A stretch of 32,621 nucleotides of DNA from Candidatus Coatesiibacteriota bacterium. Its GTDB lineage: Bacteria; RBG-13-66-14; B26-G2; WVWN01; G020348885. The notes beneath the pieces are model-generated. The model worked only from the letters and a program-made list of their open reading frames with translations, did no database searches and had not been told where the DNA came from. Numbering within the stretch: the stretch's first letter is position 1; the number at the start of each line of letters is the position of its first letter. Positions 1-32,621 of this stretch are shown one piece after another. The stretch covers positions 2,408,914-2,441,534 of the forward strand of contig CP070755.1 in the NCBI GenBank assembly GCA_020348885.1. Direction: 5' to 3'. The translations under genes and the position numbers were made by a program.

Positions 1-457
1 CCTCGTTGCCGTCGGCGTCGTAGATGACCTTGGTGGGCCAACCCGTTATATTATACTCTTTGTCTATCGCGTCGGTCATAGTATGGTTACGGTAGTTTAG
101 GCCCGATTCCCTCGCGAACTTGGGGACGCTTTTTTCGGCGTCCTCGTCGCCGGTGATACCGATTAGAACGACGCCTTTATCCCTGTATTCGTCGTTAATC
201 TCAATAAGGTCGGGAATCTCCATCTTGCACGGCGGGCACCACGTCGCCCAGAAGTCGAGTACGAGTACTTTCCCTTTGTAGTCGTCCACGCTGAACTCGT
301 CGCCGGAAAGAAGCTCGAACCCGTCCGGCAGGCCCTCTTCGGTTACGGTTTCGCCGGTATCAGTGGTCTCGGGCGAACGTTCGCCGGTGCCGCAGCCCCA
401 GAGCGCGACGGCGGTCAACGTCAAGCCGATTATTAAGACGGTTCTAAGTTTACCCAT
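1..457 (-). CDS. TlpA-like thioredoxin lipoprotein (C-terminus cut by window edge)
   Basis: This is a thiol-disulfide oxidoreductase of the TlpA/ResA type, probably reducing disulfides in periplasmic or exported proteins. I read it by translating the minus strand from the ATG at 457; no stop occurs before the window edge, so the C-terminus is missing. Residues 1-22 form a lipoprotein signal ending in a lipobox-like LWGC (Cys22). The active site WCPPC (Cys74, Cys77) follows the strand VLVLDFWATWC, and the conserved Gly-Trp-Pro segment with the cis-Pro lies near residue 143. A GAGGGAG ribosome binding site precedes the start. It is the ordinary Cys counterpart of the two U-x-x-C proteins 3 kb away. 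Identification as a TlpA-family protein is firm; the substrate is unknown. Confidence 0.9.
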   Translation of the reverse strand, partial: MGKLRTVLIIGLTLTAVALWGCGTGERSPETTDTGETVTEEGLPDGFELLSGDEFSVDDYKGKVLVLDFWATWCPPCKMEIPDLIEINDEYRDKGVVLIGITGDEDAEKSVPKFARESGLNYRNHTMTDAIDKEYNITGWPTKVIYDADGNE

Positions 458-538
458 GGTTATGCTCCCTCGTATATACGTTATTCGATCGTGGATTAGG
501 CGCGGAAGATAACATAAAGAGCAACTATCTTCAAGTTA

Positions 539-1249
539 TTAGTCCGTCGCGGGGCGGAATAACCGGTCCTCGGGAATCCCCAGTTCGTCTATAACCAGAT
601 ACGGATACTCCAGATCGAACAAATTACTTGCGTGGTGGGCGTCGCTGCCCGTGGAGAAGGTCGCGCCGGCGCCCAGACAAATCTCGAGCGCCTGCGGCCG
701 TGGAACGCGCCACCGTCCACTTATCTCCAATGCGACGCCGTGTTCGACGGCCAGCTCCGCCAGCCGGCGTACGCGGTCCTCGGTCCATGTTTCGTCGTAA
801 TGGCCCATCAGCCGCAGGGGTAAATACGTGGGATGTGCGAGTACGTCGATAGGTTCGTTCTCGAAAGTCTCCCGGATGCGGTTGAAGTAGTTTTCGACGA
901 AAGCGTTCGCGTCGGTCACGTCTTTATCGCTCCAGAAGAAGACCTTTTCGCCCGTACCGTCGGGGGCCGCGTGGAGCCCGCCGGTGAGGAAATCGAGGCG
1001 GTCAAGGCGGTCGGGGGTGACGGGTATCGTTTCGCCGATACAGTATTCGGCGCTCAGGTAAAGGCCGTGGCGCTGGACGTCGCGTTCGTACGCGTCGAAA
1101 GCATCGTCGTCGTAAAGCATATGGTACGGGCTGAGGTGGTCGGCGATGGCGGCGGTTACGCCGCGTTTCCGCGCCAATCGCGCGATTTCCGCTACGGTCA
1201 TTTCGCCGTCGGAGTGGGTCGAGTGTACGTGCAGGTCCGGGAGTTCCAT
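539..1249 (-). CDS. PHP-domain metal-dependent phosphoesterase
   Basis: A 236-residue PHP-fold protein, the fold of histidinol-phosphatase HisK and the polymerase PHP domain. It probably hydrolyses a phosphoester using a multi-metal centre in the cytoplasm. The metal ligands are visible: HVHSTHSD (His7, His9, Asp14), ADH (Asp37-His38), a His near residue 93, AHPTY, and GSDAHH (Asp203, His205). The length fits stand-alone PHP proteins. The ATG at 1249 is required because the first motif begins at residue 7, but no clear ribosome binding site precedes it and a strong terminator lies only 10 bases upstream. The substrate cannot be told from the sequence; histidinol phosphatase is possible but no his genes are nearby. 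Confidence 0.88.
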   Translation of the reverse strand: MELPDLHVHSTHSDGEMTVAEIARLARKRGVTAAIADHLSPYHMLYDDDAFDAYERDVQRHGLYLSAEYCIGETIPVTPDRLDRLDFLTGGLHAAPDGTGEKVFFWSDKDVTDANAFVENYFNRIRETFENEPIDVLAHPTYLPLRLMGHYDETWTEDRVRRLAELAVEHGVALEISGRWRVPRPQALEICLGAGATFSTGSDAHHASNLFDLEYPYLVIDELGIPEDRLFRPATD

Positions 1250-1258
1250 AGAAGGTAA

Positions 1259-1281
1259 GAAAAAACCGGCCAGGCGGCCGG
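1259..1281 (-). terminator. Intrinsic terminator after the NHL-propeller gene
   Basis: On the minus strand CCGGCC and GGCCGG pair around a GCCT loop (stem 1266-1281), followed by six U residues (1260-1265). It lies just after the NHL gene stop and only about 10 bases before the PHP start codon. Confidence 0.85.
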
Positions 1282-1285
1282 CGCT

Positions 1286-2257
1286 CTATCGCGGTTCGGC
1301 CATGGGCGCTAAAGCGACCGGGTCGAAGAAACCGCCGACGTGGTCTAAGTATTCCAGGTCGGCGTTCAATTTTACGACGCGCCGACCTTCCGCGTCCGCT
1401 ACCCAGACCGAACCTTCGCTGTAGTTGTTAAAAGCGATATCGATCGGGTTATATTCGCCCGTATCATATAACAAAAGTTCGCCGTCGGTGTTTACTTTCA
1501 CGATATAACCCTGGACGCCGTCCACCGCGTAAACTACGCCGGTCTCGACGTCCACGTCTATTAAAACCGGCGACTTAAAGCCGGGGTCCGCAAAGACAAG
1601 CTTGACGGTCCCGTCGCGGTCGATTTTAACGAGCCGGTCGTTGCCGGTATCGCATATCCAGAGTTTTTCCGTGTTCGCGTCGAAGGCGATGTCGGCGGGC
1701 GCCGAGAAACCGGCGAACTCGCGGACGAGCTGTCCTTTGCGGTTTACCCTGACGATTTTATTACCGTCAACGACGTACGCGTCGCCTGTTATCGGGTCGC
1801 AGGCGAGCGCCGAGGGGGCGGTCAGGTCCCCGTACTCGCGTTCGACGGCGCCCTCGGAGTTAATCTTGGTCAACCGCTTCAAGCCCGCGTCGAGAACCCA
1901 TACCGAGCTTTCTTTCGGGAAAAGGCCGAGGGCCGTCGGGTTTTCGAAACCGTACAAGGTTTTCTGTACGTTCGCGCGGTTGGAGAGAAGGACAACGCGC
2001 CCTGCGCCGTCGGCGACCCAGCACACGTCGTTATACGGGTCCGCCAGGACGGCCGCGGGCGTGCCCATCTCGTAGTTAGCGGCGCCGATTTCGTCGCCGG
2101 CCGGCGCGATTCTCATAACGGCGCCGCCGTCGGCGTCGGCTACCCAGCAGGTTCCCCAGGCCGGGTTATCCAGTTGTGCGTCGCCTACCTCGCAGGCCGT
2201 GAAGCCCGCGGCCAGAAAGAAAAACCCGACGCAATATGTCAGTCTGCGCGATAACAT
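1286..2257 (-). CDS. NHL-repeat six-bladed beta-propeller lipoprotein
   Basis: A secreted beta-propeller of about 323 residues. I place the start at the ATG at 2257, because a lipoprotein signal begins there (MLSRRLTYC..., lipobox GFTAC, Cys about 22). An in-frame ATG at 2335 would add a non-signal extension overlapping the upstream methyltransferase gene. The rest is repeats of the form 'WVADxxxxRVVKLNxDG...' in which a DG or NG turn follows K(I/L)N or R-(I/V): the NHL/YncE-like blade pattern. Such propellers usually act as protein- or ligand-binding scaffolds in the periplasm or on the surface. No catalytic residues are recognisable. It follows the O-methyltransferase gene on the same strand and ends in a strong terminator. 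Confidence 0.8.
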   Translation of the reverse strand: MLSRRLTYCVGFFFLAAGFTACEVGDAQLDNPAWGTCWVADADGGAVMRIAPAGDEIGAANYEMGTPAAVLADPYNDVCWVADGAGRVVLLSNRANVQKTLYGFENPTALGLFPKESSVWVLDAGLKRLTKINSEGAVEREYGDLTAPSALACDPITGDAYVVDGNKIVRVNRKGQLVREFAGFSAPADIAFDANTEKLWICDTGNDRLVKIDRDGTVKLVFADPGFKSPVLIDVDVETGVVYAVDGVQGYIVKVNTDGELLLYDTGEYNPIDIAFNNYSEGSVWVADAEGRRVVKLNADLEYLDHVGGFFDPVALAPMAEPR

Positions 2258-2316
2258 AGCGGCGCGGAATTTAACACAAAGGGAACCGTTTTTCAACCGG
2301 GTTCGCCCGACCCCCG

Positions 2317-2913
2317 TTATATTTTTACCGTCCACTCCAATCCGTTGCCGATTTTAACCGTATCCGTGGCGGCGTCGGCCAGGTCGCGTACGTGTTTCAG
2401 GTATCCGGCCAACGCTTCCGAATGGCTGATGACGTTGTCGGCGAAGACACTACCCCGGGTGTCGACGTGGGGCCATATCAGGTCGAAGTACGCTAAATAT
2501 TCGGTTTTCTCCGCGTCCAGGAAGACGAAGTCGAATTTCGCTTCGCCGCACACCGACGGCAGAAACTCCACCGCGTCGCAGGTCTCTATTGATACGTATT
2601 CGGCCAGGCCAGCTGATTTGACGTTTTCCCTGGCCATCTCGGCGAAGTCGGGCTTTACCTCTAGTGACAGGACCATCGCCGAGTTCTCCATCGCCGCGCG
2701 GCCGAGCCAGAGCGTGGAGTATCCGGCGCTGGTTCCGACTTCCAGTATTCGTTTGGCGCGGGTCGCCAGCGCGGCGTTGTATACCAACCGGGCGCTCGCC
2801 GGATGAAGCGACTTCAGAGTAAGCTCCGACGACATCCCGGCGTCCCGGCGTCGCTCGTTCTCCGCCAGTATCGCGGCGGCTGTCTCCTCCCACACCGTGA
2901 GGTTGAAGCCCAT
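2317..2913 (-). CDS. SAM-dependent O-methyltransferase (family 3, CCoAOMT-like)
   Basis: A 198-residue cytoplasmic methyltransferase of the caffeoyl-CoA/catechol O-methyltransferase type. Motif I is ILEVGTSAGYS (about residues 56-66), followed by an acidic residue at the end of strand 2 (LSLEVKP). The family hallmark FVFLDAEKTEYLAYFD contains the metal- and SAM-site Asp, and a second ligand region reads FADNVISHSE. The N-terminal helix with RRRDAG and the length match bacterial members, which methylate catechol-like or small hydroxy compounds with Mg2+. Its ATG shares one base with the stop of the upstream gene (TAATG), so the two are translationally coupled. The actual substrate is unknown. 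Confidence 0.9.
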   Translation of the reverse strand: MGFNLTVWEETAAAILAENERRRDAGMSSELTLKSLHPASARLVYNAALATRAKRILEVGTSAGYSTLWLGRAAMENSAMVLSLEVKPDFAEMARENVKSAGLAEYVSIETCDAVEFLPSVCGEAKFDFVFLDAEKTEYLAYFDLIWPHVDTRGSVFADNVISHSEALAGYLKHVRDLADAATDTVKIGNGLEWTVKI

Positions 2914-3338
2914 TAATCCTCCACCGTAACGTCTATACCGTATATACCGGCGGACGGGTCATACTCGAGCAGATACGATAGTTCCATCCCTCGGATGCTC
3001 TCGGGCGCGGTCCAGGTTTTGGCCGCCGCCGCGGTGGCGTTCTCGAAGGCCACGTTCCCGAAGGTCGATTCGGTTATCCACGCATCCGGGATGCTACCGT
3101 CGACGGCGATATTCAGGTGGAGCGTCATCGTCCCGGAGGTCGTCCCCGGGTCGCCGTGGTAGGTTTTATAGACGCGCTCCAACTCCGGCTGCTGCTCCGC
3201 CAGGAAAAGCGCGAGTTCGGCGGTCCATTCCACGGCCGTAGTTATACCCGTCGCCAGAGCGTCGAAGAACCCCAGGGCGCCCGACGATACGGCCAACAGT
3301 AAAGTTACACCTAGTAGGGCTGGTATGAGTTTTTTCAT
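2913..3338 (-). CDS. Small secreted protein with AgmX/PglI- or TonB-like C-terminal domain
   Basis: About 141 residues. The ATG at 3338 is preferred because GGAG lies eight bases upstream and a signal peptide follows at once (MKKLIPALLGVTLLLAVSSG). A longer start at 3365 lacks both. After a short amphipathic region, residues about 70-120 read L-x-I-x-V-D-G-S-I-P-D-A-W-I, then STFGN, then a helix A-A-A-A-K-T-W. That order (strand with DG turn, 'ST-G' turn, helix ending in K/R-x-W) matches the AgmX/PglI and TonB C-terminal pattern seen in envelope proteins of myxobacteria and other diderms. Function is not known, and no ExbBD genes are nearby. It is the first gene of a three-gene minus-strand unit with the methyltransferase and the NHL lipoprotein. 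Confidence 0.65.
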   Translation of the reverse strand: MKKLIPALLGVTLLLAVSSGALGFFDALATGITTAVEWTAELALFLAEQQPELERVYKTYHGDPGTTSGTMTLHLNIAVDGSIPDAWITESTFGNVAFENATAAAAKTWTAPESIRGMELSYLLEYDPSAGIYGIDVTVED

Positions 3339-3410
3339 ATTTTGATCTCCGACACGGTTGGACACTATCTACGGTCGTTAGTATAAATGAAACCGTCGTA
3401 TCGAAACAAG

Positions 3411-3434
3411 GGAAAAAGGGCCTTTCGGCCCTTT
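3411..3434 (-). terminator. Terminator of the first selenoprotein gene
   Basis: Minus-strand stem AAAGGGCC / GGCCCTTT with a GAAA tetraloop (stem 3415-3434), running into UUUUUCCC. The same stem and loop recur at 4167-4186 after the second selenoprotein gene. Confidence 0.85.
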
Positions 3435-3467
3435 CCGTTTTTGTACCGTCTCGTTGTTCTCGTTACG

Positions 3468-4049
3468 TTATTCCGCGAATCCGGCTTTGACGCGGCCGAG
3501 GGAAGTCGGATCGACCGCTTCTCCGCCGTAGATTATGTCTTCGATAGCGTTGGTCAAACCGTTGAAATCGATGGCGTAGTCGTCCATCCATACGACTATC
3601 CCGTCGCGGTCCACGAGCGCGCATTGACCAAACCAGCTTGAGCCGGTCATCTTCCATTTTACGAAGTCCGGTTGCTCCGCGTCTAAAAAGTCGTGGTCGA
3701 GGACTTGGCCGTGGTACGTGTACTTCATCGTAGATTGTACGCTGGGAGGATCGTAGGCGTTCATAGATATTACTTCCAAACCAACTCCTACATCGTGATA
3801 GACATCATATACCTGAGTCTCTAATGCCAGACAATCCGTCCGGCAGGCGCCTCAAGACTGTTTCCAGTGGGATACAACGACTATCTTCCCGGCGTCCAAG
3901 TAGTCCTGGATATCCAACCAAGGGCCGTGGTAATCGGCGCTGTCGTCGATGGAATAATTAGCCAGTCCCGGTTGTTCGTCGCCTACGTCTAACGCGAACG
4001 CGTTTAAGGCGAACAACAACCCCGTAATAAATACCAATACCCAACGCAT
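3468..4049 (-). CDS. Secreted thioredoxin-fold selenoprotein candidate, U-x-x-C (paralogue 1)
   Basis: A single 193-residue reading frame interrupted once by UGA at 3852-3854 (codon 66). Reading UGA as selenocysteine gives strand KIVVVSHW, then Q-S-U-G-A-C, a redox U-x-x-C motif placed exactly where TlpA-like thioredoxins carry C-x-x-C. Downstream are the expected V-x-V-I-S strand, an FGQCALVDRDGIVVW strand pair (the 'TP.tflIDrdG' region of redoxins) and a C-terminal helix. Residues 1-20 are a signal peptide (MRWVLVFITGLLFALNAFA). AGGAGG precedes the ATG at 4049. The tail ends with the shared motif DPTSLGRVKAGFAE. TGA is a normal stop elsewhere in the window, for example at 14320, 17011 and 18510, which argues against a changed code. 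A hairpin lies just after the UGA. Sec incorporation is inferred; the selenium genes are not in this window. Confidence 0.82.
3814..3854 (-). promoter_or_regulatory. Candidate bacterial SECIS hairpin, selenoprotein 1
   Basis: Starting at the UGA, the mRNA can form a lower stem UGAG/CUCA (3851-3854 with 3814-3817). Above an internal loop sits an 8-bp upper stem, UGCCGGAC / GUCUGGCA (3838-3845 with 3825-3832), closed by the loop GGAUU. One pair is a G-U wobble that is a mismatch on the opposite strand, which points to the minus-strand RNA. The loop starts with G, as in known bacterial SECIS elements. The UGA-to-loop spacing of 14 nt is slightly shorter than the usual range. Confidence 0.6.
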
Positions 4050-4098
4050 ATTTACCTCCTATCGGTAAACTTGATTGGTGACCATAGGTATATATGAC
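4050..4098 (-). promoter_or_regulatory. Leader of selenoprotein gene 1, duplicated at 5484
   Basis: Immediately upstream of the ATG the minus strand reads GTTTACCGATAGGAGGTAAAT, with an optimal AGGAGG at 4055-4060. A TATATA-rich segment lies about 40 bases upstream. The same arrangement precedes the second selenoprotein gene, so the leader was copied with the gene. Confidence 0.6.
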
Positions 4099-4166
4099 TA
4101 TTCTCGTTATCTTTATACCACGTATTGCCCGCGTTTTCAAATGAAAAACCCGCCGTTTAAAGAGCG

Positions 4167-4186
4167 AAAGGGCCTTTCGGCCCTTT
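4167..4186 (-). terminator. Terminator-like hairpin of the second selenoprotein gene
   Basis: Identical AAAGGGCC-GAAA-GGCCCTTT stem-loop to that at 3411-3434, 35 bases past the stop of the upstream gene. The following U-tract is weak (CGCUCUUUAAA), so termination may be partial. Confidence 0.65.
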
Positions 4187-4220
4187 CCTGTTTCGTTCCG
4201 TCTCGTCGTTCCTCGTTTTG

Positions 4221-5483
4221 TTATTCCGTGAAACCGACCTTGATGGAGCCCAGGGACGCCGGTGTTATGTTCGTGTTGTAGTCGAAGGAGAACGAGAAAG
4301 TGTCTCTCGAGTCGAAGTCGTCGTCCGGCGCGTTACATATCACGTACCAGTAGTAGGTTATATCGTCGGTAACGTCGAAGGTGTGGGTGTATTCGATATC
4401 GGTAATGCCGGTTTCGTGGACTTCCGGCGAGCTGAAGTCGTCGTTGTCGTCCACGATGAGCTCGTACGAGTCGGCGCGGATGACCTCATCCCACTCGAAG
4501 GTTACGTCGTAGCCGGTACGCCCGCCGTCGGCGACGATAACCGGCTTGCTTCCCGTCGCCGCGCGTACGGTTTCTCCGGCGCCGCTTCTAGGCCCGGTTA
4601 CTTCGAAAACCTCGCCGTCGTCGGGTTCGTTCAGGTCAAACGACCGCGTCCAGAAACTGTATTCGTCCTCCATGTCGTGGCGCGCCAGGTCGCTCGCGGC
4701 GACGTACACGAAAACCTCGATGTAGTGCGGTAGCGGGTCGTCGGGGTTGAAGGAGTAACTCGTATCCAGGAAGTCGCCTGATAGGTTCAGGTCGCCTGGG
4801 ATGTCGCCTTTTACCAGCGTATAAACGTCCACTTCGATAGAATCTTCGTCGAGGCCGTAGTTGTCGTCTATTATGTGGCCCGATATGTTATAACTCAGGC
4901 TGACGTCGGTGTCGCCGTCTTCCGGGTTCATGTCTTCCAGGTACGGCGGGTCTTCGTCGCCGTAAATTACCGCATCAAAGGCGTCTTCGAATTCGGAATA
5001 CGTACCCCCGTAGCCCAGCTTACTCAGGTAGCAATACCCTGTCGGTCCGATGATGAACGTCTGGGGTACGCCGCTGCTGGTGGTTATCTTCCACGCGTTC
5101 CAGTCGCTAGTTTCTAGGTTAGTGAATAGAAAACGGACCGGGTTTCCGTCGAGCATGTTGAACTTCCAGTTACCGATAGCGGCCGCTGTATCCCAGCAGT
5201 CTACTTCGATAAACTCCACGCCCAGCGGGTAGTAATCGTAGTAAACGTAGTCCTCGATATCTTCGAGTTCATTATTGCAATAGGTTCAAGTATCGTAACC
5301 GAAGCTAACGAGGAAGGTCTTGTCGGCGGCGAGATAGTCGTCGACGTTGACGTACGCCCCAAGGCCGCCGCCGGCGGTAACTACCTCTGGCCGGTTCAAC
5401 GGTGGGCACTCTTCGCCCAACTCCAACGCGCCGGCGTAAACGAAGAAGCCTAACGCGATAACCGCTGCTAGAAATATCCGCAT
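4221..5483 (-). CDS. Secreted thioredoxin-fold selenoprotein candidate with Ig/FnIII-like domains (paralogue 2)
   Basis: One continuous frame of 420 residues with an internal UGA at 5286-5288, again codon 66. With UGA as Sec it reads FLVSFGYDT-U-TYC, a U-x-x-C motif after the core strand of a thioredoxin fold. Residues 1-20 are a signal peptide (MRIFLAAVIALGFFVYAGA). The fold continues with VEFIEVD, then GVPQTFIIGPTGYCY, which carries the Val-Pro cis-proline site of thioredoxins. From about residue 170 come a bacterial Ig-like domain (DMNPEDGDTDVSLSYNISG) and an FnIII-like domain (SYELIVDDNDDFSSPEV). The end is ITPASLGSIKVGFTE, the shared C-terminal motif. AGGAGG precedes the ATG at 5483. Without Sec the gene would be a 65-residue fragment plus an orphan frame lacking its active site. 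The substrate is unknown. Confidence 0.85.
5253..5288 (-). promoter_or_regulatory. Candidate bacterial SECIS hairpin, selenoprotein 2
   Basis: Downstream of the UGA a 5-bp stem, CUCGA / UCGAG (5263-5267 with 5253-5257), closes the loop AGAUA. The loop has G at its second position and lies 23 nt from the UGA. Both values fit the published description of bacterial SECIS elements as I remember it. The stem is short, so this call is weaker than that for selenoprotein 1. Confidence 0.45.
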
Positions 5484-5532
5484 ATCTACCTCCTATCGGT
5501 AAACCTGACTATTCGTTGTAGGTATATATAAC
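5484..5532 (-). promoter_or_regulatory. Leader of selenoprotein gene 2, duplicated at 4050
   Basis: AGGAGG at 5489-5494, preceded by GTTTACCGAT and an upstream TATATATA segment, nearly matching the leader of the neighbouring selenoprotein gene. The promoter itself is probably within 5520-5575, which is AT-rich; no clear -35 box is seen. Confidence 0.55.
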
Positions 5533-5641
5533 TATTTTACTAAAGTATATATAGCATCATACAGCGGTTTGTGCAAGGGAAAAACGAAAGGTAGCGCCGT
5601 TTTATCGTTACACTGCCGTTCCCGACGCTATATAACATTGA

Positions 5642-6400
5642 TTAACTCGGTTTCCTCGGCTCCCCCTGCGGCTCCTCGTCCGATATCGGCGGGACCTTCG
5701 GCCAGAAACCGAGGAGTTTTGCGAGGCGCCGGCGGAACAGGAAAATAAAGTTCTTCGTTCCGTCGCGCCAGAGGCTCAGTTTCGATTCACCCTTCCGTTT
5801 GACGTAGTGAAAATCGATGGGTACTTCCCGGCCCTTGATTTCTCGGCGCTTCTCGAAGACCTCCAGCTTCAGCTCCTCGGAGAAGGGCATCCCGTCGCTG
5901 GTAACGTTCACCTTTTCGAGGACATCCCGGCGGAAGCACCACATCCCGGACTGGCTGTCGTGGATATGCCGGAAGTAGAGGAGCAGTATCGCGAAGTTGA
6001 AAACCTTGTTGCCGAACCACCGGAGGAAGTAGTCGAAGCTCTCCTGCCAGTCGGCGGCGATGCGCCAGGCGCTCACGAACTCCAGGTCGTCCCGGTCGAG
6101 TATGTCGATGAGGTAGGGGATCGCGACGACCGGGTACGTGCCGTCGCCGTCCAGCGTACAGACGACGTCGCCGGCGGCCTGGCTCAGGCCCGATTTGTAC
6201 GCGCGGCCGTAGCCGGGTCGTTCCTCGAAAACGACGCGGGCGCCCATCCGCCGGGCGACGTCGCCGGTGGCGTCGCTGGAGTTGTTGTCCACGACTATGA
6301 CCTCGTCGACGAAGTCCGGCATCGCGGCCAGGCAGTCGGCGACGCCCTCCTCCTCGTTGTAGCAGGGCATCACCACCGTTATCTTGTACCCGCGGCGCAT
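5642..6400 (-). CDS. GT2 glycosyltransferase, dolichyl/polyprenyl-phosphate mannose synthase-like
   Basis: A 252-residue family 2 glycosyltransferase. The N-terminal nucleotide-binding strand reads VVMPCYNEEEGV, followed by VIVVDNNSSDATGD and the DXD-type motif TLDGDGTYP around residue 85. It transfers a sugar from a nucleotide donor, most likely to a polyprenyl phosphate or a cell-surface glycan precursor, at the cytoplasmic face of the membrane. Segment FDYFLRWFGNKVFNFAILLLYF is a membrane-associated hydrophobic stretch, and DGMPFSEELKLEV holds the acceptor-side acidic residues of the DPM1-like group. No C-terminal flippase domain is fused. The start ATG at 6400 lacks a clear ribosome binding site but lies directly before the fold. 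It is isolated from other glycan genes here. Confidence 0.9.
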   Translation of the reverse strand: MRRGYKITVVMPCYNEEEGVADCLAAMPDFVDEVIVVDNNSSDATGDVARRMGARVVFEERPGYGRAYKSGLSQAAGDVVCTLDGDGTYPVVAIPYLIDILDRDDLEFVSAWRIAADWQESFDYFLRWFGNKVFNFAILLLYFRHIHDSQSGMWCFRRDVLEKVNVTSDGMPFSEELKLEVFEKRREIKGREVPIDFHYVKRKGESKLSLWRDGTKNFIFLFRRRLAKLLGFWPKVPPISDEEPQGEPRKPS

Positions 6401-6555
6401 GGCGGCGTGTATTTTCGATTATATTGGTCCGAAAAGCAAGGAGAAAAAGCCGTCGGCGTTTTATTAACGAGGCCGTTTTCGGGCGTTTTTAGCGGGAATT
6501 CCTTGAAAAACGGCGGGATATATGATGGTTTGACTGAATATGAAGTTATTTTTTA

Positions 6556-6585
6556 TTGGCAAATACCTCGTCAGTATGCTATATA
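6556..6585 (+). promoter_or_regulatory. Sigma-70-like promoter of the first propeller gene
   Basis: TTGGCA (6556-6561), an 18-base spacer and TATATA (6580-6585), about 80 bases before the ATG at 6665. The region 6480-6610 is AT-rich compared with the coding DNA on each side. Confidence 0.55.
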
Positions 6586-6664
6586 TATAGTGGTTCAGGA
6601 ATAGTACAAAATATCGTCTTATTGTAGGTCTGTTGAGTTTGTTAACCCACGAGGAGGGCGAACT

Positions 6665-7498
6665 ATGAGGAACATGTATGTGATTTCGGCCTTCGCTTTG
6701 ATACCTGTATTCGCACTTGGATATGCGGCGGACGACGGTACTTCGGCCCCGGCCCGCGATCGGGTTTTCGACATTACAATCATAAACACGTTCCAGTGTC
6801 CTTACGCGACCGAGATTATGGGACTCGATTACGTCGACGGTGAGAACGCGTTGACCTTCGCCAGTAACCTGGACGACGCGTTGTATACTTGCAATGCAAA
6901 CAACGGAACCTATATCAGCGCTCTTACGTTAAATTACACCGGTAACGCCCACCCGTTCGGCGTTTGTTACGACGGCAACGGATACCCGCATGTCAACGAA
7001 TTTTCCGGCCAGAAGGTATACTGGACCGACTACGCGGAGTGGGATTACTATCCCAACCCTGCGGGGAACAAAGGTAGCGGCATGGACTTCGACGGGACCT
7101 TCATCTGGGAGACCTACTCGACCGAGGGCGTTTACCGCTTCTTGCCCGGCGGCACCAACGAAGAGTACTACCCGGCAAACGACGTTGGGGCACAGATGAG
7201 CGGCCTGGCCGTGTTCCCCTTTAACGGCAATACCTGGTTGATGCTTTCGACCCACGGCGTGTATTTGTTCTATTTCTACGAGTTCGACGGTTCCACCTTG
7301 ACGTATATAGGCGCCGACGACTGCCCGCTTGAGCTGGACCAGTCCTACGGGCTGACTTATGCGGCCGAGCGGGGTACCTTCTTCTGGAGCTACACCATAG
7401 GCGAAGAAGAATGGGTCGCCGAACTTGACTTAGGCCTCGACGACGATTCGGCCGTAATCCCGATGAGCGTGGGCGTCATAAAGGCGGCGTACAGGTAG
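6665..7498 (+). CDS. Secreted beta-propeller-like protein, block order Y-X (paralogue 1)
   Basis: 277 residues; GAGGAGGG precedes the ATG and residues 1-21 form a signal peptide (MRNMYVISAFALIPVFALGY). Two blocks follow. Block Y (about 37-188) runs from ITIINTFQCPYA to MSGLAVF and holds the conserved segments LDYVDGENA, HPFGVCYDGNGYPHVNEF and NKGSGMDF. Block X (about 190-260) runs from TWLMLSTHG through YEFDGSTLTYI and DQSYGLTY to AELDL. The two genes downstream carry the same blocks in the order X-Y, so this copy is a circular permutant. The blade-like repeats (SGL.VF, GLTY, GLDYV) suggest a propeller closed head to tail, which tolerates permutation. It ends IPMSVGVIKAAYR, the shared C-terminal motif. 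I recognise no named family or catalytic site; a surface or secreted binding protein is inferred. Confidence 0.8.
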   Translation: MRNMYVISAFALIPVFALGYAADDGTSAPARDRVFDITIINTFQCPYATEIMGLDYVDGENALTFASNLDDALYTCNANNGTYISALTLNYTGNAHPFGVCYDGNGYPHVNEFSGQKVYWTDYAEWDYYPNPAGNKGSGMDFDGTFIWETYSTEGVYRFLPGGTNEEYYPANDVGAQMSGLAVFPFNGNTWLMLSTHGVYLFYFYEFDGSTLTYIGADDCPLELDQSYGLTYAAERGTFFWSYTIGEEEWVAELDLGLDDDSAVIPMSVGVIKAAYR

Positions 7499-7524
7499 GC
7501 ACTCGAGTCCAAACGGAACCCTAC

Positions 7525-7556
7525 GGGTGGCGATATGTCGCCACCCGGTTTTTATT
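7525..7556 (+). terminator. Intrinsic terminator after propeller paralogue 1
   Basis: A 9-bp perfect stem, GGGTGGCGA / TCGCCACCC, with TATG loop (7525-7546), followed by GG and TTTTTATT. Closely related hairpins end the next two genes. Confidence 0.92.
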
Positions 7557-7626
7557 CCAAACGGTAGAAAAACGCGTCTCCGGCGGGTAAGTTAACGCGT
7601 TCGGCCGTGACTATAGCCGACGGTGT
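7552..7626 (-). pseudogene. Decayed 3' end of a PQQ-type propeller gene (copy A)
   Basis: Read on the minus strand, this stretch gives TPSAIVTAERVNLPAGDAFF then YRLE and a stop. That aligns with the C-terminus of the intact PQQ-propeller protein at 11263 (TPVVSGGRVYFGSEDGLFYCLE-stop). Homology fades upstream and there is no start. It looks like the last piece of a gene that once ran convergently toward the plus-strand propeller gene. Confidence 0.6.
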
Positions 7627-7673
7627 CGTAAGCTCAAACGAGCGTTTTTGACGGTATTTGAGGCGTTATTATC

Positions 7674-7702
7674 TTTCGCGCGTTCGGGGCGATATGTATA
7701 AT
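7674..7702 (+). promoter_or_regulatory. Probable promoter of propeller paralogue 2
   Basis: A consensus -10 TATAAT at 7697-7702 with a weak -35 (TTTCGC, 7674-7679) at 17 bases. The equivalent position upstream of the duplicated gene also carries TATAAT, so the element is conserved between copies. The leader of about 80 bases is also conserved. Confidence 0.6.
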
Positions 7703-7788
7703 AACGCCCGATTTGACTAAGAGGTAGCGTGTCGGGGCAATTAAGACCGGCGCGTGAGATGGAGTATGCTAACAATGAGAGGAGAAGT

Positions 7789-8589
7789 ATGAGGTATTTA
7801 ATCGTTATTCTGGTTATGGCGTCTCTACCGGCGTGCGCGTTCGGTGACGATAACCTCTGGCTTATGAACGCGAGCCACGGAGAGTACGTATTCAACTTCT
7901 ACGAGTTTGACGGTTCGACTCTGACGTATATAGATACCGTCGATTGCCCGCTGACGCCGTCGCAGTCCTACGGGCTGGCGTACTCGGTAGACCGCGATAC
8001 CGTCTTCTGGAGCTACGCTATAGGGAGCGACGATTCGATAAGCGAGCTCGATATCGACTTCGGTACGGACATCACCATCACCGTCGTCAACACGTTCGAA
8101 TGCCCGTACGCGGGGGAAATCCGCGGCCTCGACTTCGTCGACGGCGAGAACGCCATATCGTTTACCAGCGACCCGGATAATATGATATATACCTGCAACG
8201 CCGACGACGGGACGTACGTAAGCGAGTTGGCTTTGGGGTTCAGCAATCCCCATCCGTTTGGCGTTTGCTACGATAATAACGGCTATCCCCACTTGAACGA
8301 GTTTAACGGTAGCGATATTTTCTGGTACAACGGCGTTGACTGGAACGAATACGCGAACCCGTCGTCCAACAAAGGCAGCGGTATGGACTTCTACGGCGGC
8401 TACGTCTGGGAAACCTACTGGACCGATGGAGTGTACCGCTTCCTCCCCGACGGGACCGGCACCGAATTCTACGAAACGCCCGAGGTGGGAGCGCAGCTGA
8501 GCGGGCTCACCGTGTTCCTGAAAAGCGGCGGCGGCGACACCGGCGTCGAACCTGCGAGCATGGGTACTATCAAAGCGACGTACAGGTAG
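7789..8589 (+). CDS. Secreted beta-propeller-like protein, block order X-Y (paralogue 2)
   Basis: 266 residues from the ATG at 7789, chosen because GAGAGGAG lies just upstream and a signal peptide starts there (MRYLIVILVMASLPACAFG). An in-frame upstream start at 7729 would bury the signal. Block X (LWLMNASHG ... SELDID) comes first, then block Y (ITITVVNTFECPYA ... LSGLTVF), the reverse of the order in the gene at 6665. Conserved segments include YEFDGSTLTYI, QSYGLAY, FVDGENAISF, HPFGVCYDNNGYPHLNEF and NKGSGMDF. A short Gly-rich linker leads to the shared C-terminal motif VEPASMGTIKATYR. The protein is very similar to the gene at 8883, with which it shares leader and terminator, marking a recent tandem duplication. 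Function is unknown; extracellular or surface location is inferred. Confidence 0.8.
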   Translation: MRYLIVILVMASLPACAFGDDNLWLMNASHGEYVFNFYEFDGSTLTYIDTVDCPLTPSQSYGLAYSVDRDTVFWSYAIGSDDSISELDIDFGTDITITVVNTFECPYAGEIRGLDFVDGENAISFTSDPDNMIYTCNADDGTYVSELALGFSNPHPFGVCYDNNGYPHLNEFNGSDIFWYNGVDWNEYANPSSNKGSGMDFYGGYVWETYWTDGVYRFLPDGTGTEFYETPEVGAQLSGLTVFLKSGGGDTGVEPASMGTIKATYR

Positions 8590-8615
8590 GCACTCGAACG
8601 GAAGCGGAATAATAC

Positions 8616-8637
8616 GGGCGGCGACGAATCGCCGCCC
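8616..8637 (+). terminator. Terminator hairpin after propeller paralogue 2
   Basis: A 9-bp stem, GGGCGGCGA / TCGCCGCCC, with CGAA loop, followed by GGTATTCTATT. The T-tract is interrupted but the hairpin is strong. Confidence 0.75.
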
Positions 8638-8643
8638 GGTATT

Positions 8644-8715
8644 CTATTCCAAACAGTAGAAAAACCCGTCTTCGGCGTGTGAGTAAACGCGTCGGTCCGC
8701 GACTATAGCCGACGG
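8644..8715 (-). pseudogene. Decayed 3' end of a PQQ-type propeller gene (copy B)
   Basis: Minus-strand reading gives PSAIVADRRVYSHAEDGFFY then CLE and a stop. The last seven codons nearly match the end of the intact protein at 11263 (EDGLFYCLE-stop), and RVY precedes both. It is better preserved than copy A at 7552; both lie at the same place in the duplicated unit, so one was copied from the other. No start or upstream body remains. Confidence 0.65.
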
Positions 8716-8767
8716 TGCCGCAAGCCCAAACGAGGGTTTTTGACGGCATTTGAAATGTTATTTTCGT

Positions 8768-8796
8768 TTGCCCACTCGCCGTAATAGTAGTATAAT
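8768..8796 (+). promoter_or_regulatory. Sigma-70-like promoter of propeller paralogue 3
   Basis: TTGCCC (8768-8773), a 17-base spacer and TATAAT (8791-8796), 86 bases before the ATG at 8883. It is the counterpart of 7674-7702. Confidence 0.65.
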
Positions 8797-8882
8797 AGCG
8801 CCGGATTTGATTAAAAAGTGACGGGTCGGGGTAGTTAAGACCCGCAGGTGAGATGAGCTGTACTAACAATGAGAGGAGAAGT

Positions 8883-9686
8883 ATGAGGTATGTAGTCATT
8901 ATTTTGGTTATGGCGTCTCTGCCGGTTTGCGCGTTCGGTGACGGTGAAACCTGGTTTATGAACACGAACCACGGCGAACCGTTCAGCTTTTACTTTTACG
9001 AGTTCGACGGCTCGAGTTTGACGTATGTAGATACCGTCGATTGCCCCGACTTGGGGGTGAATCAATCCTACGGGCTGACGTACTCGGAAGAGCGGGACAC
9101 GGTCTTCTGGAGTTACGCTACCGGGAGTGCCGACTCAATAAGCGAGCTCGATATCGACTTCGGTACGGAAATTACCATCACGGTACTCAACTCGTTCGAA
9201 TGTCCGTACGCGGGGGAAATCCGCGGCCTCGACTTCGTTGACGGCGAGAACGCCATATCTTTTACCAGCGACCCGGATAACATGATATACACCTGCAGCG
9301 CCGACGACGGAACTTACGTAAGCGAGCTACCCATGGGTTTCAGCAATCCCCATCCGTTCGGCATCTGTTACGACGACAACGGGTATCCCCACTTGAACGA
9401 GTATAACGGCGGGTATATCTACTGGTACGACGGCGCCGATTGGAACGAATATGTGAACCCGTCGTCCAACAAAGGCAGCGGTATGGACTTCTACGACGGC
9501 TACGTCTGGGAAACCTACTGGACCGACGGCGCGTACCGTTTCCTCCCCGACGGGACCGGCGCCGTGCTCTATGAAACGCCCGAGGTGGAAGCGCAACTGA
9601 GCGGCCTTACCGTGTTTACGCAAAGCGGCGGCGACACCGTTATCGAACCTACTAGTATGGGTACGATCAAAGCGACGTACAGGTAG
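8883..9686 (+). CDS. Secreted beta-propeller-like protein, block order X-Y (paralogue 3)
   Basis: 267 residues from the ATG at 8883, with GAGAGGAG upstream and the signal peptide MRYVVIILVMASLPVCAFG. It has the same block order X-Y as the gene at 7789 and differs from it mainly by substitutions: TWFMNTNHG against LWLMNASHG at the start of X, and EYNGGYIYWYDGADW against EFNGSDIFWYNGVDW in Y. It ends IEPTSMGTIKATYR. The retention of every conserved aromatic and Asp/Gly turn suggests that both copies are functional. Its terminator is the strongest of the three. No known family or enzyme motif is recognised; like its neighbours it is probably an exported propeller carrying the shared C-terminal sorting-like motif. 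Confidence 0.8.
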   Translation: MRYVVIILVMASLPVCAFGDGETWFMNTNHGEPFSFYFYEFDGSSLTYVDTVDCPDLGVNQSYGLTYSEERDTVFWSYATGSADSISELDIDFGTEITITVLNSFECPYAGEIRGLDFVDGENAISFTSDPDNMIYTCSADDGTYVSELPMGFSNPHPFGICYDDNGYPHLNEYNGGYIYWYDGADWNEYVNPSSNKGSGMDFYDGYVWETYWTDGAYRFLPDGTGAVLYETPEVEAQLSGLTVFTQSGGDTVIEPTSMGTIKATYR

Positions 9687-9712
9687 GCACTCGAACCGAA
9701 GCTTATTTCTAC

Positions 9713-9742
9713 GGGCGGCGATATATCGCCGCCCGGTTTTTT
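9713..9742 (+). terminator. Intrinsic terminator after propeller paralogue 3
   Basis: A 9-bp stem, GGGCGGCGA / TCGCCGCCC, with TATA loop (9713-9734), followed by GG and TTTTTT. Confidence 0.93.
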
Positions 9743-9892
9743 GTCCGCGCCTACGAAACAAAGGGTTTTGTATCCGCCGGTTAGGCTTTATTCTGTTTTC
9801 CGGCGCGGGTAAAAACGTACGATTTATCGTAAACCGTAAGTACTTAATTATCAAGGGATAACTACAGTATGTACCATAGCTTTATTTCTTAC

Positions 9893-9921
9893 TTGACAAA
9901 TATACGCGCCGGGCTTATACT
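9893..9921 (+). promoter_or_regulatory. Strong sigma-70 promoter P1 of the Ig/propeller lipoprotein gene
   Basis: Perfect TTGACA (9893-9898), a 17-base spacer and TATACT (9916-9921). It lies in the 330-base gap 9687-10016, which otherwise holds the preceding terminator, this promoter and the one at 9936; I see no small gene in it. Confidence 0.85.
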
Positions 9922-9935
9922 GATATGAATAATAA

Positions 9936-9965
9936 TTGACAGGATTATTAATTTTTAGGTATATT
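9936..9965 (+). promoter_or_regulatory. Second promoter P2 of the Ig/propeller lipoprotein gene
   Basis: TTGACA (9936-9941), an 18-base spacer and TATATT (9960-9965), 51 bases before the ATG at 10017. Two close promoters in series suggest high or dual control. Confidence 0.7.
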
Positions 9966-10016
9966 CGCTTTAACTAACTAAATACCATTACGCCGAAAGG
10001 CTATAGGGCGAAAACC

Positions 10017-11012
10017 ATGAACGCGGGAAAAGTCCTCACCGTATTGGTTTCTCTAATGGTTTTAGCGGTTATGGTCTGTTGCGACGGCGGGACCGGGCCA
10101 TCCGATAACGCGCCGACCAATCCCAACCCGGCGAACGGCGCTACCGAGGTTGATATAAACCAGGATCTTTCGTGGTCCTGTTCGGACCCGGACGGCGGCC
10201 CGTTAACCTACTATATTTGCTTCGGGACTTCTAGTGATCCGCCGCTCGTTGAAAGCGGGTACAACTCGACCGGTTACGATCCGGGGGCGATGGACTATGG
10301 GACTAAGTATTATTGGGAGATCCATGCCGAGGACGCCCGCGGGAACCGGACGACCGGTCCGGTTTGGCACTTTACGACGGAAAGTGAACCCGGCCCGTTC
10401 CTGTGGAACGCGGATTGGATCACGGAAAAAATATACAAGATAAATCCCGACACGGGGGCCGTAGTAAGTTCGTTTAATGCGCCGGGATCCTGGCCAACCG
10501 GCCTTACCTTGGTCGGCACTTACCTGTGGAACGCCGACTGGGGTGAAGGTAAAATATACCAGATAAACCCCAACACGGGGGCCGTAGTTAGGTCCTTTGA
10601 TTCGCCCGGGGTTTTACCAATAGGCCTTGCCTGGGATGGCGCCTGCCTCTGGAACGTGGACCGCGAGCGGGACGAAATAAATAAGATAGACCCCAAAACC
10701 GGGCTCGTAATAAACTCGTTTAATTCGCCGGGACCCAGTCCGGATGGCCTTGTTTGGGACGGGACCTACCTCTGGAACTCGGACTGGGGTACGGAGGAAA
10801 TATACAAGATAGATCCCGATACCGGGACTGTAGTGGAGTTCTTTGATTCGCCGGAAGTCTGGCCAGCGGGCCTTGCCTGGGACGGTGGCTACCTGTGGAA
10901 CGCGGACTCCTGGAACGGAAGAATATACAGGGTAGACCCCGACACCGGCGCCGTAATAACCTCGTTCGATTCGCCGGGGTCCTATCCTACGGGTTTAACG
11001 TGGCAACCGTAG
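10017..11012 (+). CDS. Secreted Ig/FnIII-like protein with five 41-residue propeller repeats
   Basis: 331 residues. The signal ends in LAVMVCCDGG, probably a lipoprotein cleavage site with a non-standard box. Residues about 28-122 are a bacterial Ig/FnIII-like domain (NPNPANGATEVDINQDLSWS ... YYWEIHAEDARGN ... WHFTTE). Residues about 127-331 are five tandem repeats of about 41 residues with the pattern LWN-x-D-W-x(3)-IYKI-[ND]-P-[DN]-TG-x-VV-x-SF-[DN]-[SA]-PG-x-x-P-x-GL-x-W-[DV]-G. Each repeat would be one propeller blade; such repeats occur in secreted binding proteins of many bacteria. The TTG-like context is not needed because the ATG at 10017 starts the signal directly. It has two promoters, and a hairpin follows at 11050. 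It lacks the P-x-S-x-G-x-I-K tail found on its upstream neighbours. The ligand is unknown. Confidence 0.82.
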   Translation: MNAGKVLTVLVSLMVLAVMVCCDGGTGPSDNAPTNPNPANGATEVDINQDLSWSCSDPDGGPLTYYICFGTSSDPPLVESGYNSTGYDPGAMDYGTKYYWEIHAEDARGNRTTGPVWHFTTESEPGPFLWNADWITEKIYKINPDTGAVVSSFNAPGSWPTGLTLVGTYLWNADWGEGKIYQINPNTGAVVRSFDSPGVLPIGLAWDGACLWNVDRERDEINKIDPKTGLVINSFNSPGPSPDGLVWDGTYLWNSDWGTEEIYKIDPDTGTVVEFFDSPEVWPAGLAWDGGYLWNADSWNGRIYRVDPDTGAVITSFDSPGSYPTGLTWQP

Positions 11013-11049
11013 TTCGGAAATAAGCCAACGAATAGATTACGCCGTTAAA

Positions 11050-11072
11050 AAGCGAGGGTTTTACCCTCGCTT
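11050..11072 (+). terminator. Hairpin between the repeat lipoprotein and the minus-strand genes
   Basis: A 9-bp stem, AAGCGAGGG / CCCTCGCTT, with a TTTTA loop. On the plus strand the following T-tract is weak (CGTAGTTT). On the minus strand it runs into UUUAACGG, so it may work in both directions. Confidence 0.6.
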
Positions 11073-11116
11073 CGTAGTTTATAAGTAGTTCCGGCGGTAA
11101 TCTATTAAACTCGTAC

Positions 11117-11253
11117 CTACGTCTTCAGCTCTTCTTCTCGGGGCACCCCGAAGAGAATGTTGTTCGGTATTAAGAGATAACCGGGCGAGCGGGGGTTTGT
11201 ACGTTATTTACGCCGGCGCTTCGGATATGAAGAGCCGTAAATCCCCCGGGTCG
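11117..11253 (-). pseudogene. Decayed 3' end of a second 'asparagine synthetase B'-labelled family gene
   Basis: This stretch aligns with the last 45 codons of the intact gene at 12626-13879, about three-quarters identical by eye. Intact end: SPGYRLILNNILF...EELKT-stop; remnant: SPGYLLIPNNILF...EELKT-stop. Upstream it reads DPGDLRLFISEAPA against DPEDFQHFIGEEPT. An in-frame TAA after EAPA and a one-base insertion before SPGY show decay. It begins right after the stop of the PQQ-propeller gene, which therefore separates it from its intact relative. Confidence 0.8.
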
Positions 11254-11262
11254 TATACGTCC

Positions 11263-12561
11263 CTATTCCAGACAATAGAAAAGCCCGTCTTCGCTGCCGA
11301 AGTAAACCCGCCCGCCGGAGACTACGGGCGTCGTTTCGACCTGGCCGCCGACCTCGAAGTTCCAGACGACCGAGCCGTCGCCGGCCGACAGGCAGGATAG
11401 GAACGTGTTGGTCCTGTGGCCGCCTTCGGTCTCGACCTTCCACCCGGAGGAGCCGAAGTAGACTCGTCCGTCGACGCACGCGGGGGAAGTTTGTACTGTC
11501 CCGTCGGCGAAATAGGGGAACGGCCGCCCCTTCCACATCAGCTCGCCGGTCTCGGCGTCCACGCAGTACATATCGCCGGGCCGGTGGTCCCGGCCGATAT
11601 AAACCTTGCCGCCAGCGACGCACGGGCGCCCGCGAAGCGGATTGTGATAGTAAACGCCGTCGTCCTCGTCCCATTCCGGGAACTCGGCCAACCAGAGTTC
11701 CTCGCCCGTGTCCTCGGAAAGACAATAGAGCCGGTGCGGTTCGGTTATATATACGCGTCCGCCCCCTACGGCGGGCAAACTGACGTCCGCGTATTCGCCG
11801 GCGTCGAATCGCCAGATTTCGTCGCCGGTGGTCGCGTCGAGTTTGTACAGGTAACCGGGGGATTCGTCGTACCGGTATTCGCAGCCGGCGTATACGTTAC
11901 CGCCATCGTATAAAACGGGTTTGACGCGGCTTCCCTCGAGGGTCGTCTCCCATATCGGGTCTCCGCCGTCGAGGGGTAGGGCTATAACTTTTTTTCCGGA
12001 AGCGGCGAACACTGCGTCCGGCGATAGAGCCGGCGATTCCCTGCCGGAACCGCCAATTAAGGAGTGAATCCAGAGAGGTTCGCCGGTTTCCGCGGAAAGG
12101 CAATAAAGGTTTCCGGGGCCGTACAAATAACATTTCCCGTCGTGAACAAGGACCGTTGAGAAAGGGTCCTCGCCCACGTCGGTGTGCCACAAGATATCGC
12201 CGTTCGCGGCGTCAAGGCAGTAAACGCCTTCCGGCTCGTCTTTCGGCCGGTCCTCGATGAACCGTTCCCACTCGGCGGTCGTCTCGCCGAGGGAAACGAC
12301 GTAGATACGACCTTGCGATATGGTGAAGTCGAAGCCCCTCAGAATTCCGGTCATACCTATTTCGGTTTTCCACGCTAGTTTGCCTTCGGGCATTGTCCCG
12401 GAATCGATGCCGCCGACGTGGGCCGGGTCCGTTACGACCGAATAGGTACCGGCGGGCATATCGCCGTCGTCATTTCGCTCCTGCCCGTTACAGGCCGGCT
12501 GGGCTATTAACGCCAACGTTAGTATCGCAACGGACGCGGGTTTGAGGAACCGTATTTGCAT
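11263..12561 (-). CDS. Secreted PQQ-like (BamB-type) eight-bladed beta-propeller protein
   Basis: 432 residues. AAGGAG lies nine bases before the ATG. The signal region MQIRFLKPASVAILTLALIAQPAC ends in a possible lipidated Cys24. The body repeats the PQQ-propeller pattern: V-x(2)-GKVY-[IV]-G/YCLD-A-x-[ND]-GD-[IE]-[LI]-W, for example VYCLDAANGDILWHTD, LYCLSAETGEPLW, YKLDATTGDEIWRF, MYCVDAETGELMWKG and LSAGDGSVVWNFEVG. No quinone-dehydrogenase catalytic residues are seen, so it is a scaffold like BamB or a related secreted binding protein. It is probably co-transcribed with the gene at 12626 (64-base gap). Two decayed C-termini of the same family lie at 7552 and 8644, showing that the family has been duplicated and lost locally. 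Confidence 0.87.
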   Translation of the reverse strand: MQIRFLKPASVAILTLALIAQPACNGQERNDDGDMPAGTYSVVTDPAHVGGIDSGTMPEGKLAWKTEIGMTGILRGFDFTISQGRIYVVSLGETTAEWERFIEDRPKDEPEGVYCLDAANGDILWHTDVGEDPFSTVLVHDGKCYLYGPGNLYCLSAETGEPLWIHSLIGGSGRESPALSPDAVFAASGKKVIALPLDGGDPIWETTLEGSRVKPVLYDGGNVYAGCEYRYDESPGYLYKLDATTGDEIWRFDAGEYADVSLPAVGGGRVYITEPHRLYCLSEDTGEELWLAEFPEWDEDDGVYYHNPLRGRPCVAGGKVYIGRDHRPGDMYCVDAETGELMWKGRPFPYFADGTVQTSPACVDGRVYFGSSGWKVETEGGHRTNTFLSCLSAGDGSVVWNFEVGGQVETTPVVSGGRVYFGSEDGLFYCLE

Positions 12562-12625
12562 AGCCGTTACTCCTTGTCGGGGGTATAAACGGCCGTCTAA
12601 TATCTTACGAACTTTAAGGGGCGGA

Positions 12626-13879
12626 CTACGTCTTCAGTTCCTCTTTTCTGGCCGCCGGGAAGAGGATGTTGTTCAGTATCAACCGGTAGCCGGGCGAGTG
12701 GGGGTGGTACGTCAGGTCCGTCGGCTCCTCGCCTATGAAGTGCTGGAAGTCCTCCGGGTCGTGCCCGGCGTAGAAGCTGAAGAAGCCCTCGCCGTAGTTC
12801 CCGTAAATGTACTTGGCTTCCTCGTAGCCGTCCACCGTCGCGAGTATCACGGTGCTTTTCTTGATTACCTCCCGGGGGAAAGCAGTAGTCTGGCCCATAA
12901 ACTCGGTGATGCGCGCCGTGTGACATTGGGTAAGTATCGTCGGGACAGTGTCCGACTTGGCGCTGAACTCGAAGAGGGTGAAACTGCCCGGGTTGGTCGG
13001 GTCTACGACGCTTATAGACCGCGGCGTGTCTATGTTCGAGAACTCGTACAAGTATATATTGGGGTACAACTCGAAGTCGGTGAAGGCCATGGTCGCCGAG
13101 TAATCGAGCATATCGTTATAACCGACGTCCGGCGGGTCGCCGTCGTAGATGGATTCGACGATGTCCACGCCGCTCGATGCGAGGGCGATGTCAATAGTGT
13201 CCGTCGCGGAGCACATCGCGAAGATGAACCCACCGCTGTATACGTACTCGGCCAGGGCCCGGGACACGGCCTTCAGGTACTCGGCGACGCTTTCGTATCC
13301 GGCGTTCATCGCCTCTCGGTTGTACTCGGCGACCGTTATCTCATACCATGCGGATCCTCCGAAAGAGCTGTAGAATTTGCCGAACTGCCCTGTAAAATCC
13401 TCGTGGTGGAGGTGGAGCCAGTCGTACTCGTATATCCGTCCGGCCAGCACGTCGTCGTTCCAGACCCGGTCGTACGGGATGAACGCATACTCTAACGCCC
13501 TCATAACCGAATCGTCCCAGACCTCGGTTTCGTCCGGCGCGTACAGGGCTATCGTGGGTGCTTTGTCCAGCGGCACCGCTTCCATATTGTTCTCTTCGAT
13601 TACGGCGTATATCGGCCCCGGGTCCGCGACGAAGACGCCGTAGACGCCCCGGGCGCCGCACATCTCCGCGAGTCCGTCGTAGTTCTCGATGAGGAAAGAA
13701 CCGCCGCGGTAGTTGAGAAGCCACTCAACGTACGCGCCGTCGGCGACGGCCTGGTACGCGACGCCGTACGCCCGGAGGTGGTCCGTCTGCTCCATGTCCA
13801 TCGGGACGAGAAGGAACGTCGCGGAGGCGGGGAGCGCTGTGAGTAATATGATTGACGATATCTTGGGAAGCGTTTTCAT
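12626..13879 (-). CDS. Secreted protein of the family mislabelled 'asparagine synthetase B'
   Basis: 417 residues with a signal peptide (MKTLPKISSIILLTALPASA). The start of the mature protein, LLVPMDMEQTDHLRAYGVAY, followed by WLLNYRGGSFLI, resembles a family in Bacteroidetes and related phyla that databases often call asparagine synthetase B. It lacks any ATP-pyrophosphatase or N-terminal nucleophile glutaminase motif, so that name should not be taken literally. Residues about 205-260 (ALAEYVYSGGFIFAMCSATDTIDIALASSG) look like the strand-nucleophile region of a class I glutamine-amidotransferase-like fold, with Cys in SGGFIFAMC; this is an inference. Further segments include HTARITEFMGQTTAF and FFSFYAGHDPEDF. 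A decayed copy of the C-terminus lies at 11117. It probably heads a unit with the PQQ propeller. Function is unknown. Confidence 0.6.
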   Translation of the reverse strand: MKTLPKISSIILLTALPASATFLLVPMDMEQTDHLRAYGVAYQAVADGAYVEWLLNYRGGSFLIENYDGLAEMCGARGVYGVFVADPGPIYAVIEENNMEAVPLDKAPTIALYAPDETEVWDDSVMRALEYAFIPYDRVWNDDVLAGRIYEYDWLHLHHEDFTGQFGKFYSSFGGSAWYEITVAEYNREAMNAGYESVAEYLKAVSRALAEYVYSGGFIFAMCSATDTIDIALASSGVDIVESIYDGDPPDVGYNDMLDYSATMAFTDFELYPNIYLYEFSNIDTPRSISVVDPTNPGSFTLFEFSAKSDTVPTILTQCHTARITEFMGQTTAFPREVIKKSTVILATVDGYEEAKYIYGNYGEGFFSFYAGHDPEDFQHFIGEEPTDLTYHPHSPGYRLILNNILFPAARKEELKT

Positions 13880-13978
13880 AATATATGCTTCGACCGCCGG
13901 CGGGGTAGTAGTAGTTTAATGGCTGATATTGTAACATAAAAAGATAGGGCTTGCGTTGTTCTGATAGAGCGAAACCCC

Positions 13979-14007
13979 TTGACCTTCCCTGTCACATCGC
14001 TTATTAT
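13979..14007 (+). promoter_or_regulatory. Promoter of the vertex-protein/STAS operon
   Basis: TTGACC (13979-13984), a 17-base spacer and TATTAT (14002-14007). The expected start of transcription is about 14014, only some seven bases before the ATG at 14021, so the mRNA would have a very short leader that cuts into the AGGAAG ribosome binding site. Confidence 0.7.
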
Positions 14008-14020
14008 ACAAGGAAGTGAT

Positions 14021-14320
14021 ATGAGGTTAGGGCGCGTCGCGGGTACCGTCGTCTCGACGGTTAAAGACGACGGATTGAGTGGTTATAAACTTCTGTTGGT
14101 GGACGAAGCCGACGTCCGCGGCGAGGGGCTTAACCGCCATATAGTCGCGGTAGATACAGTGGACGCCGGCGTCGGCGACGTCGTCCTTACCGTCGGCGGT
14201 TCGTCGGCGCGCTTGACTCAACTCACGCGGGACCGGCCCGTGGACGCGGCGATAGTCGCCGTGGTCGAGACCCTAGAAGTCGAGGGCGAGATAACGTACC
14301 GAAAGACGGACGCGCCGTGA
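14021..14320 (+). CDS. EutN/CcmL-type microcompartment vertex protein 1 (BMC-P)
   Basis: A 99-residue protein of the EutN/CcmL family, which forms pentamers that cap the vertices of bacterial microcompartment shells. The N-terminal strand MRLGRVAGTVVST, then GYKLLLVDEA, the hallmark VAVDTVDAGVGDVVLTVGGSSAR and the closing VDAAIVAVVE all match the family in order and length. The ATG at 14021 is chosen over upstream non-ATG starts because the family sequence begins exactly there and AGGAAG precedes it. A short tail (GEITYRKTDAP) is extra. Its TGA stop overlaps the GTG start of the next gene (GTGA), so the genes are coupled. No BMC-H/T shell genes are seen in the window, so the usual shell role is uncertain. 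Confidence 0.9.
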   Translation: MRLGRVAGTVVSTVKDDGLSGYKLLLVDEADVRGEGLNRHIVAVDTVDAGVGDVVLTVGGSSARLTQLTRDRPVDAAIVAVVETLEVEGEITYRKTDAP

Positions 14321-14568
14321 GATTGGGTCGCGTCGTCGGGACTTGCGTTGTTTCCGCGTGCGTCGAAGAGTACGAGGGCAGAAAACTCCTCGTAATCGAA
14401 CCGGTTAGCCGAGAGATGAAGCCTGAGGGTCGTCCGTTTGTGGCGGTGGACGCTGCCGGCGCCGGTTCTGGTTCCGAGGTCATTTGGATAGGCGGCCGCG
14501 AAGCCTGCTACGCGACCCAAGAAGTGGTACCGGCGGACGCGGCCGTGGTCGCCATCTGGGAGCCGTAG
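14317..14568 (+). CDS. EutN/CcmL-type microcompartment vertex protein 2 (BMC-P)
   Basis: 83 residues starting at a GTG that overlaps the previous stop. It carries the same fold markers: MRLGRVVGTCVVSACV, GRKLLVIEPVS, VAVDAAGAGSGSEVIWIGG and the C-terminal strand ADAAVVAIWEP. In the hallmark region Ala replaces the usual Thr or Val after VD, and a Cys lies after the Arg (REACYATQ), so this copy has diverged in the pore-lining loop. The length is normal for BMC-P. Being the second of three different vertex paralogues suggests either hetero-pentamers or specialised vertices. Confidence 0.88.
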   Translation: MRLGRVVGTCVVSACVEEYEGRKLLVIEPVSREMKPEGRPFVAVDAAGAGSGSEVIWIGGREACYATQEVVPADAAVVAIWEP

Positions 14569-14573
14569 GAAGT

Positions 14574-14843
14574 ATGTACATCGCGAATGTTGAGGGGCCG
14601 GCCGTTTCGAACGTGAAGCACGAGGTTCTGGCCGGTCGTAAGTTGTTGGTCGTTCGCCCTTCGAACGCGGACGGCGAGCCCGTCGGCGAGTCTATGGTCG
14701 CGATAGACACTGTGGACGCCGGCCTGGGTGACACGGCCTTGGTAATGCGTGAGGGCCGTTCCGCGGCCGCTCTGGTGGGTAAAGAGTACATACCGGTACG
14801 TACATTAATCGTGGGTATCGTTGACCGGGTCGACGCGAAATGA
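14574..14843 (+). CDS. EutN/CcmL-type microcompartment vertex protein 3 (BMC-P)
   Basis: 89 residues from the ATG at 14574, five bases after the previous stop, with AGGAAG-like sequence spanning the junction. The N-terminus is divergent (MYIANVEGPAVSNVKHE), then AGRKLLVVRPSN, MVAIDTVDAGLGDTALVMREGRSA and VRTLIVGIVDRVDA restore the EutN/CcmL pattern. The insertion in strand order is like the longer vertex proteins of other shells. Its stop overlaps the ATG of the STAS-TPR gene (ATGA), tying the vertex proteins and the STAS proteins into one translationally coupled operon. Confidence 0.88.
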   Translation: MYIANVEGPAVSNVKHEVLAGRKLLVVRPSNADGEPVGESMVAIDTVDAGLGDTALVMREGRSAAALVGKEYIPVRTLIVGIVDRVDAK

Positions 14844-16375
14844 ATGATTTTCCTATTAGCGTGAGTAGGGACGGCGCGACCGGTATTACGACGGTCGAGC
14901 TGTCTCCTTATCTCGGCGTCGACCGGGCTGAGGAGTTGGGGCGGGCTTTCGAGATTGCTCTGGCAGACGAGCGCCCGCTGATCGTTGTTGGAATGGAGAA
15001 CGTAAGCTTCCTTTGCAGTTCGGCTATTGGTAAGCTTATTTCGGCTGTGGGTAAGGCCAGAGAAAAAAGCGGCGCCGTCGTTTTCAGCGACATACCGCCC
15101 AAGATACGTACGGTGCTCGGCTACCTCGACGGATTGGATTATATAGATTACGCGGGCGGTCGTCGCGAGGCGGAGAACAAGGTTTTGGCGTTGGCCGAGT
15201 CTAACGGCGCCGGTGTCATAAAGGACGTAAACGCCGCGTTGGCGGAAGCCATCGCGTTGAATAAAGCGGGCGACACGGAAGCGGCCGCAAGGTTATTGAA
15301 ACGTATCCTCGAGTTGGAGCCGGAGAACGCCGGCGCGTTGGTCTGGTACGCGGACGTCAAGGAGAAAACGGGCGAAGTCGATTACGCACGCGAGTTGTTC
15401 AGACGGGCGAGCGAGATAGTTACGCCGGCTGACGGGTTGTACGAATACCTGGACGCCCGGTTGAAAAGGTTGGACGGGCGGGAAACTTTCGACGACGAAG
15501 TTACCGAAAAAGCGGTTCGGTCCCTTGGCGCGGGCGAGCTACCACCGTCGCCTTACGTTTCTTCGGAGCGCGGTCTTACGGCCCGGACAAAACTGTTTTT
15601 TTCGTCCTTTCGTCCGGCTTACGAAGGGCTTGGGGGTCGGGACGACGGTTCCGAAACGTACGGAGGGTATTTTCTGGCCGCGGCCGGTCTCGGCCTCGTT
15701 ATCGACCCAGGCGTCGGGTTCGTCGAATCTTTCTCCCGGTACGGCGGCACGGCAGGCGACGTGGACGTTTTGATGGTAACACGTTTCTCAGGTTCTTCGG
15801 ACGGTGACCTGACGCGCGTTTTAGACGCCGCCGCACTGAGCGAACGAGATGGTGTGAAGGTTTACGCTAACCGTACGGCGTATAAGTACTATTACACGCT
15901 CCTGAACGACTACGGGGACGCGGTGGCGGAGGTGGCTTTGGCCGAACCGGGCGAAAGCTTTACGGTCGGCGACGTAACCGTTACACCTATTCCCATACGT
16001 TTCGAAGAGCGGTTCGGCGGAAAAGAAGCGTTAGGGTTGATAATAAAAACGGATAAGTTCGTCGTGGGGTACGTAGGCGAACCCAATCGTTTAGAGATGG
16101 GCGATGTGGACGATTGGTTGCCTGTACGCGGCGGGTTGTTTGTGTTCGGATTGGACGTTAGGTCCGGGAAACGGCCGAGCTTGAAAGATTATTTACGGTT
16201 CGTTTCGATAGTTAAACCGGCCGCGATACTGTGTTCCGGCCGCGCGCCTTTGAGTTATTTACAGTCGTTCGCGGATACCCTGGCTCGTTTGGCAGGCACA
16301 GAGGTTTACGTGACTTGCGAGGGTACGGCGTTTGACCTGGAGGGGTCCGAGCCCGTTCCCGTTCGGGAATTGTAG
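14840..16375 (+). CDS. STAS - TPR - degenerate metallo-beta-lactamase-fold fusion
   Basis: 511 residues. Residues about 5-115 form a STAS domain (anti-sigma-factor-antagonist type): the phospho-acceptor region reads NVSFLCSSAIGKL (Ser60/61, with Cys in place of the usual Asp), then GAVVFSDIPPKIRTVLGYLDGLDYI. Residues about 130-190 hold TPR units (AAARLLKRILELEPENAGAL). From about 245 to 505 is a metallo-beta-lactamase-like fold: LGLVIDPGVGF is the strand before the metal site and FVVGYVGEPN stands where Y-x-G-D occurs. However, the metal motif H-x-H-x-D-H is replaced by TRFSGSSDGD near residue 313, so it should not bind a di-metal centre. It probably relays a phosphorylation signal by partner switching and uses the dead hydrolase fold for ligand or partner binding. 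This domain order is unusual. Confidence 0.8.
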   Translation: MNDFPISVSRDGATGITTVELSPYLGVDRAEELGRAFEIALADERPLIVVGMENVSFLCSSAIGKLISAVGKAREKSGAVVFSDIPPKIRTVLGYLDGLDYIDYAGGRREAENKVLALAESNGAGVIKDVNAALAEAIALNKAGDTEAAARLLKRILELEPENAGALVWYADVKEKTGEVDYARELFRRASEIVTPADGLYEYLDARLKRLDGRETFDDEVTEKAVRSLGAGELPPSPYVSSERGLTARTKLFFSSFRPAYEGLGGRDDGSETYGGYFLAAAGLGLVIDPGVGFVESFSRYGGTAGDVDVLMVTRFSGSSDGDLTRVLDAAALSERDGVKVYANRTAYKYYYTLLNDYGDAVAEVALAEPGESFTVGDVTVTPIPIRFEERFGGKEALGLIIKTDKFVVGYVGEPNRLEMGDVDDWLPVRGGLFVFGLDVRSGKRPSLKDYLRFVSIVKPAAILCSGRAPLSYLQSFADTLARLAGTEVYVTCEGTAFDLEGSEPVPVREL

Positions 16376-16393
16376 GTAAAGGAGGCGTTCGAT

Positions 16394-17011
16394 TTGAGCG
16401 AAGAGCGTTGTGACTATTCGTTGGAAAGGTTTCCCGAAGAGGGATATACGGTTATAGAAATCGCCGGGCATATCGGCGTCGAGGAGACAGAGGGTTTACG
16501 GAAGTGTTTCTCCAGGGAAATAAGTAACGAACGTCCGTGGATGCTGCTTAACCTGCCGGAAATATCTTTCATAAGTTCGTCGGGTATGAGCGCGCTTTTA
16601 ATGGCGGTCGCGGACGCAAGGAGTTACGGCGGCGACGTTATTTTCGTTGCTATTCCGGAAAAGGTACGTAAAGTTCTGGAGTTCCTGGATGTTCTGGATT
16701 TCATAAGGGTCGTTGATACATCGGACGAAGCTATGGGTATAATAAGCGACGGCGTCGCGAAAGCCCGAGCGCGCGCGACCGCCGGAGCTATGATAACGGT
16801 TGACAGGGAAAAGGACTTGCTTTACGAAGGTATAAATTTGTGCGAAAACGGCGAATACGAGCGTGCTCTTAAAGCTTTCGAAACGGTACTTGCCGAAAAC
16901 CCTAACAACGAACAAGCGCTGAAGTGGAAGATAACCGTTTTGGAAAGGCTCGGCCGTTTTACGGAAGCGAGGAAACTCGAATTGGAAAGTAAAATGAAAG
17001 GTGTTGACTGA
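16394..17011 (+). CDS. STAS-TPR protein
   Basis: 205 residues from a TTG at 16394, supported by GGAGG eight bases upstream. Residues about 5-110 are a STAS domain with the acceptor region EISFISSSGMSAL (Ser62 at the phosphorylation position, Asp replaced by Ser61), then GGDVIFVAIPEKVRKVLEFLDVLDFIRVVD. After a linker, about 135-200 are TPR-like helices (LYEGINLCENGEYERALKAF, ENPNNEQALKWKITVLERLG). It resembles the N-terminal half of its upstream neighbour without the hydrolase-like domain, so the two probably arose by duplication. It is expected to act as an anti-sigma antagonist or stressosome-like partner. No kinase, phosphatase or sigma factor is encoded alongside. Confidence 0.85.
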   Translation: MSEERCDYSLERFPEEGYTVIEIAGHIGVEETEGLRKCFSREISNERPWMLLNLPEISFISSSGMSALLMAVADARSYGGDVIFVAIPEKVRKVLEFLDVLDFIRVVDTSDEAMGIISDGVAKARARATAGAMITVDREKDLLYEGINLCENGEYERALKAFETVLAENPNNEQALKWKITVLERLGRFTEARKLELESKMKGVD

Positions 17012-17021
17012 GAGGTCGGCT

Positions 17022-17390
17022 ATGGCTTTTAACATAGAAGTTCAAAAGGACGTACACCCGGGCGTCGCCTTCGTATCCGTAGGCGGGCACGTTGGCGTCG
17101 AGGAAGCGGTTCAGGTCTCTAAGGCTATGGAGGAAGCGACGACCGAAGAAACGCCTTGGGTCGTCGTAAGTATGAAAGACCTCGAGTTTATATGCACCGC
17201 CGGAATAGGCGCGCTCCTATACGCGGCCGGCGGGGCTAGGCGACTAAGCGGCGACGTTATATTCATCGATTTCGGGCCGGATATTAGAAAACTCTTCGAG
17301 TTTCTCGACCTCCATGATTATGTTATTACGGCCGACAGCCTAATCGCGGCCGTACGGTTGGTGGAGGAGAAGCGCGAAGGGAAAACGTAA
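17022..17390 (+). CDS. Single-domain STAS protein (anti-sigma factor antagonist-like)
   Basis: 122 residues from the ATG at 17022, with GAGAGG upstream; a TTG at 17001 would overlap the previous gene and has no better signal. The whole protein is a STAS domain: VAFVSVGGHVGVEEA, then LEFICTAGIGALL with Thr59 at the phospho-acceptor position, then SGDVIFIDFGPDIRKLFEFLDLHDYV. It is the stand-alone, SpoIIAA/RsbV-like member of the trio. The three STAS proteins differ at the acceptor (Ser, Ser, Thr), as expected for distinct partners. It is the last gene of the operon and is followed by a strong terminator at 17498. Confidence 0.9.
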   Translation: MAFNIEVQKDVHPGVAFVSVGGHVGVEEAVQVSKAMEEATTEETPWVVVSMKDLEFICTAGIGALLYAAGGARRLSGDVIFIDFGPDIRKLFEFLDLHDYVITADSLIAAVRLVEEKREGKT

Positions 17391-17497
17391 TCTATCGAGT
17401 TTTAGATTAAAGTCGGAGTGATAGTTCGTTAACCTAGTAGTTATTATTAATATAACGGGTTTAACGCAGTTGATACCGACCCGTAAACAATAACGTC

Positions 17498-17522
17498 CGC
17501 CCGTCGGTAACGGGCGTTTTTT
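17498..17522 (+). terminator. Intrinsic terminator of the vertex-protein/STAS operon
   Basis: Stem CGCCCG / CGGGCG with loop TCGGTAA (17498-17516), then TTTTTT. It separates this operon from the convergent kinase gene, whose stop codon is five bases further on. Confidence 0.92.
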
Positions 17523-17526
17523 ATCG

Positions 17527-18513
17527 TTAAAAAAGTTCCAAAATCTCTTCACGTTTCGCCGTCGAAGTACCCTCTTTCGCGACCACGACTGCCGCGGCCG
17601 AGTTCGCCAGCCCGGCAGCGGTACGTAAATCGAGGTTCGCCGACAGCGCACAAGCTACCGCCGCGGTAACCGTATCGCCGGCCCCGGTTATATCAACGAC
17701 CGTTTCAGCGACCGACGGTAAATGGACGACGGCGTCGTCAATCGGCCAGACGTACATTCCGCGGCTTCCGACCGTAACTATCAGCGACCCGCAACCGACG
17801 GTCGCCGCGGCATCCGGAATCGCGTCGATTAGCGCCTCGGTTCCGTTCGACGCCGACGGGACGACCTCGGCTACTTCCTCCGCGTTGGCGATTACCGCGT
17901 CTAAATCCGCGCTGCGGGGTAACGCGCCCCGGGTATTCAGGACGGTCCGTACGCCGGCGCCCCCCGCGGTTCCGGCAGCCGTTTTGATTTGTTCTTCTTC
18001 CGATACGACGCCGTAGCCGTAGTCCGAGAGTACCGATGCGTTCGAGCCTTTGATCGCTTCGGCGTACCTGTCGTAAACCGCCGCGAGCGTTTCCGGGTTT
18101 CGCGTTTCCGATGAATGCCAGTAAACGTGGAGTAGGTGCTGCTCCAACCGTTGGGGTTCACGTCCGACGACTTTTACCTTGTGGGTCGTCGGTTGGTCTG
18201 AGTCTATGACGATGCCGTCGGTATTCACGCCTAAGTCGGTGAGTATTGTGACGAGCCGTTCGCCGGCTTCGTCGGCGCCGACGGTTCCTATTATATATGT
18301 CTCGGCGCCCAGGGCCGCGCAGTTGGCCGCTACGTTGGACGCCTGCCCGGGCGCGAACACACGCCTTTCCCCGGTCACCACTATTACCGGCGCTTCCTTC
18401 GCGACGGCGTCGCCCCGCCCGACGACGTTCTCGTCGAGGCACAGATCGCCCAACACGGTGACCCGGGCGCCAGCGATCGCTTCTAACGTGTTTTTTACCT
18501 CTTCAGGCTTCAC
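17527..18513 (-). CDS. PfkB-family sugar kinase, HldE/RfaE1-like
   Basis: 328 residues starting with GTG at 18513, overlapping the S9 peptidase stop (GTGA). The order matches ribokinase-like kinases: VTVLGDLCLDENVVGRGD at the N-terminus, APGQASNVAANCAALG in the sugar-binding region, ASVLSDYGYGVVS, and the anion-hole/catalytic motif DITGAGDTVTAAV (catalytic Asp280). The GDxxxD, SDYGKG-like and TGAGDT motifs most resemble RfaE domain I, which phosphorylates heptose 7-phosphate for LPS core synthesis. The fused nucleotidyltransferase domain is absent. Another sugar substrate is possible, since the sugar-binding Asn-Pro region differs. It is the last gene of a four-gene operon. Confidence 0.85.
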   Translation of the reverse strand: MKPEEVKNTLEAIAGARVTVLGDLCLDENVVGRGDAVAKEAPVIVVTGERRVFAPGQASNVAANCAALGAETYIIGTVGADEAGERLVTILTDLGVNTDGIVIDSDQPTTHKVKVVGREPQRLEQHLLHVYWHSSETRNPETLAAVYDRYAEAIKGSNASVLSDYGYGVVSEEEQIKTAAGTAGGAGVRTVLNTRGALPRSADLDAVIANAEEVAEVVPSASNGTEALIDAIPDAAATVGCGSLIVTVGSRGMYVWPIDDAVVHLPSVAETVVDITGAGDTVTAAVACALSANLDLRTAAGLANSAAAVVVAKEGTSTAKREEILELF

Positions 18514-20375
18514 TGTCGTTCTTCGAGCGTTTCGTTGAGGAACTCAATGACCTTCGGCCACGCGTCCAGGCGGTTCTCCAGCTTGCTGAGACCGTGCCCC
18601 TCATCCTCGTAAAGTAGGTACAGGACGGGTACGCCGTTCGCCCGGGCCGCCGCGACTATCTGCTCCGCTTCGTCCAACGGTACCCGCGGGTCGTTGGCAC
18701 CCTGGATGACTACCAGCGGAGCTTTTATCCTGTGGGCGTTGTTTACCGGCGATATTTCCTCCAGGAACTCCCGGTCGGTGTCGAGATAACCGTACTCCGA
18801 TTCGCGAAGGTGTTGGCGCCACGGCCCCGTGTTCTCCAGGAACGTAACGAGATTGGATATCCCGCAAATCTCGACGCCGGCGGCCCACAGGTCCGGTTGT
18901 TCGGTCAAGCACGCCATGACCGAGTATCCGCCGTAACTTTGTCCCTGGATAATAAGCCGGTCCGGGTCCGCCCACGGCTGTTCGGCGAGCCATCGTGCCA
19001 GGTACTCGAAGTCGCGGACGTTGTCGAGGCGGTTGAACCGGTCGTCGAGCCGGGAGTAAGATTTACCGTAACCGGTGCTTCCTCGGGCGTTCGGTACGAC
19101 GTACGCAAAACCCCGGTCGAGGAAATACTGGGCCATCGAGTCGAACCAGGCTTGATATTGACTCTCGGGTCCGCCGTGGGCGAGGACGACTACGGGCGCT
19201 CGCTCGCTCTCGTCTGAACTACGGGGAACGTAAACGTACGCCGGTATCTGCAAACCGTCGAAGGTCTCGTAGTGTACCAATTCCGGCGACACCAGCGTTT
19301 CCTCGGGTATCCCGGCCAGCGACGCGTACGTAATCCTTTTCGGCTCATCCTTTGAACCGACGTCCCAAACGAATAGGTCGGCCGGGTGGTCCGGACCGTT
19401 GTGGGCGAAAAGTAAAGCTATTTCGTCGGTCGTCATCGATATGGTCGAAAACTGGCCGATACACATTTCCGGGGGATTTATCGTTTCGCCGGTCGCGAGG
19501 TCCTTTATCACGAGTTCGTCGTACCCTTCTACGTTAACCTCGTAAACCAGGTACCGTCCGTTCCAACTAACGAAATAGTCTTCCAGGTCCCAACCGGGTC
19601 GTTCGGCCCATCGGCGTTCGCCCGAGGCCATATCGTAATAGGCCAATTCGACGAACTCGTTATCCTCGTTACTCGAGAAGTAAAAGCCGCCCGAGTCGGG
19701 CAGCCACCGGGGAATACCGTACTCGACGTCCCCGTCGTGGGGTGTGCACAACACGAGTTCGTTCCCGTTTTCCAGGTCGATCAGGAATATATCAGTGTTA
19801 TGGCTGTCGTGTAGGCGTATGAACGCAACGTAGCGGCCGTCGGGCGAGAAGCCGACGCTGGAGTTGAAATCGTCGCTTTCGAGTATCAGTTCGCGTCCGT
19901 CGGTCTCTATATCGAACAGATAAACGTCGAAATAGCGTTCGTCGCGTTCGTTGGATTCGTAGACTAGTTTCCGCCCGTCACGGGAGAAGCCGCCGAAGCC
20001 GAAAATGGCGCCGTCGTCGCGGGTGATGCGGCGGAGGTTATGACCCCACGTATCGCATAGATAAAGCTGGGTTCGTTCGTTTCCGCCGCGGTCGACGGCG
20101 AGCACCGCAAGGTCTTCGGTCGGGTGGGCGTAGTAGTAGTCTATTCCCTCTTCGAAGAAGGTGAGTTGGTGGGGCCACCCGCCGCCGGCGTCCATACGCC
20201 AGAGTTGTTTGACGCCGGTAGTCGAATTGGCGAATAGCACTTCTTCGCCGCCGGCGACGAAGGCCCCGTTGCTGTGCCCTCGTATCATCAGGTACTGGGC
20301 GAGGGTGTAATCTCTTTCGTAGGAGGCTTCGGTAACCGTAAATATAACGAGGACCGATATTAGCGTAATTTTCAA
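18510..20375 (-). CDS. S9 family prolyl oligopeptidase (dipeptidyl-peptidase/acylaminoacyl-like)
   Basis: 621 residues with an N-terminal signal peptide (MKITLISVLVIFTVTEA). Residues about 30-350 form a WD40-like PD40 propeller with blades such as GFGGFSRDGRKLVYESN and GFSPDGRYVAFIRL. Residues about 370-621 form the alpha/beta-hydrolase peptidase: HGGPESQ oxyanion region, nucleophile GQSYGGYS (Ser480), Asp562 in GANDPRVP and His594 in EDEGHG, a complete triad. It cleaves short peptides, probably in the periplasm or on the cell surface, for peptide nutrition. It lies three bases after the cytochrome gene and overlaps the kinase gene. Confidence 0.93.
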   Translation of the reverse strand: MKITLISVLVIFTVTEASYERDYTLAQYLMIRGHSNGAFVAGGEEVLFANSTTGVKQLWRMDAGGGWPHQLTFFEEGIDYYYAHPTEDLAVLAVDRGGNERTQLYLCDTWGHNLRRITRDDGAIFGFGGFSRDGRKLVYESNERDERYFDVYLFDIETDGRELILESDDFNSSVGFSPDGRYVAFIRLHDSHNTDIFLIDLENGNELVLCTPHDGDVEYGIPRWLPDSGGFYFSSNEDNEFVELAYYDMASGERRWAERPGWDLEDYFVSWNGRYLVYEVNVEGYDELVIKDLATGETINPPEMCIGQFSTISMTTDEIALLFAHNGPDHPADLFVWDVGSKDEPKRITYASLAGIPEETLVSPELVHYETFDGLQIPAYVYVPRSSDESERAPVVVLAHGGPESQYQAWFDSMAQYFLDRGFAYVVPNARGSTGYGKSYSRLDDRFNRLDNVRDFEYLARWLAEQPWADPDRLIIQGQSYGGYSVMACLTEQPDLWAAGVEICGISNLVTFLENTGPWRQHLRESEYGYLDTDREFLEEISPVNNAHRIKAPLVVIQGANDPRVPLDEAEQIVAAARANGVPVLYLLYEDEGHGLSKLENRLDAWPKVIEFLNETLEERQ

Positions 20376-20378
20376 TTT

Positions 20379-21683
20379 TTAATGCTTCACCAACTCTATA
20401 TACTCGTAATATATGAAATCCGGGCTGTTCTGTTCCGTATGGCACTTAAGGCATCGTTCTTCGGTGACGGGTGAGAAGGGCGTTGCGCGACCGGGATGCC
20501 CGGCGCCGGGACCGTGACAGCTCTCGCATCCGACGCCCGTCCGGCCCGGCGTCTCCTCGGCCGACGCGAACCCGCCAGCGTACCCGTAACCCGTTACGTG
20601 GCACGATACGCACTCCGGGTCGAACCAGCGTCCCACCTCCGCCAACGTTTCGTATGCGTAAGCGTGCCCAGTGTTCGACCACTGTTCGTACGGCGCCGCG
20701 TGGCAAGCGGCGCAGCCGGACGAACCGACGTAGTCGAAACCCTCGGGCGTCGGCGCTTCCGGCGCGGCTAACAGCGATTCCTCGTTTACCAGTTTGCGTA
20801 AGTTCACGTAGTACTCTTCCATATACTCGAGTACCCCGTCGTCCCTGGGCGCTCCCAGTGTTATCGGAATAAGCTCGTCCGTTACCGATATAACTTCGCC
20901 TTTTTCGTCGGTTTCTATATTCAATAATCCGACGTAGCGGCCGCGGGATGGGCTGAACGCGACGTGGGTCCCGTCGGCGTCCAACCCGCCGTGGACCAGA
21001 CCGTAGCCGCCGCCGGCGACGACGACGTCCGCCAGCCCGCCGAGTTTCTTGGCGAAGACCCGGCATTGGTTAGGCGTCCCGGCGTGGGCGATCAGTATCT
21101 GTACGTCGGTCTCCTTATCAAGCTCCTTGAGCGACTTCTTGGCCGCGTCCTTAGGGTCGATAATATCGTCGCCGGGGAGTTCGCCCGGGCCATCGTATAA
21201 GTCCGCGTGGAACGTTCCAACGAATCCGACCGCTAAACCGCTTCGTTCCAATATAATATGTGGCGTGACGCCATACTTATCTGGTTCTTTTATTACGCTC
21301 GAGAAAACGTTTAATCCGTACCGGTTTCGGAATTCGGCCACGTAAACCGGACCGTAGGCGAAGTCGCCGTCGCCCAGGTTTACGGCGTCGTAATCCAAAA
21401 GCGAATAGATTTTTAATGCGTATGTAGCCTTGAGTTCCGTCTGGGGGCTTTCCTGCGGCGGGAGTATATCACCCACGTCTACCACTATCGCGTCTGGGTA
21501 CTTCGATTTGAGTTGTTTCATTATCGCCGCGCGGGCGGCAACGCCGCCGACCGCCAACTCGTTACAGCCGCAGTCTTGTAATATACCGTCGGTAGGCCCG
21601 GTATAGATTATCGTTAGTTCCGCCGCGGGAACCGCGCATACGAAAGCCGCCAACGTAAACGCAAGAACGGTCTTCGTTCTCAT
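20379..21683 (-). CDS. UshA-like metallophosphoesterase-type protein fused to tetraheme cytochrome c
   Basis: 434 residues with signal peptide (MRTKTVLAFTLAAFVCAVPA). Residues about 22-300 follow the 5'-nucleotidase/UshA-like metallophosphoesterase layout: LTIIYTGPTDGILQDCGC, AIVVDVGDILPP, DAVNLGDGDFAYG, LIAHAG and VVAGGG. The metal-binding Asp/His set is incomplete; for example NHEFD is replaced by NLGDGD. The C-terminus carries four heme sites: CAACH (324-328), CVSCH (358-362), CESCH (386-390) and CLKCH (411-415), with extra His ligands, resembling the cytochrome c554 group. I recall database entries named 'UshA-like (seleno)protein', in which a Cys of the N-terminal C-G-C region can be Sec; here it is Cys (DCGC). 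It is probably a periplasmic redox protein. Its stop and start codons overlap those of its neighbours. Confidence 0.82.
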   Translation of the reverse strand: MRTKTVLAFTLAAFVCAVPAAELTIIYTGPTDGILQDCGCNELAVGGVAARAAIMKQLKSKYPDAIVVDVGDILPPQESPQTELKATYALKIYSLLDYDAVNLGDGDFAYGPVYVAEFRNRYGLNVFSSVIKEPDKYGVTPHIILERSGLAVGFVGTFHADLYDGPGELPGDDIIDPKDAAKKSLKELDKETDVQILIAHAGTPNQCRVFAKKLGGLADVVVAGGGYGLVHGGLDADGTHVAFSPSRGRYVGLLNIETDEKGEVISVTDELIPITLGAPRDDGVLEYMEEYYVNLRKLVNEESLLAAPEAPTPEGFDYVGSSGCAACHAAPYEQWSNTGHAYAYETLAEVGRWFDPECVSCHVTGYGYAGGFASAEETPGRTGVGCESCHGPGAGHPGRATPFSPVTEERCLKCHTEQNSPDFIYYEYIELVKH

Positions 21684-23083
21684 CAGTATCCTTTGTTCGT
21701 AAGCGTTTTTTTCAACGCTTCGGCACCCGCGGACTTATCGAACTTCCCGGCGATTACCCGGTAACGATCGCCTTTCGCCGGCACCAGATAAACCGGTTCG
21801 TCCGTCCACGCGCTTATCTCTTTAGCCAACAGGAACGCGTATTTCCGGGGCGTGCCCGCACGCATTTCGACACCGTATTTTTCCGCTCCCGAGAGGTTTA
21901 ACGCGACGACTTCTATCGGATAACGGCCCGGCCGAGGTAACCGCTTCCAGGGCATAGCCGGATACAGTGCTTTACCTTTGAACGGGCCTTCGCCGAGGCG
22001 CCGCGCGAGATACCCGTCGCGTTGTTCCAGTCCGGTGAAGGAGTAAAGTACGATTCCGTCGGCGCCGACCTCCCGCGACGCGGTAATCCGGTCGGCGATG
22101 GCCGAGTACGTTTCCGACGTGGGTTCGCCGCCGCCGTCGACCAGGGACCAAACGCCGGCGTAGAGGAAACGGTCGCCTTTCACTGATACGCCGTCGGCGA
22201 CCCACTCGGCGACTGTACCGGCGTCCCGCGAGTACGCCATAGGGACGACGAAGTCCACGATGCCCTCCTCCAGCCAGGTCGTCCAATCCTGCCGGCACTC
22301 GCCGTACGCTTTACTCTTTCGTACGGCGAAGACGGCGGCCGACAGCTCGACGGCGGGCTTCTCGCGTTTTACCCCGTTACCGAGGCGGGCGACGAACCGG
22401 GTTATCTGCGCCCGGCGCCAGTCATCCAACGCCGCCGTATCGGAAATCGGTAGGCCCGTTTCCCTTTTATACCGCTTGAGCGCTTCGTCGTTATACAGAG
22501 CGCCGCCGTCGGAGTAGCGCACGTAGTCTAGGTGCAACCCGTCTATGTCGTAATTGACGACGATGTCCATCAAGACGTTGTATAGGTAATCCTGGACTTC
22601 TGGTAGTCCCGGGTCCAGCCACGCCATATTGTACACATCGAACTTATCGCCCGACTTGGTACGGGCTAACCAATCAGGGTGGTCGACGGCCGGGTGTCCA
22701 TCCGGCGTAGGCGTTTTCTCGTTCAACGTTACGAAGGTCGTAACCCACGCGTGGACGCGTATCCCGGCGGCGTGGGCCTCGGAAATGAGTTCCGCAAGCG
22801 GGTCGAACTCCGGGTCCGTTCCCGCCAGATGGGGCGAACGCGGCTCCGGGTTCGGGTATTTATCGGTATAGCGGTTGGGAACGTAAAGGGCGTCGCCCCG
22901 GTATCGAACCTCGTAAAAAATCGCGTTAAGGTTGGCTTCTTTCGCCAATTCAACGACCGCCGGGACGTCTTCCGGAGCGTTCAACTCCCAGGGGCATACC
23001 CAGACGCCCCGCGCTTCTTCGGCGGCTACCGCACCGGCGGCCGTTGCGGATAATAGCGACGTTATGACGACGGTTCTAAGCAA
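21683..23083 (-). CDS. GHL10-family glycoside hydrolase-like protein with C-terminal SPOR domain
   Basis: 466 residues starting with TTG at 23083 (no usable ATG; a signal peptide MLRTVVITSLLSATAAGAVA follows at once). Residues about 25-355 are a glycosyl hydrolase-like 10 (YngK/DUF187) TIM barrel: RGVWVCPWELN, LNAIFYEVRYRGDALY, GIRVHAWVTTF, IDGLHLDYVRY (acid/base region) and VVPMAYSRDAG. Residues about 388-466 are a SPOR-like domain (YPIEVVALNLSGAEKYGVEM ... VPAKGDRYRVIAGKFDKSAG), which binds peptidoglycan lacking stem peptides and recruits proteins to septa. The protein probably acts on cell-wall glycan during division or remodelling. No ribosome binding site is clear. Confidence 0.9.
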   Translation of the reverse strand: MLRTVVITSLLSATAAGAVAAEEARGVWVCPWELNAPEDVPAVVELAKEANLNAIFYEVRYRGDALYVPNRYTDKYPNPEPRSPHLAGTDPEFDPLAELISEAHAAGIRVHAWVTTFVTLNEKTPTPDGHPAVDHPDWLARTKSGDKFDVYNMAWLDPGLPEVQDYLYNVLMDIVVNYDIDGLHLDYVRYSDGGALYNDEALKRYKRETGLPISDTAALDDWRRAQITRFVARLGNGVKREKPAVELSAAVFAVRKSKAYGECRQDWTTWLEEGIVDFVVPMAYSRDAGTVAEWVADGVSVKGDRFLYAGVWSLVDGGGEPTSETYSAIADRITASREVGADGIVLYSFTGLEQRDGYLARRLGEGPFKGKALYPAMPWKRLPRPGRYPIEVVALNLSGAEKYGVEMRAGTPRKYAFLLAKEISAWTDEPVYLVPAKGDRYRVIAGKFDKSAGAEALKKTLTNKGY

Positions 23084-23092
23084 GACTGGAAG

Positions 23093-23121
23093 ATAATAAT
23101 ACCGGCCCGGTAACCGCGCAA
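23093..23121 (-). promoter_or_regulatory. Promoter of the GHL10-cytochrome-peptidase-kinase operon
   Basis: Minus-strand TTGCGC (23116-23121), a 17-base spacer and TATTAT (23093-23098). The predicted transcript would begin within a few bases of the TTG start codon, so the mRNA may be leaderless. This could explain the missing ribosome binding site. Confidence 0.5.
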
Positions 23122-23242
23122 GCGAAAAACCCTTTTCATATACCTAGTCCAAAACCGTGCGGCTTACACGCGGTGTCTTCGGCGGTGGGGCCTATATTCC
23201 AGTTGTGTTTTACGGCGACGCGAATGGCCCAAGTTTAACGAT

Positions 23243-24019
23243 TTATATCTTCCTTAACAATACAACCACGTCTCCGGTTTCGTCGTCAGGCGTGATTATG
23301 TTGGCCGGATTGTAATCGCCGCCGACGCAGCATTCTATATTGAAAACGCGCGATTCTTCGACTATACCCTCGTAGTCGTAGAAGGTTAACGCGTGAAAGA
23401 TCGCGTCCTCGGTGAGTACGTATTCGTCCGTTCCGTCGACGACGCGGAGTTGATGGCGAATCCGTTCGGTCTTGGCGGTTCGGTCAACCGCGTAAGCGAC
23501 GAAGGAACCGTTTACGGTAACGGCACCTTCGACGACGGTCCATTCTCCGGCGCCGCCGACGTATTTTTCCGGCGGCCCGACCAGACTCGTATCTACGGCG
23601 TAGAGGCCTCCCGGATTCAGGATGGCCGCGACGTTTTTCAGGTGGGTTATCAGGTCTCGTTTGTCGATTATATATTTTATCGTGTCGCCGGTACATATCG
23701 CCGCGTCGTAAGGACCCGCAATTGACGGGGCGGTAATGTCGCTCAGTATCGCCGTCATGTCCAGCGATTCGCGGCGGGCTTTTTCGTTTACGTATTCGAC
23801 TGACGTTCGGTTTTTATCAATTCCGACGCATTTTATTCCCATACGGGCCAGCTCAGCCATAACCCGGCCGCTGCCGCACCCGACGTCAAGGAGCGTCTGG
23901 AAAGCGTTGAGCCGGTCGTCGAATACTTGGCGATAGAACGCGCCTTCGGCTTCGGTCGTGGCGCTGTGTGCGATATCGTAGTAACGGGGGTAATCGTAAA
24001 GGCTGCCGTGGGTTACCAT
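23243..24019 (-). CDS. Class I SAM-dependent methyltransferase
   Basis: 258 residues. Motif I is LLDVGCGSGRVMAELA (about residues 43-58), with the acidic end of strand 2 in CVGIDKNRTSVEYV and AILSDITAP at strand 3, then YDAAICTGDTIKYI at motif II. The N-terminal SLYDYPRYYDIAHSA is typical of the group acting on small metabolites. The C-terminal half is rich in beta strands (ECCVGGDYNPANII), as in the Methyltransf_25/glycine-N-methyltransferase-like branch. The substrate is unknown. No clear ribosome binding site precedes the ATG at 24019. It follows the barrel-protein gene on the same strand (38-base gap) but may be independently expressed. Confidence 0.88.
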   Translation of the reverse strand: MVTHGSLYDYPRYYDIAHSATTEAEGAFYRQVFDDRLNAFQTLLDVGCGSGRVMAELARMGIKCVGIDKNRTSVEYVNEKARRESLDMTAILSDITAPSIAGPYDAAICTGDTIKYIIDKRDLITHLKNVAAILNPGGLYAVDTSLVGPPEKYVGGAGEWTVVEGAVTVNGSFVAYAVDRTAKTERIRHQLRVVDGTDEYVLTEDAIFHALTFYDYEGIVEESRVFNIECCVGGDYNPANIITPDDETGDVVVLLRKI

Positions 24020-24057
24020 TTTGCGTCGTTAGAATATGGAGGAAATAGAGAGTGTGA

Positions 24058-24747
24058 TTAGAACAGCGATAGGGGGATTCTCCACTCGAATTTCACGGAC
24101 CATATCAAGTTGTTTACCCGATGGTTTTCGTGGTTGGGTAGAGTCGTTTTACTCGCCGAAAGGTACTTCGCGGACGGGATGACGTATACCTGATTAGCGA
24201 GACGGACCGGGATCGCTAACTCCGGCCCTATGTAAAATGAGTACCTGCCGTCGGCGAGGTAGTTGTATGTTGCTCTATGGAATTCGCTTTTATCCCGGCC
24301 CCACGGACGGAGTAACCCGAAATAGACGCCGCAGTACGGTGAAACCGTTTTTGTATACCAGGGATTGACTCCGACGGACGCGCCGGCGTACCAGAACCTA
24401 CTCGCCGAGTCCACGTCGAAACCGACCTCATTGGCGTACGCTTCCCATTCGTCGGTGTTAGGTGCGGTATAGTCGACGGTCAACGCGAACCGGAACCACC
24501 GGCCCTGTAGCGCAACATTGATAGCTACACCGTGGCCCGGATTGAACTGGTCCACGGGCGCGATTACGCTCCTTTTCCACGGCCCCACGGGGACGTCGTA
24601 ATCGTATCCTACGGCGACCGCGACGAAATCGTACTCCGGCGACGCCCGGGACCACCCAACGGACCCGGCAGATGATAATGTCGCTGTTCCGATTAGGAAA
24701 GCGAAAAGAATAATATTGTTAACCTTTGGTCGGGTCAATAGAGGCAT
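24058..24747 (-). CDS. Predicted outer-membrane beta-barrel protein
   Basis: 229 residues. A signal peptide follows a short basic region (MPLLTRPKVNNIILFAFLIGTATLSSAG). The rest has alternating strands of the barrel type, such as YDFVAVAVGYDYDVPVG, HGVAINVALQGRWFRFALTVDY, WYAGASVGVNPWY, PYCGVYFGLLRPWG and YSFYIGPELAIPVRL. It ends in WSVKFEWRIPLSLF with a terminal Phe and aromatic spacing, the classic signal read by the BAM complex. About eight strands are countable, as in OmpW/OmpX-like small barrels. I cannot assign the family. The start at 24747 lies 29 bases inside the upstream gene. Confidence 0.65.
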   Translation of the reverse strand: MPLLTRPKVNNIILFAFLIGTATLSSAGSVGWSRASPEYDFVAVAVGYDYDVPVGPWKRSVIAPVDQFNPGHGVAINVALQGRWFRFALTVDYTAPNTDEWEAYANEVGFDVDSASRFWYAGASVGVNPWYTKTVSPYCGVYFGLLRPWGRDKSEFHRATYNYLADGRYSFYIGPELAIPVRLANQVYVIPSAKYLSASKTTLPNHENHRVNNLIWSVKFEWRIPLSLF

Positions 24748-25180
24748 TTTTCTCGGGCGGGAAGAAGTCTTCCCATGTTATCGTCCAATGGGCTTCGGTC
24801 GGGTACCCGTCTTCTATCTCCAGTATAGTTTTGTTGATGCATCCGCCGCCGCCGTAAGGGTAGCACGTCCAGCGCCCGTCGCAGTCGGTCCCGAACTCGC
24901 CCGGCGGGTACGACGTTTCGTATTTCCGATTCATCGCTTTCGTAATTCCCTGGCCCGCCGAAAAGTATACGTAAACATATATCTCTTCGCGAGCGGTTTT
25001 AATTATGAGGTCCCCGTCGGGCGGTAGATAGGCGTAACTGTAATCGGCCGTCCATATATCGAGGTAGTAGTCGGTCCCATTGGTGAGGTAAAGTGTGAAG
25101 TACTTCGCGGCGCCGACGGGCAGAACCGACAACGCAGCCGCGAGCGCAATTACCTTTAACGCGAAACGGGCTTTTTTCAT
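24719..25180 (-). CDS. Small secreted protein of unknown function with Cys-rich loop
   Basis: 153 residues with a signal peptide (MKKARFALKVIALAAALSVLPVGA); GAAGG precedes the ATG. The mature part is an all-beta protein: YFTLYLTNGTDYYLDIWTA, DGDLIIKTAREEIYVYVYF, then a loop FGTDCDGRWTCYPYGGGGCI with three Cys, and WTITWEDFFPP. The aromatic/Thr-rich strands resemble secreted lipoprotein-like or surface-binding domains, but I recognise no family. It overlaps the barrel gene by 29 bases, so the two are coupled and the product may work with the barrel in the envelope. Confidence 0.7.
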   Translation of the reverse strand: MKKARFALKVIALAAALSVLPVGAAKYFTLYLTNGTDYYLDIWTADYSYAYLPPDGDLIIKTAREEIYVYVYFSAGQGITKAMNRKYETSYPPGEFGTDCDGRWTCYPYGGGGCINKTILEIEDGYPTEAHWTITWEDFFPPEKNASIDPTKG

Positions 25181-25230
25181 ATAACTACCTTCGTTTTTGT
25201 AAGCCGCGGGGAGGATTATGGACGTTTCCC

Positions 25231-25596
25231 CTAAAGGTACTTTCTCAGTTCTTCGTAAGCATCAGCCGGATCCACAAGAGTTACGTAGTCCGCCGCGCCG
25301 CCGAGTATGTTTTTCGCGTACTCGTGCTCGTCCCGCGGCGCCAGAATAAGGGCCGGAATATTATGGACTTTAGCTGGCATCAATATATCGCCGGTCGTTA
25401 GGGCGATACCGGTAGTAGGGGTTATCTTATGCAAGTAGCCTATTATGACTGAAACGCCGTCGGCGGGCGTCAGGTGGCCGCTGTATTTACCGTGGCCATC
25501 GACGCTATTACCCAGCGGCAAGGTTTCGGCGCCGGCCGCAAGTGCCCTGGTCAACAACAGTGGGTCCGTTCCCTCGAAGTAGCCGATAATGGTCAT
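25231..25596 (-). CDS. Small cytoplasmic alpha/beta protein, family not recognised
   Basis: 121 residues, GGGAGA upstream of the ATG, no signal peptide or membrane segment. The chain begins with a strand MTIIGYFEG, a helix LLLTRALAAG, and later strands VSVIIGYLH, GIALTTGDI and IPALILAP, then a helix and DYVTLVDPADAYEELRKYL. Such alternating strand-helix order fits a Rossmann or response-regulator-like fold, and LTTGDILMPAKVHNIPALIL hints at a ligand site, but the known Asp/Lys signature of receivers is not present. It lies between the secreted-protein genes and the zinc-ribbon gene. No function can be assigned. Confidence 0.6.
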   Translation of the reverse strand: MTIIGYFEGTDPLLLTRALAAGAETLPLGNSVDGHGKYSGHLTPADGVSVIIGYLHKITPTTGIALTTGDILMPAKVHNIPALILAPRDEHEYAKNILGGAADYVTLVDPADAYEELRKYL

Positions 25597-25644
25597 ACGT
25601 TCTCCCGGCAGATGTCGGAACGTTATAACGGGCGGGCGCGGGCT

Positions 25645-26769
25645 TTATACGCCGGCTAACTGGGCCGCGAGTTGCGCCAGCGCTCCGGCCTCGGTCGCGA
25701 CGTAACCGCCGCCTACGCAAATTACGCATACTATAATGATTATCGCGACTATAACGGCGAGGATTATCGCGATTACAATTTTGGTCTTACTTACCGGCCG
25801 TTTTCCGGATACGCCGCCGGTTCGCCCGTCCATTACCGCGTTAAACTTCTTGTTCTTATACAGATAGATGAGGTTCCATATCGGCTGGAAGACAAGCCGC
25901 GCTTTCATACCCGAGATTTCGGTATTGCACGAGTGAAGTCGTTCCACCTCGCCGGAGCAGGCGCTCCGTTCGAACTCTTCGACCAGGCGGCGCCCGCGAG
26001 CCCACGCGTCCTCGGGCGTTATCGCCGGTTGCTTAACTTCGTAGCGGCCCGGGTCCGCGGTCGCGAGGGGTCCGGCTCCTTCGTCGTTGGAATACCGGGC
26101 GCGGTCGTCGGCGACGTTGTCAAGGTCGCTCTGGGACAGCGCCGCGTCGTCGCCCGTGACCGGCGTGCGGTAGTTTCCCTTATGCGTCCCCGACGTCCGG
26201 TGCCAGTCCTTGTATTGTTCGTGATCGGTGTAGGTCTCGCGGCGCTTTGTAGTCGCGTTGTAACGGGTCCGTGTAACCGGCCGTGAATGCGTGGTGGAGT
26301 ACTCTCCCGTCCATTGGCTCGTAGCGTCGCACTCGAAGACGTACGTCGGCGCGTAGAAACCGTCGAGTTTTACGATTTTTGAAACCTTGTCGGCGTCGCC
26401 GGGGGTGAACATCCCACCCTCGAGCCACGACACGAGTTTTTCCAGAACACCTTTCTCTTCAAAAGCGAAAGGGGTCAGGAACTTGGGGCAGTCGAGACCA
26501 CCTTCGCGCTTTTCCTCGGCTTTAAGGATCGACGGCATAAAGTACGTCGAACCGCAGAACTCGCACGTGAGTTTCGCGACGCCGGGGACCATCTTCATCG
26601 CGCCGCCGCAGCTTCCGCACGTGAGTTCCATTAGGTCCGACGGCTGTTCCGGGACGCCGACGACCATTATATCGGTTCCGCACTCCTGGCACTTGACCGA
26701 CTTGCCGACGTTCTCTTTTGTGTACGGTACCGCCGACGAGCAGTTGGGACACGTTACGTTCGAGGCCAT
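25645..26769 (-). CDS. Double zinc-ribbon membrane-anchored protein
   Basis: 374 residues, GGAGGG before the ATG. Two zinc ribbons open the protein: Cys7/Cys10 with Cys27/Cys30 (CPNC ... CQEC) and Cys51/Cys54 with Cys69/Cys72 (CGSC ... CEFC). A middle region follows with FYAPTYVFECDA and a Thr/Tyr/Arg-rich, strand-like stretch (TRTRYNATTKRRETYTDHEQ). A single hydrophobic segment near residues 330-357 (IVIAIILAVIVAIIIIVC) leaves a short Ala-rich tail. This matches a loose family of zinc-ribbon, DUF-type, tail-anchored proteins found in many bacteria. The ribbons should face the cytoplasm. Role unknown. A good promoter precedes it. Confidence 0.75.
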   Translation of the reverse strand: MASNVTCPNCSSAVPYTKENVGKSVKCQECGTDIMVVGVPEQPSDLMELTCGSCGGAMKMVPGVAKLTCEFCGSTYFMPSILKAEEKREGGLDCPKFLTPFAFEEKGVLEKLVSWLEGGMFTPGDADKVSKIVKLDGFYAPTYVFECDATSQWTGEYSTTHSRPVTRTRYNATTKRRETYTDHEQYKDWHRTSGTHKGNYRTPVTGDDAALSQSDLDNVADDRARYSNDEGAGPLATADPGRYEVKQPAITPEDAWARGRRLVEEFERSACSGEVERLHSCNTEISGMKARLVFQPIWNLIYLYKNKKFNAVMDGRTGGVSGKRPVSKTKIVIAIILAVIVAIIIIVCVICVGGGYVATEAGALAQLAAQLAGV

Positions 26770-26812
26770 TTCACCCTCCGTTTGGGACCCGTTTTTTTCG
26801 GCTTTTTACGAA

Positions 26813-26841
26813 AAATTAGCATAACGGCGGCGGCGCGTCAA
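26813..26841 (-). promoter_or_regulatory. Promoter of the zinc-ribbon gene
   Basis: Minus-strand TTGACG (26836-26841), a 17-base spacer and TAATTT (26813-26818), about 45 bases before the ATG at 26769. Together with the terminator at 26940 it accounts for the gap 26770-27092; I see no gene in the rest of that gap. Confidence 0.65.
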
Positions 26842-26939
26842 TTATAAGTTAACCCGGCGGTTCCCATTATGCTCTCCGCGCGGCGAATCGGAGCCGGATG
26901 GATTCCGAGGTTCCAGATACGGGGCAGGGTTCCACGTAC

Positions 26940-26967
26940 AAAAAAACCGCTCTCTCGACGAGGCGGT
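26940..26967 (-). terminator. Terminator of the methyltransferase/C2H2 gene cluster
   Basis: Minus-strand stem ACCGC / GCGGT (26946-26967) with an inner CTC/GAG pair and a U7 tract (26940-26946 on the opposite strand). It lies about 125 bases after the stop at 27093. Confidence 0.7.
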
Positions 26968-27092
26968 CCTAAAAGGTTTATTCGTACGTTCCGGCGGTTG
27001 TTTCCGAGACGGCGGCGAGGGAGGAAACGAGGATACGCCTTATATAGCACAGAAAGACCGCCGGGACCGGCTAGCGTCGGTTTTCTTTTACG

Positions 27093-27527
27093 TTATTCGG
27101 TAGGTTCGAGGGTCCCTTGTAAACGGATAATGATGAAAGCAGCCGCGAACGCGCCGCCGACTAGGGCGAATTTTAAGTATGGATTCAATTTGAAACTACT
27201 TTCCGTTTTCGGTTCGTACTCCTCAAACCAACCCTCGTAGTCGGACTTCATCGCCTCCCATTTGCCGGGATGATCGGTTTTGATGTGTTCTATGTACTCG
27301 GCTTCGGTCACGAAACGGACCCGGCAATCGTAGCATATAAACTCGCCTTCACCTTCGATAATAACGTCCGACGGTTCCGGCGTTACTTCGGCCGAGTAAG
27401 GTTCCGCCGTCGTCTCTTCGCCCGCGTCGGCGACGGCGTACGCATACAAGTCCGAGACGGGTACGCCGGTGGCGGTTATCGCGAACGCTAACACAGAAGC
27501 CGTTAAGGCAAAGGGAGTTCGTCTCAT
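27093..27527 (-). CDS. Secreted, membrane-anchored protein with a C2H2-type zinc finger motif
   Basis: 144 residues. A signal peptide covers about 1-30 (MRRTPFALTASVLAFAITAT). After an acidic Thr/Pro-rich spacer, residues 65-86 read C-Y-D-C-x12-H-I-K-T-D-H, exactly the spacing C-x2-C-x12-H-x4-H of a classical C2H2 zinc finger, with F and Y at hydrophobic positions. A single membrane segment follows near residues 117-135 (YLKFALVGGAFAAAFIIIRL). Such fingers are normally cytoplasmic DNA- or protein-binding units, so a finger facing the periplasm is odd. It may instead bind zinc structurally. It is downstream of the EF-hand-like gene on the same strand, probably co-transcribed. Confidence 0.65.
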   Translation of the reverse strand: MRRTPFALTASVLAFAITATGVPVSDLYAYAVADAGEETTAEPYSAEVTPEPSDVIIEGEGEFICYDCRVRFVTEAEYIEHIKTDHPGKWEAMKSDYEGWFEEYEPKTESSFKLNPYLKFALVGGAFAAAFIIIRLQGTLEPTE

Positions 27528-27543
27528 ATCACTTCCCGCTTTC

Positions 27544-28158
27544 TTATTCTACTACGTAAACCCCCTCGTTCTCGTCGTAGTAGTATATCTTCTTTTCTAT
27601 CGTATAATCTTCGTAAACCCTTTCTCCTTCATCGTCCTCGCCCACGTCAATCGTACCGACGCCCCACGTGGTTATTTCAGGAACGCCGTCGTCGTTTACG
27701 TCGTCGAAGCGTACTTCCGTATCAAAACCTCCGTGTAGCTCGCTCCAGTTCGCGACGACCTCTTCCCATATCCGTTCGAGGCGACCGCCGCGGGGCGTGA
27801 GCATCAGGGCCACGTCATCCCAACCGGCCGACGAACCGAGCATCCGCCTGTAAACGACGTAGATGACGACCAGTCCGGGTGTCAGTTCTTGAACAGTGAA
27901 CGCCTGAACGGTGTCGGTTCTTTTAAGGTTGATATTCTCGAAGTCTATTACGTACGGTTCGTAAACGGTACCGCCTACTTCGGTGGTTATCGTCAGGCGC
28001 CTTTCGGCGGTTATCGGCGCCGGCGGTTCCGGCCACTCGATCGCGTAAGCTTTCTCCGCGGCGCCGTCGCCATCGAGGTCCGGTAGTTCGGTTACGAGTG
28101 TCCTTGCGCCGGCGTTCAACGTGGTTAATGCCACCGCTATGAGAGCTAACCGGTTCAT
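27544..28158 (-). CDS. Secreted protein with two EF-hand/dockerin-like Asp-Gly motifs
   Basis: 204 residues with signal peptide (MNRLALIAVALTTLNAGA). Two calcium-loop-like segments, LPDLDGDGAAEKAYAI at residues about 25-40 and FDDVNDDGVPEITTWG near 155-170, follow the D-x-[DN]-x-D-G pattern found in EF-hands, FG-GAP and VCBS repeats. The rest is beta-rich (TVQAFTVQELTPGLVVIYVVY). It is likely a periplasmic or extracellular protein of the type that reports numeric values by propeller-like integrin repeats. It begins directly after the stop of the upstream methyltransferase gene (no gap). No named family. Confidence 0.7.
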   Translation of the reverse strand: MNRLALIAVALTTLNAGARTLVTELPDLDGDGAAEKAYAIEWPEPPAPITAERRLTITTEVGGTVYEPYVIDFENINLKRTDTVQAFTVQELTPGLVVIYVVYRRMLGSSAGWDDVALMLTPRGGRLERIWEEVVANWSELHGGFDTEVRFDDVNDDGVPEITTWGVGTIDVGEDDEGERVYEDYTIEKKIYYYDENEGVYVVE

Positions 28159-28896
28159 CTACGGCCGTTTCGCCACCGCCCAGATGGCGTTATGATTGAT
28201 GGTCAAAGGTTCGTCGACGGCGCCCCAAGCCACCGCTTCGACGAAACCGGCGTCTTCCAACATCCGTTTCAGCTCGTGCCAGGAGTATAACCGATTCCAC
28301 GTTTCTTTGGTGGTTTGGCCGCCGCCCGGCTTGACGAACGTCCAGTCGGTAATCGCCGCCGACTCGTCCAGGTCGAAGCGCCGCTCTTCGAGGATTCGCC
28401 CCTGGCCGGCCCATTGCCACCCATACGGTTGGAAATGGCGTATCACCCAATCCCGGTTTATTACCTGTAATACGAAGGTCCCGCCGGGACGAAGCGCTCT
28501 CAGAACCCGTTCTAATATATCAAGGTTCGTGTCGTCGTCGAAGTACCCGAAGCTGGTCCATAGACATATGACGGCGTCGAACTCGTTGACGTAACTCATT
28601 TCCCGCATATCGACCACGTCGAAGCGGGCGCCCGAGTTCACCTTTTGCGCTCGGGCTCTCGCCGCCTCGACGTAATCGGGCTGGAAGTCCACGCCCAGGA
28701 CTTCGTAACCCAGGGCCGCCAGCGGTATCGCAACGCGGCCGACTCCACAGGCAAGATCCAATACTTTACACGGACCGCCCAGCGCCCACTCGACGAAGGC
28801 CAGCGTATGGTCAACGTCCTCGCCCTCCCTGGCGGCGAAACCGTATTCCAGCCAGTTCTCGTCAAAGAAGTCGTCTATCCAGTCTTTATAGACCAT
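28159..28896 (-). CDS. Class I SAM-dependent methyltransferase
   Basis: 245 residues. The ATG at 28896 is chosen because GAGG lies eight bases upstream; a longer frame start at 28959 has no such site. Motif I is KVLDLACGVGRVAIPLA (about 44-60), then VLGVDFQPDYVEAARARA with the acidic residue binding the ribose, RFDVVDMREM, and FDAVICLWTSFGYFDDD. A typical post-motif region LRALRPGGTFVLQVINRDW follows. The C-terminal half contains TWNRLYSWHELKRMLEDAGF, a common end in methyltransferases that modify small molecules or cyclopropane-type lipids. The substrate is unknown. It heads a unit with the EF-hand-like and C2H2 genes. Confidence 0.9.
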   Translation of the reverse strand: MVYKDWIDDFFDENWLEYGFAAREGEDVDHTLAFVEWALGGPCKVLDLACGVGRVAIPLAALGYEVLGVDFQPDYVEAARARAQKVNSGARFDVVDMREMSYVNEFDAVICLWTSFGYFDDDTNLDILERVLRALRPGGTFVLQVINRDWVIRHFQPYGWQWAGQGRILEERRFDLDESAAITDWTFVKPGGGQTTKETWNRLYSWHELKRMLEDAGFVEAVAWGAVDEPLTINHNAIWAVAKRP

Positions 28897-29030
28897 TAAT
28901 CTTACCTCGAGGATAGATCGTTTAATCGCCCACGTAAGTAGGGGTTCACGAAATCGCACCCAACCGGCTTATATCGGGGTTGATTATAAGGTATAAAAAG
29001 GCGCGGCGGAAGGGAAAACGTACTAATCCC

Positions 29031-29059
29031 TTGACGCGGTCGGTCCCGGCCAGTAAAAT
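29031..29059 (+). promoter_or_regulatory. Strong promoter of the HEAT-repeat operon
   Basis: TTGACG (29031-29036), a 17-base spacer and TAAAAT (29054-29059), 93 bases before the ATG at 29153. Confidence 0.75.
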
Positions 29060-29152
29060 ACCACCGCTTTACTATAAGAGGGAGTGATTAACCCTAACCG
29101 TTCTATATACGTCGAAGAAGAAACGACGGGAAGGCAACCGGAGGACCGACAT

Positions 29153-30880
29153 ATGTTCTTAAGAATGTTAACCTTGGTAGCAGCGGTCGTAATTACGGTT
29201 ACGCCGACGGCGTACGCCGACGACATCTGGGAATACCTGAACGACGAGGACGACGCCCGAGCGATCGAGGGCTTGCGATTGACCGCGTCGTTGCCCGACG
29301 AGGAAGCCCTGCCGTACTTATTGTACGCCGTTGTTTTACAACGGACGCCGGTAGCAAAAGAGGCCGGCCGCCTCCTCGCCGAACGGCGAATACCCGACGC
29401 GTTCGACGAACTGGTCGAGATGCTCGATACCGACGACAGGCGAACGCGGGAAGCAGTTTCGACCGGTTTGATGGGCTATCAACCCGAAGAGTACTTCGAT
29501 GAGGTCGTGGAACTTCTAGGCGATATTTCGCCGCGGCGGCGCGTTTTCGCGGTTGAATACATAGCCGCGTACGGAGCCGACGAGAAGGTTGAGCTTCTGG
29601 AAGGTTACCTTGAGGACCCGAACGAGAACGTCAGGCTGGCCGCCGTCATAGCGTTAAAAGACGAAGACGTCGACGTGGTTCCGGTCGCGCTGGAGTTGTT
29701 CAGCTCCGAAACCACCAAGGTCGTCATCGACGCTATATCGGCGATAGCCGACAAGACGGACCCGAGGGCGTTCGATCCGCTTCTCGCGCTTCTGGACCAT
29801 AAATACACGAACGTTGTTTTACCGGCGGCGGACGCGCTGTTCCGTTACGAGGGGGACGAATACGTCGACAGGTTTGCAGAGCTTTCGACGGACGTGGACG
29901 AAGAAACGCGCGCTTTCGCGGTAAGGTGGTTATCTGCGTCCGGCGGTGAACGCGCCATCCCGCATATAATGGCCCGGCTTGTAGACCCGAAAGTTCAGGT
30001 CGTAGTTGCCGCCGTTCAAGGCCTCCTGGACCTCGAGTACCGGGACGCTGGCTACAGGTTTCAGGAGATGTTGGCCAACATCGATTACGCCGACGAGATC
30101 CGCTTTGCGGCGATGCGCGCCCTGGCGGAAATGGGAATCGAAGGGTCCGAGCCCATAATCGCCGACATACTGACGAACCCGTCGGAGTTGGCGCCGTTAA
30201 GAACGAACGCGGCCATCGCCCTTTCCTTTTTCAAAAACGATTACGCGTTCGAGGTATTGTATAACGAGGCCGAGGCCGGAGAGGCGGATTCGCCGACGAA
30301 GATGGCTTCGGTTAAAGCGCTCGGTATAATGGGCGACGAGCGAGCGCTTCCTCTGCTAATGGAACTCGCGGACGAGCCGTACGGGGAACTCGATTTATAC
30401 GGGCATATCGTGGCCGCGATAGGGATGATTGGCGGTCCGGACGCGTACGAGTACTTGTACGGGGAATACCGAGATAACGACATGAGCGAAAAAAGGTATG
30501 GTTCTGTAGTACCGTACGCGCTGGCTATATGCGGCGACGAACGCGGTCCCGACCTTGTTATCGAAGAACTTACGCGCCTTTACGCGGAGGACGAAACGGT
30601 CGGCTCGGAGAACGACGAGACAATATACTTCCGTATCGCAGCCGTTACTGGGTTGGGCGAGTCGGGCGACGCGGACACGGCCGACGCGGTCGCCATGGCC
30701 TTGAAAGACCCGGACGAGCGGGTCGTGATGGCGGCGCTGAGGGCCGCCGGTAATCTGTTCGATATCGAAATGCTGCCCCTGATAAAGGACGACGAGCGGT
30801 TGAACACGGGCAAAATCGCTTTATTTACCATGAAAGCCGTCGAGGCCATCGAAGAGCGTTGCGGGGCGTCCGGCGAGTAA
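29153..30880 (+). CDS. Secreted HEAT/PBS-lyase-type repeat protein
   Basis: 575 residues. The start at 29153 follows GGAGG and begins the signal peptide (MFLRMLTLVAAVVITVTPTA); a GTG at 29084 would add a non-signal extension. From about residue 25 to the end are HEAT-like helical repeats of about 30 residues, for example A-I-E-G-L-R-L-T-A-S-L, VAVELLGDIS, DPNENVRLAAVIALKDED, DPKVQVVVAAVQGLLDLE and DPDERVVMAALRAAGN. The pattern D-P-x-x-x-V-[RV]-x-A-A-[VL]-x-A-L marks the PBS-lyase/HEAT family, which forms a solenoid for protein-protein contacts. It likely acts as a periplasmic scaffold. The next gene is 43 bases downstream. Confidence 0.88.
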   Translation: MFLRMLTLVAAVVITVTPTAYADDIWEYLNDEDDARAIEGLRLTASLPDEEALPYLLYAVVLQRTPVAKEAGRLLAERRIPDAFDELVEMLDTDDRRTREAVSTGLMGYQPEEYFDEVVELLGDISPRRRVFAVEYIAAYGADEKVELLEGYLEDPNENVRLAAVIALKDEDVDVVPVALELFSSETTKVVIDAISAIADKTDPRAFDPLLALLDHKYTNVVLPAADALFRYEGDEYVDRFAELSTDVDEETRAFAVRWLSASGGERAIPHIMARLVDPKVQVVVAAVQGLLDLEYRDAGYRFQEMLANIDYADEIRFAAMRALAEMGIEGSEPIIADILTNPSELAPLRTNAAIALSFFKNDYAFEVLYNEAEAGEADSPTKMASVKALGIMGDERALPLLMELADEPYGELDLYGHIVAAIGMIGGPDAYEYLYGEYRDNDMSEKRYGSVVPYALAICGDERGPDLVIEELTRLYAEDETVGSENDETIYFRIAAVTGLGESGDADTADAVAMALKDPDERVVMAALRAAGNLFDIEMLPLIKDDERLNTGKIALFTMKAVEAIEERCGASGE

Positions 30881-30923
30881 ACTCGCGGCGCTATTAATCC
30901 GTTAAACGCTTTGGGGGTTTATT

Positions 30924-31709
30924 GTGGATTTATCCGCGGCGATTGACTATGTGAAGGAGAAAGGTTCCGTCGTCGAACGGGCGTATCTCGGCGTCGTACT
31001 CGACGAGATGGCATTACCCATGTTCGAATCGCTGGTCGCGTCGTATCAACTCGAAAACGGCGCGTGGTGCTACCCGACAGACGAGACCAGGGCCGCGTCC
31101 GTCGGCGCGACGATAGATTGGGTGCGGCTTCTAATAAACGTCCGGATGATGGGCACAGAATTGCTTGGCAAATCGGCCGATTTCCTGGCCGCGAACCAGG
31201 GCCCGGACGGCGATTGGTATGAGACCGTCGAAAAGCTCGACGAATTGCCGCAACCGTGGCTTTCGGAGAACGCCGACGACAACCGGCTTTACTTCACCGC
31301 CGCGGCGGCGGCGGTCCTGGTGGGCGCCGGATACGTGAGTTCGGCCTGTACCGTCGCGGCGGCCGAGTACCTGGAACGGTGGCAGGCCGACCACGGCGCT
31401 CTCCCCGGGTTCACCCGGACAATCTGGGCGGTCCTCCCCGTCGCGGTGTCGCGTTTCAGCTATGACTGCGACCTTTTCCTCGCGAACTACGGTCGGGCCG
31501 TCGAGAACGTACCGACAACCGGCGTGCCCGAGTGCTGCTGGGCGTATGATATGTGCGCGTACGCCGGGCTACGCCCGGGCGACAAGTTGGTGGATGCCGT
31601 CGTCGAACGCCTGAACTCGCTACTCGGCCCCGGCGGGCTTCCTCTGGATCCGGAAAATAGAAGCGCCGGGATCGTCGCCGACGGGGTGAGGGTTGCGAAA
31701 AACATTTAA
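30924..31709 (+). CDS. Alpha/alpha-toroid (prenyltransferase/squalene-cyclase-like) repeat protein
   Basis: 261 residues from a GTG at 30924 preceded by GGGGG. There is no signal peptide. The chain carries QW-type repeat segments: YQLENGAWCYPTDETRAAS (about 41-59), AANQGPDGDWYETV (about 89-102) and a weaker LNSLLGPGGLPLDPEN near the end. Between them are hydrophobic helices such as YFTAAAAAVLVGAGYVSSA. This pattern belongs to the terpenoid-cyclase/prenyltransferase alpha-alpha toroid fold. The catalytic Asp-rich motif of squalene-hopene cyclases (D-x-D-D) is absent, and the protein is about one third of a cyclase's length, so it is probably a partner or single-toroid binding protein. It follows the HEAT gene in the same unit. 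Confidence 0.7.
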   Translation: MDLSAAIDYVKEKGSVVERAYLGVVLDEMALPMFESLVASYQLENGAWCYPTDETRAASVGATIDWVRLLINVRMMGTELLGKSADFLAANQGPDGDWYETVEKLDELPQPWLSENADDNRLYFTAAAAAVLVGAGYVSSACTVAAAEYLERWQADHGALPGFTRTIWAVLPVAVSRFSYDCDLFLANYGRAVENVPTTGVPECCWAYDMCAYAGLRPGDKLVDAVVERLNSLLGPGGLPLDPENRSAGIVADGVRVAKNI

Positions 31710-32100
31710 GATAATTAATTGTTATGTTTAGGTTTCGGCGTCTCTCACAACGCGATAAACAGCTTACTAATAACGAAAAGGGCTAGGATTGAGAAGCATC
31801 GGACTGTAACTAAAAACCAGAAAAACGACTAATGTTATACTTGATATTTGGCATTTCCCCCGGGCATTTCCCCCGGGCATTTCCCCCCGGCCCTCGGTTA
31901 AAATGGGTTATTGGATTTAACTGATTGACCTTGTAGACCAGAACTCCGGCGGTAGTAACCCTCCGCCCGAATATTTTTCCGTACCGGCTAATTACTACAG
32001 CCCCGATAACTGCTTTATTATCCTGACCGTCGGGTATACCGGAGGTCAGGCGATTATTCAATGCGATGTTATGGATATAAGTTGGTGACCAAGGTTTAAT
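31710..32100. other. Non-coding, comparatively AT-rich spacer with tandem repeat
   Basis: The 391-base gap holds no convincing gene. It contains a three-copy GC-rich repeat at 31850-31889 and looks more AT-rich than the coding DNA to its left. An 83-codon minus-strand frame crosses the repeat and is not believable. No strong terminator for the toroid gene was found in it. Confidence 0.6.
31850..31889 (+). repeat. Three tandem copies of a 13-bp repeat
   Basis: Unit GGCATTTCCCCCG repeats at 31850-31862 and 31863-31875, with a third copy having one extra C at 31876-31889. The C-runs suggest slippage-prone DNA. Confidence 0.9.
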
Positions 32101-32621
32101 ATGTTAAAGTATATTGTTTTATTCCTTACCATCGGCCTGTTGGTTTTTACGGGTTGTGAGATTCCTTTAAGTCCACAAGCGTTCTCGTGGGAAATGGTTT
32201 TTCTTTTCTCCGAGTCCGGTAGTCCTGACGCGTTTTGCGTAGGCGACGGCGGGTTTTATATCGTAAGTTATGATTCGTTAGGCGCGGTTATCTGGTATTT
32301 CGCCGAAGCTAATAACGACCTTAACGAAATTTATAGACCTTCTAACGCGAGTAATACTACATTATATACTATAGATTTTTTAAATGGAAACGTTTGGGCC
32401 GGCGGTTACCGTACGGTAGAACGGGAAGGCGATACGGTAAATATCCCTGTAACTATTTTGCGCTACGAAGGGAATTGGTACGAGAACGAATTGCCGGATA
32501 GCGGCGGCAACTTCATTAACGGGGTTTTCGATATAGTCGGTATTCCCGGCGCCGAACCCGATTGCTACGTCCGCACCGCCGACGGTATTGCGTTATTTAA
32601 ACCGCTTACCGGTGACCTGCA
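32101..32621 (+). CDS. Lipoprotein, C-terminus cut by window edge
   Basis: A frame of at least 173 codons that runs off the right edge, so its length is unknown. AAGG lies seven bases before the ATG. The lipoprotein signal is MLKYIVLFLTIGLLVFTGC with Cys19 after F-T-G. After a Pro-rich start, the chain has propeller-like short strands: GGFYIVSYDSLGAVIWYFAE, LYTIDFLNGNVWAGGYRTVE, ILRYEGNWYENELP and DCYVRTADGIALFKPLTGD. These are typical of secreted beta-propellers with WVxG and DG turns. No named family is recognised. The nearest upstream gene is 391 bases away, so it probably has its own promoter in the AT-rich spacer. Confidence 0.75.
   Translation, partial: MLKYIVLFLTIGLLVFTGCEIPLSPQAFSWEMVFLFSESGSPDAFCVGDGGFYIVSYDSLGAVIWYFAEANNDLNEIYRPSNASNTTLYTIDFLNGNVWAGGYRTVEREGDTVNIPVTILRYEGNWYENELPDSGGNFINGVFDIVGIPGAEPDCYVRTADGIALFKPLTGDL

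Follow-up and report, generated by a model that had tools for sequence, protein, structure and literature searches.

A tandem pair of predicted thioredoxin-like selenoproteins with a shared C-terminal tail in a Candidatus Coatesiibacteriota bacterium

Introduction

Known bacterial selenoproteins are mostly redox or energy enzymes, and many of them have thioredoxin-like folds (table in PMC13188914 and general knowledge). Among these, the TlpA-type or thiol-disulfide isomerase-like selenoproteins (cd02966) and the redoxin selenoproteins (PF08534), which carry a UxxC motif and are listed in PMC13188914, are the closest known systems to the genes described here. The thioredoxin-like proteins ResA and TlpA (PDB 1st9 and 1jfu) are close in fold, and the Omp28-related selenoprotein NF045500 (GOS_C) has UxxC in common with them.

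In this study, a tandem gene pair was analyzed in a 32,621-nucleotide stretch (hereafter the window) of a Candidatus Coatesiibacteriota genome, the assembly of which is a single scaffold of 2.6 Mb. The pair is like the cd02966 and PF08534 selenoproteins in its predicted thioredoxin fold, in the putative selenocysteine (Sec) that stands for the first Cys of CxxC, and in the bacterial SelA/B/D decoding that this would involve. An earlier note, made from the sequence alone, had read the in-frame UGA of both genes as Sec. The analysis supports that interpretation, and only the Ig/FnIII label given to the second gene is unconfirmed.

A Tandem Gene Pair With One In-Frame TGA Each

The features of the locus, in window positions, are as follows (G003 is a relative of the same order as the source, but of another genus and family).

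3468..4049, (-) strand: gene 1, predicted thioredoxin-like selenoprotein of 193 aa with a signal-peptide-like start and a UGAC active site
4221..5483, (-) strand: gene 2, predicted thioredoxin-like selenoprotein of 420 aa with a signal-peptide-like start, a UTYC active site and a C-terminal extension
3852..3854, (-) strand: codon 66 of gene 1, an in-frame TGA taken as Sec; with the Cys codon at 3843-3845 it gives U-x-x-C
5286..5288, (-) strand: codon 66 of gene 2, an in-frame TGA taken as Sec, with the Cys codon at 5277-5279
3993..4049, (-) strand: N terminus of gene 1 resembling a signal peptide, roughly residues 1-19, predicted from the sequence and a hydropathy rule
5427..5483, (-) strand: N terminus of gene 2 resembling a signal peptide, roughly residues 1-19, predicted in the same way
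4284..4952, (-) strand: C-terminal extension of gene 2, a part of which is also present in the G003 homologue
3471..3512, (-) strand: C-terminal tail of gene 1, DPTSLGRVKAGFAE, from the sequence and the tail survey
4224..4265, (-) strand: C-terminal tail of gene 2, TPASLGSIKVGFTE, from the sequence and the tail survey
5642..6400, (-) strand: family 2 glycosyltransferase immediately upstream of the gene pair, in conserved synteny with G003

A codon-by-codon check bore out the claim that the genes are tandem paralogues with one in-frame UGA each at codon 66. Gene 1 comprises 194 codons and gene 2 comprises 421, both running from ATG to TAA with this TGA as the sole in-frame stop. Translated with TGA as Sec, gene 1 reads VVVSHWKQS-U-GACRTD and gene 2 reads FLVSFGYDT-U-TYCNNE, which are the U-G-A-C and U-T-Y-C motifs previously proposed. 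The next counted start likewise lies where it had been placed, 25 codons past the UGA in gene 1 and 23 codons past it in gene 2 according to the ORF list. An identical strong ribosome site (GATAGGAGGTA[A/G]AT-ATG) stands ahead of both ATGs, and the first 20 or so residues of both products look like a signal peptide, in sequence and by the hydropathy rule.

Elsewhere in the window, positions 14021-14843 (+) encode microcompartment vertex proteins of the EutN/CcmL type three times in a row (73-93 bits). STAS/TPR proteins come directly after them, and no shell hexamer came to light in the window.

Thioredoxin-Like Fold and Comparison With Described Systems

The Pfam thioredoxin-like domains were detected below their gathering cut-offs (PF00578, 22 versus 26 bits; PF08534, 17.5 versus 26.6 bits), and the genes are therefore filed as thioredoxin-like relatives and not as members. 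NCBIfam gave a ResA hint below cut-off and nothing else. In an AlphaFold model of gene 1, which is of low confidence (pLDDT 54), strands and helices follow the order of thioredoxin and residue 66 starts the active-site helix. The solved structures closest to this model belong to thioredoxin-like proteins, including ResA and TlpA. Judged from fold and motif, both products would be oxidoreductases of the thioredoxin-like kind, in which Sec is the attacking residue. A Cys homologue with WCPPC had been reported at positions 1-457, and the frame at 2-457 does encode a TlpA-like protein (AhpC-TSA, 64 bits). The Ig and FnIII domains that had been assigned to gene 2 were not recovered, as Pfam at E<=1 found its AhpC-TSA region only and neither domain in the extension.

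Unlike the cd02966 and PF08534 selenoproteins, the window genes score below the cut-offs of PF00578 and PF08534, fit no NCBIfam model and carry a C-terminal tail, to which gene 2 adds its extension. The cis-Pro position also differs, being Gly in gene 1 (FG) and Ser in the G003 homologue (YS), while gene 2 has Pro (VP), and this variation may alter substrate use. ResA and TlpA resemble the Cys homologues found by profile search, but they are Cys enzymes that mostly keep the cis-Pro and do not have the tail of the window genes. The NF045500 model is not matched by the window genes; tail-bearing proteins of the NF045500 kind with a signal peptide occur in another relative, G004 (L137 and L149), below the model cut-off. 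The window pair is a new variant form of thioredoxin-like selenoproteins.

Homologues and Origin of the Pair

A search of 60 relatives gave a single close homologue of gene 1, which has 43-45% identity and one internal TGA and lies in G003 on contig WVWN01000014.1, labelled Candidatus Zixiibacteriota. A contig scan with gene 1 alone as query gave no match, and the same scan with the alignment as query returned the G003 homologue only. In the alignment, the TGA and the +3 Cys columns coincide in gene 1, gene 2 and the G003 homologue, and the identity between gene 1 and this homologue is 33/63 before the TGA and 51/125 after it. The pattern exceeds chance, because TGA and +3 Cys align in the paralogues and in a homologue of such identity, and identity persists past the TGA. 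Beyond the pair and G003, a profile search of 290 genomes found distant Cys homologues only (best 52 bits), and where these were aligned, the TGA column holds the first Cys of their CxxC. Position 66, which the earlier note had proposed to check for Cys in homologues, thus holds either Cys or an in-frame TGA.

These observations bear on the alternative that the TGAs do terminate translation and that the genes are pseudogenes, assembly errors or sources of short N-terminal peptides only. The scaffold is interrupted by many gaps written as runs of exactly 100 N, and such imperfect assembly quality would leave room for errors. However, the two paralogues share the TGA at codon 66 with their homologue from the independent genome of another family, the sequence past it is conserved, and the frames carry no other damage, so that true termination is very improbable.

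The G003 homologue is a single protein, which has an extension like that of gene 2 and ends in the same tail, and the glycosyltransferase ahead of it is 77% identical to that of the window. Since G003 has one copy and the extension is present in it, a tandem duplication of an ancestor with a C-terminal extension is the probable origin of the pair, and gene 1 would then have lost the extension.

Selenocysteine Machinery and TGA Usage

Of the machinery genes that the earlier note had suggested searching for, selA (410 bits, cut-off 268), selB (344 bits, cut-off 242) and selD (344 bits, cut-off 125) are present in the genome. The selD gene has its own single in-frame TGA, in the catalytic loop MVTCAG-U-ASK, the usual Sec position of this family. 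The remaining gene, selC for tRNA-Sec, did not turn up in the gapped assembly with the Rfam model, a DNA match, two patterns and a covariance model from relatives, the model searches having scored 150/368 and 150/2804 candidates. The Rfam matches stayed below cut-off, and their top ranks were taken by ordinary tRNAs, those for Leu and Ser included. A "tRNA" called by ARAGORN near selA was rejected since it sits within a coding gene, and a 17-base tRNA-Sec match was rejected as chance. Because of the frequent 100-N runs, the scaffold lacks part of the genome, and not finding a gene there is therefore weak evidence. In the relatives, tRNA-Sec scored above the Rfam cut-off in 10/10 genomes, all four of the same order included, with which ARAGORN agrees; these tRNAs have the GGACTTCAAATCC arm.

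A tRNA-Sec not seen in the own assembly would fit a UGA that is reassigned genome-wide, or one for which a suppressor or near-cognate tRNA supplies a different amino acid in these genes. Against this, TGA terminates 66 of the 466 ORFs of at least 300 codons (TAA, 260; TAG, 140), in line with the earlier judgement that a genome-wide code change is unlikely, and the codon check found ORFs ending at the TGAs cited as normal stops in the window (14320, 14843, 17011 and 18510). Furthermore, the Sec genes are present, and the TGAs stand at the catalytic Cys in UxxC and beside Cys in CxxU motifs. We give hardly any credence to reassignment or suppression, and decoding of UGA as Sec is the reading followed below.

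Hairpins Downstream of the UGA

Published bSECIS criteria are a spacing of 16-37, a G in the first two loop positions and an MFE of <= -7.5 (PMC13188914). Hairpins with a G-start loop past the TGA were scored against shuffled downstream codons, and one was found in each gene of the pair.

3825..3845, (-) strand: bSECIS hairpin candidate of gene 1 with an 8 bp stem and the loop GGAUU, -12.2 kcal/mol
5253..5267, (-) strand: weak bSECIS candidate of gene 2, a hairpin of 5 bp, -3.9 kcal/mol

The gene 1 hairpin is equalled by about 1% of codon shuffles, and its loop begins 14 nt past the UGA, where the published range starts at 16. The gene 2 hairpin is equalled by about 11% and lies outside the published energy limit. 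The hairpin of the G003 homologue agrees with every published bSECIS criterion and ranks among the best 1-2% against shuffles. Across 14 candidate selenoprotein genes, the mean shuffle fraction was 0.11, versus about 0.5 expected without selection.

UGA decoding and termination compete, and this competition, like the weak hairpin of gene 2, would suit a part-time use of Sec, in which the UGA would be a switch that responds to selenium and yields either a short exported fragment or the whole protein. The mature fragment before codon 66, however, would have about 45 residues and be without most of the thioredoxin fold, which makes a role for the short form unlikely; we consider such a switch improbable and take the full-length Sec protein as the product.

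The C-Terminal Tail Marks Further In-Frame TGAs

Genes 1 and 2 both end in P-x-S-L-G-x-I-K-A-x-F, a tail common to many exported proteins of the order, which looks like a sorting signal. No NCBIfam model matched the tail in the tail-bearing proteins scanned. In the window, positions 6665-9686 (+) hold three tandem paralogues with the same tail (PxSxGxIKAxYR), the first of which is without a Pfam hit.

In 2.1 Mb sampled from the own genome and relatives, the tail stands at the end of 92 stop-to-stop frames, the own-genome scan having covered sampled stretches that make up about 36% of the genome. By a simple hydropathy rule, which is not a trained predictor, most of these frames have their own signal peptide, and in 12 the signal peptide lies upstream of a single in-frame stop. 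This bridged stop is TGA in 12/12, with TGA making up 28-46% of stop triplets in the samples, and a Cys is found <=3 residues from the TGA in 12/12. The lack of any TAA or TAG among the bridging stops is a further argument against true termination in the window genes. In the own genome, the bridged frames are window genes 1 and 2, two beta-helix genes beside selB (L017) and an FCGEU protein (L097); in the relatives, they are a WCGTU protein (L136), three Omp28-like UxxC proteins (L137, L149), two PD40 proteins (L149) and a beta-helix protein (L177).

Two other screens were rejected. Codon-usage scoring on either side of stops missed even the cases already known, and a scan for Cys near TGA without the tail criterion returned TAG and TAA hits as frequently as TGA hits. 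As the latter is unspecific, only candidates backed by homology or by the tail were retained.

Other Selenoprotein Candidates of the Order

The candidates outside the window are the following.

L017:12880-13629 and L017:13829-14569, (+) strand: two tandem beta-helix genes with signal peptide and CxxU TGA (G000:C1, about 506.9-508.6 kb)
L097:3920-4540, (-) strand, and L136:2222-2848, (+) strand: small tail-bearing protein with signal peptide and FCGEU or WCGTU, respectively, near the N terminus, no Pfam hit
L149:12575-13495 and L149:11519-12436, (-) strand: two PD40 beta-propellers with Cys-Sec in one blade, genome G004
L137:12037-12798, L137:12927-13685 and L149:18920-19663, (+) strand: three Omp28-like UxxC tail-bearing candidates, genome G004

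The beta-helix pair lies about 1.5 kb downstream of selB. When 98 genomes were searched, this family had 12 members, distributed over all five genomes of the order, with exactly one TGA each in the context CxGUG. Shortly past the TGA, 11 of the 12 members have a hairpin of at least 5 pairs, the arms of which covary (GGGAG/CUCCC, GGAAC/GUUCC, GGUAC/GUACC, GGAAG/CUUCC). One in 5000 arm shuffles equals it, a value that is not a strict probability as the members are related. The covarying hairpin also speaks against UGA reassignment, and the family is a strong candidate for a new selenoprotein family.

The small proteins of L097 and L136 are 37% homologues with the TGA aligned and conserved between genera, and both have a 10 bp hairpin past it. 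The PD40 contexts are DC-U-PVLTSDG and DC-U-PVLTSDS, and the Cys-Sec propeller is a possible new selenoprotein type. Two of the three Omp28-like candidates match NF045500, below cut-off. The beta-helix, PD40 and FCGEU/WCGTU types are not among the 119 prokaryotic selenoprotein families of a 2026 review (PMC13188914), although entries under other names or unpublished ones may exist. A literature search found nothing relevant on selenocysteine in Coatesbacteria, on selenoproteins of Zixibacteria or on selenocysteine in secreted beta-helix proteins. Separately, L103:16548-17924 (-) encodes a ferredoxin/iron-only hydrogenase C-terminal-domain protein with a TGA in its first cluster motif (KCESUTHCVRVCP).

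Conclusion

It is highly probable that genes 1 and 2 encode thioredoxin-fold (TlpA/ResA-like) oxidoreductases in which UGA 66 is decoded as Sec, and which are exported by a signal peptide and probably sorted by their tail. SelA, SelB and SelD would insert Sec with tRNA-Sec, and the mRNA directly past the UGA would probably be the SECIS element. In place of the attacking first Cys of CxxC, Sec66 would be a fast nucleophile of low pKa, forming selenenyl-sulfide bonds with substrates or with Cys69.

In a wider sense, the order likely has a tail-marked exported selenoproteome that includes unlisted folds (CxxU beta-helix, Cys-Sec PD40, FCGEU/WCGTU), with the window genes as its thioredoxin-like members, and it may form a tail-sorted redox layer at the cell surface. 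Such a tail-tagged exported selenoproteome looks undescribed so far, and with it comes at least one new selenoprotein family that has strong support. Standard annotation splits such selenoproteins in two, and a simple finder for more of them would be a tail present, a signal peptide missing and a TGA between. In the two genomes of one order that were sampled, about one seventh of the tail-bearing, putatively exported proteins would carry Sec, in several unrelated folds, and these proteins suggest Sec chemistry beyond the cytoplasm.

Follow-up and report, generated by a model that had tools for sequence, protein, structure and literature searches.

How might a protein's last few residues decide where it goes? 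The question is raised by five genes in a window of 32,621 nucleotides, the whole stretch of DNA that was analysed, which encode thioredoxin-like and propeller-like proteins. A reading made from the sequence alone had claimed that all five proteins end in a common motif, and all five tails were found as quoted. The genome containing the window, here G000, is a single contig of 2,599,261 bases and belongs to the phylum Coatesbacteria. The genes and their tails are as follows.

3468-4049, minus strand: thioredoxin-like protein 1, from signal peptide to tail, with an in-frame TGA at codon 66 (UGAC context) and a weak AhpC-TSA/Redoxin match
3471-3512, minus strand: tail of thioredoxin-like protein 1, DPTSLGRVKAGFAE
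4221-5483, minus strand: thioredoxin-like protein 2 with further C-terminal domains, an in-frame TGA at codon 66 (UTYC context) and a weak AhpC-TSA match
4224-4265, minus strand: tail of thioredoxin-like protein 2, TPASLGSIKVGFTE
6665-7498, plus strand: propeller-like protein 1, from signal peptide to tail
7457-7495, plus strand: tail of propeller-like protein 1, IPMSVGVIKAAYR
7729-8589, plus strand: propeller-like protein 2, a circular permutant of protein 1
8548-8586, plus strand: tail of propeller-like protein 2, EPASMGTIKATYR
8853-9686, plus strand: propeller-like protein 3, a circular permutant of protein 1
9645-9683, plus strand: tail of propeller-like protein 3, EPTSMGTIKATYR

Signal peptides had been assigned to all five proteins. 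They are plain in the three propeller-like proteins, while the two thioredoxin-like ORFs join signal peptide to tail only through read-through of the in-frame TGA. In both of these genes the TGA opens a UxxC redox motif, and its contexts, U-G-A-C and U-T-Y-C, point to selenocysteine. The circular permutation, with the tail nevertheless kept at the C-terminus, was borne out by alignment. The segment that lies just before the tail in the protein at 6665-7498 and in its homologs from genomes G005 and G012 is N-terminal in the proteins at 7729-8589 and 8853-9686, and the tail is C-terminal in all seven aligned proteins (the window propellers and the G005 and G012 homologs).

A common ending on exported proteins

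When the whole of G000 was searched at the DNA level, the pattern G-x-[IV]-K-[AV]-x-[FY]-x-stop gave 62 matches against 0 for a control read backwards, and a looser pattern without the [AV] constraint gave 80 against 3. Of the 80 looser matches, four were short ORFs that arose by chance and one was a broken copy of insufficient length; setting these aside left 75 usable tails. These agree closely even at positions that the search pattern left free, with S at -10 and a hydrophobic residue at -9 in 74 of 75 each, I or V at -14 in 71, A, T or S at -11 in 65 and P at -12 in 58. The residue at -2 is aromatic and that at -1 mostly basic, and the generalised core of the tail in G000 is S-x-G-x-[IV]-K-A. 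The 71 tail proteins of at least 80 residues make up 26 families without mutual BLAST similarity at 1e-4, the largest paralog sets having 15, 10 and 9 members. Most of the tail proteins encountered have lengths of 190-470 residues.

A crude signal peptide was detected in 58 of 69 tail ORFs compared with 127 of 313 other ORFs from the fetched stretches of G000, a difference for which the Fisher value of 3e-11 is optimistic, since paralogs are not independent. Several of the tail ORFs that miss a signal peptide have masked starts or an in-frame TGA, and only 2 of the 58 with a signal peptide are lipoprotein-like. With 62 matches against none and 58/69 against 127/313, the motif is clearly enriched at the C-termini of exported proteins, as the sequence-only reading had expected.

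Pfam and NCBIfam models gave no match to the tail in the tail proteins scanned, and an NCBIfam C-terminal match was absent in 20 tail proteins (E<=0.1 in one set, E<=1 in another). Elsewhere on these proteins, choice_anch_V and choice_anch_J domains were found in G000 and choice_anch_X on one tail protein of G079; we take these NCBI names to mean a domain that occurs with one C-terminal anchor or another. A profile search with A3 as query found no match in the Protein Data Bank, and the literature searched, with preprints and most subscription journals outside its coverage, yielded no account of the tail.

In the ThuA-like tail family, all 14 aligned proteins share the tail residues G278 and K281. 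AlphaFold gives a ThuA-like tail protein a folded body (mean pLDDT 79.8), with ThuA-like proteins among the closest solved folds, and scores the tail residues 270-285 below 50, so the tail is predicted to be a flexible peptide outside the folded domain. The model of a permuted propeller (mean pLDDT 47.7) was set aside for both fold and tail state. Strand periodicity is favoured by the hydrophobic moment of the tails, and the low-confidence AlphaFold models, propeller and ThuA-like, draw the tail as a short helix.

Distribution and the type IX secretion machinery

A survey of 41 genomes with the strict pattern found 89-143 matches in genomes of the same order, 13-18 in the same class and 1-14 elsewhere in the phylum, as well as 13 in G038, which belongs to another phylum. 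The pattern S-x-G-x-[IV]-K-x-x-[FY]-x-stop, which undercounts some Coatesbacteria families whose ends after the core are shorter or longer, had at least 10 matches in 28 of 386 genomes with 14 family labels between them; G203, the weakest of these tail-rich genomes, had 12 matches against 4 in the control. In genomes from outside Coatesbacteria, W usually precedes the G. The 23 such proteins read from G079, G147, G284, G220 and G350, of which 20 have a crude signal peptide, follow [ST]-[WF]-G-x-[IV]-K-x-x-[FY]-[RK], and a typical tail from these other phyla reads [ST]-W-G-x-[IV]-K-x-L-[FY]-[RK]. Because Coatesbacteria orthologs bridge the L and W forms, the two are one motif, its core being [ST]-[LWFIMV]-G-x-[IV]-[KR]-[AS]. 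The tail is found on exported proteins in more than one phylum.

A co-occurring secretion gene, which the sequence-only reading had proposed to look for, is provided by SprA; no transpeptidase particular to the tail emerged. At E<=0.001 it is present in 159 of the 386 genomes, including all 28 with at least ten tails, and the 227 SprA-negative genomes have no more than 7 tails each; this co-occurrence is confounded in that related lineages share both tail and SprA by descent. Fewer than ten tails are found in 131 of the 159 SprA-positive genomes, and the SprA channel is therefore not sufficient for tails. G000 itself encodes SprA (C1:1411103-1414729), PorU (756737-760084) followed directly by a PorV, and 13 PorV-family matches in all. 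The canonical type A sorting domain is matched there 67 times as well, on proteins that in most of the sampled cases are longer than the tail proteins, reaching about 950 residues. All 34 genomes tested for the PorV family have it, the 28 tail-rich genomes included, and the number of matches to it fails to separate tail-rich from tail-poor genomes (G014 18, G020 11, G022 13). Strong matches to PorP/SprF, the type B shuttle (E<1e-29), were confined to the comparison genomes G216 and G346, and a type B signal was rejected on this ground.

Replacement of the tail by a type A sorting domain

The bodies of 11 tail proteins, stripped of the tail and the signal peptide, served as queries against 30 genomes, and their homologs were read in the fetched loci, with duplicates, ORFs cut by the end of a locus and matches without a fetched locus excluded from the counts. 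Within the same phylum the tail, recognised by a rule requiring K or R, was present on 37 of 39 homolog ORFs (36 with K, 1 with R); the two others look like frame or broken-ORF fragments. In other phyla 14 of 16 homologs, representing four tail families, end in a type A sorting domain, and a fifteenth, frame-broken, continues into such a domain in another frame. Some of these homologies are remote (E values run from 1e-5 to 1e-25), and the homologs that bear the domain are often larger multidomain proteins. As the homologs end in one or the other, related proteins have either the short tail or the type A domain in one and the same position.

A candidate signal for type IX secretion

The sequence-only reading took the tail for a C-terminal signal of the sorting type; this is the best reading, supported by its enrichment at exported C-termini and by its co-occurrence with SprA. 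It had likened the motif to type IX tails in concept only; the likeness proved closer than that, G000 having SprA, PorU, the PorV family and 67 type A domains, and homologs exchanging one ending for the other. Most likely the tail directs proteins to the type IX secretion system (T9SS) as a sorting label that has gone unrecognised. We favour, with some confidence, the more specific reading that about 10-14 residues at the C-terminus make up a transferable secretion signal, a new class of T9SS signal that is read by the PorV family.

A minimal PorV-read signal is proposed because of what is reported on the lysine and last residues of type A signals, on short C-terminal domains (CTDs) and on shuttles. 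According to PMC10202324, type A signals need their last 13 residues and the motif E lysines for secretion, and the final 22 residues of HBP35 are enough for the secretion of GFP. PMC10994853 describes a near-invariant lysine close to the type A C-terminus that hydrogen-bonds PorV in the translocon, and PMC12618676 has PorP/SprF shuttles serving type B signals.

Secretion by this route would begin with Sec carrying the cargo over the inner membrane by means of the predicted signal peptide, with the tail, if the models are right, hanging beyond the folded domain as a flexible peptide. PorV or a PorV-family paralog may recognise the tail in the periplasm at the SprA channel, much as the type A domain is recognised through its final strand and near-invariant lysine. 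The cargo would then reach the cell surface through SprA, where PorU might cleave off the tail and join the protein to a surface glycan, and the tail proteins would be T9SS-dependent. Against a T9SS role it must be said that G000 already has 67 canonical sorting domains, leaving the need for a second signal unexplained, and that the tail is without detectable homology to TIGR04183.

A rival reading is a separate sorting or anchoring system, with a receptor or transpeptidase of its own, that merely co-occurs with the T9SS in the same superphylum. In its favour are the lack of TIGR04183 homology, the failure of T9SS presence to predict tails and the finding that no tail protein read also has a type A domain. 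Harder to reconcile with it are the strict association with SprA across 14 family labels and the type A domain's taking the place of the tail in homologs, and we consider it unlikely, if worth keeping in mind. Stated in full, the tail would be an autonomous ten-residue code, carried by ten to more than 100 proteins per genome in 14 family-level lineages and more than one phylum, and read not as a T9SS signal but by its own undescribed outer-membrane receptor beside the T9SS; this too we hold to be doubtful.

The tail might instead be a docking peptide that binds exported proteins to a surface or periplasmic scaffold and plays no part in crossing the outer membrane. A short linear motif at an exposed end, joined by a flexible linker to many small-domain cargos, would suit such a role, but the motif is kept across phyla with different cargo and a secretion domain takes its place in homologs, which makes docking improbable. 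We think it very improbable that the BAM complex reads the tail as a variant outer-membrane beta-signal, and rejected this possibility for its wrong register and soluble cargo. Alternating hydrophobic residues and an aromatic near the end do recall such signals; the tail, however, has its aromatic at -2 and a basic last residue, whereas PorV of G000 ends in SVGF, and the cargos (thioredoxin-like, SGNH, ThuA-like, propeller) look soluble. Common descent of the domain end, simple paralogy or chance, to which the large paralog sets (15, 10 and 9 members) lend some colour, is scarcely credible and was rejected as already refuted by 26 families without detectable similarity, 62 matches against 0 in the control and the retention of the tail after circular permutation.

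If the tail is a PorV-read T9SS signal, many proteins of uncultured phyla whose location is unknown would join the predicted surface and secreted proteome, and about ten residues would suffice for a T9SS signal in place of a 70-residue domain. Which part of the signal PorV actually reads would become directly testable, and the tail is short enough that it could be put to use as a secretion tag.

Comparison with known C-terminal signals

PEP-CTERM, MYXO-CTERM and LPXTG are, like the tail, short C-terminal sorting tags, and MYXO-CTERM was found on a relative of the choice_anch_V domain. These tags consist of a transmembrane helix and a basic tail. Neither element is seen in the present motif on inspection of the sequences, and an anchor of the LPXTG or PEP-CTERM type was rejected, there being no hydrophobic stretch that could form a helix before the tails.

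The type B and type C CTDs are precedents for alternative T9SS signals, type B being read by other shuttles, but they span about 100 residues, and PorP/SprF is essentially absent from the tail-bearing genomes. A shortened T9SS signal beside long CTDs in a single species is described for Prevotella intermedia in PMC11969387, where the short CTDs are 40-55 residues long and have three strands as well as motifs B, D and E. At no more than about a third of that length, the tail has a core of its own, S-[LW]-G-x-I-K.

The type A CTD (TIGR04183, PF18962) differs from the tail in size and structure. The CTD has about 70 residues, an Ig-like fold and motifs A-E, whereas the tail has 10-14 residues, no fold and no HMM match; the G-x-Y of motif D, upstream of motif E, is present in the CTD proteins of G000 and absent from the tails. 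Both stand at the C-terminus of Sec-exported cargo, both have a conserved basic residue near the end, which in type A signals belongs to motif E, both co-occur with SprA, PorV and PorU, and both take the same place on homologous domains.

Probable selenocysteine in the thioredoxin-like genes

Two tail-bearing thioredoxin-like genes and a neighbouring propeller gene lie in the window:
4049-3468, - strand: thioredoxin-like protein
5483-4221, - strand: thioredoxin-like protein
10017-11012, + strand: propeller protein, SGL/DUF6923-like

Both thioredoxin-like genes are probable selenoproteins: in each, codon 66 is an in-frame TGA that sits in a UxxC context. Downstream of this codon the RNA folds poorly, with z values of -1.5 and -1.05 for the two genes. 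No tRNA-Sec in the window's assembly exceeded the cut-off of 47 bits, the top score being 46.7 bits; 11 of 13 same-phylum relatives have one above it.

The propeller protein lacks the tail and starts in a lipobox-like way (VMVCCDGG); here a similar fold may take a different route.

Tail variants and the PorV family

Elsewhere in this genome, related tail proteins are arranged in a row (L049, G000:C1:1079355-1094927), where two tail ends stand so shortly after a stop codon as to suggest broken copies. In one Coatesbacteria family (loci L144, L145 and L146) the tail ends in IKAREW, not IKAxFR.

The PorV family, the proposed shuttles for tail proteins, is expanded in this genome (13 matches) and its relatives, with 6-19 matches in tail-rich genomes (at least 10 tails each) compared with 3-4 in G216 and G346, the two genomes that give the best matches to the model of the type IX channel SprA.

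Follow-up and report, generated by a model that had tools for sequence, protein, structure and literature searches.

The window analysed here, a 32,621-nucleotide stretch of a Candidatus Coatesiibacteriota genome, carries three adjoining genes (p1, p2 and p3) that encode secreted ring-shaped (β-propeller) proteins, and the ring starts at a different place in p2 and p3 than in p1. Each protein contains two blocks, X and Y; strands are lettered within numbered blades, so that D5 is strand D of blade 5.

6665-7498, + strand: p1, 277 aa; signal peptide, Y, X, tail; ancestral order; AF2 model
6770-7222, + strand: Y block of p1; strand D5, blades 1-3, strand A4
7226-7438, + strand: X block of p1; strands B4-C4-D4 and A5-B5-C5
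7460-7495, + strand: C-terminal tail of p1, PMSVGVIKAAYR; motif match
7465-7788, + strand: end of the p1 tail and spacer; homologous DNA end to end with 8556-8882 (pairwise DNA alignment)
7789-8589, + strand: p2, 266 aa; signal peptide, X, Y, tail; permuted order; low-confidence AF2 model
7846-8064, + strand: X block of p2; block alignment
8068-8520, + strand: Y block of p2; block alignment
8551-8586, + strand: C-terminal tail of p2, PASMGTIKATYR; motif match
8556-8882, + strand: end of the p2 tail and spacer; homologue of 7465-7788
8883-9686, + strand: p3, 267 aa; signal peptide, X, Y, tail; permuted order
8940-9164, + strand: X block of p3
9168-9620, + strand: Y block of p3
9648-9683, + strand: C-terminal tail of p3, PTSMGTIKATYR; motif match
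10017-11012, + strand: propeller-like protein of the next gene, containing five repeats of 41 aa; outside the cluster, for comparison only

The genes for p2 and p3 sit within mechanically called open reading frames at 7729-8589 and 8853-9686, respectively. As the preliminary description had stated, each protein has its own signal peptide and C-terminal tail: signal-peptide-like N-termini can be read in all three, and both elements are outermost whatever the block order. That description also gave sequence motifs for the blocks; its motif for the start of Y matched none of the three proteins literally, while the remaining motifs, including that of the tail, matched all three, as did an amended Y-start motif, IT[IV].{0,2}N[ST]F.CPYA. 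No further X or Y fragments were found in the window at E values up to 0.01, and a profile scan of genome contigs with the Y-block alignment returned three loci.

Using Pfam, we found no family for p1-p3 at E values up to 1. NCBIfam likewise assigned none, giving one chance-level match (cytidine deaminase, E = 0.2), and its model for the type IX C-terminal sorting domain did not match the three proteins. The model for SprA, the type IX translocon, had matches in all 14 genomes of the phylum, 12 of them over the cut-off, and in 0 of 14 controls.

Block homology and ancestral order

The block orders first described, Y-X at 6665 and X-Y at 7789 and 8883, were confirmed, and the reading-frame coordinates hold. 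Using BLASTP, p1 aligned with p2 in two segments in reversed order, with p1 residues 37-188 matching p2 residues 97-247 (Y; 60.5% identity, E = 2.9e-68) and p1 residues 178-264 matching p2 residues 10-97 (X; 51.1%, E = 7e-26). The alignment of p1 with p3 also fell into two segments (56.6%, E = 1.9e-62; 53.7%, E = 3.8e-23), whereas p2 and p3 gave a single end-to-end match at 80.6% identity. Overall, p2 and p3 are 61% and 58% identical to p1.

We judged the block scores against 1000 shuffles per pair. Aligned separately, as had been proposed, both blocks fit far outside the shuffles: Y of p1 scored 545 against Y of p2 (shuffles: mean 37.6, s.d. 6.7, maximum 63), and the X blocks scored 235 (mean 26.8, s.d. 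5.1, maximum 48). In contrast, the cross pairs (Y1-X2, X1-Y2, X1-Y1 and X2-Y2) scored 36-44, each inside its own shuffle range; X and Y are therefore not interchangeable repeats. The one-to-one block match spans 151 + 71 residues, and the permuted core alignment scored 768 against 545 for the collinear one. The circular permutation between p1 and p2/p3 is therefore real. With export signals fixed at the chain ends, it is also recognisable as such, and the permuted joint is clean (ELDIDF-GT-DITIT). Propellers are built from blades resembling one another, yet the idea that the apparent permutation is an alternative pairing of similar blades in the alignment is scarcely credible and was rejected, since the off-diagonal block scores refute it (36-44, at shuffle level, against 235 and 545), and the one-to-one match and the agreement of separate Y and X trees also argue against it.

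We then asked which order came first. In genomes of another phylum, the family is present in 37 of 42, and 125 of the 144 matches span the Y-X junction; inspection by eye of the remaining 19 revealed none with X before Y. Within the searches made, which included a sample of 14 genomes from the phylum, X-Y order was found in the source genome only. A survey of 386 genomes, in which at most six candidates were scored per genome, gave family matches in at least 5. In a 40-row tree, p1, a protein from a genome of the same class (G005) and p2/p3 formed a single clade (support 100/98) nested in the Y-X family. The same clade was recovered from Y alone (97/94) and from X alone (92/93, below the star threshold), and this concordance indicates that both blocks share one history.

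Judged by these trees and the distribution of orders, Y-X is the ancestral order within the genomes searched. The reverse, with X-Y ancestral and Y-X derived, is very improbable. Two of the three local copies are X-Y, and the repeats of the neighbour at 10017-11012 appear from their sequence to begin with a B-like strand and end with an A-like one, the B-C-D-A register of p2 and p3; against this, the searches made returned no X-Y gene beyond the source genome, and p2/p3 nest inside the Y-X family with p1 and the G005 protein. The permuted gene has been duplicated a single time, and the substitution rates between the copies p2 and p3 (dN 0.097, dS 0.489; dN/dS about 0.2) indicate purifying selection.

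Predicted folds and the position of the seam

We used AF2 to model p1, obtaining a five-bladed β-propeller of 20 strands, four per blade (pLDDT 78.2 overall, mostly 80-92 in the core blocks; pTM 0.77). The seam in this model is blade 5, composed of one N-terminal and three C-terminal strands. The start of the X-Y order maps between p1 strands 178-186 and 189-196, and that of the Y-X order to strand 38-44. Both boundaries cut blades, and X and Y are thus not separate domains.

The closest solved structures to the p1 model are glutaminyl cyclases, 3mbr (Z 23.9), 2iwa (23.4), 3nol (23.3) and 3nok (21.8), which are alike in fold over 212-216 residues but share just 10-14% identity with p1. The C-terminal domain of YjiK (3qqz) also matches (Z 21.9), and NHL propellers rank lower (Z 17.6 and below). 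A profile search of PDB sequences with a six-row alignment gave repeat-level matches, with designed Pizza propellers at the top, followed by PknD and the NHL domains of TRIM2/3. Glutaminyl cyclase activity, considered from the fold, found no support in Pfam, where p1-p3 do not match the model of that family (PF05096) at E values up to 1.

In the p1 model, the mature chain opens with D5, the outer strand, and closes with A-B-C of the same blade, a '1-3 velcro'. The p2 and p3 chains would start at B of blade 4, run through blade 5 and then blades 1-3, and end at A4, closing the ring as a '3-1 velcro', with C5 and D5 connected by a short turn. A closed circular fold, as suggested at the outset, is supported by the five-bladed model of p1 and by short linkers that bridge the termini of the counterpart: p1 joins A4 and B4, the termini of p2, by a 2-residue linker, and p2 joins C5 and D5, the termini of p1, by 5 residues. 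Blade 5 is contiguous in the p2 model (strands 59-66, 71-78, 81-90 and 96-104; pLDDT blocks about 79-90), so the X-Y joint is a short hairpin.

Structure prediction gave a good model of the p1 ring, but the low-confidence p2 model does not close the new seam. This full-length model, signal peptide included, is weak (mean pLDDT 66.7, pTM 0.70). Its last 36 residues, strand A4 among them, have pLDDT under 50, and a signal-peptide strand (15-18) stands before B4 in place of A4; inclusion of the signal peptide may be the cause of the weak model. Among solved structures it most resembles YWTD/LRP6 and NHL propellers (Z 19-22), and not the glutaminyl cyclases found with p1. The C-terminal strand A4 (QLSGLTVF) is identical in p2 and p3 at 8 of 8 positions against 5 of 10 in the linker that follows, showing that the terminal strand is conserved. 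It is conceivable, though unlikely, that the chain is permuted while p2 and p3 are not five-bladed monomers, forming instead an open ring or one of different curvature, or exchanging A4 between molecules. The YWTD/NHL-like model and its disordered C-terminal strand would fit such closures, but that model is of low confidence and includes the signal peptide, and the identity to p1 (61% and 58%) and full conservation of A4 between p2 and p3 argue against them.

Route of permutation and relation to known systems

We consider it probable that all three proteins belong to a single unnamed family of secreted five-bladed β-propellers, putatively extracellular or surface binding proteins, and that the seam has moved in p2 and p3, likely via tandem duplication. 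By the most likely DNA route, a Y-X gene would have been duplicated in tandem and the X of one copy fused to the Y of the copy after it, the flanking Y and X being lost; the permuted gene would then have been duplicated, p2 to p3. The signal peptide and C-terminal tail stayed unrotated, both capping the new ends.

Unpermuted copies in tandem are common in relatives. Contig C63 of genome G012 has two adjacent Y-X genes, one of them interrupted, and unfused tandem Y-X genes occur on several contigs of the other-phylum genomes. In G005, an intact Y-X gene is preceded, at a distance of about 0.55 kb, by an unfused relic comprising the end of X and a tail. These arrays and the relic are consistent with permutation through tandem duplication. 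The two spacers within the cluster are homologous to each other, whereas the region 5' of p1 is not homologous to them, apart from one brief match at the start site (score 21). The original proposal of unequal exchange within an older X-Y-X-Y array is thus supported only in part, in its tandem setting, with Y-X rather than X-Y as the ancestral unit.

Fused X-Y-X-Y proteins, which the preliminary description had suggested looking for in relatives, and fused Y-X-Y-X proteins were absent from the loci and tables examined, as were fused or partly trimmed duplicates from the open reading frames of loci L017-L086 and the 144 other-phylum matches. Three long open frames resembling fusions, of 887 aa (G381, inspected over its whole length), 466 aa (G386) and 413 aa (G417), each had a single propeller match. 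The lack of a fused Y-X-Y-X gene, together with the clean joints, would suit a 'cut and paste' event that shifted the X segment from the gene end to the front without a tandem intermediate. We regard this as possible but doubtful, as the tandem Y-X arrays, the G005 relic and the homology of the spacers provide for a tandem route.

Saposin/swaposin and DNA methyltransferases are described as cases of natural circular permutation by duplication (PMC3320104); their N- and C-terminal parts are likewise swapped, and tandem copies are the likely source. Here, in contrast, both orders stand side by side in a small tandem cluster, the export signals at the ends are unpermuted and the fold is a β-propeller. 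According to a study of velcro permutants of the designed propellers WRAP-T and Pizza (PMC8458387), 1-3 and 3-1 closures are both common in nature, and the 3-1 closure proved highly resistant to chemical denaturant. Those permutants show the same 1-3 to 3-1 seam change but are engineered, whereas p1 and p2/p3 are a natural pair of about 60% identity with the seam on another blade. Tachylectin-2, also five-bladed, has a reconstructed topological permutation, proposed to proceed by expansion and truncation and viable in the laboratory (PMC4735018); it is a lectin with repeated motifs. A literature search outside most subscription journals found no description of natural propeller paralogues that are permuted and adjacent.

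These findings suggest that the permutable unit in this lineage is the ring alone, with the signal peptide and tail acting as fixed, position-dependent tags. Far more speculatively, secretion-tagged tandem arrays might be natural generators of permutations, whose permuted copies may close differently and have a function distinct from that of p1. If so, end-fixed export signals would let the ring be re-cut at various blades, with neighbours sampling closure registers, and different closure would mean that molecules exchange strands or that the ring has another curvature. Changes of seam in natural propellers are usually inferred between distant families. Here, p1 and p2/p3 form a before-and-after pair of about 60% identity. 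Relatives reveal the direction of the change, the permuted copy is duplicated and under selection, and the p1/p2 pair would make it possible to measure directly, in natural proteins, how a 1-3 to 3-1 seam shift affects folding, stability and secretion.

Block order in the tandem cluster

Between p1 and its tandem neighbours p2/p3, three proteins built from two sequence blocks (X and Y) and a short shared C-terminal tail, a β-propeller has undergone a genuine circular permutation in nature; circular permutation itself is a phenomenon of known kind. The features are as follows.

6665-7498, + strand: p1, 277 residues, signal peptide-Y-X-tail
7789-8589, + strand: p2, 266 residues, signal peptide-X-Y-tail
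8883-9686, + strand: p3, 267 residues, signal peptide-X-Y-tail
7460-7495, 8551-8586 and 9648-9683, + strand: tail copies, C-terminal GxIKAx[YF]R-stop

Using BLASTP, we found that p2 and p3 match at 81% in one full-length alignment, whereas p1 matches p2 in two segments of swapped order (60.5% over 152 residues, E 2.9e-68, and 51% over 88 residues, E 7e-26), bearing out the preliminary description, which gave Y-X for p1 and X-Y for p2 and p3. Aligned separately, the blocks fit their counterparts far beyond chance: against shuffles, the Y-Y and X-X scores were extreme, while all four cross comparisons were at chance level. Thus, the swap is no artefact of likeness between blades, an explanation that the cross-block scores rule out. 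The signal peptide and tail are outermost in all three proteins despite the swap, as had been described; of the proposed block motifs, the one for the start of Y was slightly miswritten, matching none of the three proteins literally and all three in a relaxed version. Past each stop codon (~7520-7552, 8611-8643 and 9708-9740), the sequence reads as a conserved GC-rich inverted repeat followed by a T-rich stretch, resembling an intrinsic terminator.

Fold and closing seam

The AF2 model of p1 (mean pLDDT 78.2, pTM 0.77) contains 20 strands in five blades of four, with ten-residue blocks mostly at pLDDT 80-92 except for residues 1-31 (the signal peptide and the stretch behind it) and the tail (260-277). 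Blade 5 is read as completed by the first strand (38-44), its remaining three strands forming the chain end. Comparison with solved structures using VIA-align placed glutaminyl cyclases and the YjiK C-terminal domain at the top (Z 21.8-23.9), with NHL propellers behind (Z 17.6 and below). The cyclase chains, presumably five-bladed and closed in the manner of p1, are collinear with it from residue ~30 to 260.

Naming strands by letter (A-D) and blade number, X runs from B4 to C5 and Y from D5 to A4. Since each boundary falls inside a blade, X and Y are not domains in their own right, and such re-cutting is possible only in a closed ring. In the models, p1 residues 187-188 link A4 and B4, bridging the ends of a p2-type chain, and p2 residues 91-95 link C5 and D5, bridging the ends of a p1-type chain. 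Confidence in the p2 model is low (pLDDT 66.7): A4, the C-terminal strand, has no structure there, part of the signal peptide makes the strand immediately ahead of B4, and among solved structures YWTD and NHL propellers come nearest (Z 19-22). Blade 5 of this model has four strands in an unbroken stretch (pLDDT ~79-90). The closed circular fold proposed earlier was therefore modelled for p1 only, as a five-bladed ring; for p2/p3 we infer it from block identities of 61% and 58% and from conservation of A4, where p2 and p3 agree at 8/8 residues, compared with 5/10 in the linker behind.

On these models, the closing blade is predicted to shift from a 1-3 seam in p1 to a 3-1 seam in p2/p3, terms for how the first and last strands share it. 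Mylemans et al. (PMC8458387) state that natural examples of either seam are common and found that the 3-1 seam resisted denaturant most among designed propellers; p1 and p2/p3 differ by the same seam types as those designs. The next gene downstream (10017-11012) encodes five 41-residue propeller repeats which, as read from sequence, begin with a B-like and end with an A-like strand, the B-C-D-A register in which p2/p3 would close; its protein has a weak N-terminal Ig-like match (Big_5) under the cut-off.

Direction and route of the permutation

A protein search of 61 genomes gave matches in 3. Profiles matched 10 of the phylum's 14 genomes at E up to 1e-3, strongly only in the present genome (G000) and two others (G005 and G012), and 37/42 genomes of another phylum at E up to 1e-8. 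Among 144 matched places in that phylum, 116 were collinear from Y to X and 125 spanned the Y|X junction (ranges transcribed by hand); by eye, none of the other 19 had X ahead of Y, several being contig-edge or frame-broken pieces. Across the ORFs of loci L017-L086, X precedes Y in p2 and p3 only. In a 40-row tree (39 distinct rows), p1, one G005 protein and p2/p3 form one clade (support 100/98), as they do in Y-only (97/94) and X-only (92/93) trees. Order counts and nesting together establish that, within the genomes searched, Y-X is ancestral and X-Y derived, the latter most simply having arisen once. The full tree does not separate the branching order within this clade; the permutation may thus date back as far as the divergence of G000 and G005, both of the same class. 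Between p2 and p3, dN is 0.097 and dS 0.489, indicating that the permuted form is under selection.

At the DNA level, the interval 7465-7788, which spans the end of the p1 tail and the spacer up to p2, shows homology over its full length to its counterpart between p2 and p3 (8556-8882); thus, tail, spacer and next gene start were duplicated as a unit. G012 carries two adjoining Y-X genes, one interrupted, and several contigs from the other phylum carry tandem Y-X genes. In G005 (C4, L047:5283-5372), a relic comprising the last part of X and the tail precedes an intact Y-X gene by ~0.55 kb; the relic's X part shares 90% identity with the other G005 locus. Permutation by duplication is a known route (PMC3320104), and this family shares its raw material, tandem copies; the copies, relic and homologous spacers would supply what it needs. 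A fused intermediate was not found in the loci and genomes searched, so X may instead have moved directly within one gene, less probably given these materials for duplication. Of the unequal exchange within an older X-Y-X-Y array proposed previously, the tandem copies and duplicated spacers stand, but the unit is Y-X and the fused array was not found.

Function and the shared tail

No Pfam family matched p1-p3 at E up to 1, and NCBIfam gave none, one chance match aside. A signal-peptide-like start and a tail common to other secreted proteins point to export, and we give an even chance to p1-p3 being extracellular or surface-attached binding proteins. An enzyme of unassigned kind ranks next; glutaminyl cyclase activity is without support from family models.

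The strict tail pattern (G-x-I-K-A-x-[YF]-R-stop) occurs at 12 places in G000 and in 10/14 genomes of the phylum, compared with no match to the reversed pattern over all 14. Nine of the G000 places lie outside the cluster, and the tail-ending ORFs recovered by script for eight of them have differing bodies, several by eye unrelated to this family. In G005, a further propeller gene (L048:6977-7774) directly 3' of a Y-X gene has tail letters identical to its neighbour's (VQPVSLGYIKALMSE), which suggests that the tail region was copied between genes. SprA, the type IX translocon, matched in 14/14 phylum genomes (12 above the cut-off) and 0/14 controls, and the tail could serve this system as a short sorting signal. 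If so, this would account for the tail staying terminal while the ring rotated. Together, p1 and p2/p3 constitute a clean natural experiment.

What the first reader, a model, noticed from the sequence alone, without database searches (positions are those of the whole stretch)
14021..17390. Operon joining three microcompartment vertex proteins to three STAS proteins
Three different EutN/CcmL (BMC-P) genes are translationally coupled (GTGA, short gap, ATGA) to STAS-TPR-hydrolase-like, STAS-TPR and STAS genes, with one promoter and one terminator. No BMC-H/T shell protein or encapsulated enzyme is in the operon or the window. BMC-P proteins normally cap shells. Here they may form free pentamers working as scaffolds in a partner-switching complex, or control shells encoded elsewhere. 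I know of no described system with this gene set.
Basis: partly seen in the sequence, partly recalled or inferred. Interest (0 to 1): 0.85.

Follow-up and report, generated by a model that had tools for sequence, protein, structure and literature searches.

The report
Microcompartment vertex genes with STAS regulators
An uncultured bacterium keeps three genes for the corner pieces of a protein-shelled compartment in one operon with signalling-type proteins, an arrangement shared by its nearest relatives (which also have the rest of the shell elsewhere), suggesting that the compartment is under signal control.

Summary
In detail: three intact EutN/CcmL (BMC-P) genes overlap or abut STAS-TPR-MBL, STAS-TPR and STAS genes at 14021-17390. 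It is not a one-off. All 5 of 5 genomes held for the order have the triplet followed by an overlapping STAS-TPR-MBL gene and a STAS gene; 0 of 5 readable loci in the rest of the phylum do. The four relatives also carry an AldDH/PduL/BMC-H/BMC-T locus elsewhere and a class II aldolase near the operon. Best reading: a satellite locus of an aldolase-type metabolosome that acquired partner-switching-type STAS genes; an RsbW-like kinase and RsbU-like phosphatase are encoded elsewhere in the genome. The tempting 'shell-less genome' claim is not secured: the bin lacks BMC-H/T, PduL, aldolase and the BMC aldehyde dehydrogenase, but it is about 90% complete, built of contigs joined by 100-N runs, and a contig ends exactly where the shell locus begins in relatives. 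Free pentamers remain possible but unsupported. I found no paper describing a STAS/BMC-P operon.

The parts
14021..14320 (+). BMC-P 1 (EutN/CcmL, 99 aa)
   Evidence: Pfam PF03319 1.4e-26; best solved relative 5v74/6mzx, an EutN/CcmL protein (source organism Haliangium ochraceum recalled)
14317..14568 (+). BMC-P 2 (EutN/CcmL, 83 aa), GTG start overlapping P1 stop
   Evidence: Pfam PF03319 3.9e-20; junction
14574..14843 (+). BMC-P 3 (EutN/CcmL, 89 aa)
   Evidence: Pfam PF03319 2.5e-23
14840..16375 (+). STAS-TPR-metallo-beta-lactamase-fold protein (511 aa), ATG overlapping P3 stop
   Evidence: TPR_19 1e-8, STAS_2 4.6e-4; ortholog has STAS 4.5e-11 and Lactamase_B_2 1.2e-7; Foldseek to MBL-fold and RsbV/SpoIIAA structures
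14897..15118 (+). STAS domain of that protein; Ser at the SpoIIAA phospho-site position
15239..15409 (+). TPR pair of that protein
15695..16156 (+). MBL-fold domain; HxHxDH metal motif not present (motif recalled, read by eye on A1)
   Evidence: boundaries carried over from the L055 ortholog
16394..17011 (+). STAS-TPR protein (205 aa), TTG start with strong ribosome-binding site; no separate counterpart in the four relatives
   Evidence: STAS 1.4e-12, TPR
17022..17390 (+). single-domain STAS protein (122 aa)
   Evidence: STAS 1.7e-8; 47-51% identical to the relatives' last gene
13979..14007 (+). sigma-70-like promoter TTGACC-17-TATTAT, candidate only
17498..17516 (+). terminator-like hairpin followed by T-run, shared with a convergent gene

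Best explanation
This is a satellite shell locus of an aldolase-type bacterial microcompartment (metabolosome), to which the ancestor of this order added STAS genes of partner-switching type. The three BMC-P proteins are vertex pentamers for a shell whose hexamers, trimers and core enzymes are encoded at another place. The STAS proteins are made from the same mRNA as the pentamers and are reversibly phosphorylated by the RsbW-like kinase and dephosphorylated by the RsbU-like PP2C encoded elsewhere in the genome. They thereby tie shell capping or assembly, or expression of the compartment, to a signal; the TPR and degenerate MBL-fold parts act as protein-binding modules. Shown: gene identity, overlapping frames, conservation in 5 of 5 genomes of the order, presence of kinase and phosphatase in the genome, shell locus in the relatives. 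Inferred: a shell in this species, phosphorylation, any contact between STAS proteins and pentamers, and the direction of control.
For: Same order triplet -> STAS-TPR-MBL -> STAS in G001-G004, with the P3/STAS reading frames overlapping in 5 of 5 (overlaps 4, 8, 8, 8, 14 nt). Those four genomes each carry BMC-H + BMC-T, PduL and a fourth BMC-P at another locus, Pfam-confirmed with AldDH and a PduS/RnfC-like protein in G004, and a class II aldolase about 2.4 kb from the end of the operon. G005 and G006, same class, have P1-P2-X-P3-aldolase without STAS (aldolase places); G058, another phylum, has P1-P2-P3-aldolase. So triplet plus aldolase looks like the older unit and STAS the addition. Sutter et al. 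2021 describe the 'BMC-P triplet' and satellite loci with BMC-P plus aldolase (passages). RsbU-like (SpoIIE 8e-45) and RsbW-like (PF13581 1.7e-24) genes are in this bin, and a STAS-GAF-HD protein whose relatives sit next to that kinase. All 12 aligned STAS domains keep Ser/Thr at the phospho-site position (position taken from the SpoIIAA alignment, residue number recalled).
Against: No shell hexamer, PduL, class II aldolase or BMC aldehyde dehydrogenase is found in this bin, so in this species the satellite has no visible main locus. The flanks of the window locus differ from the GpsA-PlsY-Der flank of the relatives (gene names read by eye). P1 here has changed 7 of 35 residues invariant in ten other P1 proteins of the phylum, against 0-2 for each other row. 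No kinase or phosphatase is in the operon. No direct evidence of binding or phosphorylation.
Confidence: 0.55

Rival explanations
1. Shell-less species with repurposed pentamers: the rest of the microcompartment was lost in this lineage, and BMC-P pentamers persist as five-fold scaffolds for the STAS proteins.
For: Bin lacks PF00936, PF06130, PF00596 and the relatives' BMC AldDH. The VIT-vWA gene that neighbours the aldolase in relatives has another neighbour here. P2 and P3 are full-length and not faster-evolving than in shell-bearing relatives, and P1 has shifted at 7 shell-invariant positions.
Against: Bin is 89.98% complete and made of contigs joined by 100-N runs (16 runs in 196 kb sampled). 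A gap sits inside the 3' end of PpiC, exactly where the shell locus begins in relatives. In the phylum, BMC-H is missing from 4 of 14 bins, all of them under 90% complete, and from 0 of 9 bins at 90% or more, as incompleteness predicts. Four of the missing markers (BMC-H, BMC-T, PduL, AldDH) share one locus in relatives.
Confidence: 0.15
2. Relic: the shell is gone and the operon is a decaying remnant kept only because the STAS genes matter.
For: Same absences as above; P1 changes at conserved positions.
Against: All three BMC-P frames are intact with start/stop coupling preserved; P2 and P3 show no excess of changes.
Confidence: 0.12
3. Neighbours only: the STAS genes share a transcript with BMC-P for convenience and act in an unrelated pathway with the RsbW-like kinase and the STAS-GAF-HD protein.
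For: The kinase is phylum-wide and, with its phosphatase and STAS-GAF-HD neighbours, present in genomes without STAS at the triplet such as G005 and G006.
Against: Overlap of P3 with the STAS gene is kept in 5 of 5 genomes across two families although the proteins are only about 30% identical between the families.
Confidence: 0.18

Closest known systems
BMC-P triplet and satellite loci of metabolosomes (HO, ACI and PVM types; Sutter et al. 2021 PMC8217296, Axen et al. 2014 PMC4207490, passages read)
   Same: Three BMC-P paralogs together, apart from the main shell locus, with a class II aldolase near them in relatives; metabolosome core genes in relatives
   Different: STAS genes coupled to the triplet; 'STAS' does not occur in the main text of either paper; the main locus is not seen in this bin
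Partner-switching modules (SpoIIAA/SpoIIAB, RsbV/RsbW/RsbU; structures 1auz, 6m36, 1th8)
   Same: STAS fold and Ser/Thr at the phospho-site; an RsbW-like kinase and RsbU-like phosphatase in the genome
   Different: STAS fused to TPR and a metallo-beta-lactamase-fold domain; encoded with shell vertex proteins, not with the kinase
RNase Z/YhfI/Apyc1 metallo-beta-lactamase-fold hydrolases
   Same: Fold of the C-terminal domain
   Different: Metal-binding histidine motif absent in all 5 orthologs by eye; likely not an enzyme

Membership tests
BMC satellite locus (definition in Axen et al. 2014) | Insufficient shell gene set at the locus (only PF03319 or only PF00936) | tested here: met
   Three PF03319, no PF00936
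BMC satellite locus (definition in Axen et al. 2014) | Shell genes contiguous with each other | tested here: met
BMC satellite locus (definition in Axen et al. [quoted passage not shown]
   Absent from this incomplete bin; present in 4 of 4 relatives with the same STAS operon
BMC-P triplet (Sutter et al. 2021) | Three BMC-P paralogs | tested here: met
BMC-P triplet (Sutter et al. 2021) | One member each of the gray and orange clades plus one of another clade | not tested
   Clade reference sequences were not at hand
Functional bacterial microcompartment | BMC-H or BMC-T plus BMC-P in the genome | tested here: inconclusive
   No PF00936 in the bin, but the bin is incomplete at the expected site
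Metabolosome core | Aldehyde dehydrogenase and phosphotransacylase | tested here: inconclusive
   Not found in this bin, found in relatives; bin incomplete
Partner-switching system | STAS protein with phosphorylatable Ser/Thr at the conserved site | tested here: met
   12 of 12 aligned domains
Partner-switching system | HATPase_c_2 kinase and PP2C phosphatase in the genome | tested here: met
   Present in the genome, not in the operon; that they are the cognate pair is not shown
Partner-switching system | Phosphorylation-dependent binding to kinase or target | not testable with these tools
   needs biochemistry
Metallo-beta-lactamase hydrolase | MBL fold | tested here: met
   Lactamase_B_2 1.2e-7 in the ortholog; Foldseek E 7e-6 on a low-confidence model
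Metallo-beta-lactamase hydrolase | HxHxDH metal ligands | tested here: not met
   Position reads TRFSGSS here and TGAAWDR or similar in relatives (motif recalled)

The most novel reading that the evidence does not exclude
Vertex pentamers have left the shell: in this lineage BMC-P proteins act as free five-fold platforms for STAS proteins in a phosphorylation-controlled complex, a non-compartment use of a shell protein.
Probability: 0.12. Interest if true: 0.85.

Novelty: new variant of a known kind. Interest (0 to 1): 0.5.

Why it matters
Why many microcompartments carry three different vertex proteins when only twelve vertices need capping is an open question; Sutter et al. 2021 say it hints at an additional role for BMC-P (passage). 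A conserved operon that makes vertex proteins together with partner-switching-type STAS proteins offers a concrete, testable answer: vertices may be where shell assembly or opening is controlled by signalling. It would also be the first described link between this signalling class and metabolosomes, as far as my searches show.

Tried and rejected
1) 'Single closed chromosome without a shell'. At first looked like a clean loss with an empty site after PpiC. Rejected as proof: the assembly is contigs joined by 100-N runs, one of which lies at that very site. The order of pieces looks arbitrary: the RsbW-like gene is cut by a gap and its C-terminal part with the STAS-GAF-HD gene lies about 150 kb away, while the two are adjacent in relatives.

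2) Distance of about 27 kb between satellite and main locus in G004: not usable, a 100-N join lies between. In G005 the two are on one contig about 110 kb apart (coordinates).

3) The right flank of the main locus (Kor genes) as a test of loss: in this bin KorA is preceded by an unrelated gene and then a contig end about 1 kb upstream. Not decisive, because G005 does not have Kor beside the shell locus.

4) Pattern scan with the window STAS-TPR-MBL protein alone found no relative; with the five-row alignment it found 3 loci, all in the sister family.

5) The STAS tree has long branches for two window domains, so I do not claim where the operon STAS domains came from. My earlier idea that they were copied from the phylum's STAS-GAF-HD protein is unproven.

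6) My simple ORF caller picked wrong frames in some high-GC loci (for example L053-L056 and L059-L062). Absence of STAS next to BMC-P in G009, G011 and G013 therefore rests on tblastn with the three window STAS proteins.

7) A second fold, of the G003 ortholog, came back at mean pLDDT 61.5 and was not searched.

Full report
Observation. The six genes are as described. The three BMC-P proteins match PF03319 well above cut-off, and P1 is closest among solved structures to 5v74/6mzx. The fourth gene encodes STAS, TPR and a C-terminal metallo-beta-lactamase-fold domain. The fold rests on Lactamase_B_2 in its ortholog and on Foldseek hits of a low-confidence model, mean pLDDT 64. The metal ligands are absent in 5 of 5 orthologs by eye.

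Where the window lies. The window is one N-free contig of 32,621 bases in a bin of 2.6 Mb (G000). The bin is presented as one contig, but 16 runs of exactly 100 N occur in the 196 kb I had looked at, including immediately before and after the window. Completeness is 89.98%. The phylum has 14 genomes in the held set.

Conservation. G001-G004, a sister family in the same order, all have P1-P2-P3, then the STAS-TPR-MBL gene overlapping P3 by 8-14 nt, then a STAS gene 48-61 nt further. P1 is 55-64% identical to the window's, P2 45-54%, P3 48-52%, the STAS-TPR-MBL protein 29-31%. The window alone has an extra STAS-TPR gene. Other BMC-P loci of the phylum: G005 and G006 have P1-P2-X-P3-aldolase with no STAS (X is GH114-like in G005); G009, G011 and G013 have no STAS match in the fetched stretch; G007 is cut by a contig end. 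G008, G010 and G012 have no BMC-P. Outside the phylum I fetched BMC-P surroundings of 7 of the 9 genomes with BMC-P among 47. Only G058 gave a STAS match, about 3.2 kb upstream of its triplet and not coupled.

The rest of the compartment. G001-G010 each have at least one PF00936 match and one PduL. In G004 the main locus is AldDH, BMC-H, PduL, fourth BMC-P, PduS/RnfC-like, TPR protein, BMC-T (order, Pfam). The class II aldolase lies about 2.4 kb beyond the operon in G001-G004, on the opposite strand, beside a VIT-vWA gene (Pfam for G004). G000 has none of PF00936, PF06130, PF00596 or a match to the G004 BMC aldehyde dehydrogenase (the last search had no positive control).

Is the shell really missing? 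In G001-G005 the main locus follows GcvPB-LplA-PpiC (and, for G004; names read by eye; in G001 the LplA/PpiC frames were poorly called). In G000 GcvPB-LplA-PpiC is found, but the contig ends inside the 3' part of PpiC at a 100-N run, so the expected site cannot be read. Across the phylum PF00936 is missing from G000 (90%), G011 (75%), G012 (70%) and G013 (88%), and from none of the 9 bins at 90% or more; G004 at 78% has it. BMC-P is in turn missing from G008 (99%) and G010 (96%). Bins here often lack one of the two loci. For real loss: the aldolase, a separate locus in relatives, is missing too, although G011 and G013 keep it, and the VIT-vWA gene has a different neighbour. I put real loss at about one in three (judgement).

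Constraint on the pentamers. With G005, G006 and G009 as reference, P2 and P3 of the window are not further diverged than those of shell-bearing relatives. P1 is somewhat further (49-53% against 53-62%). It has changed 7 of 35 positions invariant in the ten other P1 proteins; each of the other rows changes 0-2 (for rows of the sister family the other three members were left out of the comparison set). Three of the seven changes (A46T, G48D, E53D) make residues 41-53 resemble the window's own P3, so partial gene conversion may explain them (inference). This is compatible with a changed role for P1 but does not show one.

Signalling parts. Every phylum genome has a PF13581 match; 13 of 14 have a strong one (E 2.3e-21 or better), G012 only weak ones. 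In the four loci read (G003, G004, G005, G006) the strong one is an RsbW-like gene between an RsbU-like PP2C gene (by eye there; Pfam SpoIIE for G000) and a STAS-GAF-HD gene. In G000 the same three genes exist but are split over two contigs. A profile of the STAS-TPR-MBL protein finds, among STAS domains of G001-G004, only the two operon proteins and that STAS-GAF-HD protein, so the operon proteins are plausible further partners of the kinase. All 12 STAS domains aligned (from G000, G001, G003, G004 and G005; G002 was not included) keep Ser or Thr at the phospho-site position.

Mechanism. I favour a satellite locus of an aldolase-type metabolosome in which STAS proteins made with the vertex proteins pass a phosphorylation signal to shell capping, assembly or expression. 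Gene structure, conservation and the presence of the other parts in the clade are shown; contact, phosphorylation and direction of control are inferred. The free-pentamer reading stays open only because no complete genome of this species is at hand.

Literature. Sutter et al. 2021 and Axen et al. 2014 (passages only) define the triplet and satellite loci and do not contain the word STAS in the main text. Full-text searches for BMC-P with STAS domain and EutN with STAS domain gave no paper; partner-switching with microcompartment gave one paper, where the two terms occur only in the reference list. A search for microcompartment, pentamer and anti-sigma factor antagonist gave one listed paper with all three, where the STAS domain is that of the BicA transporter. 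The library holds open-licence PMC papers only.

Noticed in passing
L094:19814-19913, L095:1-100, L101:10798-10897 and others (G000); L077:3266-3365 (G004): The 'single contig' genomes G000 and G004 contain runs of exactly 100 N and look like bins joined end to end in arbitrary order; statements about synteny or closure in them are unsafe.
   Followed up: yes
L135, L136, L117, L106; in the window genome L142:6316-8485 and L143:6868-8919: Conserved trio of RsbU-like PP2C, RsbW-like kinase and STAS-GAF-HD-domain protein, read in four relatives and, split over two contigs, in this genome.
   Followed up: partly
window 14141-14179 and 14694-14732: P1 and P3 of the window share a near-identical stretch (IVAVDTVDAGVGD / MVAIDTVDAGLGD) not seen in the other P1 proteins aligned; possible gene conversion.
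   Followed up: partly
L057:9683-10486 and L058:3784-4614: A secreted-looking protein gene sits between the second and third BMC-P genes in G005 and G006; Pfam GH114 for G005, the other not tested.
   Followed up: partly
L072:6407-6778: In G058, another phylum, a STAS gene lies about 3.2 kb upstream of a P1-P2-P3-aldolase cluster, with two genes between; may be chance.
   Followed up: no
window 25231-25596; L097:4307-4672 and 4735-5100: Small family of 121-aa proteins with a GYxEGTD start, at least three copies in this genome; nature unknown.
   Followed up: no
L101:10898-10965 and about 11486-11553: A direct repeat of about 65 bases stands at the start of the piece after the PpiC gap and again about 590 bases on, suggesting an assembly break at a repeat.
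   Followed up: no
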